From the NCBI RefSeq assembly GCF_034720595.1, contig NZ_JAYESJ010000001.1:770001-834000 (forward strand): a stretch of 64,000 bases of DNA, written 5' to 3'. The DNA comes from Rhizobium sp. CC-YZS058 (lineage in GTDB: Bacteria; Pseudomonadota; Alphaproteobacteria; Rhizobiales; Rhizobiaceae). The translations under genes were made by a program, and so were the position numbers. The notes under the pieces are model-generated. The model did no database searches. It was not told the DNA's origin and worked only from the letters and a program-made list of their open reading frames with translations. Shown here one piece after another: positions 1 to 64,000 of the stretch. Positions within the stretch are counted from its first letter, which is position 1; every line of letters begins with the position of its first letter.

Positions 1-1715
<1,715 letters not shown>

Positions 1716-2014
1716 CATTGCTTGTGCTCATCACCGCGCGCCGCGCGGCGATGATGCCATGTTATGTGCTCGCGCTGTCGCGGCCTTCGGCCGCTTCGCT
1801 GCGCACGGCGCGCCGGACGCCCGGCGGCTCGGCTCTGCCGGCTGCTGGAAAAATCCGGCACGCGCTTGCGGAGCCTCCAAACGGCTCCCTCGCCACTGCC
1901 ATACCAACGACGTGTTCAAAACCAGCGATTGCCGACTGGCGAATACCCTATTCGCACTGCGCACTTCGCACTTCGCCCCAAATCCAGCTTCTCGAAAAAC
2001 ACTTGCCCTTAGCC
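1716..2014 (+). other. 23S-5S internal transcribed spacer
   Basis: About 300 bases between the two rRNAs with no gene. A GC-rich imperfect hairpin near 1729-1754, just after the 23S end, could be an RNase III type processing stem. The stretch 1960-1980 carries short GCACT/CACTTCGC repeats. Nothing else is recognisable. Confidence 0.6.
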
Positions 2015-2132
2015 GACCTGGTGGTCATCGCGGGGTTCCCCCACCCGTTCCCATTCCGAACACGGCCGTGAAACGCCCCAGCGCCTATGGTACTTCGTCT
2101 CAAGACGCGGGAGAGTCGGTCGCTGCCAGGTC
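2015..2132 (+). rRNA. rrf: 5S ribosomal RNA
   Basis: Starts GACCTGGTGG and ends CTGCCAGGTC, which pair as the terminal stem. The conserved internal stretch with CCGAACACGGCCGTGAAACG follows around 2055-2075. The length of about 118 nt is normal for alphaproteobacteria. It is part of the same rRNA transcript. Confidence 0.95.
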
Positions 2133-2188
2133 TGCTAAGCGCAAGTCATCCAGTCTTCTCATCACATATCCCCAAACCAATCCCATTC

Positions 2189-2265
<77 letters not shown>

Positions 2266-2283
2266 AACACACCCAAAACACCA

Positions 2284-2315
2284 AAAGCCCCGCTCGCTCT
2301 CGCCGACGGGGCTTT
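2284..2315 (+). terminator. rho-independent terminator of the rRNA operon
   Basis: A stem GCCCCG/CGGGGC (2287-2292 with 2307-2312) is flanked by AAA on the left and TTT on the right, 20 bases after the tRNA. This is the natural end of the rRNA-tRNA transcript. Confidence 0.7.
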
Positions 2316-2672
2316 CCTGCGTTTCGGGAAAAGGGGGGCGCTGGAAGGAACGCGCGCAGTCGACGACGTTTTTTAATTTCCGCCGCTCATAAAGACTTTC
2401 CGTTCGAGGGAACACAGCAGCGTTGGGCCGCTAAACGGAACCGGGCGGTTACGGCTTCCGCTGGCAGTAGGTCGAGCCGAAAATTTACATAAACCTGTCA
2501 TTGAACATGCGTCACTGATGGATGCTGTAAGGCCTCCGTCTGCGGTTGGTATCCAGATGAAGGAACCGCAAACCGGAAATGAAGCCTGCGGCCGGCGGAG
2601 TGCTCTTCGGTCAGTCCGAGCGTGTTCGAGCACGAGACCGCCTAGCTGAAGCGTCGTTGTTGTTCTTGTCTC
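2316..2672. other. intergenic region without recognised gene
   Basis: Roughly 360 bases between the rRNA operon and the end of a leftward transport operon. A weak inverted repeat TGCGGTT/AACCGCA (arms near 2541 and 2564) is present. Short open frames here lack convincing starts or domains. Confidence 0.5.
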
Positions 2673-3584
2673 CTACCGCTCGAACGGCTCGCCCAGTGAA
2701 GCGACGCCGTTGAGTTTGAGGAGGCGTTTGTTGGCGGAGATGATGCCGAGGACGATGATGGTGATCAGGTAGGGGAGGCTGGACAGGAGCTGCGAGGGCA
2801 GCTCGACGCCTGTCGCCTGCGCCGCAAGGCTCATCAGCGAAACGGCGCCGAACAGGCAGGCGCCGAGAAAGATGCGGCCGGTCAGCCAGGTGCCGAAGAC
2901 GACCAGCGCAATGGCGATCCAACCACGTCCGGCAATCATGCCATCGGCCCAGAGCGGCGTATAGACGACCGATGCATAGGCTCCGGCAAAGCCGGCCAGC
3001 AGGCCGCCAAAGGCAATTGCAGCCAGGCGAACACCCTGAACGGAATAGCCGATCGCATGGGCAGAGTTCGGGTTTTCGCCGACAGCGCGGATGACGAGCC
3101 CGGTCTTGGTAAAGGCGAAGCCGGCCCAGATCGCGAGCGTGAGAGCCAGCGACAGCCAGACGACGAGGTCCTGGCTGAACAGCCCGCCGACGACCGGCAG
3201 GTCGGAGAGGCCGGGGAGGGCGATCTTCGGCAGGCCCTTGACCGTCAGGCTTTCATAGGACTTGCCGAACAGCGCAGAGAGGCCCTGGCCGAGAATGCCG
3301 ATCGCAAGGCCTGTGGCGACCTGATTGGCGCGAAAGCCGAGCGCGACCAGCGCGAAGAGGAGCGAGAGGAGCACGCCTGCCAGGCCCGCGGCCAGGAAGG
3401 CGAGCACATGGCCGCCGCCATGATAGACGATGATGAAGGCGACCACCGCGCCCAGCGCCATCAGACCCTCGACGCCGAGATTGAGCACGCCGGCGCGCTC
3501 TGCCACCAATTCGCCGAGTGCCGCCAGCAGAAAGGGCGTGGCGGCAGCCAGCATTCCGGCAAGGATGAAGTCGACCGCGCTCAT
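2673..3584 (-). CDS. BMP-type nucleoside/nucleobase ABC transporter permease (YufQ/NupQ-like)
   Basis: Inner-membrane permease of 303 aa, mostly hydrophobic helices, of the BPD_transp_2 family. It would form the translocation channel with the other permease and the ATPase encoded upstream. The segment with AERAGVLNLGVEGLM near residue 30 is typical of this permease family. The ATG at 3584 overlaps the stop of the preceding permease by 4 bases, so translation is coupled. It is the last gene of an operon that starts near 10905. Family members carry nucleosides or purine bases; the ligand here is inferred from the deaminase in the operon. Confidence 0.9.
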   Translation of the reverse strand: MSAVDFILAGMLAAATPFLLAALGELVAERAGVLNLGVEGLMALGAVVAFIIVYHGGGHVLAFLAAGLAGVLLSLLFALVALGFRANQVATGLAIGILGQGLSALFGKSYESLTVKGLPKIALPGLSDLPVVGGLFSQDLVVWLSLALTLAIWAGFAFTKTGLVIRAVGENPNSAHAIGYSVQGVRLAAIAFGGLLAGFAGAYASVVYTPLWADGMIAGRGWIAIALVVFGTWLTGRIFLGACLFGAVSLMSLAAQATGVELPSQLLSSLPYLITIIVLGIISANKRLLKLNGVASLGEPFER

Positions 3585-4666
3585 GCCGGCCTCCGGTCAA
3601 GGGGGGTCGGCCATTCGAGCCGGTAGCGCACGAAGGCGACGGCGATGAGATAGGCAATCAGCAGGCTGCCCTGGAACACCCGCACCGCTGCGATCGGCAG
3701 TTCGGCCGAGACCATGGCCGTGTCGCCGCCGATATAGAGAACGGCCATCAGCAGGGAGGAGACGAGGATGCCGAGCGGATGCAGCCCGCCGAGATAGGCG
3801 ACGATGATTGCGGCATAGCCGTAACCGGTGGAGATCGACCGTTGCAACTGGCCGATCGGTCCGGCCACCTCGGCCGCGCCGGCAAGACCCGCCGCGAAAC
3901 CCCCGATGAGGAGCGACATCCAGATCGCGCCACCCTCGCTGAAACCGGCATAGCCGGCCGCGCGCGGCGCCAGGCCGCCTACCTGCAGCCGATAGCCCAT
4001 GAAGCTCTTCTGCATGAAGACATAGGCGGCAAGCGACAGCAGGATCGTCAGAGGGAAGGACCAGTTGACGCGGGTGCCATCGATCAGGATCGGAACCATG
4101 GCGTCATATTGGAACATGACCGATTGGGGGAAATTGAAGCCGTTCGGGTCCTTCCAGGGGCCGAGCAGAAGATAGTTGAGCACCTGTGCGGCAACGAGGC
4201 TCAGCATCAGCGAGACGAGGATCTCGTTCGCATTCAGCCGCACCCGCCAGAAGGCGGTGATCGCCGCCCACAGCGCGCCGCCGACCGCGCCGGCCAGCAG
4301 CATGGCCGGCCAGATCCAGCCGCCGGTTGCCGCCGGATACCAGACCGGAATGGCGGAGGCGAAGATGGCGCCCAGAATGAACTGACCCTCCGCGCCGATA
4401 TTGAACACCTTGGCGCGGAAGCCGATGGCGAGCCCCTGCGCGATCAGCAGCAAGGGCCCCATTTTCAGGAGAACTTCGGAAAAGGCGGCCCAGCTGAGAA
4501 AAGGGTCGAGCAGCATGGCATGAAACACCGCAGCGGGGCTGCGGCCCATGACGGCGTAGAGCGCGAGGTTGAGGAGCGTCGCGGCGGCGAGGGCGGCGAG
4601 CGGTGCGAGCAGGGTGGCGGCCAGCGATGCGCGCTCGCGGCGGACGAGATGCGGGACGGTTCTCAT
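3581..4666 (-). CDS. BMP-type nucleoside/nucleobase ABC transporter permease (YufP/NupP-like)
   Basis: The second membrane subunit, 361 aa, with about nine hydrophobic segments and the family motif FNIGAEGQFILGAI near residue 91. It is longer than its partner, as usual for the P/Q pair in this transporter class. The ATG at 4666 overlaps the ATPase stop by 4 bases and its own stop overlaps the next start by 4 bases. It probably forms a heterodimeric pore with the 303-aa permease. Confidence 0.9.
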   Translation of the reverse strand: MRTVPHLVRRERASLAATLLAPLAALAAATLLNLALYAVMGRSPAAVFHAMLLDPFLSWAAFSEVLLKMGPLLLIAQGLAIGFRAKVFNIGAEGQFILGAIFASAIPVWYPAATGGWIWPAMLLAGAVGGALWAAITAFWRVRLNANEILVSLMLSLVAAQVLNYLLLGPWKDPNGFNFPQSVMFQYDAMVPILIDGTRVNWSFPLTILLSLAAYVFMQKSFMGYRLQVGGLAPRAAGYAGFSEGGAIWMSLLIGGFAAGLAGAAEVAGPIGQLQRSISTGYGYAAIIVAYLGGLHPLGILVSSLLMAVLYIGGDTAMVSAELPIAAVRVFQGSLLIAYLIAVAFVRYRLEWPTPLDRRPA

Positions 4667-6234
4667 GCGATGCCCTTTCCGCCGGCGGCTTCGGCGCCGG
4701 GCGTCGTTGCCGCGCCGATCATATAGCGGCCGATATCCTCAAGGCGCGTTTCGCGGGTGATCAGCGAGGGGCTGAGCGCTCCGTCATGCAGCACCTGGAT
4801 CCGGTCGCAGATTTCGAAAAGCTCCTCGATTTCTTCGGACACGACGAGGATCGCCATGCCGTCATTGCGCAACGCAATCAGGCGCTGGCGGATGGCGGTG
4901 GCGGCGCCGATATCGACGCCCCAGGTGGGCTGGGCGAGAAAGAGCAGCTTCGGAGCCAGCATGATCTCCCGCCCGACGATGAACTTCTGCAGATTGCCGC
5001 CCGACAGCGCGCCGGCTTCCGCCTCCACGCCGGGCGTGCGGACATCGAAATCGCGAATGCAGGTCTCGGCGAAACGGTTCGCTTCGGCGCGGTCGATGAA
5101 CCCCTGTTTCAAGAGCCCAATCGGATGGGCGGTCAAGAGGCCGTTCAACGACAGGGAGAGTTCGGGCACGGCGCCGTGGCCAAGCCGATCCTCCGGCACG
5201 AAGGCAAAACCCAGGCGCCGGCGCTGTGCAGCACCAAGCCGGCCGACATCCTCGCCCATCATGAAAATACGGTCCTTGGCCTCCCGGCCGAGGCGGGTTT
5301 CGCCGGAGATGATCGCGGAAAGCTCCGACTGCCCATTGCCGGATATGCCGGCAATGCCGAGAATCTCGCCCGCCTTCACCTCCAGCGTCACGCGTTTCAG
5401 CGCGACGGCGAAGGGATCCTCCGGCCGGTGGTCGAGGCCGATCAGCTCCAGCCGTTTCTCTCCGGTCTCCATCGCCACTGCCGGGGGAATCTCCGGCATG
5501 TCGCGCCCGATCATCATCCGGGCGAGGTCGTGGGCGTCATGGGCGCGTGGATCGACATGGCCGGTCACCCGGCCGGCCCGCAGGATCGTGGCGCGGTCGC
5601 ACAGCGCCCGGATTTCCTCGAGCTTGTGGGAAATGAACAGGATCGAAACACCGCCATCGCGCAGGCGCCGCAGCGTTGCAAACAGGGTCTCCACCGATTG
5701 CGGCGGCAGCACGGAGGTCGGCTCGTCGAGAATGATGAGCTTCGGATCGGTCATCAGGCAGCGGATGATCTCCACCCGCTGCCGCTCGCCGACCGAGAGG
5801 GCATGAACATGGGCGAGCGGATCGACCTCGAGGCCGAAATCCCGGCCGAGGCTCCGCACGCGCGCGACGAGATCGCGCTTGCGCCCGGGAACGACGAGAG
5901 CGATGTTTTCCACCACCGTCAGGGTCTCGAACAGCGAGAAATGCTGGAACACCATGCCGATGCCCTGTCGGCGGGCTTCGGCCGGGGAGCTGAGCCGGAG
6001 CGGCTCGCCGCGCCAGGTCACGCTGCCTTCGTCGGGCGCCTCCACGCCGTAGATCAGCTTCATCAGGGTGGACTTGCCCGCGCCGTTCTCGCCGAGGATC
6101 GCATGGATCGAATGGTCCGCCACGTCCAGATCGATCGCCTGGTTGGCGTGGATCTGGCCGTAGCTCTTCGACAGGCCGCGAAGCGAGAGCAGCGGGGGCC
6201 TCAGGCCCACCTCCGTGTTGGCTGGATCTGGCAT
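4663..6234 (-). CDS. BMP-type nucleoside ABC transporter ATP-binding protein, double cassette
   Basis: Cytoplasmic ATPase of 523 aa with two fused ABC domains, like RbsA and YufO. The first half has Walker A GENGAGKST (48-56), signature LSVGERQ (about 146-152) and Walker B LIILDEPTS (166-174). The second half has a degenerate P-loop (GISGNGQSE, about residue 297), signature LSGGNLQ, and LAQPTWGVD where Q replaces the usual catalytic E, as is common in this family. It starts 10 bases after the stop of the substrate-binding protein. It powers import by the two permeases encoded downstream. Confidence 0.92.
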   Translation of the reverse strand: MPDPANTEVGLRPPLLSLRGLSKSYGQIHANQAIDLDVADHSIHAILGENGAGKSTLMKLIYGVEAPDEGSVTWRGEPLRLSSPAEARRQGIGMVFQHFSLFETLTVVENIALVVPGRKRDLVARVRSLGRDFGLEVDPLAHVHALSVGERQRVEIIRCLMTDPKLIILDEPTSVLPPQSVETLFATLRRLRDGGVSILFISHKLEEIRALCDRATILRAGRVTGHVDPRAHDAHDLARMMIGRDMPEIPPAVAMETGEKRLELIGLDHRPEDPFAVALKRVTLEVKAGEILGIAGISGNGQSELSAIISGETRLGREAKDRIFMMGEDVGRLGAAQRRRLGFAFVPEDRLGHGAVPELSLSLNGLLTAHPIGLLKQGFIDRAEANRFAETCIRDFDVRTPGVEAEAGALSGGNLQKFIVGREIMLAPKLLFLAQPTWGVDIGAATAIRQRLIALRNDGMAILVVSEEIEELFEICDRIQVLHDGALSPSLITRETRLEDIGRYMIGAATTPGAEAAGGKGIA

Positions 6235-6244
6235 GGAGGTGCGA

Positions 6245-7345
6245 TCACTTCGGCAGCGGCGTGGTAACGCCCTTGACGTGCCAGTCCATGGCGACGATCT
6301 CGCCGTCCGTCAGCGTCTTGCCGGCCGGCACGCCGTCCGAGCCATCTGCCTTGGCGATCGGGCCGGTGAAGGGCGAGAAACTGCCGTCGGCAATCTTGGC
6401 TTCGGCCTCCTTGATCTTGGTCATGTTCTCGGCGGGAACGGCCGTGTTCCAGTCGACCACGGCCACCACCTTGTCGCTCATGCCGAGGAAGGCGTTTGCG
6501 CCCTTGAAGGTGCCGGCAACATGGGCATCGACGGAGGCCTTGAAGAAGGGCGACCAGTCGGTGGCGACGCAGCCGAGATAGGTCTTCGGCGCATAGCTCT
6601 TCATCGAGGAATTCAGGTTGAAGGCGTAGACGCCCGCCTCTTCGCAGGCGGAGATGACGGAAGGGGTATCCTGGGCGTTGGAGAAGATCACGTCGCAGCC
6701 CTGTGCCATCAGCGCCTTGGCGGCTTCCTGCTCCTTGGCCGGGTCAAACCAGGAATTGACCCAGACCACGGAGACCTCGATCTCGGGCTTGACCGCCTGG
6801 GCACCGAGCGTGAAGGCGTTGATGGAGGTTATGAGCTCGGGGATCGCGAAGGCGGAGACGGAGCCGAGCTTGTTGGACTTGGTGAGCGCGGCGGCCGCCA
6901 TGCCCATCAGATAGGTGCCCTGGAAATATTTGGCGGCGAAGGGCGAGAAGTTCGGGGCGACCTGGAAACCGGAGGCGTGCAGCACCGTGACGTCTCTGTT
7001 GCGTCGGGCGATCTGCAGGCCGCCATTCTGGTAGCCGAACGAGCCGGCGATCAGCACCTTGTTGCCGTCGGCCACCGCCTTGTTCATGATCCGGTCGGCA
7101 TCCGGACCCTCCGGGATGTTTTCGAGGATCGTGACCTTCACCTTGTCGCCATAGGCAGCCTTGATCGGCTCCAGACCGGCGGCCAGCGCATGGCCCCAGC
7201 CGACATCGCCGATCGGCGAAGGCACGACGAGCGCGATACCGAGCGGTTCGTCGGCGGCGAGCGTGACGCGGGCGCCGATGGCGCTGGCAAGGCCTGTCAG
7301 TGCGACGCCCTTGAGCAGCGCGCGGCGGTTGATGGCGGTGATCAT
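6245..7345 (-). CDS. BMP family periplasmic substrate-binding protein
   Basis: Secreted binding protein of 366 aa in the Bmp (basic membrane protein, Med/PnrA-like) family. The N-terminus has NRRALLKG followed by a hydrophobic stretch and an Ala-x-Ala-like site near residue 31, which fits a Tat or Sec signal peptide. The body has the type I periplasmic fold pattern (GIALVVPSPIGDVGWGHA, then the hinge-region segment ADGNKVLIAGSFGYQ). Proteins of this family bind nucleosides or purines. It lies between the amidohydrolase (30-base gap) and the ATPase, so it supplies the ligand for this importer. Confidence 0.9.
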   Translation of the reverse strand: MITAINRRALLKGVALTGLASAIGARVTLAADEPLGIALVVPSPIGDVGWGHALAAGLEPIKAAYGDKVKVTILENIPEGPDADRIMNKAVADGNKVLIAGSFGYQNGGLQIARRNRDVTVLHASGFQVAPNFSPFAAKYFQGTYLMGMAAAALTKSNKLGSVSAFAIPELITSINAFTLGAQAVKPEIEVSVVWVNSWFDPAKEQEAAKALMAQGCDVIFSNAQDTPSVISACEEAGVYAFNLNSSMKSYAPKTYLGCVATDWSPFFKASVDAHVAGTFKGANAFLGMSDKVVAVVDWNTAVPAENMTKIKEAEAKIADGSFSPFTGPIAKADGSDGVPAGKTLTDGEIVAMDWHVKGVTTPLPK

Positions 7346-7375
7346 GTTCGTTTCCCTCTTTTGGTTCTTCTGGTT

Positions 7376-8758
7376 TTACAGATCGATGGTGGCGAGCGCG
7401 GCTTCCGCCTCGGCAAAGAGCTTGCCCTCGTCGAGGCCGGTAAATTCACCCTTGGCCCAGACGATGCGGCCATTGATCATGGTCATGTCGGTCGGCGCGC
7501 CGATGCCGACCTTGGCGATCAGGCTCAACGGGTCGTGGCGCGTGCCGACATAGTCCATGCGGCGGGTGTCGATGGCAAAGAGATCGGCGGCCATGCCGGG
7601 GGCGAGACGTCCGATATCAGCCCGGCCGAGCATCTGCGCGCCGCCCGTCGTCGCATAGCCCAGGAAGTCGGCCGGAGGCGGGACCGGGTGGGCGCGGGTC
7701 TGGGCGACGAGGCATTGCAGCATATAGGCCGAATGAATGCAGTGCATCAGGTTGGAATTGTCGTTGGACGCCGCCCCGTCGCAGCCAAGTCCGATCGGAA
7801 CGCCGAGCGCGCTCATGGCCGGGATGTCGGTCACCTCGGCGCCGACGAGATAGACTGGCTCCGGACAATGGGCGACACCGGTGCCGGAAGCGGCCATGGT
7901 GGCCAGCTCGTCATGTGTTAGCTCCCAGCAATGGGCATAAAAGGTGTCCGGCCCGGCAAAGCCCATCTCATGGAGGTAATCGACCGTTCGGGCACCGTGG
8001 CGCGCGAAGATGACCGGGCTTTCGCCTTCGCCGACATGGGTGTGCAGGCGCACGCCCTTGTCGCGCGCGAGACGGACGGATTCCGCGAAGGTCTCGCGGT
8101 AGCCATTGACCGGCTGACAGGGGGCGACGACCACCTGGCGCAGGCTGAAGGGCGCATCGTCGTGATAGGTCTCGATCAGCCGGGCGCAATCGGCGATGAA
8201 TTCGTCCGTCGTCTCCCGCATCTCATCCGGAATGGTTGATCCTTCCGATTTCGGCAGCGAGTTGCCGCCCCGTCCTGCGTGGAAGCGCATGCCGAAGAGA
8301 TCGGCCGCTTCGAACTGCCGGTCGATCAACCGCTTTCCGGCATGGCGCGGAAAATTATACTGGTGGTCGAAGGCAGTGGTGCAGCCATGCTTGATCATCT
8401 CGGCCATGGCCGTGACCGAGGAATGGTAGAAGCAATCCTCCGTCAGCCGGGCGAAGATCGGATAGATGCGATCCAGCCATTCGATGACGGAGAGTTTCGT
8501 CCAGTCGAGCTCGGCGCGGTTGCGCACGAAGCACTGGAAGAAATGATGGTGCGTGTTCACGAGCCCCGGATAGACGAACCAGCCGGTGGCATCCGACACC
8601 TCGGTTCCCTCGGGCAGGGGCTGTAGGCCGGCGAGATCGGTGCCGATCGCCTTGATGGCCTGGTTCTCGGTCAGAAGATCGACATTGCGGCGGACGAAGG
8701 GTCCCGTCCCATCGTTGAGAATGACGGCGGCGCAGTTCTTGAGGAGATGCCCGGCCAT
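7376..8758 (-). CDS. amidohydrolase, 8-oxoguanine deaminase-like (AtzB/TrzN clade)
   Basis: Cytoplasmic metal-dependent hydrolase of 460 aa with a TIM-barrel fold. Visible metal and active-site motifs are THHHFFQ (HxH, about residue 70), THVGEGE, HCWELTHDE and GCDGAASNDNSN; the last resembles the DGSASND motif of 8-oxoguanine deaminases. Family members hydrolyse an amino or alkylamino group from a purine or triazine ring, for example 8-oxoguanine to urate. The gene starts 4 bases after the GST-like gene and is followed by the BMP transporter, so the imported compound is probably a purine derivative. Hydroxyatrazine-type dealkylamination is the main alternative. Confidence 0.8.
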   Translation of the reverse strand: MAGHLLKNCAAVILNDGTGPFVRRNVDLLTENQAIKAIGTDLAGLQPLPEGTEVSDATGWFVYPGLVNTHHHFFQCFVRNRAELDWTKLSVIEWLDRIYPIFARLTEDCFYHSSVTAMAEMIKHGCTTAFDHQYNFPRHAGKRLIDRQFEAADLFGMRFHAGRGGNSLPKSEGSTIPDEMRETTDEFIADCARLIETYHDDAPFSLRQVVVAPCQPVNGYRETFAESVRLARDKGVRLHTHVGEGESPVIFARHGARTVDYLHEMGFAGPDTFYAHCWELTHDELATMAASGTGVAHCPEPVYLVGAEVTDIPAMSALGVPIGLGCDGAASNDNSNLMHCIHSAYMLQCLVAQTRAHPVPPPADFLGYATTGGAQMLGRADIGRLAPGMAADLFAIDTRRMDYVGTRHDPLSLIAKVGIGAPTDMTMINGRIVWAKGEFTGLDEGKLFAEAEAALATIDL

Positions 8759-8762
8759 CGGA

Positions 8763-9443
8763 TCAGGCTTCCACGGTTTCTGGCGTTTCGTGCGGATCCG
8801 GCTTCAGCTCGTGCAGGCGGTGGATGCCCGGCATTTCGATGAAGCCCTCCAGCGCCCGCACCGCCCGCATCCAGAGGCGGATCGAGGGGTAGGCGTCGAG
8901 CGAGACGCCGCCATCCGGCGCCAGCGCGACATAGGGGAAGCAGGCGATGTCGGCGATCGTCGGCGTGGGACCAGTGAGGAAGGGCTCGGCCTTCAGCCGC
9001 TGTTCGAACAGCGCCGCTTCAAGCTCGCGCAGGGCCGTGACGCCGGATGCACGCAGCGTGTCGACCGCGCCGGGGCGGTGCAGCATTTCATGCAGCCGTG
9101 CGCCGCCAAGGCTCGCTGTCAGCCGGGCCGAGAAAGCCAGCCACTGTTGGATGCGGGCGCTCGTTGCCGGATCGCCTGGCCCGAGAAAGGCCGGTGCGGC
9201 GTGGGCAGCGAGATAGACGAGGATTGCGGAGGATTCGGTCAGCACCAGATCGCCATCGACGAGGATCGGGATGGAGCCGGCCGGATTGAGGCTCATCAAA
9301 TCGGGGCCGCGATGTTCGGCGCCGGGATGGAAATCGACCGCCCGCAGCACCAGCGTGACGCCGGCCAGCGCCGCCATCAGGCGCGCCTTGTAGCAGCTTG
9401 GCGAGAGGATGTAGTCGTAGAGAACCATGGACGGCGCGGTCAT
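8763..9443 (-). CDS. glutathione S-transferase-like protein, candidate structural partner of the Rieske oxygenase
   Basis: 226 aa. The N-terminal thioredoxin-like half has SPSCYKARL near residue 14, the cis-proline region NPAGSIPIL and the gamma-Glu binding pair ESSA, followed by an all-helical C-terminal half. The start is set at 9443, where ATG overlaps the oxygenase stop (ATGA); a longer in-frame opening reads through that gene in another frame. In Pseudomonas caffeine N7-demethylase, the GST homologue NdmE is a structural partner of Rieske-less NdmC. The same gene neighbours here suggest the same role, but an ordinary conjugating GST is possible. Confidence 0.8.
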   Translation of the reverse strand: MTAPSMVLYDYILSPSCYKARLMAALAGVTLVLRAVDFHPGAEHRGPDLMSLNPAGSIPILVDGDLVLTESSAILVYLAAHAAPAFLGPGDPATSARIQQWLAFSARLTASLGGARLHEMLHRPGAVDTLRASGVTALRELEAALFEQRLKAEPFLTGPTPTIADIACFPYVALAPDGGVSLDAYPSIRLWMRAVRALEGFIEMPGIHRLHELKPDPHETPETVEA

Positions 9444-10285
9444 TGGGCCACCAGCTGCGCGCCATAGGTGAAGCTGTGGCGCTTCAGCCAGCGGCGATAG
9501 GCGACGGAGGTCAGGTCGGCCCGCGTCGGGATTTCCATGCCCGGATCGAGCGGCAGGCGGCGCGGGATCTGGTTTTCCAGAATCGAACGGTCCTGCAGGA
9601 AGATCATCTGCTGGAAGTGGATGAGATCGGTCATCGGCGTCTCGTCGTCGAACAGCGCCATCCAGGGCCAGACGTCGCAGAGTTCTTCCGTCAGCGGCTG
9701 CACGAAAAGCGTGATCACGTCCCACTCGCCGGGGCGGGGCGGGCAGGTCTTGTAGAGAACGGAGCAGGTCGGCGCCGGTACCCGGTACATATATTCCGTG
9801 GTGATGCCGCCGCTTGCCGATTTGGCGGCTTGCGGCTGATAGAACTTCACCTGCGTCGCCCAGACCTCGTCGGCGTCCTCGCGGATCTCCACCTTGTAGT
9901 TCTCGACCTCCGTGTGCGGTTCTGCGCCAAGGATATCGGTGTGGACGAAGGGGAAATGGGCGATGTCGAGAAAATTCTCCACAGCCCGGAGCGGCGAGCA
10001 GCGCACGCGCACCACGCCGACATCGACCATGCGCCGGCCCGGCTGCTCGGCTTCCGGAATGTCGAAGAGCGGCTTGGCCGGCTGGCCGAGCGAGGACCAG
10101 ACATGGCCGTAGCGTTCGGTGACGGGCAGGGCGCGTCCCTCGGCCGTGGCAACGGCGGCCGTGCCATCGGCGCCACGGGCGACGCGGATCGTCTCGCCCA
10201 TCAACAGGGTTTCGCGGCCTTCGGAGCGGAGCTGGCTTAAAAGCCCGACCGGGTACCATTGGTCGATCATAGCGTTGCTGGTCAT
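9440..10285 (-). CDS. Rieske-type oxygenase catalytic subunit lacking the Rieske cluster (NdmC-like)
   Basis: 281 aa. It begins like a ring-hydroxylating oxygenase (DQWYPVG, residues 8-14) and continues with RYGHVW (58-63), but the stretch between, which normally holds CxH and CxxH cluster ligands, is shortened to about 40 residues with no Cys or His ligands. The mononuclear iron site is intact: NFLDIAHFPFVH gives D107, H110 and H115, and D242 in QDRSILENQ is the likely third ligand. It should therefore receive electrons from another protein, most simply the Rieske protein encoded just upstream (ATGA overlap). Caffeine N7-demethylase NdmC has the same architecture and size. The reaction is probably N-demethylation or hydroxylation of a purine; the substrate is inferred. 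Confidence 0.85.
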   Translation of the reverse strand: MTSNAMIDQWYPVGLLSQLRSEGRETLLMGETIRVARGADGTAAVATAEGRALPVTERYGHVWSSLGQPAKPLFDIPEAEQPGRRMVDVGVVRVRCSPLRAVENFLDIAHFPFVHTDILGAEPHTEVENYKVEIREDADEVWATQVKFYQPQAAKSASGGITTEYMYRVPAPTCSVLYKTCPPRPGEWDVITLFVQPLTEELCDVWPWMALFDDETPMTDLIHFQQMIFLQDRSILENQIPRRLPLDPGMEIPTRADLTSVAYRRWLKRHSFTYGAQLVAQ

Positions 10286-10905
10286 GCGGCATCTCCGCTG
10301 CGTGCGGTTTCGGTCTGTCGGCGCAGGGCTTCCAGCGCACGCGAGGCGGCGATCTTTTGCGGATCGGTGGCGGTGGCCGGGACGAGCAGATGCACGAGGG
10401 TCATGCCCGCTTCGCCGGATGGAGCGGTGAGAAGCCGCGCCGCCGTGCCGGCGATCGTTCCATCGAACTGCAGGGCCAGCGTCTCCGGCATGCCGGCGAT
10501 CGTGACGCTGCGCAGGCCGACGAAGCCGTCATGGGCCGGCGCATCGCCCGCATCCTCGCTCTCCGTCACCCAGATGATGCCGTCCCGCTCTTCTGTCCGG
10601 TAGGTCGCCACGCGAATGGCCTCCGGCGGCTCCAGTCCCGGATGGGCGGGGATGGCGAGGCAGCGTCCGCTCTTGCCGTAGCGCCAGCCGTGATAGATGC
10701 AGGAAAGCGCCTCGCCGCGCACGAAGCCATGGGAAAGCCGCATGCCGCGATGCGGACAGCGATCCGCAACGGCTAAGACTGCGCCCCCCTGCGCGCGCCA
10801 GACGGCGAGCGAGGCAGAGGCCAGGCGAGCTGGAAGGACCGACGCTGGTGGAAGATCCGCCGAAAGAGCGACGGGGGTCCAGACGGAAGCGGGATCCAGA
10901 GACAT
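10282..10905 (-). CDS. stand-alone Rieske [2Fe-2S] protein, electron donor to the NdmC-like subunit
   Basis: 207 aa from ATG at 10905, chosen because MSLDPASVWTPVALS matches the normal start of Rieske oxygenase domains; a longer form from TTG at 11007 is possible. Cluster ligands are complete: CPHRG (C50, H52) and CIYHGW (C69, H72). After about residue 115 there is a tail of roughly 90 residues that looks like a remnant of an oxygenase helix-grip domain but has no DxxHxxxxH iron site. It is thus the mirror image of the next gene, which keeps the iron site and lost the cluster. No reductase is encoded nearby. First gene of the eight-gene operon. Confidence 0.85.
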   Translation of the reverse strand: MSLDPASVWTPVALSADLPPASVLPARLASASLAVWRAQGGAVLAVADRCPHRGMRLSHGFVRGEALSCIYHGWRYGKSGRCLAIPAHPGLEPPEAIRVATYRTEERDGIIWVTESEDAGDAPAHDGFVGLRSVTIAGMPETLALQFDGTIAGTAARLLTAPSGEAGMTLVHLLVPATATDPQKIAASRALEALRRQTETARSGDAA

Positions 10906-10984
10906 CGTGACATTCCAAGGCATTTCGAAGCGGCAGTTCGGGCGCGCTGGCCAGAAGGGTCCGGCGACGTCCAGGCGCACGTTT

Positions 10985-11025
10985 GCATAATATTTCTGCA
11001 GGCGCAATGATGGCTAATATTTACG
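10985..11025 (-). promoter_or_regulatory. upstream region of the Rieske operon with two TAATATTT repeats
   Basis: TAATATTT occurs at 10988-10995 and again at 11015-11022, start-to-start 27 bases, embedded in the similar words GCATAATATTT and GCTAATATTT. The AT-rich block stands out from its GC-rich surroundings and lies 80-120 bases upstream of the Rieske start. It could be a promoter with a regulator site; no regulator gene adjoins it. Confidence 0.35.
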
Positions 11026-11075
11026 CACAAGCCTTTTTTCCGGCGAGCCGAAACGATGCCCTTCAAGGCTGTGTT

Positions 11076-11381
11076 TCAATGGGCTGCCACAGCGTCCGCG
11101 CGCTGGATGTCCTCCACCCAGACCGAGATGGGGCCGAGCGAGCAGCCCATTTCCAGCGCATCGATCAGCTCCACCGGGCCCATGACCGTCAGTTCGATGC
11201 GCGCCTCGTCGGCATGGTCGACCGTTTGGCGGATGCCGAGCTTGGCGGAATGGCGGCGGATCCAGGGCAGGAAGCGCGCGACGTCCAGCCGACCGGTGAT
11301 GATCATCCGCTCGGTGCGAATCGGCGCGCCGTTGTCGAAGGGCGTTTCCGGCGCAGGAAACTGATGATGAGACAGGACCAT
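11076..11381 (-). CDS. acylphosphatase-like protein without catalytic residues
   Basis: 101 aa. Residues 22-92 follow the acylphosphatase pattern (RMIITGRLDVARF, then SAKLGI, then SLGPISVWVED), a small alpha/beta sandwich. In active enzymes an Arg follows the Phe of the first loop and an Asn sits in the second; here the corresponding positions appear to be Leu38 and Asp55, so catalysis on acyl phosphates is doubtful. It lies 51 bases after the L-fuconate dehydratase gene and probably shares its transcript. A binding or accessory role in the fuconate operon is a guess. Confidence 0.6.
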   Translation of the reverse strand: MVLSHHQFPAPETPFDNGAPIRTERMIITGRLDVARFLPWIRRHSAKLGIRQTVDHADEARIELTVMGPVELIDALEMGCSLGPISVWVEDIQRADAVAAH

Positions 11382-11432
11382 GACGGGCTCGTAACCGGTT
11401 CGTTGACGCGAGGAGGGGCGGAGCTCGGTCTC

Positions 11433-12710
11433 TCAGCGCTTGAAGGTGTACTGCGCAATCGATTCGGGTTTCATCTCGATCGAGAAGCCGGGTTTGCTGG
11501 GTGGCATATAGGCGGCATTGTGGATGATGCAGGGGTCGAGGAAGTGCTCGTGCAGGTGGTCGACATATTCGATCACGCGCCCGGTTTTCGTGCCGGAAAC
11601 GGCGATGTAGTCGATCATCGAGAGATGCTGCACATATTCGCACAGGCCGACGCCGCCGGCATGCGGCCAGACCGGCAGCTCGTATTTCGCCGCCATGAGA
11701 AGCACGGCCAGCACCTCGTTCAGCCCGCCCATGCGGCAGCTGTCGATCTGGACGATATCGATCGCGCCCTCGGCGATGAACTGTTTGAACATGATGCGGT
11801 TCTGGCACATCTCTCCGGTTGCCACCTTGACCGGTCCGATCGCCCGGCGAATCCTGGCATGGCCGGCGACATCGTCGGGACTGGTCGGTTCCTCGATGAA
11901 GAACGGCTTGGTGAAGGCGAGCCTGTTGACCCACGCGATCGCCTCGTCCACCTCCCACACCTGGTTCGCGTCGATCATCAGATAGCGGTCGGGTCCGATC
12001 ACCTCGCGCGCGATGGTCAACCGGCGAATATCGTCTTCGAGATCGCGGCCGACCTTCATCTTCACATGGTTGAAGCCGGCGTCGATTGCCTCCTGGCAGA
12101 GCCGGCGCAGCTTTGCATCGTCGTAGCCGAGCCAGCCGGCGGAGGTCGTGTAGCAGGCATAGCCCTCGGCTTCGAGCACCGCGATCCGCTCCGCCTTGCC
12201 GGGTTCGGCACGCGTGAGAATCTCGATCGCCTCGTCCCGGGTCAGCACGTCGGTCAGGTAGCGATAGTCGACGATGTCGGCGATCTGCTCCGGGCTCATC
12301 TCGGCAACAAGCCGCCAGACCGGTTTGCCGGCCTCCCTGGCCAGAAGATCCCAAACGGCATTGACGACGGCGCCGGTTGCCAGGTGCATCGCGCCCTTGT
12401 CCGGCCCGATCCAGCGCAGCTGGCTGTCGCCGGTCAAATGCCGCCAGTAGCGGCCGGGATTGGCGAGAATGCTGGCGAGCTCGGAGCCGACGACGAGGTG
12501 GCGCATGGCTTCGATCGCCATGCAGCAGATGTCGTTGCCGCGCCCGATGGTGAAGGTCAGCCCATGACCCGCAAGCCCCGGCCGGTCGGTTTCGAGAACC
12601 ACATAGGCCGCGGAATAGTCCGGATCCGGATTCATGGCATCCGAGCCATCCAGGCTCTGCGAGGTCGGGAACCGGAGGTCGTAGACCTTGAGGTCGGTGA
12701 TGCGGGTCAT
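11433..12710 (-). CDS. L-fuconate dehydratase
   Basis: 425-aa enolase-superfamily enzyme that dehydrates L-fuconate to 2-keto-3-deoxy-L-fuconate. Catalytic positions all match the Xanthomonas FucD pattern with a one-residue offset: K217/K219 (HVKMK), D247 (MIDANQ), E273 (IEEP), E300 (ATGE) and H350 (VWPH). The N-terminal capping domain starts ITDLKVYDLRFPTSQSLDGSDAM, with the DGSDAMN stretch seen in this subgroup. Co-located with the hydrolase, the SDR and the lactonase of the same pathway, which supports the assignment. Confidence 0.93.
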   Translation of the reverse strand: MTRITDLKVYDLRFPTSQSLDGSDAMNPDPDYSAAYVVLETDRPGLAGHGLTFTIGRGNDICCMAIEAMRHLVVGSELASILANPGRYWRHLTGDSQLRWIGPDKGAMHLATGAVVNAVWDLLAREAGKPVWRLVAEMSPEQIADIVDYRYLTDVLTRDEAIEILTRAEPGKAERIAVLEAEGYACYTTSAGWLGYDDAKLRRLCQEAIDAGFNHVKMKVGRDLEDDIRRLTIAREVIGPDRYLMIDANQVWEVDEAIAWVNRLAFTKPFFIEEPTSPDDVAGHARIRRAIGPVKVATGEMCQNRIMFKQFIAEGAIDIVQIDSCRMGGLNEVLAVLLMAAKYELPVWPHAGGVGLCEYVQHLSMIDYIAVSGTKTGRVIEYVDHLHEHFLDPCIIHNAAYMPPSKPGFSIEMKPESIAQYTFKR

Positions 12711-12730
12711 GGGAGGATGCCTTTGTCTCG

Positions 12731-13576
12731 TCAGATGTCAGCGCGGGCGGTCTGCTTCTGCGTACCCAACCCGTCGATGCCGAGTTCGATGACATCGCCC
12801 GGCTTCAGATAACGCGGCGGCTTCATGCCCATGCCCACACCCGGCGGCGTTCCGGTGGAGATGATGTCGCCCGGCTGCAGCGACATGAACTGCGAGAGAT
12901 AGGAGACGAGATGGGCGACACCGTAGACCATGGTCTTGGTCGAGCCATCCTGCATGGTCTCGCCATTGACCTTGAGCCACATGGAGAGGTTCTGCGGATC
13001 CGGCACCTCGTCCTTCGTCACCAGCCAGGGGCCGGTCGGGCCGAAGGTGTCGCAGGATTTGCCCTTGGTCCACTGGCCCTGGCGCTCGATCTGGAAGGCG
13101 CGTTCGGAGACATCGTGGATGGTGCAATAGCCGGCGACGTAATCGAGCGCGTCCGCTTCGCTCACATATTTCGCCGTGCGGCCAATAACGATGCCGAGCT
13201 CGACCTCCCAGTCGGTCTTCTCCGAGCCGCGCGGGATGATGAGGTCGTCGTTCGGGCCGGAAATCGCCGAGGTTGCCTTCATGAAGATGATCGGCTCGGA
13301 CGGCACGGTGGCGCCGGTTTCGGCGGCGTGGTCGGAATAGTTGAGGCCGATGCAGATGAACTTGCCGGTGCCGGCAACGCAGGGACCGAGGCGTGGATCG
13401 CCGTCGACGAGCGGCAGGCTCTCGGGATCGACCGCCGCCAAGGTCTCCAGCGCCTGCGGATTGATGGCCGCTCCGGCGATATCGGAGACATGGGCGGACA
13501 GGTCGCGGATCACGCCATTGCGATCGACGAGGCCCGGCTTTTCGGCGCCGGCGGCGCCATAACGAACGAGTTTCAT
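12731..13576 (-). CDS. 2,4-diketo-3-deoxy-L-fuconate hydrolase (FAH family)
   Basis: 281 aa, cytoplasmic. The fumarylacetoacetate-hydrolase fold is seen in FICIGLNYSDHAAE (about 113-126), the metal-binding DWEVELGIVIGR (about 158-169) and STGTPPGVGMG near the C-terminus. In the non-phosphorylating L-fucose route the enzyme splits 2,4-diketo-3-deoxy-L-fuconate into pyruvate and L-lactate. It is placed between the dehydratase (20-base gap) and the SDR that would make its substrate. The family also includes ureidoglycolate lyase; context decides for the fucose pathway. Confidence 0.87.
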   Translation of the reverse strand: MKLVRYGAAGAEKPGLVDRNGVIRDLSAHVSDIAGAAINPQALETLAAVDPESLPLVDGDPRLGPCVAGTGKFICIGLNYSDHAAETGATVPSEPIIFMKATSAISGPNDDLIIPRGSEKTDWEVELGIVIGRTAKYVSEADALDYVAGYCTIHDVSERAFQIERQGQWTKGKSCDTFGPTGPWLVTKDEVPDPQNLSMWLKVNGETMQDGSTKTMVYGVAHLVSYLSQFMSLQPGDIISTGTPPGVGMGMKPPRYLKPGDVIELGIDGLGTQKQTARADI

Positions 13577-13606
13577 GATGTCCTAGTCCTTGGGCAAGAA
13601 TGCAGG

Positions 13607-14341
13607 TTAGATGGTCCAGCCGCCGTCGATGGCGCAGGCCTGGCCGGACGTATAGGTGGCGCCGGCCAGATAGACGGCGAGATCGGCGATTTCCTCCGGC
13701 GTTCCAAGCCGCCCCATGGGCTGGCGTGCGATGAAGGCAGCCCGTGCCGCCTCGTAATCGCCCTGCGCCCGCATCCGGCCTTCGAGCGAGGGGCTCTCGA
13801 CCGTGCCGGGGCAGATGGCATTGCAGCGGATGCCTTCGGCGACGTAATCGGCGGCGATCGCCTTGGTCAGGCCGATCACGGCCGCCTTGGTGGTGCCATA
13901 GGCGAAGCGGTTCGGCACGCCCTTGATGCTCGAGGCGACCGAGGCCATGTTGATGATGGCGCCGTCCTTGCGGGCGAGCATGCCGGGCAGAACCGCACGG
14001 ATGGTGCGGATCATCGCCTTGACGTTGAGGTCGAAGGCAAAATCGAGATCCTTGTCCGGCATGTCGAGAATGCTGCCGCCATGTACGACGCCGGCGCAGT
14101 TGAACAGCACGTCCACCTGTCCGATCTCGGCGACCAGCGCCTCGACCGCCGCCGTATCCAGGACGTCGAGCCGATGGGTTACGATCCCGCTCTCGCCGGC
14201 AAGCTCCGACAGAATCTCCACATTGATATCGGTGGCGTGAACCGTGGCTCCCGCCGCGGCAAAGGCGAGCGCCGTGGCCCGGCCAATGCCTTGCGCGGCC
14301 GCGGTGATCAGCACCGTCTTGCCGCCGAGTTTTGTCGTCAT
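13607..14341 (-). CDS. SDR, probable 2-keto-3-deoxy-L-fuconate dehydrogenase
   Basis: 244 aa. Rossmann motif TAAAQGIGRA near the N-terminus, NCAGVVH, catalytic Ser plus YGTTK (YxxxK) and IDGGW at the end: a classical short-chain dehydrogenase. It oxidises 2-keto-3-deoxy-L-fuconate to the 2,4-diketo acid with NAD. The start at 14341 was chosen over in-frame ATGs at 14368 and 14356 because GAGGACC lies at Shine-Dalgarno distance and the protein then begins MTTKLGGK like its relatives. First gene of the leftward fuconate operon, divergent from the IclR gene. Confidence 0.85.
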   Translation of the reverse strand: MTTKLGGKTVLITAAAQGIGRATALAFAAAGATVHATDINVEILSELAGESGIVTHRLDVLDTAAVEALVAEIGQVDVLFNCAGVVHGGSILDMPDKDLDFAFDLNVKAMIRTIRAVLPGMLARKDGAIINMASVASSIKGVPNRFAYGTTKAAVIGLTKAIAADYVAEGIRCNAICPGTVESPSLEGRMRAQGDYEAARAAFIARQPMGRLGTPEEIADLAVYLAGATYTSGQACAIDGGWTI

Positions 14342-14716
14342 CGCTTTGGTCCTCATCGTTGTCGTCATTGCGTCAGAAGGCTGTGGTCTGCGGCTGGATG
14401 GCCCCTGCTTCGCTCACGCTTCTCACCGTTCGTTCGCCCGGCCCCGAACCTCTCCCTCAAGGCGCGCCGAACAAACCGTAAGCGATCACAGTCATGGGTG
14501 AAAGCGTGGTGTCGATGATCGATGCGTCTCGCGGCGCTTCGATCCTCCTTTCGCTGATCGCTCCCCGCCAGGAAGAAGTCGGTCTTCCGTACTCCCCCTC
14601 GGTTCAGTCTCTTTCTCCCTCTCTCTCACATATGGGAGGCTCATTCATTTACAAATCGCAACTCGCACAGGTCGTCAAGGCCTGCCATTGTTGCCTCGCC
14701 GCCGGCCTCTTCGTAT
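14342..14716. promoter_or_regulatory. divergent control region between fuconate operon and IclR gene
   Basis: 375 bases with no gene. It must hold the promoters for the leftward fuconate operon and the rightward IclR-lactonase genes. A pyrimidine-rich tract runs from about 14590 to 14630, followed by the AT-rich word TCATTCATTTACAAATCG (14640-14660), the best place for an operator; no perfect palindrome was found. Confidence 0.4.
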
Positions 14717-15532
14717 ATGAAGATGACGATTTATCGGGGAAACGAAGCCGTGGATGCGGAAGACGATCGCTACCGTGCGCCGGCGCTCGACAAGGGCCTG
14801 GACATTCTGGAGCTGCTCGCCAGCGTCGATGGCGGTCTGACGCAGGCGGAAATTGCGCGAAAGCTCGGCCGCAGCCCCAACGAGTTCTACCGCATGCTCG
14901 ATCGTCTCGTCCGGCGCGGCTACATCACGCGGATCGATGGCGACCGCTATTCCCTGACGCTGAAGCTGTTCGGACTGGCCCAGCTCCATGCGCCGACCCG
15001 CCGGCTCGCGTCCTACGCAACGCCGCTGATGCGCGATCTCGCCCAGCGCAGCCGCCAGGCCAACCAGCTGGCGGTGTTCGACCGCGGGTCAGCCGTCATC
15101 ATCGCCCAGCAGGAGGCCCCGGATTATTGGGGAATCTCGATCCGGGTCGGCTCGCATGTCAGCCTCTTCGACACCGGCTCCGGCCATGTGCTGCTGGCCT
15201 TTCGCACGCCGGGCGAGCGGGAGATGATGATTTCGGAGCATGTGAAGAGCCGGGAGGAGGTGACGCTGACGCCGGATTTCTACGCACGGCTCGACGACAT
15301 CCGCCTGCGCGGCTACGCGATGATGGCCTCGGCCCAAATCGCCGGGGTCTACAATCTTTCCGCGCCCATCCTCGGTCCAGACGGCAAGGGGATTGCGGCG
15401 CTTACCTGTCCCTATATCAGCCTCGTCAACGCGCCGAACGCCCCGGACATCACGACGACGATCTCGATGCTGTTGAAGACCGCAGCCCAGCTGTCGCTGC
15501 TCGCCGGATCGGACATTCCACAGGATAGCTGA
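14717..15532 (+). CDS. IclR family transcriptional regulator of the fuconate genes
   Basis: 271 aa from ATG 14717. The N-terminal winged helix-turn-helix is around residues 20-85 (ALDKGLDILELLA, then TQAEIARKLGRSPNEFYRMLDRL), followed by the IclR ligand-binding domain with the usual VGSHVSLFDTGSGHVLLAF. An in-frame GTG at 14750, preceded by GGGGAAACG, would give a start MDAEDDRYRAPALDKG and may be the true one. Its position between the fuconate operon and the lactonase makes it the likely repressor or activator responding to a fucose-pathway intermediate. Confidence 0.88.
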   Translation: MKMTIYRGNEAVDAEDDRYRAPALDKGLDILELLASVDGGLTQAEIARKLGRSPNEFYRMLDRLVRRGYITRIDGDRYSLTLKLFGLAQLHAPTRRLASYATPLMRDLAQRSRQANQLAVFDRGSAVIIAQQEAPDYWGISIRVGSHVSLFDTGSGHVLLAFRTPGEREMMISEHVKSREEVTLTPDFYARLDDIRLRGYAMMASAQIAGVYNLSAPILGPDGKGIAALTCPYISLVNAPNAPDITTTISMLLKTAAQLSLLAGSDIPQDS

Positions 15533-15639
15533 GGCGTGCGCCGCATTATCGGAATGCGATAGCTGCCGCCATTCTTCTTATTTGAACGTCTCGTTTCCGT
15601 GTGAGATAGAGGAGAGCGCATACGGGGGGAGCCGGTCCA

Positions 15640-16485
15640 ATGATCATCGACACGCATCTTCATCTCATCGACCGGTCGGCTCTGTCCTATCCGTGGCTGG
15701 CCGATGTGCCGGCGCTCGACCACGATTATCTCTACGAGACCTATCGCCTGCAGGCTCAGCGCGCGGGCATCGTCGCCAGCCTGCATATGGAAGTGGATGT
15801 CGCGCCCGGCGATATCGAGCGGGAAACGGACCATGTCGCCCAGCTCGCCGCCGCACCGGGCAGCCTGATCGCCGGCGCCATCGCCTCCTGCCGCCCCGAA
15901 GAGGCGGGCTTCCCGGCCTATGTCGAGGCGCAGCGGCAAAACCCCTTCGTCAAGGGGCTGCGCCGCGTGCTGCATGTCATGCCCGACGATCTCTCCGAGA
16001 GCACGCTCTTCCGCGAGAACATCAGGCATCTCGCCGGTGCCGGGCTGACCTTCGATCTCTGCGTGCTGCCGCGCCAGATGAAACAGGCGATGGCGCTGGT
16101 CGATCTCGTCCCCGACTGCGTCTTCATCCTCGACCATTGCGGCGTGCCGGACATTCAGGCCGGCGACGACGCGCTCTGGCGCGCCCAGGTGAGCGAGATG
16201 GCGCAAAGGCCGAATGTCTTCGGCAAGATTTCCGGCGTCGTCGCCTATGCTGATTCAGAGCGCTGGACGGCCGACACGCTGCGCCCCTTTGTCGAGCATA
16301 CGATCGGGGCCTTCGGCTGGGACCGCGTCGTCTGGGGCAGCGACTGGCCGGTCTGCACGCTGGGCGGCGGACTTCTGCCTTGGGTGGCAACCACCCACGC
16401 CCTCCTCTCCGGCTGCAGCCTCGCCGAGCGCGACGCCCTGCTGAGCCACAACGCAATCCGTCTCTGGAACCTCTCGATCTCGTAG
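15640..16485 (+). CDS. amidohydrolase-family lactonase, probable L-fucono-1,5-lactonase
   Basis: 281-aa TIM-barrel hydrolase of COG3618. Metal site HLHL (DTHLHL at residues 4-9), HMEVD near 50, DHCG near 166 and WGSDWP near 234 are the characteristic motifs. Members open L-fuconolactone, L-rhamnono-lactone or related sugar lactones. Beside the other fuconate genes it fills the lactonase step before the dehydratase. It follows the IclR gene by about 107 bases on the same strand. The sugar dehydrogenase that would make the lactone is not evident here. Confidence 0.83.
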   Translation: MIIDTHLHLIDRSALSYPWLADVPALDHDYLYETYRLQAQRAGIVASLHMEVDVAPGDIERETDHVAQLAAAPGSLIAGAIASCRPEEAGFPAYVEAQRQNPFVKGLRRVLHVMPDDLSESTLFRENIRHLAGAGLTFDLCVLPRQMKQAMALVDLVPDCVFILDHCGVPDIQAGDDALWRAQVSEMAQRPNVFGKISGVVAYADSERWTADTLRPFVEHTIGAFGWDRVVWGSDWPVCTLGGGLLPWVATTHALLSGCSLAERDALLSHNAIRLWNLSIS

Positions 16486-16597
16486 AAAGGTCGGCTGGCC
16501 GCGATTGGTTCAGTCGCATGCGGTCCGAGACCGGGACGGACATGTCGTCCCGGCAGCAGCAAAGTCGCTCCTTGTCAGCGGCACAGCGCGCGTCGTC

Positions 16598-16993
16598 TCA
16601 CCGCCGATCCTCACCCCTCTCGTCATACTGTTGAGCGGCTGCGTCGATGCGGGTGCCGTTTGCTGCTGCCCAGGCGCACAGGGCCTCGAAGGGTTCGCGC
16701 AGCGAGTGGCCGAGGGGGGTGATGGCATATTCGACGCCGACCGGCTGCGTCGGCAGCACGGTTCGGGTCACGAGGCCGTTGCGCTCGAGCCGTTTCAAGG
16801 CGTCGGCCAGGGCCTTGTGGGTAATCCCGTTCAGGCGGCGCTTGATTTCGTTGAAGCGCGAGGGTTTGGGGCAGATTACCGTCAGGATCAGGATCGTCCA
16901 TTTGTCGGCGATCTTGTCGAGCACGGGGCGCAGGGCCGCCATGTCGCGCAGGGCGCAGTCCGAGAGGGCTTGGAGGTCGGTATAGTCGTCCAT
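16598..16993 (-). CDS. HxlR family transcriptional regulator
   Basis: 131 aa, a single winged-helix domain. Motifs typical of HxlR: CALRDMAALRPVLDKIADKWTILIL broken into helix 1-2, then RFNEIKRRLNGITHKALADALKRLERNGLVTR as recognition helix and wing, and YAITPLGHSL. Members often repress a divergent oxidoreductase gene in response to reactive aldehydes, quinones or disulphide stress. Here it is divergent from an SDR 81 bases away, so that gene is its probable target. Confidence 0.9.
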   Translation of the reverse strand: MDDYTDLQALSDCALRDMAALRPVLDKIADKWTILILTVICPKPSRFNEIKRRLNGITHKALADALKRLERNGLVTRTVLPTQPVGVEYAITPLGHSLREPFEALCAWAAANGTRIDAAAQQYDERGEDRR

Positions 16994-17074
16994 ATCTAGT
17001 CTACTTCAGGTGCGTAATTGATACCAGATTTATGACGTATATCATATCGGGACCATCACTCGAAAGGATTTCCG
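16994..17074. promoter_or_regulatory. divergent HxlR-SDR promoter region
   Basis: An 81-base AT-rich gap with overlapping promoters for both directions. It contains TAATTGATACCAG (about 17014-17026) and GTATATCATATCGG (about 17037-17050), which share a GATA/TATC core and could be the two halves of an HxlR operator. AAAGGA at about 17060 is the ribosome binding site of the SDR. Confidence 0.35.
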
Positions 17075-17806
17075 ATGGCTCGAATGCAGAACAAAGTCAC
17101 CCTGGTCGTTGGCGGCGCCAAGGGTATCGGATTGGCGATCGCGCAGCGCCTGGCCGGGGAAGGGGCGACCGTCTTCCTCACCAGCCGCCGAAAAGACGAT
17201 GCCGATCAGGCGGCCGCGCGCCTCGGTGGACATGCGACCGGCATTGCCGCCGATGCCAGCGTTCCGGAAGACCTCCTGGCGGCGGTCGACACTGTGCGGA
17301 AGGCGCGCGGGCGGATCGATGCGCTCGTTCTCAATGCCGGTCTCTCCGAGCCGGCCGAAATCGAGGCCATTACGCCGGAGCATTTCAATCGTCACTTCGA
17401 CGTCAATGTCCGGGGCATGGTGTTCGGGCTGCAGGCGGCCCTTCCTGCCATGGGCGAGGGGGGCTCGGTCGTTCTTGTCGGCTCGATCGCCGACCAGGGC
17501 GGCTTCGCCTCCTACGGCACCTATGCGGCCACCAAGGCGGCCGTGCGCTCCTATGCGCGGACCTGGACGGCCGAGCTGGCGCCGAAGGGGATACGCGTCA
17601 ACGTCGTCGCTCCCGGTCCGACCGATACGGAGATGATGGCGGCCGTGAGCGAGGAGATGCGCGCGACGCTTGTCGCGCCGATTCCGATGAAGCGGATGGC
17701 GCGGCCGGACGAGGTGGCCGCTGCCGCGCTGTTCCTGCTCAGCGACGAGGCGAGTTACATCGCCGGCGCCGAACTCTGCGTCGATGGCGGCCTGCGCCAG
17801 GTCTGA
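17075..17806 (+). CDS. SDR family oxidoreductase under HxlR control
   Basis: 243 aa with all classical SDR marks: VGGAKGIGLA (residues 12-21) for NAD(P), LNAGLS, the catalytic Ser in LVGSIAD, YAATK (YxxxK) near 150 and VDGG at the C-terminus. SRRKDDA after the second strand, with Arg following Ser, hints at NADP preference. The ribosome binding site AAAGGA sits well before ATG. The substrate is not known. It could supply the missing sugar-dehydrogenase step of the fuconate pathway, but its HxlR partner points rather to aldehyde or quinone detoxification. Confidence 0.88.
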   Translation: MARMQNKVTLVVGGAKGIGLAIAQRLAGEGATVFLTSRRKDDADQAAARLGGHATGIAADASVPEDLLAAVDTVRKARGRIDALVLNAGLSEPAEIEAITPEHFNRHFDVNVRGMVFGLQAALPAMGEGGSVVLVGSIADQGGFASYGTYAATKAAVRSYARTWTAELAPKGIRVNVVAPGPTDTEMMAAVSEEMRATLVAPIPMKRMARPDEVAAAALFLLSDEASYIAGAELCVDGGLRQV

Positions 17807-17820
17807 CCGGGGCGCGAAAC

Positions 17821-17849
17821 GCTGTTCCGGCCCGGTCGGCCGGAACAGC
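17821..17849 (+). terminator. terminator hairpin after the SDR gene
   Basis: A perfect 12-bp stem, GCTGTTCCGGCC (17821-17832) with GGCCGGAACAGC (17838-17849), and a 5-base loop lie 14 bases after the SDR stop. There is no T tract, so it may be a weak or rho-assisted terminator. Confidence 0.55.
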
Positions 17850-17974
17850 ACCTCCCTGGCAGGCAGCAGGCCGAGCCTTCCCGCCGCGCAAACCCGCTTT
17901 CATCGGCATATCGTTCGGCGGAGGAGTTCGCTAAGATCTTCGCATTGTTTCTCTTGCGAAATCCGAAGGACGTC

Positions 17975-19537
17975 ATGACAGCGATCGATATTCAGGGCCT
18001 GGAGCGGGCCGCGGCCGAGCTGAGCCAGAAAACGCATGGGCTGGGCGGGGTGATCGGGGTCGTGAAAGAGGGCGTGGTCGTGCTGCGCCACGGCTGGGGA
18101 TATGCCAATCCCAAGCAGCACAGGCCGATCACGCCCGAGACCCGCTTCCCCATCTGCTCGATCAGCAAGCAGTTTACCTGCGGGGTGCTTCTCAGCCTGA
18201 CCGACGATCTCGAAAAGTTCGACGCGCGCATCGCTGCTCATCTTCCCGCCCTGCGCACGCCCCTGCCAAGCACCCGGGACCTTTGCAACAACCAGTCGGG
18301 CTTGCGCGACTATTGGGCGCTGACGGTGCTTCACGGCGCGGATGCGGAAGGGGTCTTCCGGCGGGAGGATGCCAAGCCGCTGTTTGCGCGCATGCGGAGC
18401 ACCCATTTTAAACCGGGGCATCAATATTCCTATTCGAACGGCAATTTCCGCATCCTGTCGGACATCATCGAAGACCATGCGGGCCGCTCCTTGGGCGAAC
18501 TCTACCGCGCCCATCTGTTCGATGCGGCGGACATGCCGACAGCCGAACTTCTGCCGGACACGACGACCCCTGCCGATGGCCTCGTCGGCCACGAAGGCAA
18601 CGAGGCCGTCGGGTATTTTCCCGCGACAAACCGGATTTTCTGGACGGGAGATGCCGGCATTTCGGCCTCGCTCGACGACATGCTGGCCTGGGAGCGCTTC
18701 ATCGATCGGACCCGGGACGACGAGGCCGGGATCTACCGGCGCCTTGCCCGGCCGCAACGTTTCGCCGACGGGCGGGAGGCACCCTATGGCAACGGCCTGG
18801 CCCATGACCGGATCGGCGAGATCCGCACCACCGGGCATGGCGGCGCGCTGCGCGGCTTCCGGGCGCACCGGCTGCACGCCGCGTCCGAGCGGCTGTCGGT
18901 GGTCGTGCTCCTCCATCACGAAGGCGATGCGCACGGCGCCGCCCGGCGTCTCATGGGGGCAGCGCTGGGGCTGGGGGCGCAGGACGAGAAGGGCGCGCCG
19001 GCAGAACAAAACTGGAAGGGGCGCTATCTCGATCCGGATACCGGCCTGCTGCTCACCCTTTCGCCCGGCCACAGCGGCCTCAAGGCCACCTATGCCGGCG
19101 GGGCCGAGCGGTTGATCGTGACCGATGCCGATACGGCGCGCTCCGCATCGATGACGCTGTCCCGGCGCGGCGACGAGATCACCTACGAACGCTGGCGGGA
19201 TAATCTGCGCGGCGTTGCGAAGCGGGTTGGGGGCGAGGCGCGGCCGGACATTGCCGGGCGCTATCACAGCGACGAACTCGACGCATCGTTCGAGATCGTC
19301 GAGACCAATGGGGTCTTCCACGGCTTTTTCGAAGGCTTTCTCGGCAGGGGTGAGATGACCTCTCTGCAGCCGCGCGGCGCCGATGTCTGGACGCTGCCGT
19401 GCCGGCGTTCCATGGATGCACCCGCCCCGGGAGACTGGACCCTGCAGATCGAGCGCAGCGCCGATGGCGCGGTCAGCGGCGTGACGCTCGGCTGCTGGCT
19501 CGCCCGCAACGTGGCGTACAGCCGCATCGGACGATAA
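17975..19537 (+). CDS. dap: D-aminopeptidase, serine beta-lactamase-like (DAP)
   Basis: 520 aa from ATG 17975, preceded by GAAGGA; this is exactly the length of Ochrobactrum anthropi D-aminopeptidase. The penicillin-recognising triad is complete: S62-x-x-K65 (SISK), Y153-x-N155 (YSN) and the HGG motif at 288-290. Two C-terminal beta-barrel domains (about 330-520) complete the DAP layout. The enzyme removes N-terminal D-residues, e.g. D-Ala, from peptides and amides in the cytoplasm. It faces the peptide ABC operon tail to tail across a shared terminator and fits a peptide-scavenging island. Confidence 0.88.
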   Translation: MTAIDIQGLERAAAELSQKTHGLGGVIGVVKEGVVVLRHGWGYANPKQHRPITPETRFPICSISKQFTCGVLLSLTDDLEKFDARIAAHLPALRTPLPSTRDLCNNQSGLRDYWALTVLHGADAEGVFRREDAKPLFARMRSTHFKPGHQYSYSNGNFRILSDIIEDHAGRSLGELYRAHLFDAADMPTAELLPDTTTPADGLVGHEGNEAVGYFPATNRIFWTGDAGISASLDDMLAWERFIDRTRDDEAGIYRRLARPQRFADGREAPYGNGLAHDRIGEIRTTGHGGALRGFRAHRLHAASERLSVVVLLHHEGDAHGAARRLMGAALGLGAQDEKGAPAEQNWKGRYLDPDTGLLLTLSPGHSGLKATYAGGAERLIVTDADTARSASMTLSRRGDEITYERWRDNLRGVAKRVGGEARPDIAGRYHSDELDASFEIVETNGVFHGFFEGFLGRGEMTSLQPRGADVWTLPCRRSMDAPAPGDWTLQIERSADGAVSGVTLGCWLARNVAYSRIGR

Positions 19538-19557
19538 ACCATTTCGCCGAACGAGAA

Positions 19558-19586
19558 ATGCCCGCCCGGATGGTCCGGGCGGGCAT
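19558..19586. terminator. bidirectional terminator between dap and peptide ABC operon
   Basis: A perfect 13-bp stem, ATGCCCGCCCGGA (19558-19570) with its complement TCCGGGCGGGCAT (19574-19586), and a TGG loop lie between two convergent stops. It would stop transcripts from both sides; neither side has a strong T run. Confidence 0.65.
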
Positions 19587-19618
19587 GGTCGATCGTGTGA
19601 TCCGACCTCGCGGCGGCG

Positions 19619-21133
19619 TCAGTTCTTGACGGTATCTTCCAGGAAGAAGCGGCCGAGCGGGTTCTGGTAGAAGTTCTCGACGTTCTTGCGCGAGACGTTG
19701 ATGAAGGGGCTGTAATAGAGGTCGATCCAGTTTACGTCGGCCTTCGCCATCTTCTGGATGTCGATATACATCTGCTCGCGCTTGGCAGGATCCATCTCCA
19801 GGCGGGCGGCCGCCACCAGATCCTTGACCGTGTCGTTCTTGTAGCGCGTCATGTAGTTCATATTGCTGTCGTGACCGACGACGAAGGTGGTCTTCTGGTC
19901 GGGATCGAGGATGTCGTTGGTCCAGTACATGACCGACAGATCGTATTCGCCTGCGACCAGCATGTCCCAGGTCTGGCTCGGATCCATCTTCTGCAGGTTG
20001 ACGGTGATATCGGCCTTTTGCAGCTGCTGCTGCAGCAGGACCGCGATCTGTTCGTCGACCTCGTTGCCGGCATTGACGAGATAGTTCAGCGTCAGCCCGC
20101 TGACGCCGGCGGCGGACAGCAGGCTCTTTGCCTTTTCCGGATCATAGGGCCGCTGCAGATTGTCGGCATAATGGTAGAGCGCACCCTTCGGAATGAAGGA
20201 ATAGGCGACCTCGCCCTGGCCGAAGGTGACGGTGTCGACGATCGCCTTCTTGTCGATCGCGTAGTCGATCGCCTCGCGGACTTCCTTTTTCGCAAGATCG
20301 CCGTGCTCATGATTGATGAGCAGGTGATCCTCGCGGGTCGAGGTGTCGAAATGGACGGTCAGGTTGGCGTCCTTCTTCAGCTCTTCCACGCGCGAGAAGG
20401 GCACGAAGATCGCCGCATCGAGCTGGCCGGCCTGCACATTGAGCATGCGGGTGTTGTCGTCCGGGACCGAGATCCATTCGACGCCATCGAGCGACACCCG
20501 ATCGGCCTGCCAGAAGTTCGGGTTCTTCTCCAGGATCACTCGGTCGCCGCGCCGCCATTCCTTAACGACGAAGGCGCCGGAGGCAATCGGGTTTTCGGCA
20601 TAGGCGTCCTCGCCGAGCGATTCGAGGCCGGCCTTGGAGATGATGGAGGCGCCGGGCATGGCAAGCGTCGACAGGAACGGCGCGGACGGGCTGGAAAGCG
20701 TGACCACCAGCGTCTTCGGATCCTTGGCTTCCGCCGTCTTGATGACCTTGTAGGAGTCGCGCCAGAGCGAGCCTTCGTTGTCGCGAATGCGGGTGAGGCT
20801 GAACACGGCATCGTCCGCGGTGATCGCGCTGCCGTCGGAGAACTTCGCATCGCGAAGCGTGAAGCTGTAGGTCAGGCCGTCTTCGGAGACCGTCCAGCTT
20901 TCCGCCAGGCCCGGTTCCAGCTTGGTGCCGCTCTTGTCGACCCTGACCAGCACGTCATAGACGTTGGAAAACACCCAGAAGTCGATGTTCTGCGCGGTCT
21001 TTATCGGGTCGAAGGTGGTGGAGTCCTCCCGACGGCCGATGGTCAGCACGCCTGCGGCTTCAGCGAGGCTGGCGCCGAGCGAGAGCGAGGTCATGACGGT
21101 GACCAGGCCGATTTTCATCCATTTGTTGAGCAT
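19619..21133 (-). CDS. peptide ABC transporter substrate-binding protein (SBP family 5)
   Basis: 504 aa, periplasmic. The N-terminal 26 residues (positive start, VTVMTSLSLGASLAEA) are a Sec signal peptide with cleavage after AEA. The family 5 signature region follows (TFDPIKTAQNIDFWVFSNVYD, then GLAESWTVSEDGLTYSF). Such proteins bind di- or oligopeptides, nickel or glycosides. It is the last gene of the operon that begins with the proline-iminopeptidase-like gene at 25568, which suggests a peptide-like ligand. The start lies 21 bases after the ATPase gene ends. Confidence 0.9.
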   Translation of the reverse strand: MLNKWMKIGLVTVMTSLSLGASLAEAAGVLTIGRREDSTTFDPIKTAQNIDFWVFSNVYDVLVRVDKSGTKLEPGLAESWTVSEDGLTYSFTLRDAKFSDGSAITADDAVFSLTRIRDNEGSLWRDSYKVIKTAEAKDPKTLVVTLSSPSAPFLSTLAMPGASIISKAGLESLGEDAYAENPIASGAFVVKEWRRGDRVILEKNPNFWQADRVSLDGVEWISVPDDNTRMLNVQAGQLDAAIFVPFSRVEELKKDANLTVHFDTSTREDHLLINHEHGDLAKKEVREAIDYAIDKKAIVDTVTFGQGEVAYSFIPKGALYHYADNLQRPYDPEKAKSLLSAAGVSGLTLNYLVNAGNEVDEQIAVLLQQQLQKADITVNLQKMDPSQTWDMLVAGEYDLSVMYWTNDILDPDQKTTFVVGHDSNMNYMTRYKNDTVKDLVAAARLEMDPAKREQMYIDIQKMAKADVNWIDLYYSPFINVSRKNVENFYQNPLGRFFLEDTVKN

Positions 21134-21154
21134 GTTTGCTGTCCCCTTTTTTGG

Positions 21155-22839
<1,685 letters not shown>

Positions 22840-22843
<4 letters not shown>

Positions 22844-23691
22844 TCCTGGACTCCGGCGAAGTCACCCAGGCCATCGCCGAGCAGGCTGAAGGCAAAGGCG
22901 AGAAACACGATCGACAGTCCCGGGAAGAGGGTGATCCACCAGGCCGTGGTCACGAAGGGCTGGCCCTCCGCCACCATGATCCCCCATTCCGCCGTCGGCG
23001 GCTGAACGCCGAGTCCGAGATAGCTGATGGCCGCCCCACTCAGGAGCACGAGGACCGCATCCGACATGACGAAAACGAGGGAGCCGGCGATCGCGTTCGG
23101 CAGGAGATGGCGGAACATGATGCGCATCTTGCCGAAGCCGAGGCTGACGGCCGCGACCGCATAGTCGCTGTTCTTCAGCACCAGGATCTGCGCGCGCACC
23201 AGCCGGGCATAGGAGACCCAGCCGACCAGCGCCATGGCGATGTAGAAACTGGTAAGGCCCGGACCGAGAATGGCGATGATCGAGAGCATCAGGACCAGGA
23301 AGGGAAAGGCGAGGATAATGTCGATGATGCGCATCAGCACCGCATCGACGATGCCGCCGAAAAAGCCGGCCAGCGTGCCGATCAGGGTTCCGATGACGAA
23401 GGGGAAGACGACGCCCAGAAAGGCCATCTGCAGATCGATCCGCGTGCCCCAGATCACCCTCGATAGGATGTCGCGCCCGAAATTGTCGGTGCCGAAGGGA
23501 TGCAGGAGGGAGGGCGGCTGCAGCCGTTGATCCGCCATCTGCAGGATCGGATCGTAAGGCGCGAAAAGCGGCGCGGCACAGGCCAGGATTACGAAGAACA
23601 GCAGGATCGCCGCGCCGATCGCAAGGGCCGGATGCTGGCCGAGCCTGGAGGGCGCGCGTGCGGCCGGTGTCTCGACGACAGGAACAGTCAT
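22840..23691 (-). CDS. dipeptide-type ABC transporter permease (DppC-like)
   Basis: 283 aa from ATG 23691; a longer opening in the same frame runs through the upstream permease and is not used. There is a short cytoplasmic N-terminus, then six hydrophobic segments, HPFGTDNFGRDILSRVIWG (family motif near residue 64) and the ATPase-contacting EAA-like loop around SLGFGKMRIMFRHLLPNA. It pairs with the DppB-like subunit, whose stop it overlaps by 4 bases. Confidence 0.92.
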
Positions 23692-24626
23692 AGCTTCACC
23701 CTCGGGTCGATCGCCACCGTGATGATGTCGGCGAGGAAATTGACGAGCACGGTCGCGCAGGCAAACACCATGGCGACGCCCTGGACGACCATGTAGTCGC
23801 GCGAGAAAATGGCGCGCACCAGAAGCTGGCCCATGCCCGGCAGTGCAAAGACGCTTTCGACGACGACGGTGCCGCCGATCAGCCAGCCGATGTTGACGGC
23901 CAGGAGGTTGATGGTCGGGACGAGGGAATTCGGCAGGACATGCCGCCAGAAGACGATGCTTTCCGGCATGCCGCGCGCCCGCGCCGCCGTCGCGATGTCC
24001 GAGCGCAGCTGCTGGATCATGGCGGCGCGCAGGCTGCGGGTCAGAACGGCCGATAGCGACAGCGCCACCGTCAGGCTCGGCAGCGCGAGATGCCACAGCT
24101 TGTCTCCGATCGTCGCGCCATAGCCGGAGACGGGAAAGAGGTCGAGCCGGACACTGAAGAAGATGATCAGCATCAGGGCGAGCCAGAAGGGCGGAAAGCC
24201 GATGCCCATGGTCGAGACGACCCGGACCGCCTGGTCTGCCAGCCTGCCCTGCCGGCGCGCGGCGATCGCCGACATCGGGACCGCGATGAGAATGGCGAGC
24301 AGAACGCTGGTGAGCACCAGCATCAGCGTCGGCTCGATCCGCGCGGCGACCAGCTTCAAGACGTCGATCTTGTAGAGGATCGACTTGCCCATTTCGCCGT
24401 GGCCGAGGTTGCGAATGAAGTAGAAATATTGAAGCCAGATCGGCTCGTCGAGGCCGTATTGCTTGCGGATCTGCGCGATCGCCGTGGGCGTCGCCCTGGT
24501 GCCGAGCAGGACGCGGGCCGGATCGCCGGGAATGAGGCGCACGAGCACGAAGGTGATGATGCTGATGCCGAGGAGCACGGGCAAAAGCTGCAGCGGCCGG
24601 TAGAGAACGAACTTAAAGCGATGCAT
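23688..24626 (-). CDS. dipeptide-type ABC transporter permease (DppB-like)
   Basis: 312 aa with six membrane segments. RLIPGDPARVLLG near residue 31 and the EAA loop TAARARGMPESIVFWRHVLPN mark the DppB/OppB family. It starts about 48 bases after the proline-iminopeptidase-like gene and is followed by the DppC-like gene with a 4-base overlap, giving the order hydrolase-B-C-ATPase-binding protein in one transcript. Confidence 0.92.
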   Translation of the reverse strand: MHRFKFVLYRPLQLLPVLLGISIITFVLVRLIPGDPARVLLGTRATPTAIAQIRKQYGLDEPIWLQYFYFIRNLGHGEMGKSILYKIDVLKLVAARIEPTLMLVLTSVLLAILIAVPMSAIAARRQGRLADQAVRVVSTMGIGFPPFWLALMLIIFFSVRLDLFPVSGYGATIGDKLWHLALPSLTVALSLSAVLTRSLRAAMIQQLRSDIATAARARGMPESIVFWRHVLPNSLVPTINLLAVNIGWLIGGTVVVESVFALPGMGQLLVRAIFSRDYMVVQGVAMVFACATVLVNFLADIITVAIDPRVKL

Positions 24627-24674
24627 GGGGTCGGCGTTTGCCCTTGTCTTGCGCGGCGTGGACCGGATCCGCCG

Positions 24675-25568
24675 TCATTGCACGGACCCGTTGCGCGACA
24701 GGAAGTTCGTCAGCGCGGGGTAATAGGCCTCCGGGTTCTCGTAGAACGGCATATGGCTGGCATTGCGGAAGACATGCAGCTCGGCATTGGGCAGCGCATG
24801 TTTCATGCGCATCGCGCAGGCCGGCGTCAGCTCGTCGTGTTCGCCGACGGTGATCAGCACGGGAAGCGTCAACCGGGGAAGGTCCGGGATACGGTTCCAG
24901 TCCTTCAGATTGCCGGTATAGAGGAATTCGTTCGGCCCCTGCATCGTCTCGTAAGGCCCCATGTTCCAGTCGTCGAGCGAGCGTTTGACGGGTGCCGGCC
25001 AGTCGGGCAGGCGGCAGACATGGCGGTAGTTCAGGAGCGTGATCGCTGCCAGATATTCCGGATGGTCGATCGAGCCTTGCGCTTCGTGCTTCTGCATCAT
25101 CGCCACCGTTTCCGATCCGAGTGCTGCGCGCAACCGGTCAAGCTCGGCTATCAGATGCGGCATGTCGGCGACAGTGTCCTCGAGGATCAATGTCTTCAAA
25201 TTCTGTTGATACTTCAATGCATAGTCGATGGCGAGCCACCCGCCCCAGGAATGGCCGAGCAGGTGAACACGGCCGAGACCGAGCGCCCGGCGCACCGTTT
25301 CGGTTTCCTCCACATAGCGCTCGATCGTCCACAGCGCGGCATCCGTCGGGCGATCCGAGGCCCCGGTGCCGAGCTGGTCGAAGGCCACGACGCGGTATCC
25401 CCGGTCGACCAGACAGGAATGGGCATCGCGCAGATAGTCGCAGGGCAGGCCCGGACCGCCGTTCAGGCAGAGAATGGTCTCCTCTCCGCTGCCGAAACTG
25501 TAAGCGACGAGTTTGAACCCATCGACCTCGACCTCGATCCGTTCGTCCGGACTCATCTCACGCCACAT
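24675..25568 (-). CDS. proline iminopeptidase-family alpha/beta hydrolase (PipA-like)
   Basis: 297 aa. Oxyanion motif NGGPG (36-40), nucleophile elbow GHSWGG with S107, acid in GEHDELT and His in ASHMPF near 274: a complete triad of peptidase family S33. These enzymes cut N-terminal proline or act on amides. It heads the leftward operon with the peptide ABC transporter and is divergent from the LuxR solo, the same arrangement as pip genes next to OryR, PsoR and PipR. No signal peptide is visible, so it acts on imported substrate. An operator candidate lies at 25648-25665. Confidence 0.88.
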   Translation of the reverse strand: MWREMSPDERIEVEVDGFKLVAYSFGSGEETILCLNGGPGLPCDYLRDAHSCLVDRGYRVVAFDQLGTGASDRPTDAALWTIERYVEETETVRRALGLGRVHLLGHSWGGWLAIDYALKYQQNLKTLILEDTVADMPHLIAELDRLRAALGSETVAMMQKHEAQGSIDHPEYLAAITLLNYRHVCRLPDWPAPVKRSLDDWNMGPYETMQGPNEFLYTGNLKDWNRIPDLPRLTLPVLITVGEHDELTPACAMRMKHALPNAELHVFRNASHMPFYENPEAYYPALTNFLSRNGSVQ

Positions 25569-25647
25569 GCTTGATCCCCGCCTCTCGATCCTGTCTTGAC
25601 CGTTTTTTCAGCATGGCTAATTTCAACGCATTGCCACCTGCCTGCCA

Positions 25648-25665
25648 GCTATAAAAAGTGATAGG
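25648..25665. promoter_or_regulatory. lux-box-like operator candidate 1
   Basis: The 18-mer GCTATAAAAAGTGATAGG lies in the divergent gap between the PIP-like operon and the luxR-type gene. CTAT and ATAG form an inverted repeat. It matches the 18-mer at 26463-26480 in 14 of 18 positions, including CTATAA and GTGATAGG. It is probably the binding site of the LuxR solo, controlling both directions. Confidence 0.6.
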
Positions 25666-25693
25666 GTGCCGGCACTGGTCAGCGGAGGTTCGG

Positions 25694-26476
25694 ATGCTTC
25701 AGGACATGGCGTCGGTCGCCGCTCGTTTCTCGGCGCGCGACACGCTCGATGGACGGATCGACGAGGCCTTTGCCCTTATGCAGGCAATGGGCTTCGATGG
25801 GCTGATCTATGATTACACGCCGTCCACCGCCGGCCTCGACGGGCGGATCGGTATTCCCACCCTGCTGAAACTGCGCAATGTCGCGGGGGACATGCACGAC
25901 TACTGGTGCGACCGCGAATATTTCCGCATCGATCCGGTGCAGCGTCTCGCGACGCAAACCTCGGTTCCGTTCTTCTGGAGCTATGACCCGGGGGTGGAGA
26001 CGCGCATCAGCCGTCTCCTGACCGACGAGACGAAGCCGGTCTGCGACTTCCTGCACGCGCATGACATGCTCTCGGGCGTCACGGTGCCGGTTCACCGGCC
26101 GCAGGGCGATTATGCGACGGTGACCGGCGTGCGCTACGGCGCGAGGCGCGACTTCATGGCCGAAGCCCTGCACAGGCTCGCAGAATTCGGCCTTCTCGCG
26201 CAGATCTTCCACGAGGCTGCCGACGAGCTGTTCGACGAGCCGGTGCGAAACGGATCCGGCGTGCGGCTGACCAAGCGGGAACGCGAATGCCTGCGCTATT
26301 CCTCGCATGGGCTTTCCGCCAAGGAGGTCTCGCGCATCATCGACCGATCGGTGCCGACCGTGGTGATGCATCTCAATTCCGCCGCCCGCAAGCTTGGGGC
26401 GAAGAACAGGACCGAGGCGGTCGCCCGCGCCGCCCACTATCACCTGCTCGACGAGCCCCCATCCTATAAGTCGTGA
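25694..26476 (+). CDS. LuxR-family solo regulator of the plant-signal type (PipR/OryR-like)
   Basis: 260 aa from ATG 25694, chosen for GGAGG seven bases upstream. The autoinducer-binding domain covers about 15-165 and a LuxR helix-turn-helix about 192-250 (LTKRERECLRY, then LSAKEVSRIIDRSVPTVVMH). Aligned to TraR, the acyl-homoserine-lactone contacts W57 and Y61 are replaced by M67 and W71 (DMHDYW), while D80-P81, W95 and the Gly of LSGVTVP remain. Met and Trp at these positions mark the subfamily that answers plant-derived compounds instead of AHLs. No luxI gene is present. It is flanked by two PIP-like genes and a peptide ABC operon, as for PipR of Pseudomonas. Confidence 0.88.
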   Translation: MLQDMASVAARFSARDTLDGRIDEAFALMQAMGFDGLIYDYTPSTAGLDGRIGIPTLLKLRNVAGDMHDYWCDREYFRIDPVQRLATQTSVPFFWSYDPGVETRISRLLTDETKPVCDFLHAHDMLSGVTVPVHRPQGDYATVTGVRYGARRDFMAEALHRLAEFGLLAQIFHEAADELFDEPVRNGSGVRLTKRERECLRYSSHGLSAKEVSRIIDRSVPTVVMHLNSAARKLGAKNRTEAVARAAHYHLLDEPPSYKS

Positions 26477-26480
26477 TAGG
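26463..26480. promoter_or_regulatory. lux-box-like operator candidate 2
   Basis: The 18-mer CCTATAAGTCGTGATAGG, with a perfect CCTAT/ATAGG inverted repeat, spans the stop codon of the luxR-type gene, 62 bases before the second PIP-like gene. Its near-identity with candidate 1 in an otherwise unrelated gap argues that both bind the same regulator. Confidence 0.6.
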
Positions 26481-26541
26481 TCCCGGGCGCGCCACGCCCT
26501 CGCTATAGTCCGGCTTTCCGTCGTCAGAACAGGGAGCGGAC

Positions 26542-27444
26542 GTGGACAGGATCGCATCGCAGGAAGGCTATGTTCCATTCCGTGGGTACCAGACATGGTA
26601 CCGTGTCACCGGATCGCTCGCCTCGGGCCCGCTGCCGCTCATCGTCGCGCATGGCGGCCCCGGCTGCACCCATGATTATGTCGATTCCTTCAAGCATATC
26701 GCCGCGCTCGATGGGCGTGCGGTCATTCATTACGACCAGCTCGGCAACGGCAAATCCACGCGGCTGCCGGACAAGGGCGCTGATTTCTGGACGGTCTCCC
26801 TGTTCCTGGACGAACTCGACGCCCTGATCGCTCATCTCGGCATCGGCGATCGCTATGCCTATCTCGGCCAATCCTGGGGTGGGATGCTGGGGGCGGAACA
26901 TGCAGTTCGCCAGCCGGCCGGGCTGAAGGCGCTGGTGCTTGCCAACTCGCCGGCAAACATGAAGACTTGGGTCGCCGAAGCCAACCGGTTGCGCGGCGCA
27001 CTTCCCGACGATGTGCAGGCCACCCTTATGCTCCATGAACAGGCGGGGACCCTGACCCATCCGGATTACATCGCTGCGTCGCGCGTGTTCTATGACAGGC
27101 ATGTCTGCCGGGTCGTGCCGTGGCCCGCGGAGGTCTCGCGCACCTTCGCGATCATGGAGGAGGACAACACCGTCTACCGCACCATGAACGGCCCGACCGA
27201 ATTCCATGTGATCGGCACGATGAAGGACTGGACGATCGAGGACCGCCTTCACAGCATCACCGCACCGACGCTGGTGCTTTCGGGGCGCCATGACGAGGCA
27301 ACGCCGCTGGTTGTCCGTCCCTATGTCGAGACCATCCCCCACGCGCGCTGGGTGGTTTTCGAGCAGTCGAGCCATATGCCGCATGTCGAGGAACAGGATC
27401 TCTGCCTCTCCACGGTCTCGGACTTCCTGTGCAGCCACGACTGA
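26542..27444 (+). CDS. proline iminopeptidase-family alpha/beta hydrolase (second copy)
   Basis: 300 aa from a GTG start at 26542 with AGGGAGCGG in front. HGGPG (37-41), GQSWGG with nucleophile S111, Asp in SGRHDEATP and His in SSHMPH near 277 form the S33 triad. It is closer to typical proline iminopeptidases than the divergent copy (GQSWGG rather than GHSWGG). It is transcribed with or just after the LuxR-type gene, with an operator candidate in the 65-base gap. Two PIP-like enzymes of one regulon may split different proline or amide substrates, or inactivate the inducer. Confidence 0.88.
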
Positions 27445-27557
27445 CGCGGCGGAACGGAACCCTTCCGACCTGTGCGACCCTTGATAACTCGCTCATCATC
27501 GGGGGGCACAGCGGTTAACCCTTTGGCGACTCTACCGAACGAAGCGGATGAGCGGCG

Positions 27558-27587
27558 GCAAAAGGTCAGTATCCGCTAACCTTTTGC
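27558..27587. promoter_or_regulatory. inverted repeat upstream of the GGDEF-EAL/BLUF genes
   Basis: A perfect 9-bp inverted repeat, GCAAAAGGT (27558-27566) and ACCTTTTGC (27579-27587), with a 12-base spacer ends 37 bases before the start codon. A related word GTTAACCCTTTGGC occurs about 65 bases farther upstream. It could be an operator or a leader hairpin. Confidence 0.4.
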
Positions 27588-27624
27588 ACCCTATGACTGG
27601 CTCCATCGCAATGGTTGAGTCAGC

Positions 27625-29268
27625 ATGAACACGCACAGCCCTCTTTCGCCGGATCCTGTCGCCCGCCTCGCCAGCCCGCCCAGTCCGCAGCATATTCTCG
27701 CCGCCCTGCCGCGCCCTGTTCTGGCGCTCGATGAGGAGGGTGTCGTGGTCTATGCCAATGATGCGGCCGAGGCTGTCTTCGAAGGCTGGGTGGTCGGCCT
27801 CAATCTTCGCGACCTGATGCCGGGCTTCACCCTGTCCGGCGCATCGCAGAGCGGGCCGGTCGTCCTCCGTCTCGCCTGCCGGCGCAACGAGACTTACGAT
27901 GTCACGCTCGCAGCACTTGCCGATGGCGGCTTCGTCGTGGATCTGAGGCTCGCGCCGGCGGCCGAGGCGAATTTGATCGCCATCGACCGCGACGAGCTGA
28001 CGGGTCTTGCCAAGCGCAACACGCTGATGGCCCATCTCGCCGCGGCTCTGGAGCAGGATGCGGGTGCTGCCACCGTTGCCGTCCATTGCGTCGATCTCGA
28101 TCGATTCAAGACGGTCAATGATACGCTCGGCCATGCGGTGGGCGATCTTCTGCTCAAGAAGGTGGCCGACCGCCTGACCGCGGCCTGCCGCAAGAGCGAT
28201 CTGGTCGCGCGTCTGGGCGGCGACGAATTCGTCATCCTGCAGCGCGATGTCGAGGACGATGCGGCTGCCGAGCGGCTCGCCGCGCGCATCGTCGATCTGG
28301 TCGGCAGAACCTATGTCCTGAGCGGCCATACGATCAACATCGGAGCCAGCGTCGGCGTGGCGCTGCGGGCCGAAGCGGCGCAGGCGCGCGATCTGCTGCG
28401 CAATGCGGATCTCGCACTGTACGAGGCGAAGAGGGCTGGCCGCGGCCGGTTCCGCACCTTCGAGGCCAGCATGGACACCGGCCTGCAGGAGCGCCGTGAA
28501 ATGGAGATCGATCTGCGGCGGGCTTTGGCGCTCAAGCAGTTCGAGCTCAGCTACCAGCCGTTCGTCGATCTGTCGACCGATCGGGTCATCGGCTTCGAGG
28601 CCTTGTTGCGCTGGACCCATCCGGTCAAGGGCAACATTCCGCCGCTGCAGTTCATTCCGCTGGCCGAGGAGAACGGGCTGATCGTCAAGATCGGCGAGTG
28701 GGTGCTGCGCCAGGCCTGCATCGAGGCGGCGACCTGGCCGGACGAGATGATCATCGCGGTCAATGTCTCGCCGCTTCAGTTCAAGGCCGATACGCTGCTG
28801 GACACCGTTTCCGCGGCGCTCGCCCGCTCGGGCCTTCCGGCGCACCGGCTGGAGATCGAGATCACCGAAGGTGCGCTTCTTGACGATACCGACAATGTGC
28901 TGGTGACGCTTGCCGCCCTGCGCGATCTCGGCGTGAAGATCTCGATGGACGATTTCGGCACCGGCTATTCCTCGCTCGCCTATCTGCAGAAATTCCCCTT
29001 CAGCAAGATCAAGATCGACCGGTCCTTCGTCGCCACCGACAGTGCCGACAGCGAGGCCATCCTCAAGGCGGTGGCGAGCCTCGGCACCAGCCTCGGCATG
29101 GCGATCACCGCCGAAGGCGTGGAGACCGCGGAGCAACTGGCCCGGATCCGCAGCGAGCGCTGCACCCACGTTCAGGGCTACCTGACCGGGCGGCCGATGC
29201 AGCCGGCGAAGATTGCGGACTTCCTGAGCCGATCCAACCCCGACACCGTGAGCGAGACTGCCCGATGA
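27625..29268 (+). CDS. PAS-GGDEF-EAL cyclic-di-GMP turnover protein
   Basis: 547 aa, soluble. A PAS-like domain covers about 22-110. The GGDEF domain (about 120-280) has an intact GGDEF at 198-202 and the product-inhibition site RKSD (R189, D192) five residues before it. The EAL domain (about 295-535) keeps EALLRW (325-330), the metal motifs EITEGAL and DDFGTGYSSL, KIDRSF and EGVET. Both cyclase and phosphodiesterase therefore look catalytically competent. Its stop overlaps the start of the BLUF gene by 4 bases, so the light sensor probably controls the enzyme in trans. Confidence 0.92.
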   Translation: MNTHSPLSPDPVARLASPPSPQHILAALPRPVLALDEEGVVVYANDAAEAVFEGWVVGLNLRDLMPGFTLSGASQSGPVVLRLACRRNETYDVTLAALADGGFVVDLRLAPAAEANLIAIDRDELTGLAKRNTLMAHLAAALEQDAGAATVAVHCVDLDRFKTVNDTLGHAVGDLLLKKVADRLTAACRKSDLVARLGGDEFVILQRDVEDDAAAERLAARIVDLVGRTYVLSGHTINIGASVGVALRAEAAQARDLLRNADLALYEAKRAGRGRFRTFEASMDTGLQERREMEIDLRRALALKQFELSYQPFVDLSTDRVIGFEALLRWTHPVKGNIPPLQFIPLAEENGLIVKIGEWVLRQACIEAATWPDEMIIAVNVSPLQFKADTLLDTVSAALARSGLPAHRLEIEITEGALLDDTDNVLVTLAALRDLGVKISMDDFGTGYSSLAYLQKFPFSKIKIDRSFVATDSADSEAILKAVASLGTSLGMAITAEGVETAEQLARIRSERCTHVQGYLTGRPMQPAKIADFLSRSNPDTVSETAR

Positions 29269-29705
29269 CCGACCGCCTTCACCGCCTCGTCTATTACAGC
29301 CGCAACCATGTCTCCGCCGATGCTTCAAGCTTTCAGTCCGCGGTCGATGACATTCTGGCCAGGAGCCGGGCCAACAATGCCCGCGATGCCATCACCGGCG
29401 CCCTGCTGTTCAATGCCGGCTGCTTCGCCCAGGTCTTGGAAGGGCCGCTCGAAGCGGTCGAGGCGACCTTCGAGCGCATCCAGCAGGACGAACGCCACAG
29501 CGATGTCTCGCTTCTGGCCTTCGATCCGGTGGAGCATCGCTCCTTTCCCAACTGGGCCATGGGCTTCATCGGGCTTTCGGACAGGGATGCGGCCCGCTTC
29601 TCCGGCATCGCCACCGCAAGCGGCTTTGATCCAGCCCGCCTAAGCGGGGAGGAGATCCATCGGCTGCTGCGCGACCTGACGCTTGAGGAAGAGCACGCGC
29701 TCTGA
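29265..29705 (+). CDS. BLUF-domain blue-light photoreceptor
   Basis: 146 aa, mostly one BLUF domain that binds FAD. Key residues are present: Y10 (LVYYS), N38 (NNARDAITG), Q56 (FAQVLEG), W97 and M99 (FPNWAMG); the Tyr-Gln pair is what carries the light-driven hydrogen-bond switch. There is a short C-terminal tail and no output domain. ATG overlaps the stop of the GGDEF-EAL gene, so output is probably by contact with that protein, linking blue light to cyclic-di-GMP and the motile-sessile choice. Confidence 0.93.
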   Translation: MTDRLHRLVYYSRNHVSADASSFQSAVDDILARSRANNARDAITGALLFNAGCFAQVLEGPLEAVEATFERIQQDERHSDVSLLAFDPVEHRSFPNWAMGFIGLSDRDAARFSGIATASGFDPARLSGEEIHRLLRDLTLEEEHAL

Positions 29706-29716
29706 CGCAGATTTCC

Positions 29717-29740
29717 ACGAGGGCGGCGGTCCCGCCTCGT
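29717..29740. terminator. possible terminator between convergent genes
   Basis: ACGAGG plus CGG pairs with CCGCCTCGT (one bulged G) between the BLUF gene and the hypothetical gene that faces it. There is no T run. Weak call based on position and stem. Confidence 0.35.
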
Positions 29741-29750
29741 CCGGAGACGG

Positions 29751-30368
29751 TCAGCGCAGCAGGCCGTCCTTGAAGAACTGCTCGAAGCCCTTCAGGTCGT
29801 TCGCTGGGCTGCGCTCCCGGTTGATGCTTTCGTCCCTGGCTGCCTTGACGCGCTTGGTCAGTCGCCGCCGTTCCGCAGCCTTCTGGCGGTTCTCTTCCCG
29901 GGCGAGGACGTCGTCCTCGCGCCAGGTGTCGACGGTGCCCTGATCGAGCAGCGCCTCGACCTGGCGGGGATCGAACACGTGAAAGGTGATCGCCTTCGCC
30001 CGGCCGCGCAGCCGGATCGTGCGTGTTCCGGCGCTGACCAGACGCCCGTCTTCCAGCCAACGCCGCCGCTCGCTTGTGGTGATCGTCAGAATATCCTCGA
30101 TCTCGCGCGGAAGCACCGGCAGACTATCAAGGGTCGGCAGCAGCGCGGCGAGCCGTGTTTCCAGCGCCGAGAACGCATCCTCGTCCTCTTCGCCCATCGA
30201 GAGCGTCAGCGCCATGCCATCGAGCGCCAGCGCCCGATGTGCCTTGCCGCCGAGCCGCGCGCGCAGTTCCTGCAGCAGGCCCTTCGCCCGCAGCGCCGAA
30301 CCGAGCGTGGCCGTTGTCGGCAGCGCGAAGCTGCGGGTGAAGGCGGCGGCGGGCTTGCTCTTGCTCAT
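29751..30368 (-). CDS. hypothetical protein with charged C-terminal helix
   Basis: 205 aa, not recognised. There is no signal peptide or membrane segment. Residues 1-95 look helical. A stretch ITTSERRRWLEDGRLVSAG (95-113), followed by alternating beta-like residues up to FHVFDPRQVEALLD, could be a small winged or MerR-like binding domain. Residues 145-195 are a long, highly charged helix (EENRQKAAERRRLTKRVK). Codon use matches its neighbours. It sits alone between the BLUF gene (convergent) and the uronate operon, so context gives no function. Confidence 0.7.
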   Translation of the reverse strand: MSKSKPAAAFTRSFALPTTATLGSALRAKGLLQELRARLGGKAHRALALDGMALTLSMGEEDEDAFSALETRLAALLPTLDSLPVLPREIEDILTITTSERRRWLEDGRLVSAGTRTIRLRGRAKAITFHVFDPRQVEALLDQGTVDTWREDDVLAREENRQKAAERRRLTKRVKAARDESINRERSPANDLKGFEQFFKDGLLR

Positions 30369-30559
30369 GACCCAGCAAATGGGCCGCAGGCTGCCGAGGT
30401 CAATCCGTGCGCGGGACCCTTTCGCCTGGCCGTCGCCGAAGCGATCATCCGGACGGAGAGATCCTGGTTGAGCGTGTGCGCGCCCTGCGATCCGCCGAGC
30501 GCGACGGCCGGTCTGCGGCGCTCTTCGCTGAGTTCAGGGCTAACACGTCCGCGTCCGCT

Positions 30560-31603
30560 TCATCCCGGCAGCGGCACGTCCGCATCGAGCCGTGCCCAGC
30601 ACCCCGTTTCCGCCGACCGCAGGATCGCATCGATCAGGCGGTGGGCGGCAAGCGCATCGTCGGCACTGGCCGATGGCGCCGAACCCTGGTCGAGCGCGTC
30701 GAGAAAATCCCGGTGCAGCGCCAGATGGTTGTGGTGCGAGAAGGCCATCGGGTCCGCGCCGCTGCCGCCGTCGGTGTCCGACCAGGCAAACGTGCCCCCG
30801 TCCATCAGCTGCACCCGCGCGCCGTCGCCCTCGAGCAGGGCCGAGCCTCGGGTTCCGAAAAGCTGGATGCGATCCGGCAGGCCGGGATAGGCGGCGGTGG
30901 TGGCGCTGAGCGCGCCGATCGCCCCGCCCGCGAACCGCAGCGTCGCATGGACCAGATCTTCCGTCTCCATCCGGTGCACCGCACTGGTAACGGCAAGCGC
31001 AGAGACGTCGGTCGGCAATCCGACAAGCGCGATGAACTGATCGATCGTGTGGATCGCCTGCGTCAGCAGCACACCGCCGCCGTCGCGCGCCCAAGTCCCG
31101 CGGCCAGGCTCGTCGTAATAGGCCTGTGGTCGCCAGTTGCCGAGCGCCATCGTGGCGGAGACGATCTCGCCCAGCGCGCCGTCCCGCATGAGCCGGGCTG
31201 TCTCCATGAAGGAGGGACGAAACCGGCGCTGGAAGGTGATGCCGAGCGGGATCCGCGCCGCAGCCGCCACCAGCTGGCGCGACCGTTCCAGCGTCACCTC
31301 CAGCGGCTTTTCGAGCAGCACCGCCTTGCCCGTCCGCGCGGCGCGCTCCACCAGGTCGAGATGCGTGTTGGGCGGGGTCAGAACGACGAGATAATCGATC
31401 GACGGATCGTCGAACAGCGCCTCGGCCGTCTCCACCACCGGCAGCCCGAAACGCGCCCCGAACGCCGTGCGGCGCGCTTCACTCGGTGCGAACGCCCCAA
31501 CGACGGTTACCCGGTCCGAAAGGTCGAGCAAACTCAACACATGCGGCGCTGCCGCCATGCCAAGCCCCAGGATTCCAGCACGCCGCTTGCTTTTGCCACT
31601 CAT
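30560..31603 (-). CDS. Gfo/Idh/MocA family NAD(P)-dependent oxidoreductase
   Basis: 347 aa. An N-terminal Rossmann fold (GILGLGMAA, residues 9-17), then EKPLEV near 97-102 with the catalytic Lys, and a C-terminal alpha/beta domain containing the GGVLLTQAIHTIDQFI stretch that lines the sugar site. Members oxidise sugars, inositols or uronates. It is the last gene of the operon uxaC-TRAP-GntR-kduI, 29 bases after kduI, so a uronate or its deoxy derivative is the likely substrate; the exact one cannot be read from sequence. Confidence 0.87.
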   Translation of the reverse strand: MSGKSKRRAGILGLGMAAAPHVLSLLDLSDRVTVVGAFAPSEARRTAFGARFGLPVVETAEALFDDPSIDYLVVLTPPNTHLDLVERAARTGKAVLLEKPLEVTLERSRQLVAAAARIPLGITFQRRFRPSFMETARLMRDGALGEIVSATMALGNWRPQAYYDEPGRGTWARDGGGVLLTQAIHTIDQFIALVGLPTDVSALAVTSAVHRMETEDLVHATLRFAGGAIGALSATTAAYPGLPDRIQLFGTRGSALLEGDGARVQLMDGGTFAWSDTDGGSGADPMAFSHHNHLALHRDFLDALDQGSAPSASADDALAAHRLIDAILRSAETGCWARLDADVPLPG

Positions 31604-31632
31604 GGCGCGGACTGCCTTCCAGAAGGCGTCAT

Positions 31633-32466
31633 CTACCGCATATCTCCAATCGCAACAGCATCGACGTCCGTGTAGTCGACATTGTCGCCGGCCATGGCCC
31701 AGATGAAGGCGTAGTTGGAGGTGCCGCAGCCGGAGTGGATCGACCAGGCGGGGGAGAGGACGGCCTCTTCATTGGCCATGACGATATGGCGTGTTTCCGA
31801 GGGTTCGCCCATGAAGTGGAAGACGCGGGCCGTGTCGGCGAGATCGAAATAGAGATAGGCTTCCATCCGCCGGTCGTGCACATGCGCCGGCATGGTGTTC
31901 CAGACCGAGCCCTTGGCAAGCTGGGTCATGCCGACGACGATCTGGCAGGTCTCGACGGTCGTGGTGAACTGGAAGATCGAGCGCTCGTTCGAGGTTTCCT
32001 GGGCGCCGAGGTCGAGGCGCTTGGCATCGGCGAGCGTGATCAGCCGCGTCGGGCAGTTGCGATGGGCGGGGGCGGAAAGCAGATAGAACTTGGCCGGCGC
32101 GTCCGCATTCGTCGAGGCAAAGCGGACCGTTTCTCCCATGCCGACATAGAGCATGTCGCGCGTGCCGAGCGGATAGGTCGTCTCGCCGACGGTGATCTCG
32201 CCCGCGCCGCCGATATTGACGGCCACGAGCTCGCGGCGCTCGAGGAAGGACTTGGTGCCGTTCGGCTTGATCGTCTCGAGCGGCAGGGCGGTTTCGGCAG
32301 GTATGGCGCCGCCGACGATCATCCGGTCGTAGTGGGTGTAGGTGAGGGTGATCTGGCCGGGCACGAACAGCGGGCCGACATGGAAATGGTGACGCAACTC
32401 GTCCGTACCCATCATGGCGGCGGCGGCGGGGTCGATCGCGAAACGGGTGCTGTATTCGGTTGTCAT
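31633..32466 (-). CDS. kduI: 5-dehydro-4-deoxy-D-glucuronate isomerase KduI
   Basis: 277-aa cupin that turns 5-keto-4-deoxyuronate, from unsaturated pectin or glycosaminoglycan disaccharides, into 2,5-diketo-3-deoxygluconate. Zinc ligands match E. coli KduI with a one-residue offset: H195, H197, E202 (PAHVHDRRMEAY) and H244 (WSIHSGCGTSNY). Length is normal. Its product is the substrate of KduD, and a KduD-like domain is encoded in the divergent operon as part of a fusion (39386-41314). Lies 19 bases after the GntR gene. Confidence 0.95.
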   Translation of the reverse strand: MTTEYSTRFAIDPAAAAMMGTDELRHHFHVGPLFVPGQITLTYTHYDRMIVGGAIPAETALPLETIKPNGTKSFLERRELVAVNIGGAGEITVGETTYPLGTRDMLYVGMGETVRFASTNADAPAKFYLLSAPAHRNCPTRLITLADAKRLDLGAQETSNERSIFQFTTTVETCQIVVGMTQLAKGSVWNTMPAHVHDRRMEAYLYFDLADTARVFHFMGEPSETRHIVMANEEAVLSPAWSIHSGCGTSNYAFIWAMAGDNVDYTDVDAVAIGDMR

Positions 32467-32485
32467 GTCACTCTTCTTCCGTGGT

Positions 32486-33268
32486 TCAAAAGGTTCGGAT
32501 CCGGGCAGGTGGCGCCGCGTTCATCGTGTAGTCGGATTGCTGGCCGGAGAGCCGCTTGCGATAGCGCTCCTGGGCGGCGAGCAGATGGGCGCGCATGGCG
32601 TCGCGCGCGCCATCGGCATCGCCGGCGGAAATCGCCTGCAGGATGCGCAGATGCTCCCGCTGCAGGCCGGCCAGATAGTCGGTCGAAAGAACCTCGACCG
32701 AATACCAGGGCGAGTTCCGGTCGCAGGGGATCGTGCGGTCGCCAAGCGCGTCGAGGATCTCGACATAGAAGGGGTTGTTGGTGGCCGAGGCGATCTCGCG
32801 GTGGAAGGCGAAGTCGGCCTTGCCGGTCGGCTGTCCCTCCTTGAGAAGATGTTCGAACTCGAAGAAGGCCTCCTGGATGCGGGCCTCCTGCGAAGGGCTG
32901 CGGCGGCCTGCGGCAAGGCCCGCACTTTCGATCTCGATGCCCATGCGGACCTCGAGCACGTTCACCGCCTGGCTGATCCGGTTGCCCATATCGGCCGTCA
33001 GCGCGCTGATCTTGTGGGTCGGGTGACCAAGCACGAAGACGCCCGCCCCGTGCCGGGCCTCGACCAGATTGTCGGCAGCAAGGGCTGCCACCGCTTCGCG
33101 GACCACGGTGCGGCTGACGCCGAAGATCTCGGTCATGCGCTGTTCGGTCGGCAGCCGTTCGCCCACCTGGAAATCGCCGGCCAGGATCTGCGAGCGCAGC
33201 GCCTGCGCCACGTTTTCGGAGAGTTTCGGCTTTCGCTCGACCTTCATATCCGCCGGTTGTCCGCTCAT
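32486..33268 (-). CDS. GntR family (FadR subfamily) regulator of uronate genes
   Basis: 260 aa. A winged HTH spans about 15-85 with LPTEQRMTEIFGVSRTVVREAVAALAADNLVEARHGAGVFV, the classic GntR pattern, then an FCD ligand-binding domain of helices with metal-binding His (FHREIAS, HLRIL, HLLAAQ). It lies inside the operon between the TRAP genes and kduI. It probably binds the inverted repeat at 37804-37838 between the two uronate operons and releases it when a uronate or KDG-pathway intermediate is present. Confidence 0.9.
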   Translation of the reverse strand: MSGQPADMKVERKPKLSENVAQALRSQILAGDFQVGERLPTEQRMTEIFGVSRTVVREAVAALAADNLVEARHGAGVFVLGHPTHKISALTADMGNRISQAVNVLEVRMGIEIESAGLAAGRRSPSQEARIQEAFFEFEHLLKEGQPTGKADFAFHREIASATNNPFYVEILDALGDRTIPCDRNSPWYSVEVLSTDYLAGLQREHLRILQAISAGDADGARDAMRAHLLAAQERYRKRLSGQQSDYTMNAAPPARIRTF

Positions 33269-33289
33269 CGTCGTTCCACTCCAAAGGCC

Positions 33290-34570
33290 CTATTTGAACA
33301 CGCTCGGCAGCCAGAGCGAGAGAGCCGGAATATAGGTGACAAGAAGAAGAACCACGATGCCCGCCCCGTAGAAGGGCCAGATGGAGCGCATGGCTTCCCA
33401 GACCGATATCTTTCCCACCGCGCAGGCGACGAACTGCACGCCGCCGACGGGTGGCGTGTTCAAGCCGATACCGTAGTTCAGGATCATGATCACGCCGAAA
33501 TGGACGGGGTCGACACCATAGGCGGTGGCGATCGGCAGGAAGATCGGCGTGGTGATGATGATCGTCGGGCCCATGTCCATGAAGGTGCCGAGCACCAGCA
33601 TCAGCACATTGAGCAGGAGCAGGATCATGATCGGATTGTCCGACAGGGTCTGCATCCAGGCGACCAGCGTGGCCGGCACGCGCAGGAAGGCCATGAGCCA
33701 GGAGAAGGCGGCCGCGCAGCCGATGATGAGCAGCACCATGGCCGTGGTGCGCACGGCCCCCATCGTCGCATGCACGAAATCCTGCCAGCTCAGCTGCCGG
33801 TAGATCAGCAGCGTGACGAGAAGCGCATAGATGACGGCGATGCAGGAGCTTTCGGTCGCCGTGAAGATGCCGGAGCGCACGCCGCCGAAGATGATGGCGA
33901 TCAGCAGCAGGCCAGGAAGAGCGATGGCAAGCAGATGGAGCACGGCAGCAAAGCCGGGGAACCGCTCTGTCGGATAGCCTCGCTTGCGGGCAACGATATA
34001 GGCCGTGACCATCAGCACCGCGGCAAAGAGCAGGCCCGGTACGACGCCGGCGGTGAAGAGATCGGCGATCGAGATCTTGCCGCCGGCCGAGATCGAATAG
34101 ATGATCATGTTGTGCGAGGGCGGCAGAAGGAGAGCGATCAGCGCTGCCATGGAGGTGACGTTGACCGCATAATCGGCGCCATAGCCGCGGGCCTTCATCT
34201 GCGGGATCATCAGCCCGCCCACGGCCGCGGCCTCGGCGACCGCCGAGCCGGAGATGCCGCCGAACAGCGTCGAGGTGAGGATGTTCACCTGGCCGAGCCC
34301 GCCGCGCAGATGCCCGACGATCGAGGCGGCGAAGGCGACGATGCGCCCGGCAATGCCGCCACGCACCATCAGGTCGCCGGAGTAGATGAAGAAGGGGATG
34401 GCGAGCATCGAGAAGACGCTCATGCCGGAGTTCAGGCGCTGGAACACCACAAGCGGCGGCAGGCCCATATAGAGGACGGTGGCCAGGCTCGACACGCCGA
34501 GGCAGAAGGCGATCGGCGTGCCGATCAGCATCAGAAGCGTGAAGCTGCCGAACAGGATCCAGAGTTCCAT
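33290..34570 (-). CDS. TRAP transporter large permease (DctM-like)
   Basis: 426 aa with about 12 hydrophobic segments, family DctM. Motifs include IPFFIYSGDLMVRGGIAGRIV and the conserved STLFGGISGSAVAEAAAVGG near residue 100. It is the ion-coupled channel of the TRAP system that takes up the acid captured by the DctP protein encoded upstream. The start is 4 bases after the small-permease stop. Confidence 0.93.
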   Translation of the reverse strand: MELWILFGSFTLLMLIGTPIAFCLGVSSLATVLYMGLPPLVVFQRLNSGMSVFSMLAIPFFIYSGDLMVRGGIAGRIVAFAASIVGHLRGGLGQVNILTSTLFGGISGSAVAEAAAVGGLMIPQMKARGYGADYAVNVTSMAALIALLLPPSHNMIIYSISAGGKISIADLFTAGVVPGLLFAAVLMVTAYIVARKRGYPTERFPGFAAVLHLLAIALPGLLLIAIIFGGVRSGIFTATESSCIAVIYALLVTLLIYRQLSWQDFVHATMGAVRTTAMVLLIIGCAAAFSWLMAFLRVPATLVAWMQTLSDNPIMILLLLNVLMLVLGTFMDMGPTIIITTPIFLPIATAYGVDPVHFGVIMILNYGIGLNTPPVGGVQFVACAVGKISVWEAMRSIWPFYGAGIVVLLLVTYIPALSLWLPSVFK

Positions 34571-34574
34571 CGGT

Positions 34575-35189
34575 TCAATTCCCCTTCGCCACGGGCGGAC
34601 GGCTGCTCGCGCCGAGCGTGGCGGCGTCCTTGCGGACGTCTTCGATATTTTCGAGTTCGACGGCGATTTCGGTGGGCGCCAGCTCGTCCAGCGCCTCGTC
34701 GATCGGCGCGCCGGACAGGCGCATCAGAATCCGTTCGAGCGAGAAGAGCACGATGAGCAGGCCGCCGCCGATCAGCGGCGCATAGTCCCAGGCACCGGAA
34801 ATGCCGAGCGCCGGCAGCCGGGTTGCAAAGGTCAGGCTGACGAGCTTGGCCCCATACCAGATCATCCCCAGGCCGAAGGCGAAGATGACGATGTCGGAAA
34901 TCATCCGCAGCCACTTCTTGCCGGCCCGCGGCAGGACATAGAGCAGCACGTCGAAGCCCATGTGGTTGTTCTCCCGCACGCCGACAGCGGCGCCGAGAAA
35001 GATGAACCAGCTCATGAGGATCACCGCACCGGGCTCGGTCCAGCTGGGCGAATCGTTCAGCACATAGCGGCAGAAGACCTGCCAGGCGACGATGGCCGTC
35101 ATGGCGACGAGACCGGCGCCGGCAATATAGAGCGCGGCCGTGTTCAGTTTCGTAAGGACTGGAATGCCGGTCTTGAGGGTGGTGGACAT
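34575..35189 (-). CDS. TRAP transporter small permease (DctQ-like)
   Basis: 204 aa from ATG 35189, preceded by CAGGAGA; an in-frame ATG at 35258 would add 23 unlikely residues. Four hydrophobic segments and the family motif RYVLNDSPSWTEPGAVILMSW (about 47-67) identify DctQ. The hydrophilic C-terminal tail is longer than usual. It forms the membrane complex with the large permease. Confidence 0.88.
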   Translation of the reverse strand: MSTTLKTGIPVLTKLNTAALYIAGAGLVAMTAIVAWQVFCRYVLNDSPSWTEPGAVILMSWFIFLGAAVGVRENNHMGFDVLLYVLPRAGKKWLRMISDIVIFAFGLGMIWYGAKLVSLTFATRLPALGISGAWDYAPLIGGGLLIVLFSLERILMRLSGAPIDEALDELAPTEIAVELENIEDVRKDAATLGASSRPPVAKGN

Positions 35190-35264
35190 GGTTCGGCTGT
35201 CTCCTGACCTTCCCTCCGCGCGGAGGGAACGGGCATGCAAGCTCTGGACAATGGACACACGGCG

Positions 35265-35293
35265 GCCCGCTGGCCTTCAAACGGCCAGCAGGC
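35265..35293 (-). promoter_or_regulatory. stem-loop between dctP and dctQ genes
   Basis: GCTGGCC (35269-35275) pairs with GGCCAGC (35283-35289), extended by GCC/GGC outside, in the 117-base gap after the binding-protein gene. Such stems often protect the upstream mRNA or reduce read-through so that the binding protein is made in excess over the permeases. Confidence 0.5.
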
Positions 35294-35306
35294 AGCCGCG
35301 GAGTGG

Positions 35307-36284
35307 TTACTGCACCGCCTGCACGTCGGCGACGAGCTTCTTCAACACGTCATCGGTGATGTGCTTTTCGTAGACAGGCTTCATCGCGTCGATGAAGCCC
35401 TGCTTTTCGACTTCGTTGATCTGAGCCCCCGCCTTTTCGACGGCCGCGCGCGATTCCTGCGTCTTGGCGGCCCAGAGCTCGCGCTGCTTGGCGACGCTGT
35501 CCTTGGCCGCCTGCTTGAAGAGCGCCTGGTCCTCCGGCGTCAGCTGGTCGAAGGCCGCCTTGTTCATCACGAAGACCTCGGGGAGGATCGTGTGCTCGTC
35601 GAGCGAGAAGTTCTTGGCGACTTCATAGTGCTTGGCGGTATCGAAGCTCGGGAAGTTGTTCTCCGCCCCGTCGATGACGCCGGTCTCGATCGAGGAATAG
35701 ACCTCGCCGTAAGGCATCGGCGTCGCATTGGCACCGAGCGCGGCCACCATGTCGACGAAGATGTCCGACTGGATGACGCGGAACTTCAGGCCCTTCATGT
35801 CCTCAACCGTCTTGATCGGCTTGTTGGCATTGTAGAAGGAGCGGGCGCCCGCATCATAGAAGGCGAGTGCGACCAGGCCGGCCGGCTCGAAGGCGGCCTT
35901 GATCTGGTCGCCGATCGGCCCGTCCATGACCTTGTGCATGTGCTCTTCGGAACGGAAGATATAGGGCAGAGCCGGAACGATGGTTTCCTTCACCGTGCCG
36001 TTGAAGGGCGCCATGGAGACGCGGTTGAGCTCGATGACGCCGGAGCGGACCTGCTCGATCGTGTCCTTTTCTTCGCCGAGCTGGGCGGAGTGGTAGACCT
36101 CGACCGCATAGCGGCCGGCCGTGCGCTCCTTGATCAGCGCACCGAAATACTTGACGCCTTCCACCGTCGGATAGCCATCCGGATGCGTATCCGAGGATTT
36201 GAGCACCGTCTGCGCCGAGGCGCTGCCCAGCATCAGAAGCGAAGCGAGCGCGACGCCCGTCCAGAGTTTGGTGATATGCAACAT
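35307..36284 (-). CDS. TRAP transporter substrate-binding protein (DctP family)
   Basis: 325 aa, periplasmic. A Sec signal peptide covers residues 1-24 (LWTGVALASLLMLGSASA). DctP motifs follow: SDTHPDGYPTVEGVKYFG, the ligand-carboxylate Arg in GLKFRVIQSDIF (about 148) and NFPSFDTAKHYEVAKNF. The family binds organic acids including galacturonate and glucuronate; placement directly after uxaC and before kduI makes a hexuronate the best guess. Confidence 0.92.
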   Translation of the reverse strand: MLHITKLWTGVALASLLMLGSASAQTVLKSSDTHPDGYPTVEGVKYFGALIKERTAGRYAVEVYHSAQLGEEKDTIEQVRSGVIELNRVSMAPFNGTVKETIVPALPYIFRSEEHMHKVMDGPIGDQIKAAFEPAGLVALAFYDAGARSFYNANKPIKTVEDMKGLKFRVIQSDIFVDMVAALGANATPMPYGEVYSSIETGVIDGAENNFPSFDTAKHYEVAKNFSLDEHTILPEVFVMNKAAFDQLTPEDQALFKQAAKDSVAKQRELWAAKTQESRAAVEKAGAQINEVEKQGFIDAMKPVYEKHITDDVLKKLVADVQAVQ

Positions 36285-36340
36285 TGTCTCCTCCCAGTTG
36301 GCAGGCTTTCGCCTGCTGTTGCGTGGTGTTGTTCAGGGCC

Positions 36341-37747
36341 TCACAGCTTGTAGGCCCCCTTGGCGAGCCCGTAGGTCAGCGCCTGTGCGAGATCATGGGC
36401 CTCCTCTTCCCCAAGCCGGTGCTCGGCCACGAGGCGCGCCAGGAAGGCGCAATCCACCCGTCGCGCGACATCGTGGCGGGCGGGGATCGAGGGGAAGGCG
36501 CGGGTGTCGTCGTTGAAGCCGACCGTGTTGTAGAAGCCGGCCGTTTCCGTCGTCATCTCGCGGAAGCGGCGCATGCCTTCGGGGCTGTCATGGAACCACC
36601 AGGCGGGCCCGAGCTTCAGCGCCGGATAGACGCCGGCCAGGGGCGCGAGTTCCCGGGCATAGCTCGTCTCGTCGAGCGTGAAGAGAATGATCGACACGCG
36701 CGGGTCGGTTCCGACGGCGTCCAGCATGGGCTTCAGCGCCCGGACATAATCGGTCTGCGTTGGGATATCGAAACCCTTGTCACGTCCGAACTTCTTGAAG
36801 ATCGTCGGCGAATGGTTGCGCCAGGAGCCAGGGTGGATCTGCATGACCAGACCATCCTCGGCGCTCATCTTTGCCATTTCCGTCAGCATCTGCGCACGAA
36901 ACAGGGCCCGCTGCCGCTCGTCCGCGCGCCCGCTGCGCACGCTGTCGAACAGGCTCTGCGCCTCGGCCGCCGAAAGATTGGCGGTCTCGGCCGAAGCGAG
37001 ACCATGATCGGTGGCGGTCGCCCCGAAGGACTGGAAATAGGCGCGGCGGTTACGATGCGCTTCCAGATAGCCCTGCCAGCGGCCGGTGTCGCAGCCGCTG
37101 ATTTCGCCAAGCCGATCGAGCGCCGTGCCGAATCCTTCGAAGTCCGGATCGATCACCGCGTCCGGCCGATAGGCGGGGACGACACGTCCGCTCCAGCCGC
37201 TTTCCCGGATCATGCGGTGGGAGGACAGCTCGTCGAGCGCGCCGTCCGTGGTCGAGATCACCTCGATGTTGAAGCGCTCGAACAAGGCGCGCGGCCGGAA
37301 GGCGTCGGTCTGCAGCAAGGCTGCGATCGCATCATAGTGCCGGTCGGCATTGGCGGGGGTCAGCGGCTCTTCGAGGCCGAAGAGGTTGGCAAAGGTGTAA
37401 TCGAGCCAGAGCCGGGTCGGCGTTCCGCGGAAGAGGTAGTAGTTCTCGGCAAAGATCCGCCAGATCTTGCGGCCGTCGGTTTCCACGGCCGAGCCGTCGA
37501 GCGTCGGCACGCCGAGATCCTCGAGCCGCACGCCCTGGCTGAACAGCATGCGGAAAATATAATGGTCGGGCACGATGAGAAGCTGGGCCGGATCCGGAAA
37601 CAGGGCGTTCTCGGCATACCAGCGCGGGTCGGTGTGACCATGCGGGCTGATGATCGGCAGATCCTTGATCGCAGCATAGAGATCACGCGCCACGGTGCGG
37701 GCGGCGTCATCGGTCGGGAACAGCAAATCCGGTGCAACAAGGGTCAT
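36341..37747 (-). CDS. uxaC: glucuronate isomerase UxaC
   Basis: 468 aa, the normal size. It interconverts D-glucuronate/D-fructuronate and D-galacturonate/D-tagaturonate. Visible marks: SPHGHTDPRWYAEN near residue 34 with HxH, LWLDYTFANLFGLEEPLT, MQIHPGSWRNHSP and the C-terminal IPARHDVARRVDCAFLA. First gene of the leftward uronate operon; its product fructuronate is reduced by the enzyme of the divergent operon (37902-39389). Confidence 0.96.
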   Translation of the reverse strand: MTLVAPDLLFPTDDAARTVARDLYAAIKDLPIISPHGHTDPRWYAENALFPDPAQLLIVPDHYIFRMLFSQGVRLEDLGVPTLDGSAVETDGRKIWRIFAENYYLFRGTPTRLWLDYTFANLFGLEEPLTPANADRHYDAIAALLQTDAFRPRALFERFNIEVISTTDGALDELSSHRMIRESGWSGRVVPAYRPDAVIDPDFEGFGTALDRLGEISGCDTGRWQGYLEAHRNRRAYFQSFGATATDHGLASAETANLSAAEAQSLFDSVRSGRADERQRALFRAQMLTEMAKMSAEDGLVMQIHPGSWRNHSPTIFKKFGRDKGFDIPTQTDYVRALKPMLDAVGTDPRVSIILFTLDETSYARELAPLAGVYPALKLGPAWWFHDSPEGMRRFREMTTETAGFYNTVGFNDDTRAFPSIPARHDVARRVDCAFLARLVAEHRLGEEEAHDLAQALTYGLAKGAYKL

Positions 37748-37803
37748 GAGATCAGCCGCTCCTCCTTCGGCTTTCGCAATCGGTAAGCAGAAGACGACAT
37801 CAT

Positions 37804-37838
37804 GTCAACATACAAAAAAACACCAGTTGTATGATGAC
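37804..37838. promoter_or_regulatory. inverted-repeat operator between the two uronate operons
   Basis: GTCAACATACAA (37804-37815) and TTGTATGATGAC (37827-37838) are inverted copies matching in 11 of 12 positions with an 11-base spacer, in the gap between uxaC and the fructuronate reductase gene. Position and symmetry fit the GntR/FadR-type regulator encoded at 33268. A possible -35 box TTGACG follows at 37845-37850 for the rightward operon. Confidence 0.6.
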
Positions 37839-37901
37839 TTTTGCTTGACGGAGCTGCGCTGGTTTTGGCACTCATGCCTTACGCTCAATGGGGGAGGAAC
37901 C

Positions 37902-39389
37902 ATGGAGATTTCGGAGGAGGCGTCCGCACGGCGCCTATGCAATGACACGCTGCCGATGCTTCCGGACACGGTTGGCCGGCCGGGCTATGATCGCAGCCGC
38001 GTCACCGCAGGTATCGTGCATCTTGGTCTTGGCGCCTTTCATCGCGCCCATCAGGCGGCGATCGTCGACAAGTGCCTGGCTGCCGGCGAGGCGGAGTGGG
38101 GCATCATCGGCGCTTCGCTGCGCAGCCCCGAGACGCGCGACGCGCTGGCCCCGCAGGATGGGCTCTATACGCTTGCGGTGGTCGATGGCGGCGGCGAACA
38201 GCTCTCCGTCGTCGGGTCTCTGCTCGATGTCCTGGTCGCCCCCGATTCGCCGCAGGCCCTGGTCGCGCATCTCACCCATTCCACGATCCGCATCGTCACG
38301 CTGACCGTCACCGAGAAGGCCTATCTGCGCACCGCGTCGGGCGCGCTCGCTCTGGATCATCCCGATCTCGTCCATGACCGCGCAGCGCCGGAGAACCCGC
38401 GGACGATCTACGGCTTTCTGACCGAGGCGATCGTTCGCCGGCGCGCGCTGGGCCTTGCGCCCTTCACCATCCTCTCCTGCGACAATCTTCCATCAAACGG
38501 TGCGACGCTCAAACGCCTGCTTGTCTCCTTCGCCACCGCGCGTGATGCGGCGCTCGGCGCCTATGTGGAGAGCAGCATCGCCTGTCCGTCCAGCATGGTC
38601 GATCGCATCGTTCCCGCCACGACAGACGAGGATCGCGCCCGGATTGCCGATACCTTGGGCGTTCGCGATGCCTGGCCGGTTTCGACCGAGCCCTTTCTGC
38701 AATGGGTGATCGAGGATCACTTTCCGGCGGGACGGCCCGCCTGGGAGCGGTTCGGGGTGGAGATGGTTGCCGACGTCGCGCCCTTCGAGGAGATGAAGCT
38801 GCGGCTGCTGAACGGCGCGCATTCGGCAATCGCCTATCTCGGTCTGCTGTTCGGCAAGACCACCGTGTCCGAAGCTTTCGCCGAGCCGCTGATCCGCCGT
38901 TTCGTGCTCGGCCTCTGGGCCGAGGCGATCCCCTCCCTGCCGATGGGCGCCGGCCTCGACCCCCAGAGCTACACGGCCAGCCTCAAGCGCCGCTTCGACA
39001 ATCCGGCGCTGAAACATCGCACCGCGCAAATCGCCAATGACGGCAGCCAGAAGCTGCCGCAGCGGATTTTGAGCGTGGCTGCCGAGCGGCTCGAGGCCGG
39101 CGGGTCCGCCCAGCATCTGATGCTCGTGCCGGCCGCCTGGCTCGCTGCCGCCAGGGCGCGCGGCGCGGCGCCGGCCGCCGGCACCTTCACCGATCCGCTC
39201 GACGCGCAATTGGCGGAGATCTTCGCGCAGACGCGCGACGCGCGCGCCACGGTGGATGCCGCCTTTGCGGCAGCGGGCCTTGCCACCGGCCTCGCAGTGC
39301 GGGAGCGCCTCGTCGATCTTGCCGCCGCCCATTTGGATCGTCTCTGGCAGCATGGCGCCGAGGCCACAGTGAAGGAGATGCTCGCATGA
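37902..39389 (+). CDS. uxuB: mannitol dehydrogenase-family fructuronate reductase (UxuB-like)
   Basis: 495 aa from ATG 37902, which has a strong GGGGAGGA site; the open frame extends farther upstream but without a good start. NAD domain motif [16 protein letters not shown] near residue 34 and the catalytic [16 protein letters not shown] near 298 mark the long-chain mannitol dehydrogenase family. In this operon it should reduce D-fructuronate to D-mannonate, the substrate of the dehydratase encoded next (4-base overlap). Mannitol or tagaturonate specificity is possible but less fitting. Confidence 0.9.
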
Positions 39390-41314
39390 AGGAAACCTGG
39401 CGCTGGTTCGGCCCCGACGATACGGTGACGCTCGCCCATGTCCGCCAGGCGGGCGCGAGCGGCATCGTCACGGCGCTGCATCACTTGAATGACGGCCGCG
39501 CCTGGCCCGCCGACGAGATTGCCAGGCGCAAGGCGGAGATCGAAGCGGCGGGTCTCACATGGGACGTGGTCGAGAGCATGATCGTCCACGAGGACATCAA
39601 GACCCGCAGCGGCCGTTATCGCGACTATATCGAAAACTACAAGCAGTCGGTGCGGGCCATCGCCGCCGCGGGCATCAAGACGCTCTGCTACAATTTCATG
39701 GCGATCACCGACTGGACGCGCACCGACCTGCATGCCCCCATGCCACATGGCGGCGACGCCCTGCGCTTCGATATCGTCGATTTCTGCGCCTATGACGTCC
39801 TCGTTCTCAAGCGCAAGGGCGCGGAGGCCGATCATCCCGAAGCGCGGATCGAGGCGGCGCGCGCGCGGCTTGCCGCCATGAGCGAGAGCGATCTCGCCCG
39901 ACTGGAAACCAACCTGATCGGCTGGGTTCCAGCCCGCGAATTCATCTTCGACCGCGACAGTTTCCGCCGGGCGCTTGCCGTCTACGACGATCTGACGGAG
40001 GAGGGCCTGCGCGAAAACCTCTTCAACTTCCTGCGCGAGGTCGTGCCGGTGGCCGAAGAGGTGGGTGTGCGCATGGCGATCCACCCGGACGATCCGGCCT
40101 TTCCGATCTTCGGCCTGCCGCGGGTCGTGTCTTCCGCCTCGGCGGCCGAGTCCCTGCTCAACGCGGTGGACTCGCCCACCAACGGCCTGACCCTGTGCAC
40201 CGGCTCCTACGGGTCGAATGCCGAAAACGACCTGCCTGCCATGGCGGCGCGGTTCGGCCCAAAGATCCATTTCGCCCATCTGCGCAATGTGACGAAGGAG
40301 GCCGATGGTTCCTTCCACGAGGCCGAGCACCTTAGCGGCGACACGGACATGGTGCGCGTCGTGGCAGGCCTGATGCGCGAGGAGGCACGCCGGCGCGACG
40401 AGGGTCGGGAGGACTGGCAGATCCCCATGCGCCCCGACCACGGCCACGCCATCATCGACGACATCGGCAAACGCGTGAACCCCGGCTACTCCTGCATCGG
40501 CCGCCTGAAGGGCCTTGCCGAGCTGCGGGGGATCCAGACGACGTTGACGCAGACGGCGTATCCCTCTGCCTTCAGCCTCCGTGGACAGCGGATTGCGGTG
40601 ACTGGCGCCAACACCGGGATCGGGCAGGGGATCGCCCTCGCCATCGCCCGCGCCGGCGGCACGGTGATCGGCATCGGACGCTCTTCCATGGAGGAGACCG
40701 CCGGCCTTGTGGAGGGGCAGGGGGGTACCTTCGTCGCGGTCAAGGGTGATATTGCCGACAGCAAAGCCTCGGTCGCGCTGCTCGAAGAGATGATGGCGGA
40801 GGCCCCGCTCGATGGGTTGGTCAACAATGCCGGCATCATCCGACGTGCCGATGCGGTAGACTTCACGGAGGAGGACTGGGACCAGGTGATGGATGTCAAC
40901 CTGCGCAGCCTGTTCTTCCTCTGCCAGGCCTATGGCCGCTCCTGCATGGCCAGGGGCCGGGCGGGCCGCATCGTCAACATTGCCTCGCTTCTCTCCTTCC
41001 AAGGAGGTATCCGCGTGTCGTCCTATACGGCCTCGAAACATGGCGTGCTCGGCATCACGCGCCTGCTGGCCAATGAGTGGGCGGCCAAGGGCATCAATGT
41101 CAATGTGATCGCGCCGGGCTATATCGAGACCAACAATACGGAAGCGCTGCGCAATGATCCCGACCGCAGCAGGGCCATTCTCGACCGGATTCCGGCCGGT
41201 CGCTGGGGCGAAGCGCGGGATATCGGCGATGCTGCGGTCTTTCTCCTGTCCGAGGCATCGCGGTACATGCATGGCGCCGTCCTGCCGGTGGATGGCGGAT
41301 GGCTGGCGAGGTAA
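39386..41314 (+). CDS. uxuA: mannonate dehydratase fused in frame to a KduD-like SDR
   Basis: One uninterrupted frame of 642 aa. Residues 1-384 are a full-length UxuA ([61 protein letters not shown]), which makes 2-keto-3-deoxygluconate (KDG) from mannonate. Residues about 397-642 are a full [39 protein letters not shown] and VDGGW, close to KduD, which makes KDG from 2,5-diketo-3-deoxygluconate. The two normally sit in separate genes. A TTG codon at 40544 could start the SDR separately. If real, the fusion joins two enzymes that deliver the same product. Overlaps uxuB by 4 bases. Confidence 0.87.
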
Positions 41315-41316
41315 TC

Positions 41317-41655
41317 ATGGTTCAGAGCACCGACATTTTCATGCGCGCCTCGGAAGGCACGTGGCAGCAGACGCCCGACGGCAATCGCCGGCGGATCGTC
41401 TGCTATACCGAGGAACTGATGATGGTCGAGTTCGCCTTCGAGGAAGGCGGTGAGGGCTGGATCCATCATCACCCGCATGTGCAATCGAGCTATGTCGCGG
41501 AGGGAACCTTCGATGTCACCATCGACGGCCGGACCGAACGGCTGACCGCCGGCGACAGCTTCATCGTGCCCTCCGGACTGAAGCACGGGGTCAAGGCGTT
41601 GGAAAAGGGGCGGCTGGTGGATTGCTTCACCCCGCACCGTGCCGACTTCCTTTAG
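41317..41655 (+). CDS. kdgF: KdgF-like cupin, unsaturated uronate to 5-keto-4-deoxyuronate
   Basis: 112 aa from ATG 41317; ATG 41299, overlapping the fusion gene, is possible but lacks a better site. A single cupin barrel closely follows the KdgF pattern: metal ligands H50, H52, Q56 (IHHHPHVQ) and His in LKHGVKAL, ending in CFTPHRADFL. KdgF linearises the 4,5-unsaturated galacturonate left by pectate or alginate lyases, feeding KduI. It thus links polysaccharide breakdown to the uronate pathway of this locus. Last gene of the rightward operon. Confidence 0.88.
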   Translation: MVQSTDIFMRASEGTWQQTPDGNRRRIVCYTEELMMVEFAFEEGGEGWIHHHPHVQSSYVAEGTFDVTIDGRTERLTAGDSFIVPSGLKHGVKALEKGRLVDCFTPHRADFL

Positions 41656-41694
41656 CGTCTCTCGCCTCGGAGAGCGCAATCGCGCCGATCTTAT

Positions 41695-42723
41695 TCAGTC
41701 CCGCCGCTTCCGTGTCTGCAGGGCAGTTTCGCCATAGAGGGTGCGGTAGCGGCGGGTGAAGTCGCCGAAGTGGGGGAAGCCCCAGCGGCTGGCGATGGCG
41801 GCGATCGAGGCGTCGTCGTGATCGGCGCGCAGCAGGTCGGCGCGCACCCGCGCAAGCCGGCGTTCGATGATCCACTGAACCGGCGTCTTGCCGAGCTCGC
41901 GGCGAAAGGCAAGCTGCAGGGAGCGGACGCCCGTATGAGCGATGGCGGCGATCTCGGCAACGGTCAGGCGCGATTGCAACTGCGCCTCGATATAGTCCAT
42001 CGCGCGGCGAACCGGCCAGGAGGGGCGGAGCGCGGTGCCGGTATGGCTGTCGCCGCTCACCTTGGGCCAGCTTGCGAGGAACTGGTAGAGGATCATTTCC
42101 TCCAGCAGGCTCGCCGTCATGTCGCCGGCATCGATCCCCTCTCGCCGCCGCAGATAGAGCAGGCGGAAATTGTGCCGGAAGGCGCGCATGGCCGGGCCTT
42201 CCACATCCACGACAGGCTGAAACTGGGGAAAAGGCAGCTCATCCTTGCCCTCCAGCGCCAGATGGCAGGCAAGCAGCGCCTCGCGGTCCACGGTGCCTGC
42301 GAAAGCCGAGAAGCCAGGCGAGGCCTCTTCCGTCACCATTTCATCGAAGGCGACGAACATGGCCTTGCCGGGTGCGCCGATGAAATCCGAATGGGAATTC
42401 CGCCGCACCATGGAGCCTTCGGTCACGAAGCGGATGGTGATCTTGTCGAGCGCCAGCTTGGGCTTGGTGACGAAGCCATGGGGCGCGGTCGTGTCCCATT
42501 GCGTGATCGCCCCGCCATGCACGCCCTTGATATCGAGGAGAAACGGGTCCTTCTTGATCGAGCGGAAGGCGACGCTCAGGAAACTCATGGCGTTCAGCTG
42601 CTCGAGCTGCGTCCGCTCCGGCGAGAACAAGGCAAATTTCGACGGCGGGGGAACCCAGTCGGTACCTGCGAGGGAAAGGCCTGCCATCGGATCGACCCAG
42701 CGTATGGCAAGGGGTTCTTGCAC
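41695..42723 (-). CDS. AraC family transcriptional regulator
   Basis: 342 aa from GTG 42723; ATG 42687 is an alternative start. The N-terminal part (about 50-210) matches the AraC ligand-binding type 2 domain. The C-terminal double HTH (about 235-335) reads MDYIEAQLQSRLTVAEIAAIAHTGVRSLQLAFRRELGKTPVQWI and FPHFGDFTRRYRTLYGETA. It converges on kdgF and has no divergent partner, so its target is not clear from position; uronate genes or the neighbouring chemoreceptor are candidates. Confidence 0.88.
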   Translation of the reverse strand: MQEPLAIRWVDPMAGLSLAGTDWVPPPSKFALFSPERTQLEQLNAMSFLSVAFRSIKKDPFLLDIKGVHGGAITQWDTTAPHGFVTKPKLALDKITIRFVTEGSMVRRNSHSDFIGAPGKAMFVAFDEMVTEEASPGFSAFAGTVDREALLACHLALEGKDELPFPQFQPVVDVEGPAMRAFRHNFRLLYLRRREGIDAGDMTASLLEEMILYQFLASWPKVSGDSHTGTALRPSWPVRRAMDYIEAQLQSRLTVAEIAAIAHTGVRSLQLAFRRELGKTPVQWIIERRLARVRADLLRADHDDASIAAIASRWGFPHFGDFTRRYRTLYGETALQTRKRRD

Positions 42724-43054
42724 ATCTGCACATCAAGGCATGAAGAATAAAACGATGTGCCGTTCCGGTCCACCGAAATCGCCGGGACGCAGAAGAAAAT
42801 CTGACGGCAACCCTCTGATTTTGACAACTTTTTCGCGAAAATTCGAACGATCTACCCGCTCTGCGCAGAGGTGGTCAGGGCCGGCGCCGAGCGCACGGCC
42901 CTTTCCTCGACCGAGAGAACCAAACCGGTTTGAGTCGGCGCCTCCTGATCGCTTCCCCGCGGCCTGCCGGTCTCGGCGTTGGCGGGGCGGCCGGACCCTT
43001 TGGAGCGTAAGAAGAGCGATGCCCCTTACGCCCGCCGGACCGGCCGACCTGCGC
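42724..43054. other. AraC upstream region with two palindromes
   Basis: 331 bases without a gene. Two perfect 12-bp palindromes, TTTTCGCGAAAA (42830-42841) and CTCTGCGCAGAG (42859-42870), lie 107-147 bases before the AraC start. They may be regulator sites. The rest shows nothing. Confidence 0.4.
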
Positions 43055-44995
43055 CTAGAATTCCTCCCAGCTTTCCACCGCCGCCGATGCGGCGCCGCCA
43101 CCTGCCACTCTCAAGAGCGGCTTCTTGGGCAAGACACGTTCGCTCGGTGCGCGCTCGCCTGTCGGTCGTGTGGTGGGACGCGAGGCTGCGGGCCGTGATG
43201 TGGTCTGGCCAAGGCGGAAGCCGGAGACGATCTCGCGCAGGCGATCGACTTCCACGGCAAGGGTCGCGCTTGCGGCGGTCGATTCCTCCACCATGGCTGC
43301 GTTCTGCTGGGTCACTTGGTCCATCTGGTTGACGGCGGTGTTGACCTCCGACAGGCCGACGGATTGCTCGCGCGCCGAGGTGGTGATCGCCTCGACATGC
43401 TGGTTGATGGTGATGACCAGCGCTTCGATGGTCTTGAGCGCCTCGCCGGTCTGGCTGACGAGCTTGACGCCGTTCTGCACCTCTCCGGAGGAATTGCGGA
43501 TCAGGTCCTTGATCTCCTTGGCGGCCTGGGCGGAGCGCTGGGCAAGCTCGCGCACCTCCTGGGCCACGACCGCAAAGCCCTTGCCGGCTTCGCCTGCCCG
43601 CGCCGCTTCCACGCCGGCGTTGAGCGCCAGCAGGTTGGTCTGGAAGGCGATCTCGTCGATCACGCCGATGATCGAGGAGATCTGGTTGGAGGATTGCTCG
43701 ATCTTGCTCATGGCATCCACCGCATCGGCCACCACGGCACCGGACTTGCGGGCGCTGTCATTGGCCTCGATCGCCACCGCGCGGGCTTCTTCGGCGCGTT
43801 TGGAGGAGTTGGAGACATTGGCGGTGATCTCATCGAGCGCGGCGGCGGTTTCCTCCAGCGAGGCCGCCTGCTGCTCAGTGCGCTTGGAGAGATCCTCTGC
43901 GCTGTGGCTGATCTCGCGGGCACCGCTGTCGATCGTCCCGGTTGCCGAGGCCACGGCCTGCATGCTTTCGGCAAGCTGCGAAACTGCTGCGTTGAAATCG
44001 GCGCGCAGGCCTTCGAAGTCGGCGGCGAAGGCCTTGTCGAGACGGAAGGTGAGGTCGCCCTGGGCCAGGTGGCTGAGGCCATCGGCCAGGCTCTCGCTTG
44101 CCTGGCGCATCTCGTCGGCGCGGCGGCGATCCTCGGCCAGGCTGCGGGCGCGCTCGGCTTCGCTTGCGGTCCGGTTGCTGTCCGCTTCTTGTTCCAGCTG
44201 GCGGTTGCGCAGGCCGTTGTCCTTGAAAATCTGCACAGCCTTGGCCATGCCGCCGATCTCGTCGCGCCGGTCGGTGCCGTCCACCACCGTCTGCAGCTGA
44301 CCGTTCGCCAGCTGGTCCATGGTCTTCGACAGGGCGTCGATCGGGCGAACCAGCCAGGCGCGAACGGCCAGAAAGCCGGCGCCGAGCACCACGAGAAGGC
44401 CGACCATGACAACCGCGATCGAGGTATAAATCGCCCCATGCGCCTGATCCGACAGGGCGGACCCCGCCTGTTCCGCGTGCTCGATCATCGTGCTGGTGAC
44501 CTTCGTGAAGTGCGGCGAGAGGGTCAGAAAGGCCGGTTGGCAATCCTTGAGATACATGCCCTGGGCGGCCGCAGCCCCGTCCGGGGATTGGACAAGACGC
44601 GCTGCCGCAATGGTCGGCGCGCAGGTGGTGTCGATGGCGGCCAGGCCCTGCGTCTTCAGCGTCGCGACGTCGGCGTTGCCCGGCAGAGCCTCGATCGCCT
44701 TGTCCATATAGGCGATGAAGGCCTCGCGGGCGGTCTTCAGTTCCTTGTCCGCAAAGGCGATGTCCTCCGCGGAGCGGGCGATCAGCATTTCGGCGACTTC
44801 CGAGCGCATCACCTGCAGGCTTCGGTTGGAGCGCGCGAGGTAGACCGCCGCCTTCTGCTCGCCATTGATCAGCCTGTTATAGTCGCCGTCCATGACGGAC
44901 GTCTGGCGTGCGAGATACAGGGTGCTGCCCAGCGCAAACAGCGCGAACATGGCCATGATGGTGAAGAATTTGCCGACGATGGAAAGATGTTTCAT
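43055..44995 (-). CDS. methyl-accepting chemotaxis protein
   Basis: 646 aa from ATG 44995, preceded by AGAGGAG; the frame continues upstream without a good start. Membrane helices at about 8-28 and 188-210 bracket a helical periplasmic sensor of roughly 160 residues that has two Cys (DTTCAP, LKDCQP). HAMP follows at 210-265, then the signalling coiled coil with the hairpin tip [24 protein letters not shown] written here only in part. The C-terminus ESWEEF fits the WxxF tether that docks CheR/CheB. The ligand is unknown; uronate genes adjoin it. Confidence 0.93.
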
Positions 44996-45314
44996 GCGCC
45001 ACTCCTCTGTGGTCACGGGTCTCGGTGGTCTCGCGGAACATCTGTCCGCGCCGGCGGAGGCAACGGCTGTGCCTGCTCGGAACCCGCTATCCGGGGCCAA
45101 AGCAGCAACGCGCACGTGCCAGATCCGCTTCGCCTCTCTTATTGAGTGCGTTATTGAAATATTACGTTAAAATTAGCTGACGCTTAGCCTGTCAGCCGTG
45201 CTTGACCATCGCCAGACCTGAGCCGCGGCCCTTTACGATTTCTTCAGCATTTTCAGTGGCGCGTGCCAAGACGCGCGGGGTGGCGCCGGCAGCAGGCGGT
45301 GAGGATGCGGAGCC
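44996..45314. other. chemoreceptor upstream region
   Basis: 319 bases between the chemoreceptor start and the RpiR stop. An AT-rich block at 45139-45180 (TTATTGAAATATTACG) could be the promoter or a regulator site. The stem GCTGAC/GTCAGC (45176-45181 and 45191-45196) might end the RpiR transcript or be part of the leader. No gene is seen. Confidence 0.4.
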
Positions 45315-46193
45315 CTAGAGAGGCTGCATGCGGCGCATGTCGGAAAGCTGCCGCTTCATCTGATGGATCCGCGCCTGGTCCTCGGCCGGGCGGCGCATGG
45401 CGACACTGGTGGAGAGAATATCGATGACGACCAGAGCCGCAATGCGCGAGATGGTCGGCGTGTACATATTGGTGTTTTCCAGGGTCTCGACGATCAGTGC
45501 CACGTCGCAATAGGTGACGAGCGGCGAGTCCGAGCCGGTCAGGCCGATGACGACTGCGCCGTTTTCGCGCGCGATGCGGGCGATCTCGATGATCGAGCGG
45601 GTGGTGCCGGTGTTGGAGATGATGAAGGCGACCTCGCCGGGCTTCATCATCGAGGCCACCATCAGCTGCTGGTGGCTGTCGAGCTCGGCCACGCAGGGCA
45701 CGCCGAAGAGCGGGAATTTCTGCTGCGCATCGCGGGCGACGATGCCGGAGGCGCCGAAGCCGAAGAAGACAATGGCGCGCGCCTCGGCCAGCCGGTCGAT
45801 CGCCTTGTGCAGCGCCGCCTTGTCGAGCCGCGAGCGCGCCCAGTCGAGGCTCGTCATCGTATAGTCGAAGATCTTCTCCGCCACCGTCTCCGGGTCGTCC
45901 GTATCCAGCAGCACCGAATGGGTGGCGGGCGTGCCGAAGGCCAGGCTCTGGGCGAGACGGATCTTGAAGTCCTGGAAGCCGTTGCAGCCGATCGCGGTGG
46001 CAAAGCGCAGCACGGTCGGCTGGCTGACTTCGGCAAGCTGTGCCGTTTCGCCGACCGTCGCGCTCATGATCCGACGAGGATCGGCCAGCACGACATCGGC
46101 GACCTTCCGGTCGGATTTGCGCAGCTCCGGCCGCATGGTCCGGATGATCTCTATGATATTGCGGCCCGTGCTGGAGCGCAGATCCGTGTCCAT
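45315..46193 (-). CDS. MurR/RpiR family regulator of the sugar/polyol island
   Basis: 292 aa from ATG 46193 (AAAGGC upstream); a GTG at 46208 is possible. N-terminal HTH_6 domain, about 1-85 (VGETAQLAEVSQPTVLRFATAIGCNGFQDFKIRLA), and C-terminal SIS sugar-phosphate domain, about 120-255 (VFFGFGASGIVARDAQQKF, FIISNTGTTRSIIEIA). Such proteins bind phosphorylated sugars or amino-sugars. It is the last gene of the leftward operon from 50336 and probably controls both divergent operons by binding the AT-rich repeats at 50361-50374 and 50467-50476. Confidence 0.9.
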   Translation of the reverse strand: MDTDLRSSTGRNIIEIIRTMRPELRKSDRKVADVVLADPRRIMSATVGETAQLAEVSQPTVLRFATAIGCNGFQDFKIRLAQSLAFGTPATHSVLLDTDDPETVAEKIFDYTMTSLDWARSRLDKAALHKAIDRLAEARAIVFFGFGASGIVARDAQQKFPLFGVPCVAELDSHQQLMVASMMKPGEVAFIISNTGTTRSIIEIARIARENGAVVIGLTGSDSPLVTYCDVALIVETLENTNMYTPTISRIAALVVIDILSTSVAMRRPAEDQARIHQMKRQLSDMRRMQPL

Positions 46194-46260
46194 GTGCTTG
46201 CCTTTCACGTCCCGCTCCGGCCGAGCGGCAGCCCTTTCAGCTCTACATCACGCACGCGCC

Positions 46261-47124
46261 TCACGAAAGCGTCCAGCCATAAAGGCGGCCGGTGCGCGCG
46301 CGCAGCAGCTGCAGTGCGCCGCAGGTGCCGATCCTCTCATCGATCTCGCGCGGATCGGCCGTGTTGAAATCGAAGAGCCCATAATGATGGGCGATCATCG
46401 ATGTTGCACCGACCGCTTGGGCGAGATCGATCGCTTCTGTCAGCGAGAAATTGCCGGGCACACCATTGTCGGAAAGTTCCGGCCGACGTCCGTTGACCGG
46501 CAACAGCACGAGATCCGGCGCCAGCGCCCGCACCTCCGCCACCAGCCCGTCGAAGGGAACGCAGTCGCCGGAATGCCAGAGGCGGATGGGACCGGCCTGC
46601 AGGGCATAGCCGAGGAACCGATGCCGCCCGGCCTCGTCCTCCTCCAGCGTCTCGTGCGCGGCGCGCGTTGCCGTCAGCGTGATGCCCGGCAGGATCTCGA
46701 CGCTTTCTCCCGCATCGACCGGCGTGATCTCCGCTTCCGCCCGACCGGCGCGCAGGGCGGACTGGGCGAGAACGGCGCGCGGCACGACGAGATTCGCGCC
46801 GGGATTGGCAGAGAGCAGCGGCTGCAGCGTTGCGGGATCCATATGGTCGGTATGGGCGTGGGTGCAAAGCACGGCATCCACCCGGCCGAGCGCCTCAGGC
46901 TCGACCGGCGCCGGCATCATGCGGCGATGCGGACGGGCGGTGCCGCGATATTTTACGGCCAGACTGTCCGAAAGGTAGGGATCGATGACCAGCCGCCGGC
47001 CGGCAAGCTCGATCACGAAGCCGGCCTGGCCAAGCCAGGCGAGAGAGAAAGTGGCCGCCGGCGGGCCGGCCAGGGCTTCCGCCAGCGGCGTGTCGAGGAG
47101 CGTTTCCGTCAGCCGGCCGGCCAT
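46261..47124 (-). CDS. MBL-fold metal-dependent hydrolase (UlaG-like)
   Basis: 287 aa. The metallo-beta-lactamase motif HAHTDHMD (HxHxDH) is near residue 90, WLGQAGFVIEL near 29, with further His and Asp in WHSGDC and AHHYG. UlaG-type members open sugar-acid lactones such as ascorbate 6-phosphate; other members act on phosphodiesters. ATG overlaps the stop of the preceding dehydrogenase (TGATG). In this operon a lactonase following a sugar dehydrogenase would make sense. Confidence 0.83.
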   Translation of the reverse strand: MAGRLTETLLDTPLAEALAGPPAATFSLAWLGQAGFVIELAGRRLVIDPYLSDSLAVKYRGTARPHRRMMPAPVEPEALGRVDAVLCTHAHTDHMDPATLQPLLSANPGANLVVPRAVLAQSALRAGRAEAEITPVDAGESVEILPGITLTATRAAHETLEEDEAGRHRFLGYALQAGPIRLWHSGDCVPFDGLVAEVRALAPDLVLLPVNGRRPELSDNGVPGNFSLTEAIDLAQAVGATSMIAHHYGLFDFNTADPREIDERIGTCGALQLLRARTGRLYGWTLS

Positions 47125-48059
47125 CAGGACACCGGATCCAAGGCCGAAACGAGGTTCAGGGCGGCGATGCGGGTGGCGCGATCGACGCTTTCGGCGGTGA
47201 AGCCGCCAATGTGGCTGGTGGCAATCACGCGCGGATGCGACGCCAGCGTCAGCGAGGTCGGCGGCTCCTGGTCGAAGACGTCGGTCGCATAGGCGGTCAT
47301 CCGACCGCTGTCGAGCGCCTCGATCAGCGCCTCCTCGTCCACCAGCAGGGCGCGCGCGGTGTTGATGAGGATCTGCCCCGGCCGCACAGCCTGGATCCGC
47401 CGCCGGTCGATCAGCGTCGAGCCGTCGCGGGGCAGGGGGCAGTGCAGCGTCACGAGATCGCTGTCCGCGAGGATCTCGTCGATCTCGGCATAGCGGAAGG
47501 CGCTGGACGGCAGGTCGAGATTGGGCCGCGCCGGATCGAAGGCCACGACCTGCGCCCCGAGCGCGATGACCATGCGCGCCACTTCGCGCCCGATCGCGCC
47601 GCAGCCGACCACGCCGACGGTTCGCCCCCGGATCTCCGCGCCGCGCAGGCGAGGCCAGCCGCCGGTCTTGATGCCGGCATCGACGCGCGGGATGGAGCGG
47701 AGCGCGCTGAACATGAGCCCGATGGTCAGCTCCGCCACGCCGAGCGCATTCGCACCCTCGGCAATGCGGATCGCAACGCCGCGCGCCTTCAAGAGGTCGA
47801 CCGGCAGGTTGTCGATGCCGACGCCGTTCCGGCTGATGACCTTCAGCTGTTCGGCAGCCTCGACGATGCGCGGCGTCACCGGCTCGACGCCGGCCAGCCA
47901 GCCGACGCAGTCCGGCACGAGGCGCAAGAGTTCCTCCTCCGTCGGCATGGCGCCGGCCGTGCTGTAGACGATGTCGAAGCCCTGCTCGCGCAGCCGCTCC
48001 ACGTCCGGATGCGGCTCGGCGGTCAGCGAGCGGGGGGTCACGAGAATCCGCTGGTTCAT
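47124..48059 (-). CDS. D-2-hydroxyacid dehydrogenase (SerA-like)
   Basis: 311 aa. NAD-binding GVVGCGAIGREVA (about 147-159) and catalytic Arg in NTARALLVDEEAL, Glu in DVFDQEPP and His in SHIGGFT give the full R-E-H set of the family. It lacks the C-terminal ACT domain of biosynthetic SerA, so it is a catabolic member that oxidises or reduces a 2-hydroxy or 2-keto acid. It begins 3 bases after the shikimate-dehydrogenase-like gene. The substrate is unknown. Confidence 0.88.
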   Translation of the reverse strand: MNQRILVTPRSLTAEPHPDVERLREQGFDIVYSTAGAMPTEEELLRLVPDCVGWLAGVEPVTPRIVEAAEQLKVISRNGVGIDNLPVDLLKARGVAIRIAEGANALGVAELTIGLMFSALRSIPRVDAGIKTGGWPRLRGAEIRGRTVGVVGCGAIGREVARMVIALGAQVVAFDPARPNLDLPSSAFRYAEIDEILADSDLVTLHCPLPRDGSTLIDRRRIQAVRPGQILINTARALLVDEEALIEALDSGRMTAYATDVFDQEPPTSLTLASHPRVIATSHIGGFTAESVDRATRIAALNLVSALDPVS

Positions 48060-48062
48060 GGC

Positions 48063-49016
48063 CTATCTCCCGGCTGCCGTCTTGGCGATGTCGGATATGC
48101 GGTCGAAGGAGGGACCGGAGGTCGGAATGGCGACGTTGAAGACCTCGGCGATCACCTGCGTCCAGCCATGCAGGAAATAGGTCCAGCCATCTTCCACCTG
48201 CAGCGCCCGCTCCGCCTCCTGGCGGCGCGCCTGATCGAGGAAGATGAGATCGCCGCGGTAATTGAGATCCCAGGCCACCGCCCGCTCTGGAAAGATGGCG
48301 GCGTTCGACAGCGGCGAGCCCGGCGCATCCTTGCCGAGGCCCGTGGCATTGATCACCAGAGAACCGGGCTTGAGACCTGCCAGAACGGCGTCATTGTCCT
48401 CGGCGTTGGGCGCGAGCACGTAGTCGACGGGCACGGCACTGTCGATTTCGGCATGGATGCGGCGGATCTCGTCCAGCCGGTGCTGGCTGCGGTTCGAGAC
48501 GACGATCCGACCGGGCACATCGGCACCCCGGCTGCGGCGCATCAGATGCCAGGTGATGGCGATGGTGGAGCCGCCGGCACCCATGGAGAAGAGATCGGCG
48601 CCGGTTCGCTCGAAGTAACCGTCGCCCAAAAAGCCATCGATGGCGAGCCCGGAGGAAATCGGGTCCTTGGCGTGGCAGATGAGTGTGCCGTCGCGCTTGG
48701 AAATGCAGCTTGTCTCGTCCATCAGCCGCGCATGCGGATCGACCACGTCGAAGAGATCGCGGCAGGCATGGAACAGGTCGATCTTATGGGTGGTGACGAG
48801 CGCGCCCATGGACAGCGCGTCGTCCCGAATGAACTCGACGGCCTCCCGATAGGCGGCGGGATCGTCATGCAGCGCGAAGTCGATGCCCTTGATCTCCGCA
48901 TCCTTGAGGCCGAGAAACTCCGCCCAGGCGGGAAACACCTTCATGATCGAGCTTTTGCCGGTGGTGACGCCGATGAAATAGAGCGTCGGGCGGGTGGCGG
49001 GTTGAAAGCGGCTCAC
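48063..49016 (-). CDS. shikimate/quinate dehydrogenase-fold protein
   Basis: 317 aa from GTG 49016, which overlaps the aldolase stop (GTGA). The N-terminal half resembles the AroE substrate domain: GVTTGKSSIMKVFPAWAEFLG replaces the usual SxSxSP entry, and VTTHKID keeps the catalytic Lys where AroE has TxPxK. The NAD(P) domain has SMGAGGSTIA near residue 145 and NATGLGK. It is not the housekeeping AroE, being part of a sugar catabolic operon. It likely oxidises a polyhydroxy compound; the identity is unknown. Confidence 0.78.
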   Translation of the reverse strand: MSRFQPATRPTLYFIGVTTGKSSIMKVFPAWAEFLGLKDAEIKGIDFALHDDPAAYREAVEFIRDDALSMGALVTTHKIDLFHACRDLFDVVDPHARLMDETSCISKRDGTLICHAKDPISSGLAIDGFLGDGYFERTGADLFSMGAGGSTIAITWHLMRRSRGADVPGRIVVSNRSQHRLDEIRRIHAEIDSAVPVDYVLAPNAEDNDAVLAGLKPGSLVINATGLGKDAPGSPLSNAAIFPERAVAWDLNYRGDLIFLDQARRQEAERALQVEDGWTYFLHGWTQVIAEVFNVAIPTSGPSFDRISDIAKTAAGR

Positions 49017-49666
49017 GCGCGTGCCTCCAGAGCCTGGCGTGCCGTCTTCACTGCGGAGGCGGCGTTGCGGGCGATCTCGGCAAAGCGGCCCTCGCGGATG
49101 TCCTCGGTCTTGGCGATCCAGGTGCCGCCGACGGCCACCACGGCCTTCAGCGCCAGCCAGTCGCCGATCGTCGATTCGGTGACGCCGCCGGTCGGAATGA
49201 AGCGGATGCCGAGATGGGCGAAGGGCGCGGAAATACCGGCCAGCGCCTTCGGCCCTCCGGCAAGGCCCGCGGGGAAGAATTTGGCAAGCTTCACGCCCTT
49301 TGCGGCGGCCTGCGTCAGGTCGCTCGGCGTCATGATGCCGGGGCAGAAGGGCAGGTCGACGGCCTTGGCCGCATCGACGATCGCCGGATCGAAGCCGGGT
49401 GCGAGCCCGAAGCGGGCGCCGGAGCCAATAGCGCGGGAGAGATTGTCCTGATCGAGCACGGTGCCGGCGCCGATGCACAATTCCGGCCGCGCATCGCGGA
49501 TTGCGGCCAGAACGTCGGCGGCTGCCGGGGTGCGGAAGGTAATCTCCGCCACCGGCAACCCGCCCTCGAGCAGGGCATCGGCCAGCGGCACGGCATCGTC
49601 GACGCGTTCGATGGCAATGACGGGCACGACGCCCAGTCCGGCAATCAGGTCGATGGGGTTGGTCAT
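49013..49666 (-). CDS. eda: 2-dehydro-3-deoxy-phosphogluconate (KDPG) aldolase
   Basis: 217 aa from ATG 49666 (GTG 49669 lies just before). Class I aldolase with base E41 and R45 (EITFRTP) and Schiff-base K129 (KLAKFFPAG); GAGTVLD and FIPTGGV complete the family pattern. It cleaves 2-keto-3-deoxy-6-phosphogluconate, or a related keto-acid phosphate, to pyruvate and an aldehyde. In this operon it should perform the final cleavage of the unknown sugar acid; it could also serve the KDG made by the uronate locus after phosphorylation. Confidence 0.93.
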   Translation of the reverse strand: MTNPIDLIAGLGVVPVIAIERVDDAVPLADALLEGGLPVAEITFRTPAAADVLAAIRDARPELCIGAGTVLDQDNLSRAIGSGARFGLAPGFDPAIVDAAKAVDLPFCPGIMTPSDLTQAAAKGVKLAKFFPAGLAGGPKALAGISAPFAHLGIRFIPTGGVTESTIGDWLALKAVVAVGGTWIAKTEDIREGRFAEIARNAASAVKTARQALEARA

Positions 49667-49715
49667 CACGGGTCCTTTTCTCGATCAGTCAGGCTGTCGT
49701 TGGCGGGCAGGGCTA

Positions 49716-50336
49716 TCAGGCGGATGGGCGAAGGAGGCTCTCGACCGTCGCTGCAGAGCGCGGGCGGTAGGCAGGGTTCTCGACGAGTTCCCATCCTTGG
49801 GCGCCAGCCATCACCCGGTGGCGCATGCCGTTCGATTGTTCGATGATGCCGTAATCCTGGCCGCTATCGGCCGGATAGGCGAAGACCATGACCAGATCCT
49901 CCTCGCCGACATTGATCGAGCGGTGGATCCAGTAGGGCGGCACATAGCAGATCGCCTGCGGGCCGATCTCGACGATGCGGGTTTCGCCCTCGGGCGATTC
50001 GAGCTGCATCAGGCCGCGGCCCTGCTGGCCGTAATAGATCTCCGGCCGGTCGGCGCGCGCATGGATATGGCCGCGCGTCAGGAAGAATTCGCGCCCGATC
50101 CGTCCAGGGCTCATGCGCGTGACGCCATAAATGAGGTCGCCCGCATCGGCGCCCGGCTTGAAGTCCTCGACATCGTAGACCACCACATCGCCCCGCTCGG
50201 TCAGGAGGGCGGAATGAGCTGCCTCGTCGGCATAGAGCCCCTTGAGATCGCTGAGCCGCTTTTCATAGCGGCCCGTATGTCCGCTCATTCCGCCGGCTTT
50301 CGGGTCGACCAGGTTCGCTACCGGTTCTCTCAGCAT
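49716..50336 (-). CDS. cupin-type phosphoglucose isomerase-like protein
   Basis: 206 aa. The cupin barrel has metal ligands in TRGHIHARADRPEIYYGQQG (HxH, Glu near residue 100) and a His in YWIHRSINVG, the pattern of archaeal-type cPGI. Bacterial members occur in sugar catabolic operons and probably isomerise phosphorylated or free aldoses. First gene of the leftward operon; ATG 50336 lies 25 bases from one AT-rich inverted repeat. The precise sugar is not predictable. Confidence 0.82.
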   Translation of the reverse strand: MLREPVANLVDPKAGGMSGHTGRYEKRLSDLKGLYADEAAHSALLTERGDVVVYDVEDFKPGADAGDLIYGVTRMSPGRIGREFFLTRGHIHARADRPEIYYGQQGRGLMQLESPEGETRIVEIGPQAICYVPPYWIHRSINVGEEDLVMVFAYPADSGQDYGIIEQSNGMRHRVMAGAQGWELVENPAYRPRSAATVESLLRPSA

Positions 50337-50360
50337 GCACGCTTCCTCCGTTTGGTAGTG

Positions 50361-50374
50361 AAATTACATAATTT
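50361..50374. promoter_or_regulatory. AT-rich inverted repeat, candidate RpiR operator (left)
   Basis: AAATTACATAATTT: 6-bp arms AAATTA and TAATTT around CA, 25 bases upstream of the cupin isomerase gene. It shares the TAATT core with the palindrome at 50467-50476. Confidence 0.45.
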
Positions 50375-50450
50375 GAACGGAAGCCACGTGCAAGATGAAA
50401 ATTTCGGCATGATGCATCGCAATAACCGGAAGAAGCGGCTAAAAATTATG

Positions 50451-50479
50451 TTGACGATAAAAAAATACGTAATTACGCT
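50451..50479 (+). promoter_or_regulatory. promoter and palindrome upstream of the sugar ABC operon
   Basis: TTGACG at 50451-50456 as -35 and TACGCT 16 bases later as -10 form a plausible promoter. The perfect palindrome CGTAATTACG (50467-50476) overlaps the -10 box, as expected for a repressor site, most likely for the RpiR protein. Confidence 0.45.
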
Positions 50480-50537
50480 ACATATCAACCAAGCGGACCT
50501 GGCTTGCGTTGTTGCGCTTTCGTGGAGGAGAAAACGA

Positions 50538-51518
50538 ATGAACCGCCTGAAGATGACTGCCCTGAAGCTGGCCTTGGGTGCGGCCGTATCGCTCGTTGCG
50601 ATGACCGCTGCCCAGGCCGCCGATTGCAAGATCGGCATTTCGATGAAGACGCTCGACGCGCCCTATTTCGCCGCGCAGGAGGTTTCGGCAAAGAAGCATG
50701 CCGAGGAGCTCGGCTGCGAGGTCATCTCCGTCGATGCGCAGAATGACCTGAACAAGCAGGTTGCCGACGTGGAAGACATGGTGGCCCAGGGCATCGGCGC
50801 GCTGATCATCAATCCGCGCGACAGCAAGGGCCTCGTTCCGGCCGTCAACGCGGCCACCGCCGCCGGCGTCAAGGTCTTCGTGATCGACTCCACGCTCGAC
50901 CCGCAGGCGAACTTCGTCACGCTCGTCCAGTCCTCCAATTCGCAGAACGGCCTTCTGGTCGGCCAGTGGCTGGCCGATTCCACCAAGGGCAAGGACCTGA
51001 AGATCGCCCTGATCTCCGGCGACAAGGGCAACGAAGTCGGCCAGGAGCGCCGCCTCGGCGTGCTCGCCGGTCTTCTCGAAGGCCAGCTGCGCAACGAAGG
51101 ACGTGCCCGTTTCGAAGTCGTTGGCCAGGGCTGGGGTGCCTGGGGCAACGAGGGTGGCCTGAAGGCCATGGAAGACCTGCTGACCGCCAACCCGGATATC
51201 AATGTCGTTCTCGGCGAGAACGACTCCATGGTGCTCGGCGCCCAGAAAGCGTTGGAGCAGGCCGGCCGTTCGGAGGGCGTGCTGTTCCTGGCGGCCGCCG
51301 ATGGCCAGAAGGAAGCGCTGCAGCAGATCCAGGCCGGCAAGTACGGTGCGACCGGGCTGAACGATCCGGCGCTGGTTGCCGCCACGGCGGTCGACATGGC
51401 CAAGAAGATGCTGGACGGCCAGATGGAAGGCCAGATCTCCAAGGTGACCTACACGACCCCCGTCGCCATCACCAAGGACAATGTCGAGCAGTACTACAAG
51501 AAGGACGCGGTGTTCTAA
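50538..51518 (+). CDS. sugar ABC transporter substrate-binding protein (RbsB-like)
   Basis: 326 aa from ATG 50538 with GGAGGAG upstream. Signal peptide residues 1-27 (LKLALGAAVSLVAMTAAQA, cleavage before ADCK). Type I periplasmic binding fold: GISMKTLDAPYFAAQ, DAQNDLNKQVADVEDMVAQG, INPRDSKGLVPAV and GLNDPALVAATAVD match the ribose/xylose/galactose group. First gene of the rightward operon; it sets the ligand of the importer, a monosaccharide or polyol. Confidence 0.93.
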   Translation: MNRLKMTALKLALGAAVSLVAMTAAQAADCKIGISMKTLDAPYFAAQEVSAKKHAEELGCEVISVDAQNDLNKQVADVEDMVAQGIGALIINPRDSKGLVPAVNAATAAGVKVFVIDSTLDPQANFVTLVQSSNSQNGLLVGQWLADSTKGKDLKIALISGDKGNEVGQERRLGVLAGLLEGQLRNEGRARFEVVGQGWGAWGNEGGLKAMEDLLTANPDINVVLGENDSMVLGAQKALEQAGRSEGVLFLAAADGQKEALQQIQAGKYGATGLNDPALVAATAVDMAKKMLDGQMEGQISKVTYTTPVAITKDNVEQYYKKDAVF

Positions 51519-51636
51519 GACCCGATCCTCCCCGGAACGGTCGGCGCCCTGCGCCGGCCGCTTCCCGCCCTATCCCGGCGCCTGACGAAGCCTGCCTGCA
51601 GGCTGCGCCGTCGACCCGACCCCTTCGGAAGTGACC

Positions 51637-53148
<1,512 letters not shown>

Positions 53149-53161
53149 GTGGGTGAAACAC

Positions 53162-54136
53162 GTGACAGACCTGACCGAAGCCGCCCGTCCGCGCTCGCTG
53201 AACATCAGCACGCTGCTCCACCGCTATGGCACGGTGGCGATCCTGATCGCGCTGCTGATCGTCGCCACCTCCATGTCGAACGTGTTCCTGACCGAGCGCA
53301 ACATCATCAACGTGCTGCGCCAGAGCGCCGGCACCAGCCTGATGGCGATCGGCATGCTCTTCGTCATCCTGACGCGCGGCATTGACCTGTCGGTCGGCTC
53401 CATCGCCGCGCTCGGCAGCGTGCTGTCCGCTATTCTCATCCAGCAGTTCGGTACCGGCGTCTCGGTGGCCGGCGCGCTGCTCGCCGGCGCAGCCTGCGGG
53501 CTGGCCTCGGGCGTGCTCGTGGCCTTCCTCAAGCTGCCGCCCTTCGTCACGACGCTTGCCATGATGACGGTGGCGCGCGGGCTTTCGCTCATCGTTTCCA
53601 CCGGCCAGCCGATCCAGATGGGCGATGCAGGCGCCTGGGTCACCGCCTTCGGCGCAGGGTCGATCGCCGGCATTCCCTATCCGGTCGTGCTGATGGCGGT
53701 CGTCTTCCTCGTCGCCGGCATCGTCCTCAACTATACGCGCTTCGGCCGGCTGGTGAAGGCGATCGGCTCCAATGTCGAGGCGGTGCGCCTGTCGGGCATC
53801 CCCGTCGCCTTCTATACCACGGCGGTCTATGTCATTTCCGGCGTGCTGGCCGCCGCTGCCGGCATCGTCTCCACCAGCCGCACCGGCATCGGCTCGGCCA
53901 ATATCGGCGTCGGCGCAGAGCTGGATGCCATCGCCGCCGTCGTCATCGGCGGGGCGAGCCTGATGGGCGGGCGCGGCGGCGTCTTCAACACCTTCATCGG
54001 CGTGCTCGTGCTCGGCATCATCGCCAATATGATGAACCTTGCCCGCGTGCCTGGCTATCACCAGCAGGTGTTCATGGGCTGCATCATCATCGGCGCCATG
54101 CTGCTGCAATATGCCTCGAACTGGTTCCGTAAGTAG
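53162..54136 (+). CDS. sugar ABC transporter permease (RbsC-like)
   Basis: 324 aa from GTG 53162, with GTG 53153 as alternative; both are in frame and the first has little ribosome binding site. Eight to ten hydrophobic segments. The motif TRGIDLSVGSIAALGSV near 75 and the EAA-like YTRFGRLVKAIGSNVEAVRLSGI near 190 identify the BPD_transp_2 sugar group. Third component of the importer. Confidence 0.92.
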   Translation: MTDLTEAARPRSLNISTLLHRYGTVAILIALLIVATSMSNVFLTERNIINVLRQSAGTSLMAIGMLFVILTRGIDLSVGSIAALGSVLSAILIQQFGTGVSVAGALLAGAACGLASGVLVAFLKLPPFVTTLAMMTVARGLSLIVSTGQPIQMGDAGAWVTAFGAGSIAGIPYPVVLMAVVFLVAGIVLNYTRFGRLVKAIGSNVEAVRLSGIPVAFYTTAVYVISGVLAAAAGIVSTSRTGIGSANIGVGAELDAIAAVVIGGASLMGGRGGVFNTFIGVLVLGIIANMMNLARVPGYHQQVFMGCIIIGAMLLQYASNWFRK

Positions 54137-54175
54137 CCGCTATCGCTTCTCCTGCCGCCGGGCTATGTCGCATTC

Positions 54176-55678
54176 ATGACTGATGATCTCTTCCTCGCCA
54201 TCGATGTCGGCACTGGCAGCGTCCGTGCCGCGCTCATGGCGGCCGATGGCCGCATCCTCTCCGTCGCCGCGCGTGAGCATGAGCAGATCGTGCCGCGCTT
54301 CGGCTGGTCCGAGCAACGTCCGCAGGATTGGTGGACCGGCGTTTGTGCGGCGATCCGCGCGGTGCTGGCTGACCATGAGGGCGCGCGGGCGCGCATTGCC
54401 GCTGTGGCGGCCTGCGGCCAGATGCACGGCACGGTGCTCGTCGATGCCGATGGCCGGCTGACGCGCGAGACCGCGCCGCTGTGGAACGACAAGCGCACGG
54501 TCGACTATGTCACCGCCTTCGAGGCGGCGCATGCACCGCAGACCTACCTTGCCGATTGCGCCAACCCCGCCGCGCCCGCCTGGCCGGGCTTCAAGCTGCA
54601 GTGGCTGCGTGACAACGACGCGCCCGCCTGGTCCCGCACGGCCGCCGTCTTGATGCCGAAGGATTACATCAATCTCCGGCTGACGGGCGAGATCGCTATG
54701 GACCGCACGGATGGCGGCGCGAGCTTCATGATGGATCCCGCAACGGGCGAATGGTCCGAGCGCATGCTCGATCGGCTTGGCCTCGACCGCGCCAAGCTTG
54801 CCCCGCTTCGCAACCCGGTCGAGCATCTCGGCACCGTGACGGACGTGGCGGCCGGCGAAACCGGGCTCATGGCGGGGACGCCGGTTCTGGTCGGCGGCGC
54901 CGATTATCCGGTCGCGCTGCTCGGCTCCGGCGTCTGCCGGCCCGGTATCGGCTCCGAGGTTATGGGAACCTCCGCTATCATCACCGCAATCGCCCGGACG
55001 CCGCTTCTCGACCCGTCCGTCTGCAATGTCGGCACGGTGGAAGGTCAATGGGGTGCCTTCATGCTGCTCGAATCGGGTGGCGACGCCATGCGCTGGGCCC
55101 GCCGCGCCTTTCACGACAAACAGGCGAGTTATGAAGAGATCGTCGCCAAGGCGGCGGAAGCGCCGCCGGGTGCCGAGCGGCTGTTCTTCATGCCCTATCT
55201 CACCGGCGAGCGGCTCGGCGCCCATCGCAATGCCCGCGCCCAGTTCTTCGGCATCGGCGCTGCCCATGGCCTGGCGCACCTCCACCGCGCGGTGCTGGAA
55301 GGCGTCGCCTTCGCCACCAAGCGCCATATCAACAGCCTCAACGCCATTTCCGGCGCACCGCTGACGCGGATCGTCGCCTCGGGCGGCGGCGCCAAGACGG
55401 AGCTGTGGATGAAGATCAAGGCCAGCGTCTACGGCCTGCCGATTCTCGTCCCGCGCGAACCGGAATGCGGCCTGGTCGGCTGCGCCATCATGGCCGCCAC
55501 GGCCACCGGCCGGTTTGCCAGCGTGGAGCAGGCGGCCGAAGCCCTCGTCCACTATGACCGCGAGATCCGGCCCGATCCGGCCTGGCAGGCGGTCTACCAG
55601 CCGATGCAGGTGCTGTTCGAAAAGCTCTACCACCACGCCCAGGCGCTCTACGACGATCTGGACCGGCTGCCGCAATGA
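54176..55678 (+). CDS. FGGY family carbohydrate kinase (xylulokinase-like)
   Basis: 500 aa. N-terminal phosphate-binding AIDVGTGSVRAALM (9-22), CGQMHGTVLVD near 80 with WNDKR shortly after, the catalytic Asp in GADYPVALLGSGV and the adenosine motif SGGGAKTELWMKI near 402. It phosphorylates a ketose or polyol such as xylulose after import. The gene follows the permease by 40 bases and is overlapped by a HAD phosphatase gene (ATGA), an unusual kinase-phosphatase pair. Confidence 0.9.
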   Translation: MTDDLFLAIDVGTGSVRAALMAADGRILSVAAREHEQIVPRFGWSEQRPQDWWTGVCAAIRAVLADHEGARARIAAVAACGQMHGTVLVDADGRLTRETAPLWNDKRTVDYVTAFEAAHAPQTYLADCANPAAPAWPGFKLQWLRDNDAPAWSRTAAVLMPKDYINLRLTGEIAMDRTDGGASFMMDPATGEWSERMLDRLGLDRAKLAPLRNPVEHLGTVTDVAAGETGLMAGTPVLVGGADYPVALLGSGVCRPGIGSEVMGTSAIITAIARTPLLDPSVCNVGTVEGQWGAFMLLESGGDAMRWARRAFHDKQASYEEIVAKAAEAPPGAERLFFMPYLTGERLGAHRNARAQFFGIGAAHGLAHLHRAVLEGVAFATKRHINSLNAISGAPLTRIVASGGGAKTELWMKIKASVYGLPILVPREPECGLVGCAIMAATATGRFASVEQAAEALVHYDREIRPDPAWQAVYQPMQVLFEKLYHHAQALYDDLDRLPQ

Positions 55679-56352
55679 CGCTTGCTGCCGTTCTCTTCGA
55701 CATGGATGGCACGCTGATCGACAGCGAGCCTATGCATTCTGAGGCCACCGACACGGTGCTGAAGGCGGTTGGCTGCGTTGCGCCACCCGAAATCGGCGGG
55801 CTGATGACCGGCATGTCCGGCTTCGATTGCCACGCCCTGCTGGTCGAGCGCGCCGGTCTGGCGCTCTCCTTCGACGATTATGTGGCCGCCAAATACGCCG
55901 CGTTTCTCAAAACCGCGTCCAGCCTGCGCCTGCGGCCGGGTGCTGCGGCGGTGCTGCAGGGGCTGGAGCGGCAAGGGATTGCCTTCGCGATCGTGTCCAA
56001 TTCCGACCGCATGCTGATGGATGCCAGTCTCGCAGCAGTCGGCCTTGCCCGGCCGGGTCTCATCACCGTGTCGCGCAACGACGTGCGCGACGGCAAGCCC
56101 CATGCCGAACCCTATCTGCGCGCCGCCTATCTGCTCGGGGTCGACCCCGCGCATTGCGCGGTGGTGGAGGACAGCTTACCCGGCGCGGCAGCCGGCCTTG
56201 CAGCCGGCATGGCCGTGATCGGCTGGCCCGAGCCGCACCGCGGCGATCTCGCCTTTCCGGCCGGCACCACGCTCGCCGCGCCGCACGACCTTCTGTCCAC
56301 GCTCGACGCCCTGATTGCGGATCGCGCCGCCGAGCTTGCTTTCCGTCCCTGA
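55675..56352 (+). CDS. HAD-IA phosphatase / beta-phosphoglucomutase-like
   Basis: 225 aa. HAD motif I FDMDGTLIDSEP (8-19), motif II SNSD near 109, motif III Lys in GKPHAEPY and motif IV EDSLPGAAAG. Cap helices lie between I and II. Members remove phosphate from sugar phosphates or move it (beta-phosphoglucomutase). Coupled by ATGA to the kinase gene. It may recycle a dead-end sugar phosphate or act on the product of an isomerase. Confidence 0.88.
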   Translation: MTLAAVLFDMDGTLIDSEPMHSEATDTVLKAVGCVAPPEIGGLMTGMSGFDCHALLVERAGLALSFDDYVAAKYAAFLKTASSLRLRPGAAAVLQGLERQGIAFAIVSNSDRMLMDASLAAVGLARPGLITVSRNDVRDGKPHAEPYLRAAYLLGVDPAHCAVVEDSLPGAAAGLAAGMAVIGWPEPHRGDLAFPAGTTLAAPHDLLSTLDALIADRAAELAFRP

Positions 56353-56364
56353 GGAGGATGACCG

Positions 56365-57138
56365 ATGTATCTCGACAAATTCAAACTGACCGGCAAGATC
56401 GCCGTGGTCACGGGGGCTGCCCGCGGCATCGGGCTGGCCGCAGCCGAGGCGCTGGCCGAGGCGGGTGCCCTGGTGGTGCTGACCGACATGAATCCCGAGC
56501 TTCTGTCCGGCGCACTGGAAACGCTGACCGCCAAGGGCCATCGCGTTGAAGGCGAACTGCTCGATGTTACCGATCGGGCGCGGGTCGAGGCGGTGCGCGA
56601 TGCGGTGCTCGCCCGCCATGGCCGGGTGGATGTCCTGGTCAACAATGCCGGCATCGCCATCAGCAATCATCCGGCCGAGACGATGAGCGACGAGGTCTGG
56701 AACAAGGTGATCGACGTCAACCTGAACGGCGTGTTCTGGTGCTGCCGCGCCTTCGGCAAGGCCATGCTCGACAGCGGCGCCGGGTCGATCGTCAATGTCG
56801 GCTCCATGTCCGGCTTCATCGTCAACCGCCCGCAGGAGCAGGCAAACTACAACGCGTCCAAGGCGGCGGTGCACCATCTCACCCGCTCGCTCGCCGCCGA
56901 ATGGGGCGCGCGCGGCGTGCGCGTGAACGCTGTGGCTCCGACCTATATCGACACCGAAATGAACAAATATGTCTACGAGAACGAGGAGATGTATCGCCAC
57001 TGGGTGGGCGGCACGCCGATGAACCGGCTGGGCCGCACCGACGAGGTGGCCTCGGTCATCCTGTTCCTCGCCTGCGAGGCCTCCAGCCTGATGACCGGCT
57101 CGATCGTTCTGGCCGATGGGGGCTATGTATGCTGGTAG
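56365..57138 (+). CDS. SDR, galactitol/polyol dehydrogenase-like
   Basis: 257 aa. NAD motif VTGAARGIGLA (16-26), the Asp in VVLTDMNP that favours NAD over NADP, NNAGIAI, SMSGFIVNRPQ with the catalytic Ser, YNASK and a C-terminal ADGGYVCW. The SMSGxIVNRPQ stretch, the TPMNRLG segment and the final GGY-x-x-W resemble Rhodobacter galactitol dehydrogenase. Good AGGAGG site before ATG. It oxidises a sugar alcohol to a ketose that the FGGY kinase could phosphorylate. Confidence 0.88.
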   Translation: MYLDKFKLTGKIAVVTGAARGIGLAAAEALAEAGALVVLTDMNPELLSGALETLTAKGHRVEGELLDVTDRARVEAVRDAVLARHGRVDVLVNNAGIAISNHPAETMSDEVWNKVIDVNLNGVFWCCRAFGKAMLDSGAGSIVNVGSMSGFIVNRPQEQANYNASKAAVHHLTRSLAAEWGARGVRVNAVAPTYIDTEMNKYVYENEEMYRHWVGGTPMNRLGRTDEVASVILFLACEASSLMTGSIVLADGGYVCW

Positions 57139-58220
57139 ATCAGGCATCCGCCGGCCTTCTGCGCGGCGCGCGCTTTCCCGGTCGCTACATTCAGGGCGCC
57201 GGTGCCCTGGCAGAGCTCGGCCGGGAGGCCCGCGGTTTCGGCACGAAGGCCGTCGTTCTTCTCGATCGCGGCATCCACGATCTCCTGCTGCCCGCCGTCA
57301 CGGCGGCGCTGGACGGGCAGGTCGAGGCCGAGATCCTGCGCCATGGCGGCGAATGTTCCGAGGCGCAGATCGCGGTTCTGGTCGAACGCGCGACAGCGGC
57401 CGGCGCGACCCTCCTCATCGGCGCCGGCGGAGGCAAGGCGCTGGATACGGCCAAGGCCGCGGCTCGCGATCTCGGCCTGCCGGTCATCGTCGTGCCGACC
57501 ATCGCGGCCTCCGATGCGCCCTGCAGCGCCCTTGCGGTCATCTATACCGAGGACGGCGCCGTCGCCTATGACACCTTCCTCCCATCCAATCCCGATCTTG
57601 TCCTGGTCGATACGGCGCTGATCGCGCGGGCGCCGGCGCGCTTCCTGGCCGCCGGCATCGGCGATGCGCTCGCCACCTATTACGAAGCGGAGAGCTGCCG
57701 ACAGAGCGGCGCCTTCAACTGCATGGGAATGCCGGGCGTCAGCCTGGCCTATGAGGTCGCGCGGTTCTGCCGGGAGACGATCTTTGCCCATGGCGCCGCA
57801 GCGCTCGAAGACTGCGATGCCGACCGTGCGGGGCCCGCGCTGGAGCGGGTGGTCGAGGCCAATATCCTGCTTTCCGGCATCGGCTTCGAATCGGGCGGCG
57901 TGGCGGCGGCCCATGCCATTCATCACGGTCTCTGCGAGCTCGAGGACGTTCACCATCACCTCCATGGCGAGAAGGTGGCGATCGGCGTGCTGGCGGGATT
58001 GCTGCTGCACGGCGCGGAGGAGGAATTCGAGCGCGTGCGCGCCTTTTGCCGGAGCGTGCGCCTGCCGACCCGGCTCGCCGAGATCGGCATTGCAGAGGCG
58101 AGCGAGGAGAAGCTCGCCATCGTCGCCCGGCGCGCCTGCCGGGCCGGCGAAATCATCCACAATGAACCGATGCCGATCCGCGAAGAGGCCGTAATCGCGG
58201 CTCTGCGCGCCTTGATCTGA
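57129..58220 (+). CDS. iron-containing alcohol dehydrogenase, glycerol dehydrogenase-like
   Basis: 363 aa from ATG 57129, which overlaps the end of the SDR gene by 10 bases. NAD-binding GAGGGKALDTAKA near 98 (GGGxxxDxxKA), then PTIAASDAPCSA near 125. Metal ligands are Asp in GIGDALATYYEA, His in AHAIHHGL and His in HHHLHGEKVAIG, as in GldA. Class III dehydrogenase oxidising a terminal or secondary hydroxyl of a small polyol. With two SDRs and a kinase in one operon the pathway seems to need several successive oxidations. Confidence 0.9.
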   Translation: MLVDQASAGLLRGARFPGRYIQGAGALAELGREARGFGTKAVVLLDRGIHDLLLPAVTAALDGQVEAEILRHGGECSEAQIAVLVERATAAGATLLIGAGGGKALDTAKAAARDLGLPVIVVPTIAASDAPCSALAVIYTEDGAVAYDTFLPSNPDLVLVDTALIARAPARFLAAGIGDALATYYEAESCRQSGAFNCMGMPGVSLAYEVARFCRETIFAHGAAALEDCDADRAGPALERVVEANILLSGIGFESGGVAAAHAIHHGLCELEDVHHHLHGEKVAIGVLAGLLLHGAEEEFERVRAFCRSVRLPTRLAEIGIAEASEEKLAIVARRACRAGEIIHNEPMPIREEAVIAALRALI

Positions 58221-58235
58221 CTGGAGGAGCCCGAA

Positions 58236-58979
58236 ATGACCCCGACCCCCTACGCTCCCGTTTTCCTTGCCGGCAAGACGGTGCTGGTGTCCGGCGGCAC
58301 GAGCGGCATCGGCCTTGCCATCGCCAAGGGTTTTGCCTCGGCCGGTGCCAGCGTCGTGGCGACCGGCAGCTCCGCCGCCCGCCTGGATGCAGCGCGCGCC
58401 GAGGCCGGCGAAGGCCTGCGCTTCGCGCAGCTCGACGTGCGGGACGGCGCCGCCATCAGCCGGTTCATGGAGGCCTTTTCGACCCTCGATGTTCTCGTCA
58501 ACTGCCAGGGCGTTGCCCGGCCGGACCAGGAATGGGAGGAGGAAACCTTCCTCGACGTGATCGACATCAATTTGAACAGCGCCATGCGCCTGTCGCGCGT
58601 GGCCTTTCCGCTGTTGAAGGCAAGCGGCGGCAGCATCGTCATGGTCGCATCCATGCTGAGCTATCTCGCCGACAAATCGGTGCCGGCCTATACGGCCAGC
58701 AAGACCGGCATTGTCGGCCTCACCCGGGCGCTCGCCCACCAATACGGGCCCGACGGCGTCCGCGTGAATGCGATTGCGCCGGGCTATCACCGCACCGACA
58801 TGACGCGCGCGCTCTGGTCCGTGCCGGAGAGCGCAGACAGGATCGCCAAGCGCTCCGCCCTGCAGCGCTGGGGGGAGGCGGAGGATCTGGTGGGCCCGAC
58901 GCTCTTCCTCGTGTCGCCCGCAGCCGCCTTCGTCACCGGCGTCACCTTGCCGGTCGACGGCGGCTATCACAGCGGCTGA
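58236..58979 (+). CDS. SDR family oxidoreductase (last gene of the sugar/polyol operon)
   Basis: 247 aa. VSGGTSGIGLAIA (18-30) for cofactor, NCQGVARP in place of the usual NNAG, catalytic Ser in MVASMLS, YTASK and VDGGY. TGSSAARLDAA after strand 2 has no acidic residue, so NADP use is possible. It starts 15 bases after the glycerol-dehydrogenase-like gene, with GGAGG in front. Substrate unknown, probably a keto-sugar or sugar acid of the same pathway. Confidence 0.88.
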   Translation: MTPTPYAPVFLAGKTVLVSGGTSGIGLAIAKGFASAGASVVATGSSAARLDAARAEAGEGLRFAQLDVRDGAAISRFMEAFSTLDVLVNCQGVARPDQEWEEETFLDVIDINLNSAMRLSRVAFPLLKASGGSIVMVASMLSYLADKSVPAYTASKTGIVGLTRALAHQYGPDGVRVNAIAPGYHRTDMTRALWSVPESADRIAKRSALQRWGEAEDLVGPTLFLVSPAAAFVTGVTLPVDGGYHSG

Positions 58980-58998
58980 GGCACCGTCGGCCGGTGCC
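58980..58998. terminator. terminator hairpin between the SDR and cheW
   Basis: GGCACCG (58980-58986) pairs perfectly with CGGTGCC (58992-58998) immediately after the SDR stop, between convergent genes. No T run follows. Confidence 0.45.
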
Positions 58999-59007
58999 GG
59001 ATCGCCG

Positions 59008-59481
59008 TCAGACCATCTCGCCCCAGGCCGCGGCGCTGTCGACAGAGAAGATCGATTCCAGGTTGAGGAAGCAGATCATGTCCTTGTCGCGGGCAAAGAC
59101 GCCTTCGGCATAGCCCATCGCGGTCTCGGCGGCGGCGGGAATCGGCTGCAAATCGCTGGAGGCGATCGTCAGGATGTCCGAAACCCGGTCGACCATCATG
59201 CCGATCGTGTTGCCGTGGACGCTGGTGACGACGATGGCGCTGCGCTCGGAGGTCTGGGCCGGCGGCATGCCGAGCTTCATCGCCAGGTCGACGATCGGGA
59301 TCACCGTGCCGCGCAGGTTCATGACGCCCATCACCTCGGGTGACGTATGGGGCAGAGGCGTCACCGGCGCCCAGCCGCGGATCTCGCGAATGGCGACGGT
59401 GCGCACGCAGAACAGCTGGCCGTGCAGCATGAAGGCGATGATTTCCAAAGCATCGCCCGCCTGTTGGTAGATGACGTTCAT
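59008..59481 (-). CDS. cheW: chemotaxis coupling protein CheW
   Basis: 157 aa from ATG 59481, preceded by GGAAGGAA and overlapping the chemoreceptor stop by one base (TGATG). Two SH3-like halves: EIIAFMLHGQLFCVRTVAIREI, then MGVMNLRGTVIPIVDLAMKLG with the RG-x-x-IPI-x-DL motif that CheW uses to bridge receptor and CheA, and MVDRVSDILTI. It is coupled to one receptor gene and lies far from any cheA gene in this window, so it may serve that receptor or an accessory array. Confidence 0.94.
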   Translation of the reverse strand: MNVIYQQAGDALEIIAFMLHGQLFCVRTVAIREIRGWAPVTPLPHTSPEVMGVMNLRGTVIPIVDLAMKLGMPPAQTSERSAIVVTSVHGNTIGMMVDRVSDILTIASSDLQPIPAAAETAMGYAEGVFARDKDMICFLNLESIFSVDSAAAWGEMV

Positions 59482-61415
59482 CAGAATTCCTTCCATTCGC
59501 TGGCGTGATGATCCACGGCAGCCGTGCCGGAGAACGCCGAGGCGATCTTCCTGCCAAGCGCCTTGACGGGAGAGGGGGCAGGCGATTCGCGCCCGGTCGC
59601 TTCACGCGGCGTGGCGGGAACGACGCCTTGGCCGAGGCGGAACTGCGACAGGAGCTGGTTGAGCGAGCTCACCTCCTTGGCCAGGCGATGGCTGGCCGCC
59701 GTCGATTCCTGCACCATGGCTGCGTTCTTCTGCGTGTCCTGGTCCATCTGGTTTACGGCCGAGTTGATCTGCTGGAGGCCGGAGGCCTGCTCCTGCGCGG
59801 CCTCGACGATGGCCGAGACGTGGCGGTTGATCTCCTGCACTTCGGAGACGATCGTCTCCAGGGCGCGGCCGGTGTCGCCGACAAGCTGCACGCCTTCCTG
59901 TACTTGCGCATTGGAGGTGGTGATCAGCGCCTTGATTTCCTTGGCGGCATTGGCGGAACGCTGGGCGAGTTCGCGCACCTCCTGCGCCACGACGGCGAAA
60001 CCCTTTCCGGCTTCGCCGGCGCGGGCTGCCTCGACGCCGGCATTGAGCGCAAGCAGGTTCGTCTGGAAGGCGATCTCGTCGATCACGCCGATGATGTTGG
60101 AGATCTCGCCGGAGGATTTGGCGATCTGCTCCATCGCACCGACCGCACGGCGGACGACCTCGCCGGATTGCTCGGCGCCGGTCTTGGCGCGGGCCACGAT
60201 ATGGCCGGCCTCGCGGGCCCGCTTGGTGGAGTCCTGCACCGTGGTGGTGATCTCCTCCAAGGCGGCCGCGGTTTCCTCGACGGCGGCAGCCTGCTGCTCG
60301 GTCCGCTTGGCGAGGTCGTCGGCGGCCGACTTGATCTCGACCGTGCCCGTATCGATGCCCCGGGCGTTTTCGGCAACACGCGTCAGCGCATCCTGCAGCT
60401 TCTCGGCGGAATGGTTGAAGTCCTTGCGCACCACGTCGAGCGCGCCGGCGAATGACTGCTGAAGACGAAAGGACACATCGCCCTCGGCGAGCTTGGAAAG
60501 CCCGGTGGCAAGACTGTCGATCGCGGTCTGCACCTCGGCAGCCTCGCGCGCCTTCTGCGCATCGCGCTCGATCCGCTCCTTCTCGGACAGGGTCCGGCCC
60601 GCCTCCGTTTCGCGCTCCAGCCGGATGCGCTCCAGCGCGCTCTCGCGGAAGACCTGCACGGCCTTGGCCATGCGCCCCACCTCGTCGCGCCGCTCGAGCC
60701 CGTCGATCGGAGCTGCGGTCTCGCCGCCGGCAAGCGTGGTCATCCGCTCGCAGATCCGGGCGATCGGCCCGACGATGCCCTTGGCGGAAACGACGAGGGC
60801 AGCAAGAATTCCGACCAGGAAGGTCAGTCCGATCGCGATCAGCGAGACGGTGATGGTGGATTGGGTGCGCTGGGAAAGGGTCTGGCTTTCCTCGGCGATC
60901 CGCGTGGCGGAGCTGTTGACGAGCTTGGTGATGTCGTCGGTCAGGGACGCGATTTCTGCATCCGCCTTCGACAAAGTTTCGCGCAATTCGTTGTCGCGCG
61001 ATGCCTTGGCCAGTTCGACGGCGCTGTCCGTGAGCGTGACCACGGATTTTGTCTTGTCGATAAGATCCCCGATCTGCGGCTCGAGTTCCGGCAGGAGCGT
61101 CTTTGCGTTATCCAGGCGTTGGAACAGCAGCTCCCGCAGCTTGCCATAGTCTTCGAGCGAGGACACGAACGCTTTGTCCTGGGGCGCATAGGCCATCATC
61201 TTGTAGGCGTCGTAGGCAACGCTCTGGAGGTTTCGGTTCGCGCGCGCCAGTTCGACGAGAGCGGCATTGTCTTCGGCGATGAATGCAAAATAGGCATTGT
61301 CGGCCGCCTTGAACCGCAACGAGAGAAACCCGGCGGCCGCCAGTCCAACCAAGCAGAGCGGAAGGATCAAGGAGAGAATTTTCGTGCGGATGCTGGCATT
61401 GCGAAGGAACGACAT
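59481..61415 (-). CDS. methyl-accepting chemotaxis protein paired with CheW
   Basis: 644 aa. Membrane helices at about 12-33 and 190-213 bracket a periplasmic helical-bundle sensor of about 155 residues. HAMP at about 213-268, a linker region, then the receptor hairpin with [16 protein letters not shown] at about 455. The end SEWKEF is a WxxF-type tether for CheR/CheB. Followed by cheW with translational coupling. The sensor domain has no motif that reveals its ligand. Confidence 0.93.
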   Translation of the reverse strand: MSFLRNASIRTKILSLILPLCLVGLAAAGFLSLRFKAADNAYFAFIAEDNAALVELARANRNLQSVAYDAYKMMAYAPQDKAFVSSLEDYGKLRELLFQRLDNAKTLLPELEPQIGDLIDKTKSVVTLTDSAVELAKASRDNELRETLSKADAEIASLTDDITKLVNSSATRIAEESQTLSQRTQSTITVSLIAIGLTFLVGILAALVVSAKGIVGPIARICERMTTLAGGETAAPIDGLERRDEVGRMAKAVQVFRESALERIRLERETEAGRTLSEKERIERDAQKAREAAEVQTAIDSLATGLSKLAEGDVSFRLQQSFAGALDVVRKDFNHSAEKLQDALTRVAENARGIDTGTVEIKSAADDLAKRTEQQAAAVEETAAALEEITTTVQDSTKRAREAGHIVARAKTGAEQSGEVVRRAVGAMEQIAKSSGEISNIIGVIDEIAFQTNLLALNAGVEAARAGEAGKGFAVVAQEVRELAQRSANAAKEIKALITTSNAQVQEGVQLVGDTGRALETIVSEVQEINRHVSAIVEAAQEQASGLQQINSAVNQMDQDTQKNAAMVQESTAASHRLAKEVSSLNQLLSQFRLGQGVVPATPREATGRESPAPSPVKALGRKIASAFSGTAAVDHHASEWKEF

Positions 61416-61787
61416 GGTGGACCTTTCCCAAGACTGGCGAGGGCCTGCTTTGCAGGGCCTGCGTGCAAGAGTGGAAATTGCGTGTGAACATCCGCCTCAT
61501 GCGGATCGCCTCAGGCGCCCCAACTGAGCGCCAGCTCGGCGATTGGAGACACTCCTCCCGACTTCGCCATTCCCATTTTATTTTCATGGAAACTAAAATA
61601 CACTTAATATTCGAGAAGGCTTTTATAGAAGACGTTCATGGTGGCGGGCGACTGTTTCGCCCTCGCAAGTCTCGACGCCCGCAGATACGTTTCGAGCGAG
61701 CATGGACACGCTCCATGCTCGCTCGCGGTCTCTTCCATTCTCTGCCGTTCCGGTCATTCGCTCTGACGCTGCGATGGCGCAGATCGC
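61416..61787. other. chemoreceptor upstream region with a long hairpin
   Basis: 372 bases without a gene. An AT-rich block at 61571-61630 is the likely promoter of the leftward receptor gene. See the separate hairpin at 61693-61725. Nothing else is recognised. Confidence 0.45.
61693..61725. terminator. 14-bp perfect hairpin downstream of the aldo/keto reductase
   Basis: CGAGCGAGCATGGA (61693-61706) and TCCATGCTCGCTCG (61712-61725) form a perfect stem with a 5-base loop, about 63 bases after the reductase stop. There is no T tract on the minus strand, so it is a rho-assisted terminator, an mRNA-stabilising stem or a small extragenic repeat. Confidence 0.5.
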
Positions 61788-62858
61788 TTAGGATCTCGCT
61801 GCGACGCTCTGCGTGCCGTGGATCAATTGCCGGACCATGGGGCGCTCGATGAAGCGATGCGGGAAGATCGGCGCCGGGCGGCTGGCGGCGTCGAGGCGCG
61901 CGATGTGATCGTCGCTCAATGTCAGAGCCAGCGCGCCGAAATTGTCTTCCGCCTGCTTCAGCGTCCGAGCGCCCATCACCGGGGCGGTGACGGCCGGGTT
62001 CAGAAGCGTCCAGGCCAGCGCCACCTGCGAACGGCTGGCGCCGGTTTCCGCGGCAATCGTTCCGACGACCTCGGCGATGTCGAGCGAGCGCTGGTTCAGA
62101 TGGCCGGTCGAGGCGATGACGCCCTTGCGCTCGGTCGAAACATCGGCGCCATTCTCGTCGGAAAGATCGGCGGTCGAATATTTCCCGGTCAGGATGCCGC
62201 CTCCAAGCGGCGACCAGGGCAGAACGCCAAGCCCCAGCGCTTGCGCCATCGGCATCAGCTCATGCTCGACCGTGCGCTCGACCAGGCTATATTCGATCTG
62301 CAGCGCCACCAGCGGCGACCAGCCCCGCAAGTCCGCCAGCGTCTGCATCTCGGCAATGCGCCAGGCCGGCGTGTTGCAGATGCCGAGATAGGCCACCTTG
62401 CCGGCCCGAACCAGATCGTCGAGCGCGCGCATCACTTCGTCGGGACGGGTGGTGAAGTCCCAAGCGTGAATGTAGAGCAGGTCGATCCGGTCGGTGTCGA
62501 GCTGGCGCAGGCTCGTCTCCACGGAGCGCTGCATGTTCAGCCGGTGATTGCCGCCGGCATTGATGTTGGCCGGATCGCGCGCCATGGTGAATTTCGTGGC
62601 GAGCACGATCCGCTCGCGCTTGTCCTTGATGAAACCGCCGAGGATGCGCTCCGAGGCGCCATTGGTGTAATTGACGGCCGTATCCACGAAATTGCCGCCG
62701 CGATCCACATAGGCGTCGAAGATCCGGCGTGCCTCGCCTTCCTCCGCTCCCCAGCCCCAGTCGGAGCCAAAGGTCATGGTGCCGAGGGCAAGCGGCGAAA
62801 CCCGCATGCCTGAACGGCCGAGCAGGCGGTAGTCGGTCAGCGAGTGGGGTGAGTTCAT
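61788..62858 (-). CDS. aldo/keto reductase
   Basis: 356 aa TIM-barrel NADPH oxidoreductase. The tetrad is visible: Asp and Tyr in FVDTAVNYTNG (about 56-66), Lys in LATKFTM and His in LLYIHAWD (about 132). Cofactor contacts SQVALAWTLLNPAVTAPVMGARTLKQ lie in the C-terminal third. Members reduce aldehydes, methylglyoxal or sugar ketones. It is downstream of the Atu4866-type gene and probably belongs to the unit controlled by the divergent AraC gene. Confidence 0.92.
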   Translation of the reverse strand: MNSPHSLTDYRLLGRSGMRVSPLALGTMTFGSDWGWGAEEGEARRIFDAYVDRGGNFVDTAVNYTNGASERILGGFIKDKRERIVLATKFTMARDPANINAGGNHRLNMQRSVETSLRQLDTDRIDLLYIHAWDFTTRPDEVMRALDDLVRAGKVAYLGICNTPAWRIAEMQTLADLRGWSPLVALQIEYSLVERTVEHELMPMAQALGLGVLPWSPLGGGILTGKYSTADLSDENGADVSTERKGVIASTGHLNQRSLDIAEVVGTIAAETGASRSQVALAWTLLNPAVTAPVMGARTLKQAEDNFGALALTLSDDHIARLDAASRPAPIFPHRFIERPMVRQLIHGTQSVAARS

Positions 62859-62957
62859 GCTTGTGTCTCCTGATCAAGCGAAGCCGGGTTTTCCTGCCGG
62901 CTCTTTCTGTATGGGGCAGTGGCGGGGCGGGTTGTCCGATCCTCCACGCGGAGGCTG

Positions 62958-63320
62958 TCAGCGCTGGCGGAAGAAGATCATGCCGCCATGGTGCAGTTCA
63001 TCCTCGCTGACGAAGGTGCCGTCGGCGGTGAAGCCGGTGTCGTCCCAATAGTTGATATGGGTGCCGCGGACCTCGTAGCGGCCCTGATAGGCGCTCTGCC
63101 GCGCGCCGCGCGCTTCGTCGTAGCGGCCGTTAGCCAGCAGTTCCTGGCGGATCCGCCCGTCGGCGGTGACCCACATTCCGACATAGGGATGCTGCGGTCG
63201 GGCCGGCCCTTGCGTCGGGCTTGCCACGACGGCGGCTGCGGCAGCATCGGGCGTGGCGATCGTTGCATCGCCGGTCAGGACGGCGCCGAGTGCGGCGAGC
63301 ATCTGGGCTTTGGTCTTCAT
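62958..63320 (-). CDS. Atu4866-domain secreted protein
   Basis: 120 aa from ATG 63320 with AAGGGAGA in front; the longer frame upstream has no good start. Residues 1-34 look like a weak signal peptide with an alanine-rich end. The rest follows the Atu4866 family of Agrobacterium: HPYVGMWVTADGRIRQELL, GRYDEARG, YQGRYEVRGTHINYWDDTGF and DELHHGGMIFFR, a small beta-barrel of unknown function. Found beside AraC and aldo/keto reductase genes in related bacteria, so it may take part in the same stress or aldehyde response. Confidence 0.82.
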   Translation of the reverse strand: MKTKAQMLAALGAVLTGDATIATPDAAAAAVVASPTQGPARPQHPYVGMWVTADGRIRQELLANGRYDEARGARQSAYQGRYEVRGTHINYWDDTGFTADGTFVSEDELHHGGMIFFRQR

Positions 63321-63536
63321 GGCACGTCTCCCTTGGGTCATCGCCAGAGCGAGCAGAGGCTGCCGGCGGTGGGGCTTGGCGCATCCGGTGGGCTTGTCGG
63401 CTCCACCCGGCTGCCCCAGCTTTATCGCGCCTTCCGGTCTTCGGGCGGTAGCGCCATCCTCCGCGCTTCTTGCCCGATCGTCCAAGGATCGTGCCGGTCC
63501 GCTATCGGAGGGACAGTCCGCATGAGAGAAGGGGCC

Positions 63537-64000
63537 ATGACCGATCAAGAGACCATCATCGCGCTCATCAGCCGCCATGCGCCACGCGACGGCACCGTCG
63601 AGACCGCCGTGCCCGGGCTCAAGCTGATCCGCTGTTCGCAGCCGACGCTGCCCATGCCGGTCATCTACGAGCCGACGCTCTGCCTGGTGGCGCAGGGGCG
63701 CAAGCAGGCCATGCTCGGCAAGACGGCCTTCGTCTACGACCGGGCGCGCTATCTGATCGCCTCGGTGGATCTGCCGGTCATGGGGTCGGTGGTCGAGGCG
63801 AGCGCCGAGGCGCCCTATCTCTGCCTGCAGCTCGATCTCGATACGGTGGAGCTCGCCGAGCTGGCGATCCGCTATCCGCCGAAGGAGGCGCCGCGGCCGC
63901 GGGCCCTGAGCGGCTTGCTGCTCCATGATGTCGATTCCGGTGTCGTCGAGGCCGCGGTTCGGCTGTTGCGGCTGCTAGACCGGCCGGAGGATATCGACGC
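63537..64000 (+). CDS. AraC family transcriptional regulator, N-terminal part (cut by window edge)
   Basis: About 154 codons from ATG 63537 (GAGAAGGGG before it; in-frame ATG 63522 is possible) to the right edge. It matches the AraC_N domain: TAVPGLKLIRCSQPTLPMPVIYEPTLCLVAQGRKQ, then RYLIASVDLPVMGSV and LCLQLDLD. The DNA-binding half lies outside the window. Divergent from the Atu4866-type gene across 216 bases, the usual layout for a regulator controlling that gene and the aldo/keto reductase. Confidence 0.88.
   Translation, partial: MTDQETIIALISRHAPRDGTVETAVPGLKLIRCSQPTLPMPVIYEPTLCLVAQGRKQAMLGKTAFVYDRARYLIASVDLPVMGSVVEASAEAPYLCLQLDLDTVELAELAIRYPPKEAPRPRALSGLLLHDVDSGVVEAAVRLLRLLDRPEDID

Follow-up and report, generated by a model that had tools for sequence, protein, structure and literature searches.

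The window, a 64,000-nucleotide stretch of the Rhizobium sp. CC-YZS058 genome, carries an operon that probably serves the uptake and demethylation of methylated guanine bases, ending at xanthine. We are highly confident that its central enzyme is a split Rieske oxygenase, with the Rieske cluster and the mononuclear iron site on separate proteins. Methylated guanine is quite probably the class of substrate, and N7 is a tentative choice for the demethylated position, made by analogy. The operon suggests a pathway by which a soil bacterium consumes methylated guanines left over from RNA. According to the open reading frame list and Pfam matches, its genes all lie on the minus strand and encode, in order, an acylphosphatase-like protein, a Rieske protein, an NdmC-like protein, a glutathione S-transferase (GST)-like protein, an amidohydrolase, a BMP-family binding protein, and an ABC ATPase with two permeases (Table 1).

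Table 1. Genes of the operon in the window, in order of transcription.
Feature	Coordinates	Strand	Evidence
Acylphosphatase-like protein without catalytic residues; candidate fourth component	11076..11381	-	Pfam Acylphosphatase 16.9 bits, cut-off of 22.5 not reached
Free Rieske subunit, 207 aa	10282..10905	-	Oxygenase alpha-type Rieske domain ~8-117 plus remnant catalytic part ~125-207, no iron site
NdmC-like catalytic subunit, 281 aa	9440..10285	-	Iron site D107 (bridge), H110, H115, D232; Rieske cluster part deleted
GST-like protein, NdmE position, 226 aa	8763..9443	-	GST_N and GST_C
Amidohydrolase with complete N2,N2-dimethylguanine hydrolase (NdmH) signature	7376..8758	-	13/13 residues
AtzT-like periplasmic binding protein of the BMP family, expected to bind purines	6245..7345	-	Matches to 6pi5 (AtzT) and 3s99
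ABC transporter ATP-binding protein	4663..6234	-	ORF; orthologue annotated in pRL10
ABC transporter permease 1	3581..4666	-	ORF; orthologue annotated in pRL10
ABC transporter permease 2	2673..3584	-	ORF; orthologue annotated in pRL10

The Rieske/NdmC-like and NdmC-like/GST junctions both read ATGA in the sequence, confirming the overlaps described in an earlier note on this DNA, and the amidohydrolase gene starts four bases past the end of the GST gene. All nine genes are annotated in this order on pRL10 of Rhizobium johnstonii 3841 and also in Shinella zoogloeoides and Sinorhizobium sp. B11, so the grouping is not due to chance; since the flanking genes differ among these three, their comparison also suggests the limits of the operon. 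The fucose/rhamnose-type genes upstream (11433-16485) were excluded as members because they do not accompany the orthologous operon of R. johnstonii. We also rejected a riboswitch upstream of the first gene: at gathering scores, Rfam matched only rRNA and tRNA in the whole window, and no match was obtained at E <= 1 between 10700 and 11700.

The two oxygenase proteins are mirror images of each other. The 207-aa protein matched Pfam Rieske with 75 bits and has the ligand pattern C50-P-H52...C69-x-x-H72. A second folded part is predicted at residues 128-206, and the predicted single-chain structure can be aligned over its whole length with an intact Rieske oxygenase subunit, although the catalytic part of the 207-aa protein has shrunk and its iron site is absent. 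The 281-aa protein also aligns with an intact subunit but has itself lost the Rieske cluster part; it matched Pfam VanA_C with 76 bits, and the same Pfam search gave no Rieske match. Besides the residues listed in Table 1, its iron site includes N104, and N-D-H-H-D was found at the five iron-site columns in 97 of 100 aligned NdmC-like stretches, which include stretches of some intact oxygenases; the three exceptions are two fragments and one protein with G for N. Intact subunits such as those of SxtT, SxtDIOX (GxtA), NdmA, NdmB, and dicamba monooxygenase align with both halves, whereas each half in the window lacks the cofactor site of the other. The earlier note had correctly reported the Rieske ligands and missing iron site of the first gene, as well as the lost cluster region and the ligands D107, H110, and H115 of the second. 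Its fourth ligand, D242, was a numbering slip: residue 242 is Arg and the ligand is D232. Its description of the Rieske domain as a free small protein was right as to free, but the structure alignment points to a shrunken whole oxygenase subunit and not to a bare domain.

A Rieske-type ferredoxin has a single Rieske domain and nothing more, and we consider it very improbable that the 207-aa protein is an ordinary ferredoxin feeding an iron-only oxygenase from outside. Its closest sequences are oxygenase alpha subunits (SxtT, 2.3e-27), with ferredoxins at 1.6e-7 or worse, and its full length aligns with alpha subunits. The C-terminal tail is conserved among 40 rows: S133 and R195 do not vary, and H172 varies very little. 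On the structure alignment and the sequence ranking, ferredoxin identity was rejected, and the protein is better read as a degenerate alpha subunit. That the reduced tail would be a remnant of the catalytic domain rests mainly on the structure alignment, the link by sequence alone being weak (free tail versus NdmC, 29%; versus intact oxygenases, 10%; stretch of NdmD versus NdmC, 78.6%, but versus intact oxygenases, 1.5%).

The nearest known system is NdmCDE, the 7-methylxanthine N7-demethylase of caffeine-degrading Pseudomonas, which likewise has a Rieske-less NdmC, a Rieske donor on another polypeptide, and a GST-like NdmE encoded alongside. PMC10380055 describes a 3:3:3 complex with a scaffold role for NdmE, and PMC13237722 called the structure of the complex unsolved in 2026. 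In Pseudomonas sp. S37, a strain reported to have all five ndm genes (PMC8055839), NdmC is 45% identical to the 281-aa protein, the GST at the NdmE position is 40% identical to the 226-aa protein, and the Rieske protein is 37% identical. The operon differs in having an acylphosphatase-like gene, a guanine-type hydrolase, and a BMP importer. In NdmD the Rieske domain is fused to an FMN/NADH/plant-ferredoxin reductase, whereas here it is on the free 207-aa protein and the operon has no reductase; for these two reasons we do not class the system as NdmCDE.

At E <= 1e-20, the NdmC-like protein has matches in 50 of 297 order genomes, in 11 of 385 genomes of a class sample, and in 24 of 398 genomes of a phylum sample, the three samples sharing genomes. 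Loci were compared in two sets, whose figures are not summed because the sets overlap (e.g., L090/L237 and L128/L169). Set 1 holds 89 loci, namely the window, nine plasmid loci, and 79 genome stretches; it omits the matches in G827, G691, and G949 and a window duplicate (L153), some of its stretches share a contig, and L138 and L139 overlap. It contains 46 loci with a free Rieske gene (45 with a GST gene, four with a separate VanB-like reductase), 21 with an NdmD-type fusion (20 with a GST gene), and 22 in neither class. Set 2, the best 80 named loci of a longer match list obtained with a Klebsiella NdmC query, gave 37 free, 30 fused, and 13 in neither class, where the flanks are short, so that at least L195, L197, L229, and L239 are scored as Rieske-less with a Rieske gene just past the stretch on the same contig, and where the free class includes L165, a contig-end fragment of NdmD. 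Variants were also seen. In Variovorax, NdmC is fused to a reductase and the Rieske gene is free; Paracoccus alcaliphilus has a VanB-type reductase gene apart from its free Rieske gene; and in Paracoccus, Pseudooceanicola, and acetic acid bacteria, the module is doubled next to a single reductase. The system is present in rhizobia, as the earlier note had it, but is not confined to them.

The trees are quick ones, without bootstraps and with long-branch warnings, from which L153, L035, short pieces, and sequences identical to another row were excluded. In the NdmC tree of 177 rows, one supported branch separates the intact oxygenases, and the 281-aa protein groups with the Rieske-less rows on the other side; this placement and the identity to S37 NdmC bear out the earlier assignment of the protein as NdmC-like. 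Free and fused rows are separated by three changes in this tree and therefore form largely separate lineages, rows with neither label being scattered; a Rieske-domain tree also gave three changes between them. Free-Rieske rows against all other labels together require 14 changes in the NdmC tree because rows without a Rieske gene in reach are mixed in.

These lineages bear on the reading that the operon encodes a rhizobial NdmCDE proper, which would demethylate 7-methylxanthine and similar methylxanthines while the amidohydrolase serves an unrelated step. Besides the identities to the S37 proteins, it has in its favor that NdmCDE-like clusters in Sinorhizobium and Mesorhizobium are already published, with function given as unknown in PMC4408171. 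We nevertheless judge it unlikely, given the absent NdmD fusion, the separate lineages, and the deaminases encoded nearby: judged by signature, deaminases of the guanine type are encoded close to 26 of the 46 free-Rieske loci of set 1, against one of 21 fused and five of 22 other loci, and a deaminase would be useless for methylxanthines. At the other 20 free-Rieske loci, no amidohydrolase was detected in the stretch, which is a point against our own reading of the operon. On that reading, NdmCDE changes from a single curiosity to one member of a widespread class of Rieske oxygenases with two reciprocally degenerate subunits, and the N-terminal half of NdmD may be a degenerate subunit of this kind. 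In the literature searched, in which subscription journals were little represented, we found no description of the free-Rieske form, the acylphosphatase-like gene, or the link to NdmH.

Two further small proteins accompany the oxygenase. As the earlier note had proposed for the third gene, the 226-aa protein has a GST fold, with GST_N (53.7 bits) and GST_C_2 (31.4 bits) both over their cut-offs. Its motif at the glutathione-binding Ser reads ESSAI, and DAQAI is commonest among both free-Rieske and NdmD-type relatives. The acylphosphatase-like protein gave a weak match (E 0.57) to the solved acylphosphatase 1ulr; in this alignment it has Leu and His, respectively, in place of the catalytic Arg and Asn, so it lacks the residues of an active acylphosphatase. 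Among 39 aligned proteins of this type, including that of the window, a single one (L099) retains the Arg and no protein has the Asn, and 35 share a C-[SL]-LGP motif. In set 1, the gene lies near 38 of the 46 free-Rieske loci versus none of the 21 NdmD-fusion loci, and set 2 gave 34 of 37 versus none of 30; at 35 of 46 and 34 of 37 loci, respectively, it is on the strand of the free Rieske domain and no more than 600 nt 5' of it. This gene and the free Rieske gene are inherited jointly within a few clades, and the co-occurrence therefore does not represent many independent events. The protein is likely a further non-catalytic component with a structural role, which adds a candidate fourth component to the complex. 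Neither this gene nor the NdmH link had been part of the earlier note's reading.

The amidohydrolase looks like an NdmH-type hydrolase in its active site. PMC13054789 gives 13 functional residues of poNdmH, and all 13 are found in the window protein at a constant offset of +1, whereas other offsets from -15 to 15 give two at most; they are CQNN together with Q74, W85, W93, Y98, Y133, E243, H275, P300, and D326 (poNdmH numbering). The protein is also 57-58% identical to a pADP-1 protein, named only 'amidohydrolase' in its record, that carries SSII in place of CQNN, which is the definition of AtzB in PMC13054789; the window protein has CQNN. An identity as 8-oxoguanine deaminase (PRK08203) was rejected, since the score was 373.5 bits against an NCBIfam equivalog cut-off of 532 and solved relatives have SSS-type residues at the positions of the NdmH ones. 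Enzymes of the NdmH/AtzB cluster are described as releasing amino, alkylamino, and dialkylamino groups (PMC13054789, section 7), and those of the NdmH type as favoring dimethylguanine over guanine 150- to 3600-fold (section 8). The words 'Rieske', 'operon', 'gene cluster', and 'transporter' are absent from the text of that paper, which calls genomic context follow-up work; here the NdmH-type gene shares its operon with those of a split oxygenase and an importer.

The preference of NdmH points to methylated bases, which argues against an oxygenase that would instead hydroxylate a carbon atom of the purine, as HpxD, the Rieske xanthine hydroxylase, does, with NdmH acting on the same pool. HpxD-annotated proteins are among the remote matches of the NdmC-like protein (28-31% identity), and some relatives adjoin an 8-oxoguanine deaminase (the one checked scored 598 bits, cut-off 532), but the NdmC-like protein resembles the NdmC group far more than it does HpxD, and we regard such hydroxylation as improbable. 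A literature search on cytokinin degradation, another reading considered, gave nothing relevant.

The association of NdmH with the split oxygenase recurs in other genomes. At E <= 1e-130, this NdmH was found in seven of 297 order genomes and five of 398 phylum-sample genomes, eight of them distinct, and the split oxygenase adjoins it in all eight; in Methylorubrum zatmanii, the NdmH, NdmC-like, and free Rieske genes lie on one contig. Conversely, NdmH adjoins in eight of nine genomes with an NdmC-like protein at least 82% identical to that of the window. In the ninth, G087 (locus L076, 85% identity), the module stands without NdmH or importer, and no NdmH was found in the genome at E <= 1e-130; this exception counts against our reading. 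Among 88 aligned amidohydrolases at NdmC-like loci, 12 have the full NdmH signature; the others include the 8-oxoguanine deaminase and guanine deaminase types, as assigned by the 13 alignment columns, with NCBIfam cut-offs applied to representatives (six proteins run).

The binding protein of the importer resembles AtzT, a BMP-family protein that binds guanine and hydroxyatrazine. The AtzT structure 6pi5 is its closest solved match (E 3.9e-79, nearly full length), followed by 3s99 (E 4.3e-76), and its Pfam Bmp score of 132.7 bits (cut-off 24.1) places it in the BMP/PnrA family. Five of seven AtzT contacts are kept (S97, F98, E165, W194, and N218) in our own mapping, which takes the published numbering as chain position + 5. 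The proteins differ in that Y45 is Trp, the N218-N220 loop is one residue longer, and N220, one guanine contact, is not conserved, the last being a point against guanine-type uptake. AtzT bound guanine at 110 nM, according to PMC6834077. Together, the AtzT-like importer and the NdmH-type hydrolase strongly support the purine-like substrate suggested in the earlier note.

We propose that the AtzT-like ABC importer takes up the base and that the Rieske non-heme iron oxygenase, whose two halves are reciprocally degenerate copies of one kind of alpha subunit, would remove a methyl group by hydroxylation, in an N-demethylation. The [2Fe-2S] cluster would come from the free Rieske subunit and the mononuclear iron from the NdmC-like one, as expected from the ligands and fold of each, and electrons would cross the subunit interface via the bridging Asp, D107. 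Cluster and iron may face each other across the interface of the two halves, as they do across the subunit interface in trimeric oxygenases and as the 3:3:3 stoichiometry reported for NdmCDE allows. The GST-like protein may act as a scaffold, as proposed for NdmE, with the acylphosphatase-like protein as a likely further component. The NdmH-type hydrolase would strip the N2 amino, methylamino, or dimethylamino group to yield xanthine. Since NdmH itself clears N2 substituents, the oxygenase most likely acts on another ring nitrogen; if this is N7, as in the NdmC analogy, the substrate could be 7-methylguanine, or N2,N2,7-trimethylguanine before NdmH acts. Relatives that pair the module with a canonical guanine deaminase fit demethylation to guanine. 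The dimethylguanine hydrolase of 2026 would thereby gain a genomic pathway of importer, oxygenase, and hydrolase, testable in rhizobia such as R. johnstonii 3841.

The electron donor is the main gap in this pathway and counts against a simple copy of NdmCDE. Reducing power would come from a reductase encoded elsewhere in the genome. A VanB-like reductase was found at E <= 1e-30 in seven of 15 chosen free-Rieske genomes. The genome has two candidates, one GbcB-like, next to a GbcA-like oxygenase, with both proteins scoring under their cut-offs, and one VanB-like, 40% identical to the Paracoccus reductase; each adjoins another oxygenase, and neither could be assigned as a dedicated reductase. 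The genome also holds two further Rieske matches (L159 and L160). The NdmCDE-like logic put forward in the earlier note is partly supported: the Rieske-less subunit and its GST-like partner agree with it, while the absence of a reductase from the operon counts against it.

One free Rieske gene was found at E <= 1e-30 in 11 of 12 genomes tested, and two were found in G580. Six of these 11 genomes carry a pair of NdmC-like genes, so a single Rieske subunit may supply both catalytic subunits. A Kaistia species (G099) is an example of a genome with two NdmC-like genes and one Rieske gene. More speculatively, and with rather less than even confidence, the free Rieske, GST-like, and acylphosphatase-like proteins could form a shared electron-delivery core and the Rieske-less subunit an exchangeable cartridge, so that several purine demethylases per genome would run off one Rieske subunit. 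The cartridge in the window would then serve methylated guanines of RNA, perhaps the N2,N2,7-trimethylguanine of eukaryotic snRNA caps, with N7 demethylation followed by NdmH. Electron transfer in a split complex and the swapping of catalytic subunits on one Rieske core become directly testable questions. In five of the six genomes with two NdmC-like genes, the amidohydrolase that adjoins the second copy has a different signature.

Between its Rieske and reductase parts, NdmD, the caffeine-type Rieske-reductase fusion, has a segment homologous to the free Rieske subunit's tail (compared at the Pseudomonas sp. S37 locus, L166). The N-terminal half of NdmD may therefore be a reduced oxygenase subunit. 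The opposite fusion was observed in Variovorax paradoxus (L034), where the reductase is joined to the NdmC-like domain, whereas it is joined to the Rieske domain in NdmD, and the Rieske protein is free.

At loci L140-L143 and L147-L150, the NdmC-like matches lie inside longer reading frames of 327-347 aa, and in several of these the Rieske ligands are in the same frame as the match. A BMP/ABC importer of the same kind as that of the operon adjoins these matches, which possibly picture the unsplit ancestor.

Doubled modules were found in clusters of Pseudooceanicola, Paracoccus, and acetic acid bacteria (L193, L200, L203, L205, L206, and L212), which contain an intact oxygenase, two genes each for the NdmC-like, free Rieske, and GST proteins, and a single copy each of the VanB-like reductase and acylphosphatase-like genes. 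For five other NdmC-like genes (L096, L102, L103, L107, and L126), no Rieske gene was found within the stretch examined. These genes are adjoined by amidohydrolases with a residue signature other than that of NdmH; the only one of the five that was typed, from L096, had N-ethylammeline chlorohydrolase and 5'-deoxyadenosine deaminase as top models, both below cut-offs.

RNA genes oriented toward the operon lie directly past its last gene, the second permease gene. The sugar-acid genes on its other side are regarded as separate from the split-oxygenase system.

Positions of the Variovorax fusion and of the genes flanking the operon
Feature	Location	Remark
Reductase/NdmC-like fusion	L034, 6980-8794	
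23S rRNA gene end, 5S rRNA, tRNA	window 1-2262	
Sugar-acid genes	window 11433-16485	
Enolase-superfamily dehydratase	within 11433-16485	
2,4-Didehydro-3-deoxy-L-rhamnonate hydrolase match	within 11433-16485	431.7 bits, below cut-off of 500
SDR	within 11433-16485	
IclR regulator	within 11433-16485	
Fuconolactonase-like amidohydrolase	within 11433-16485
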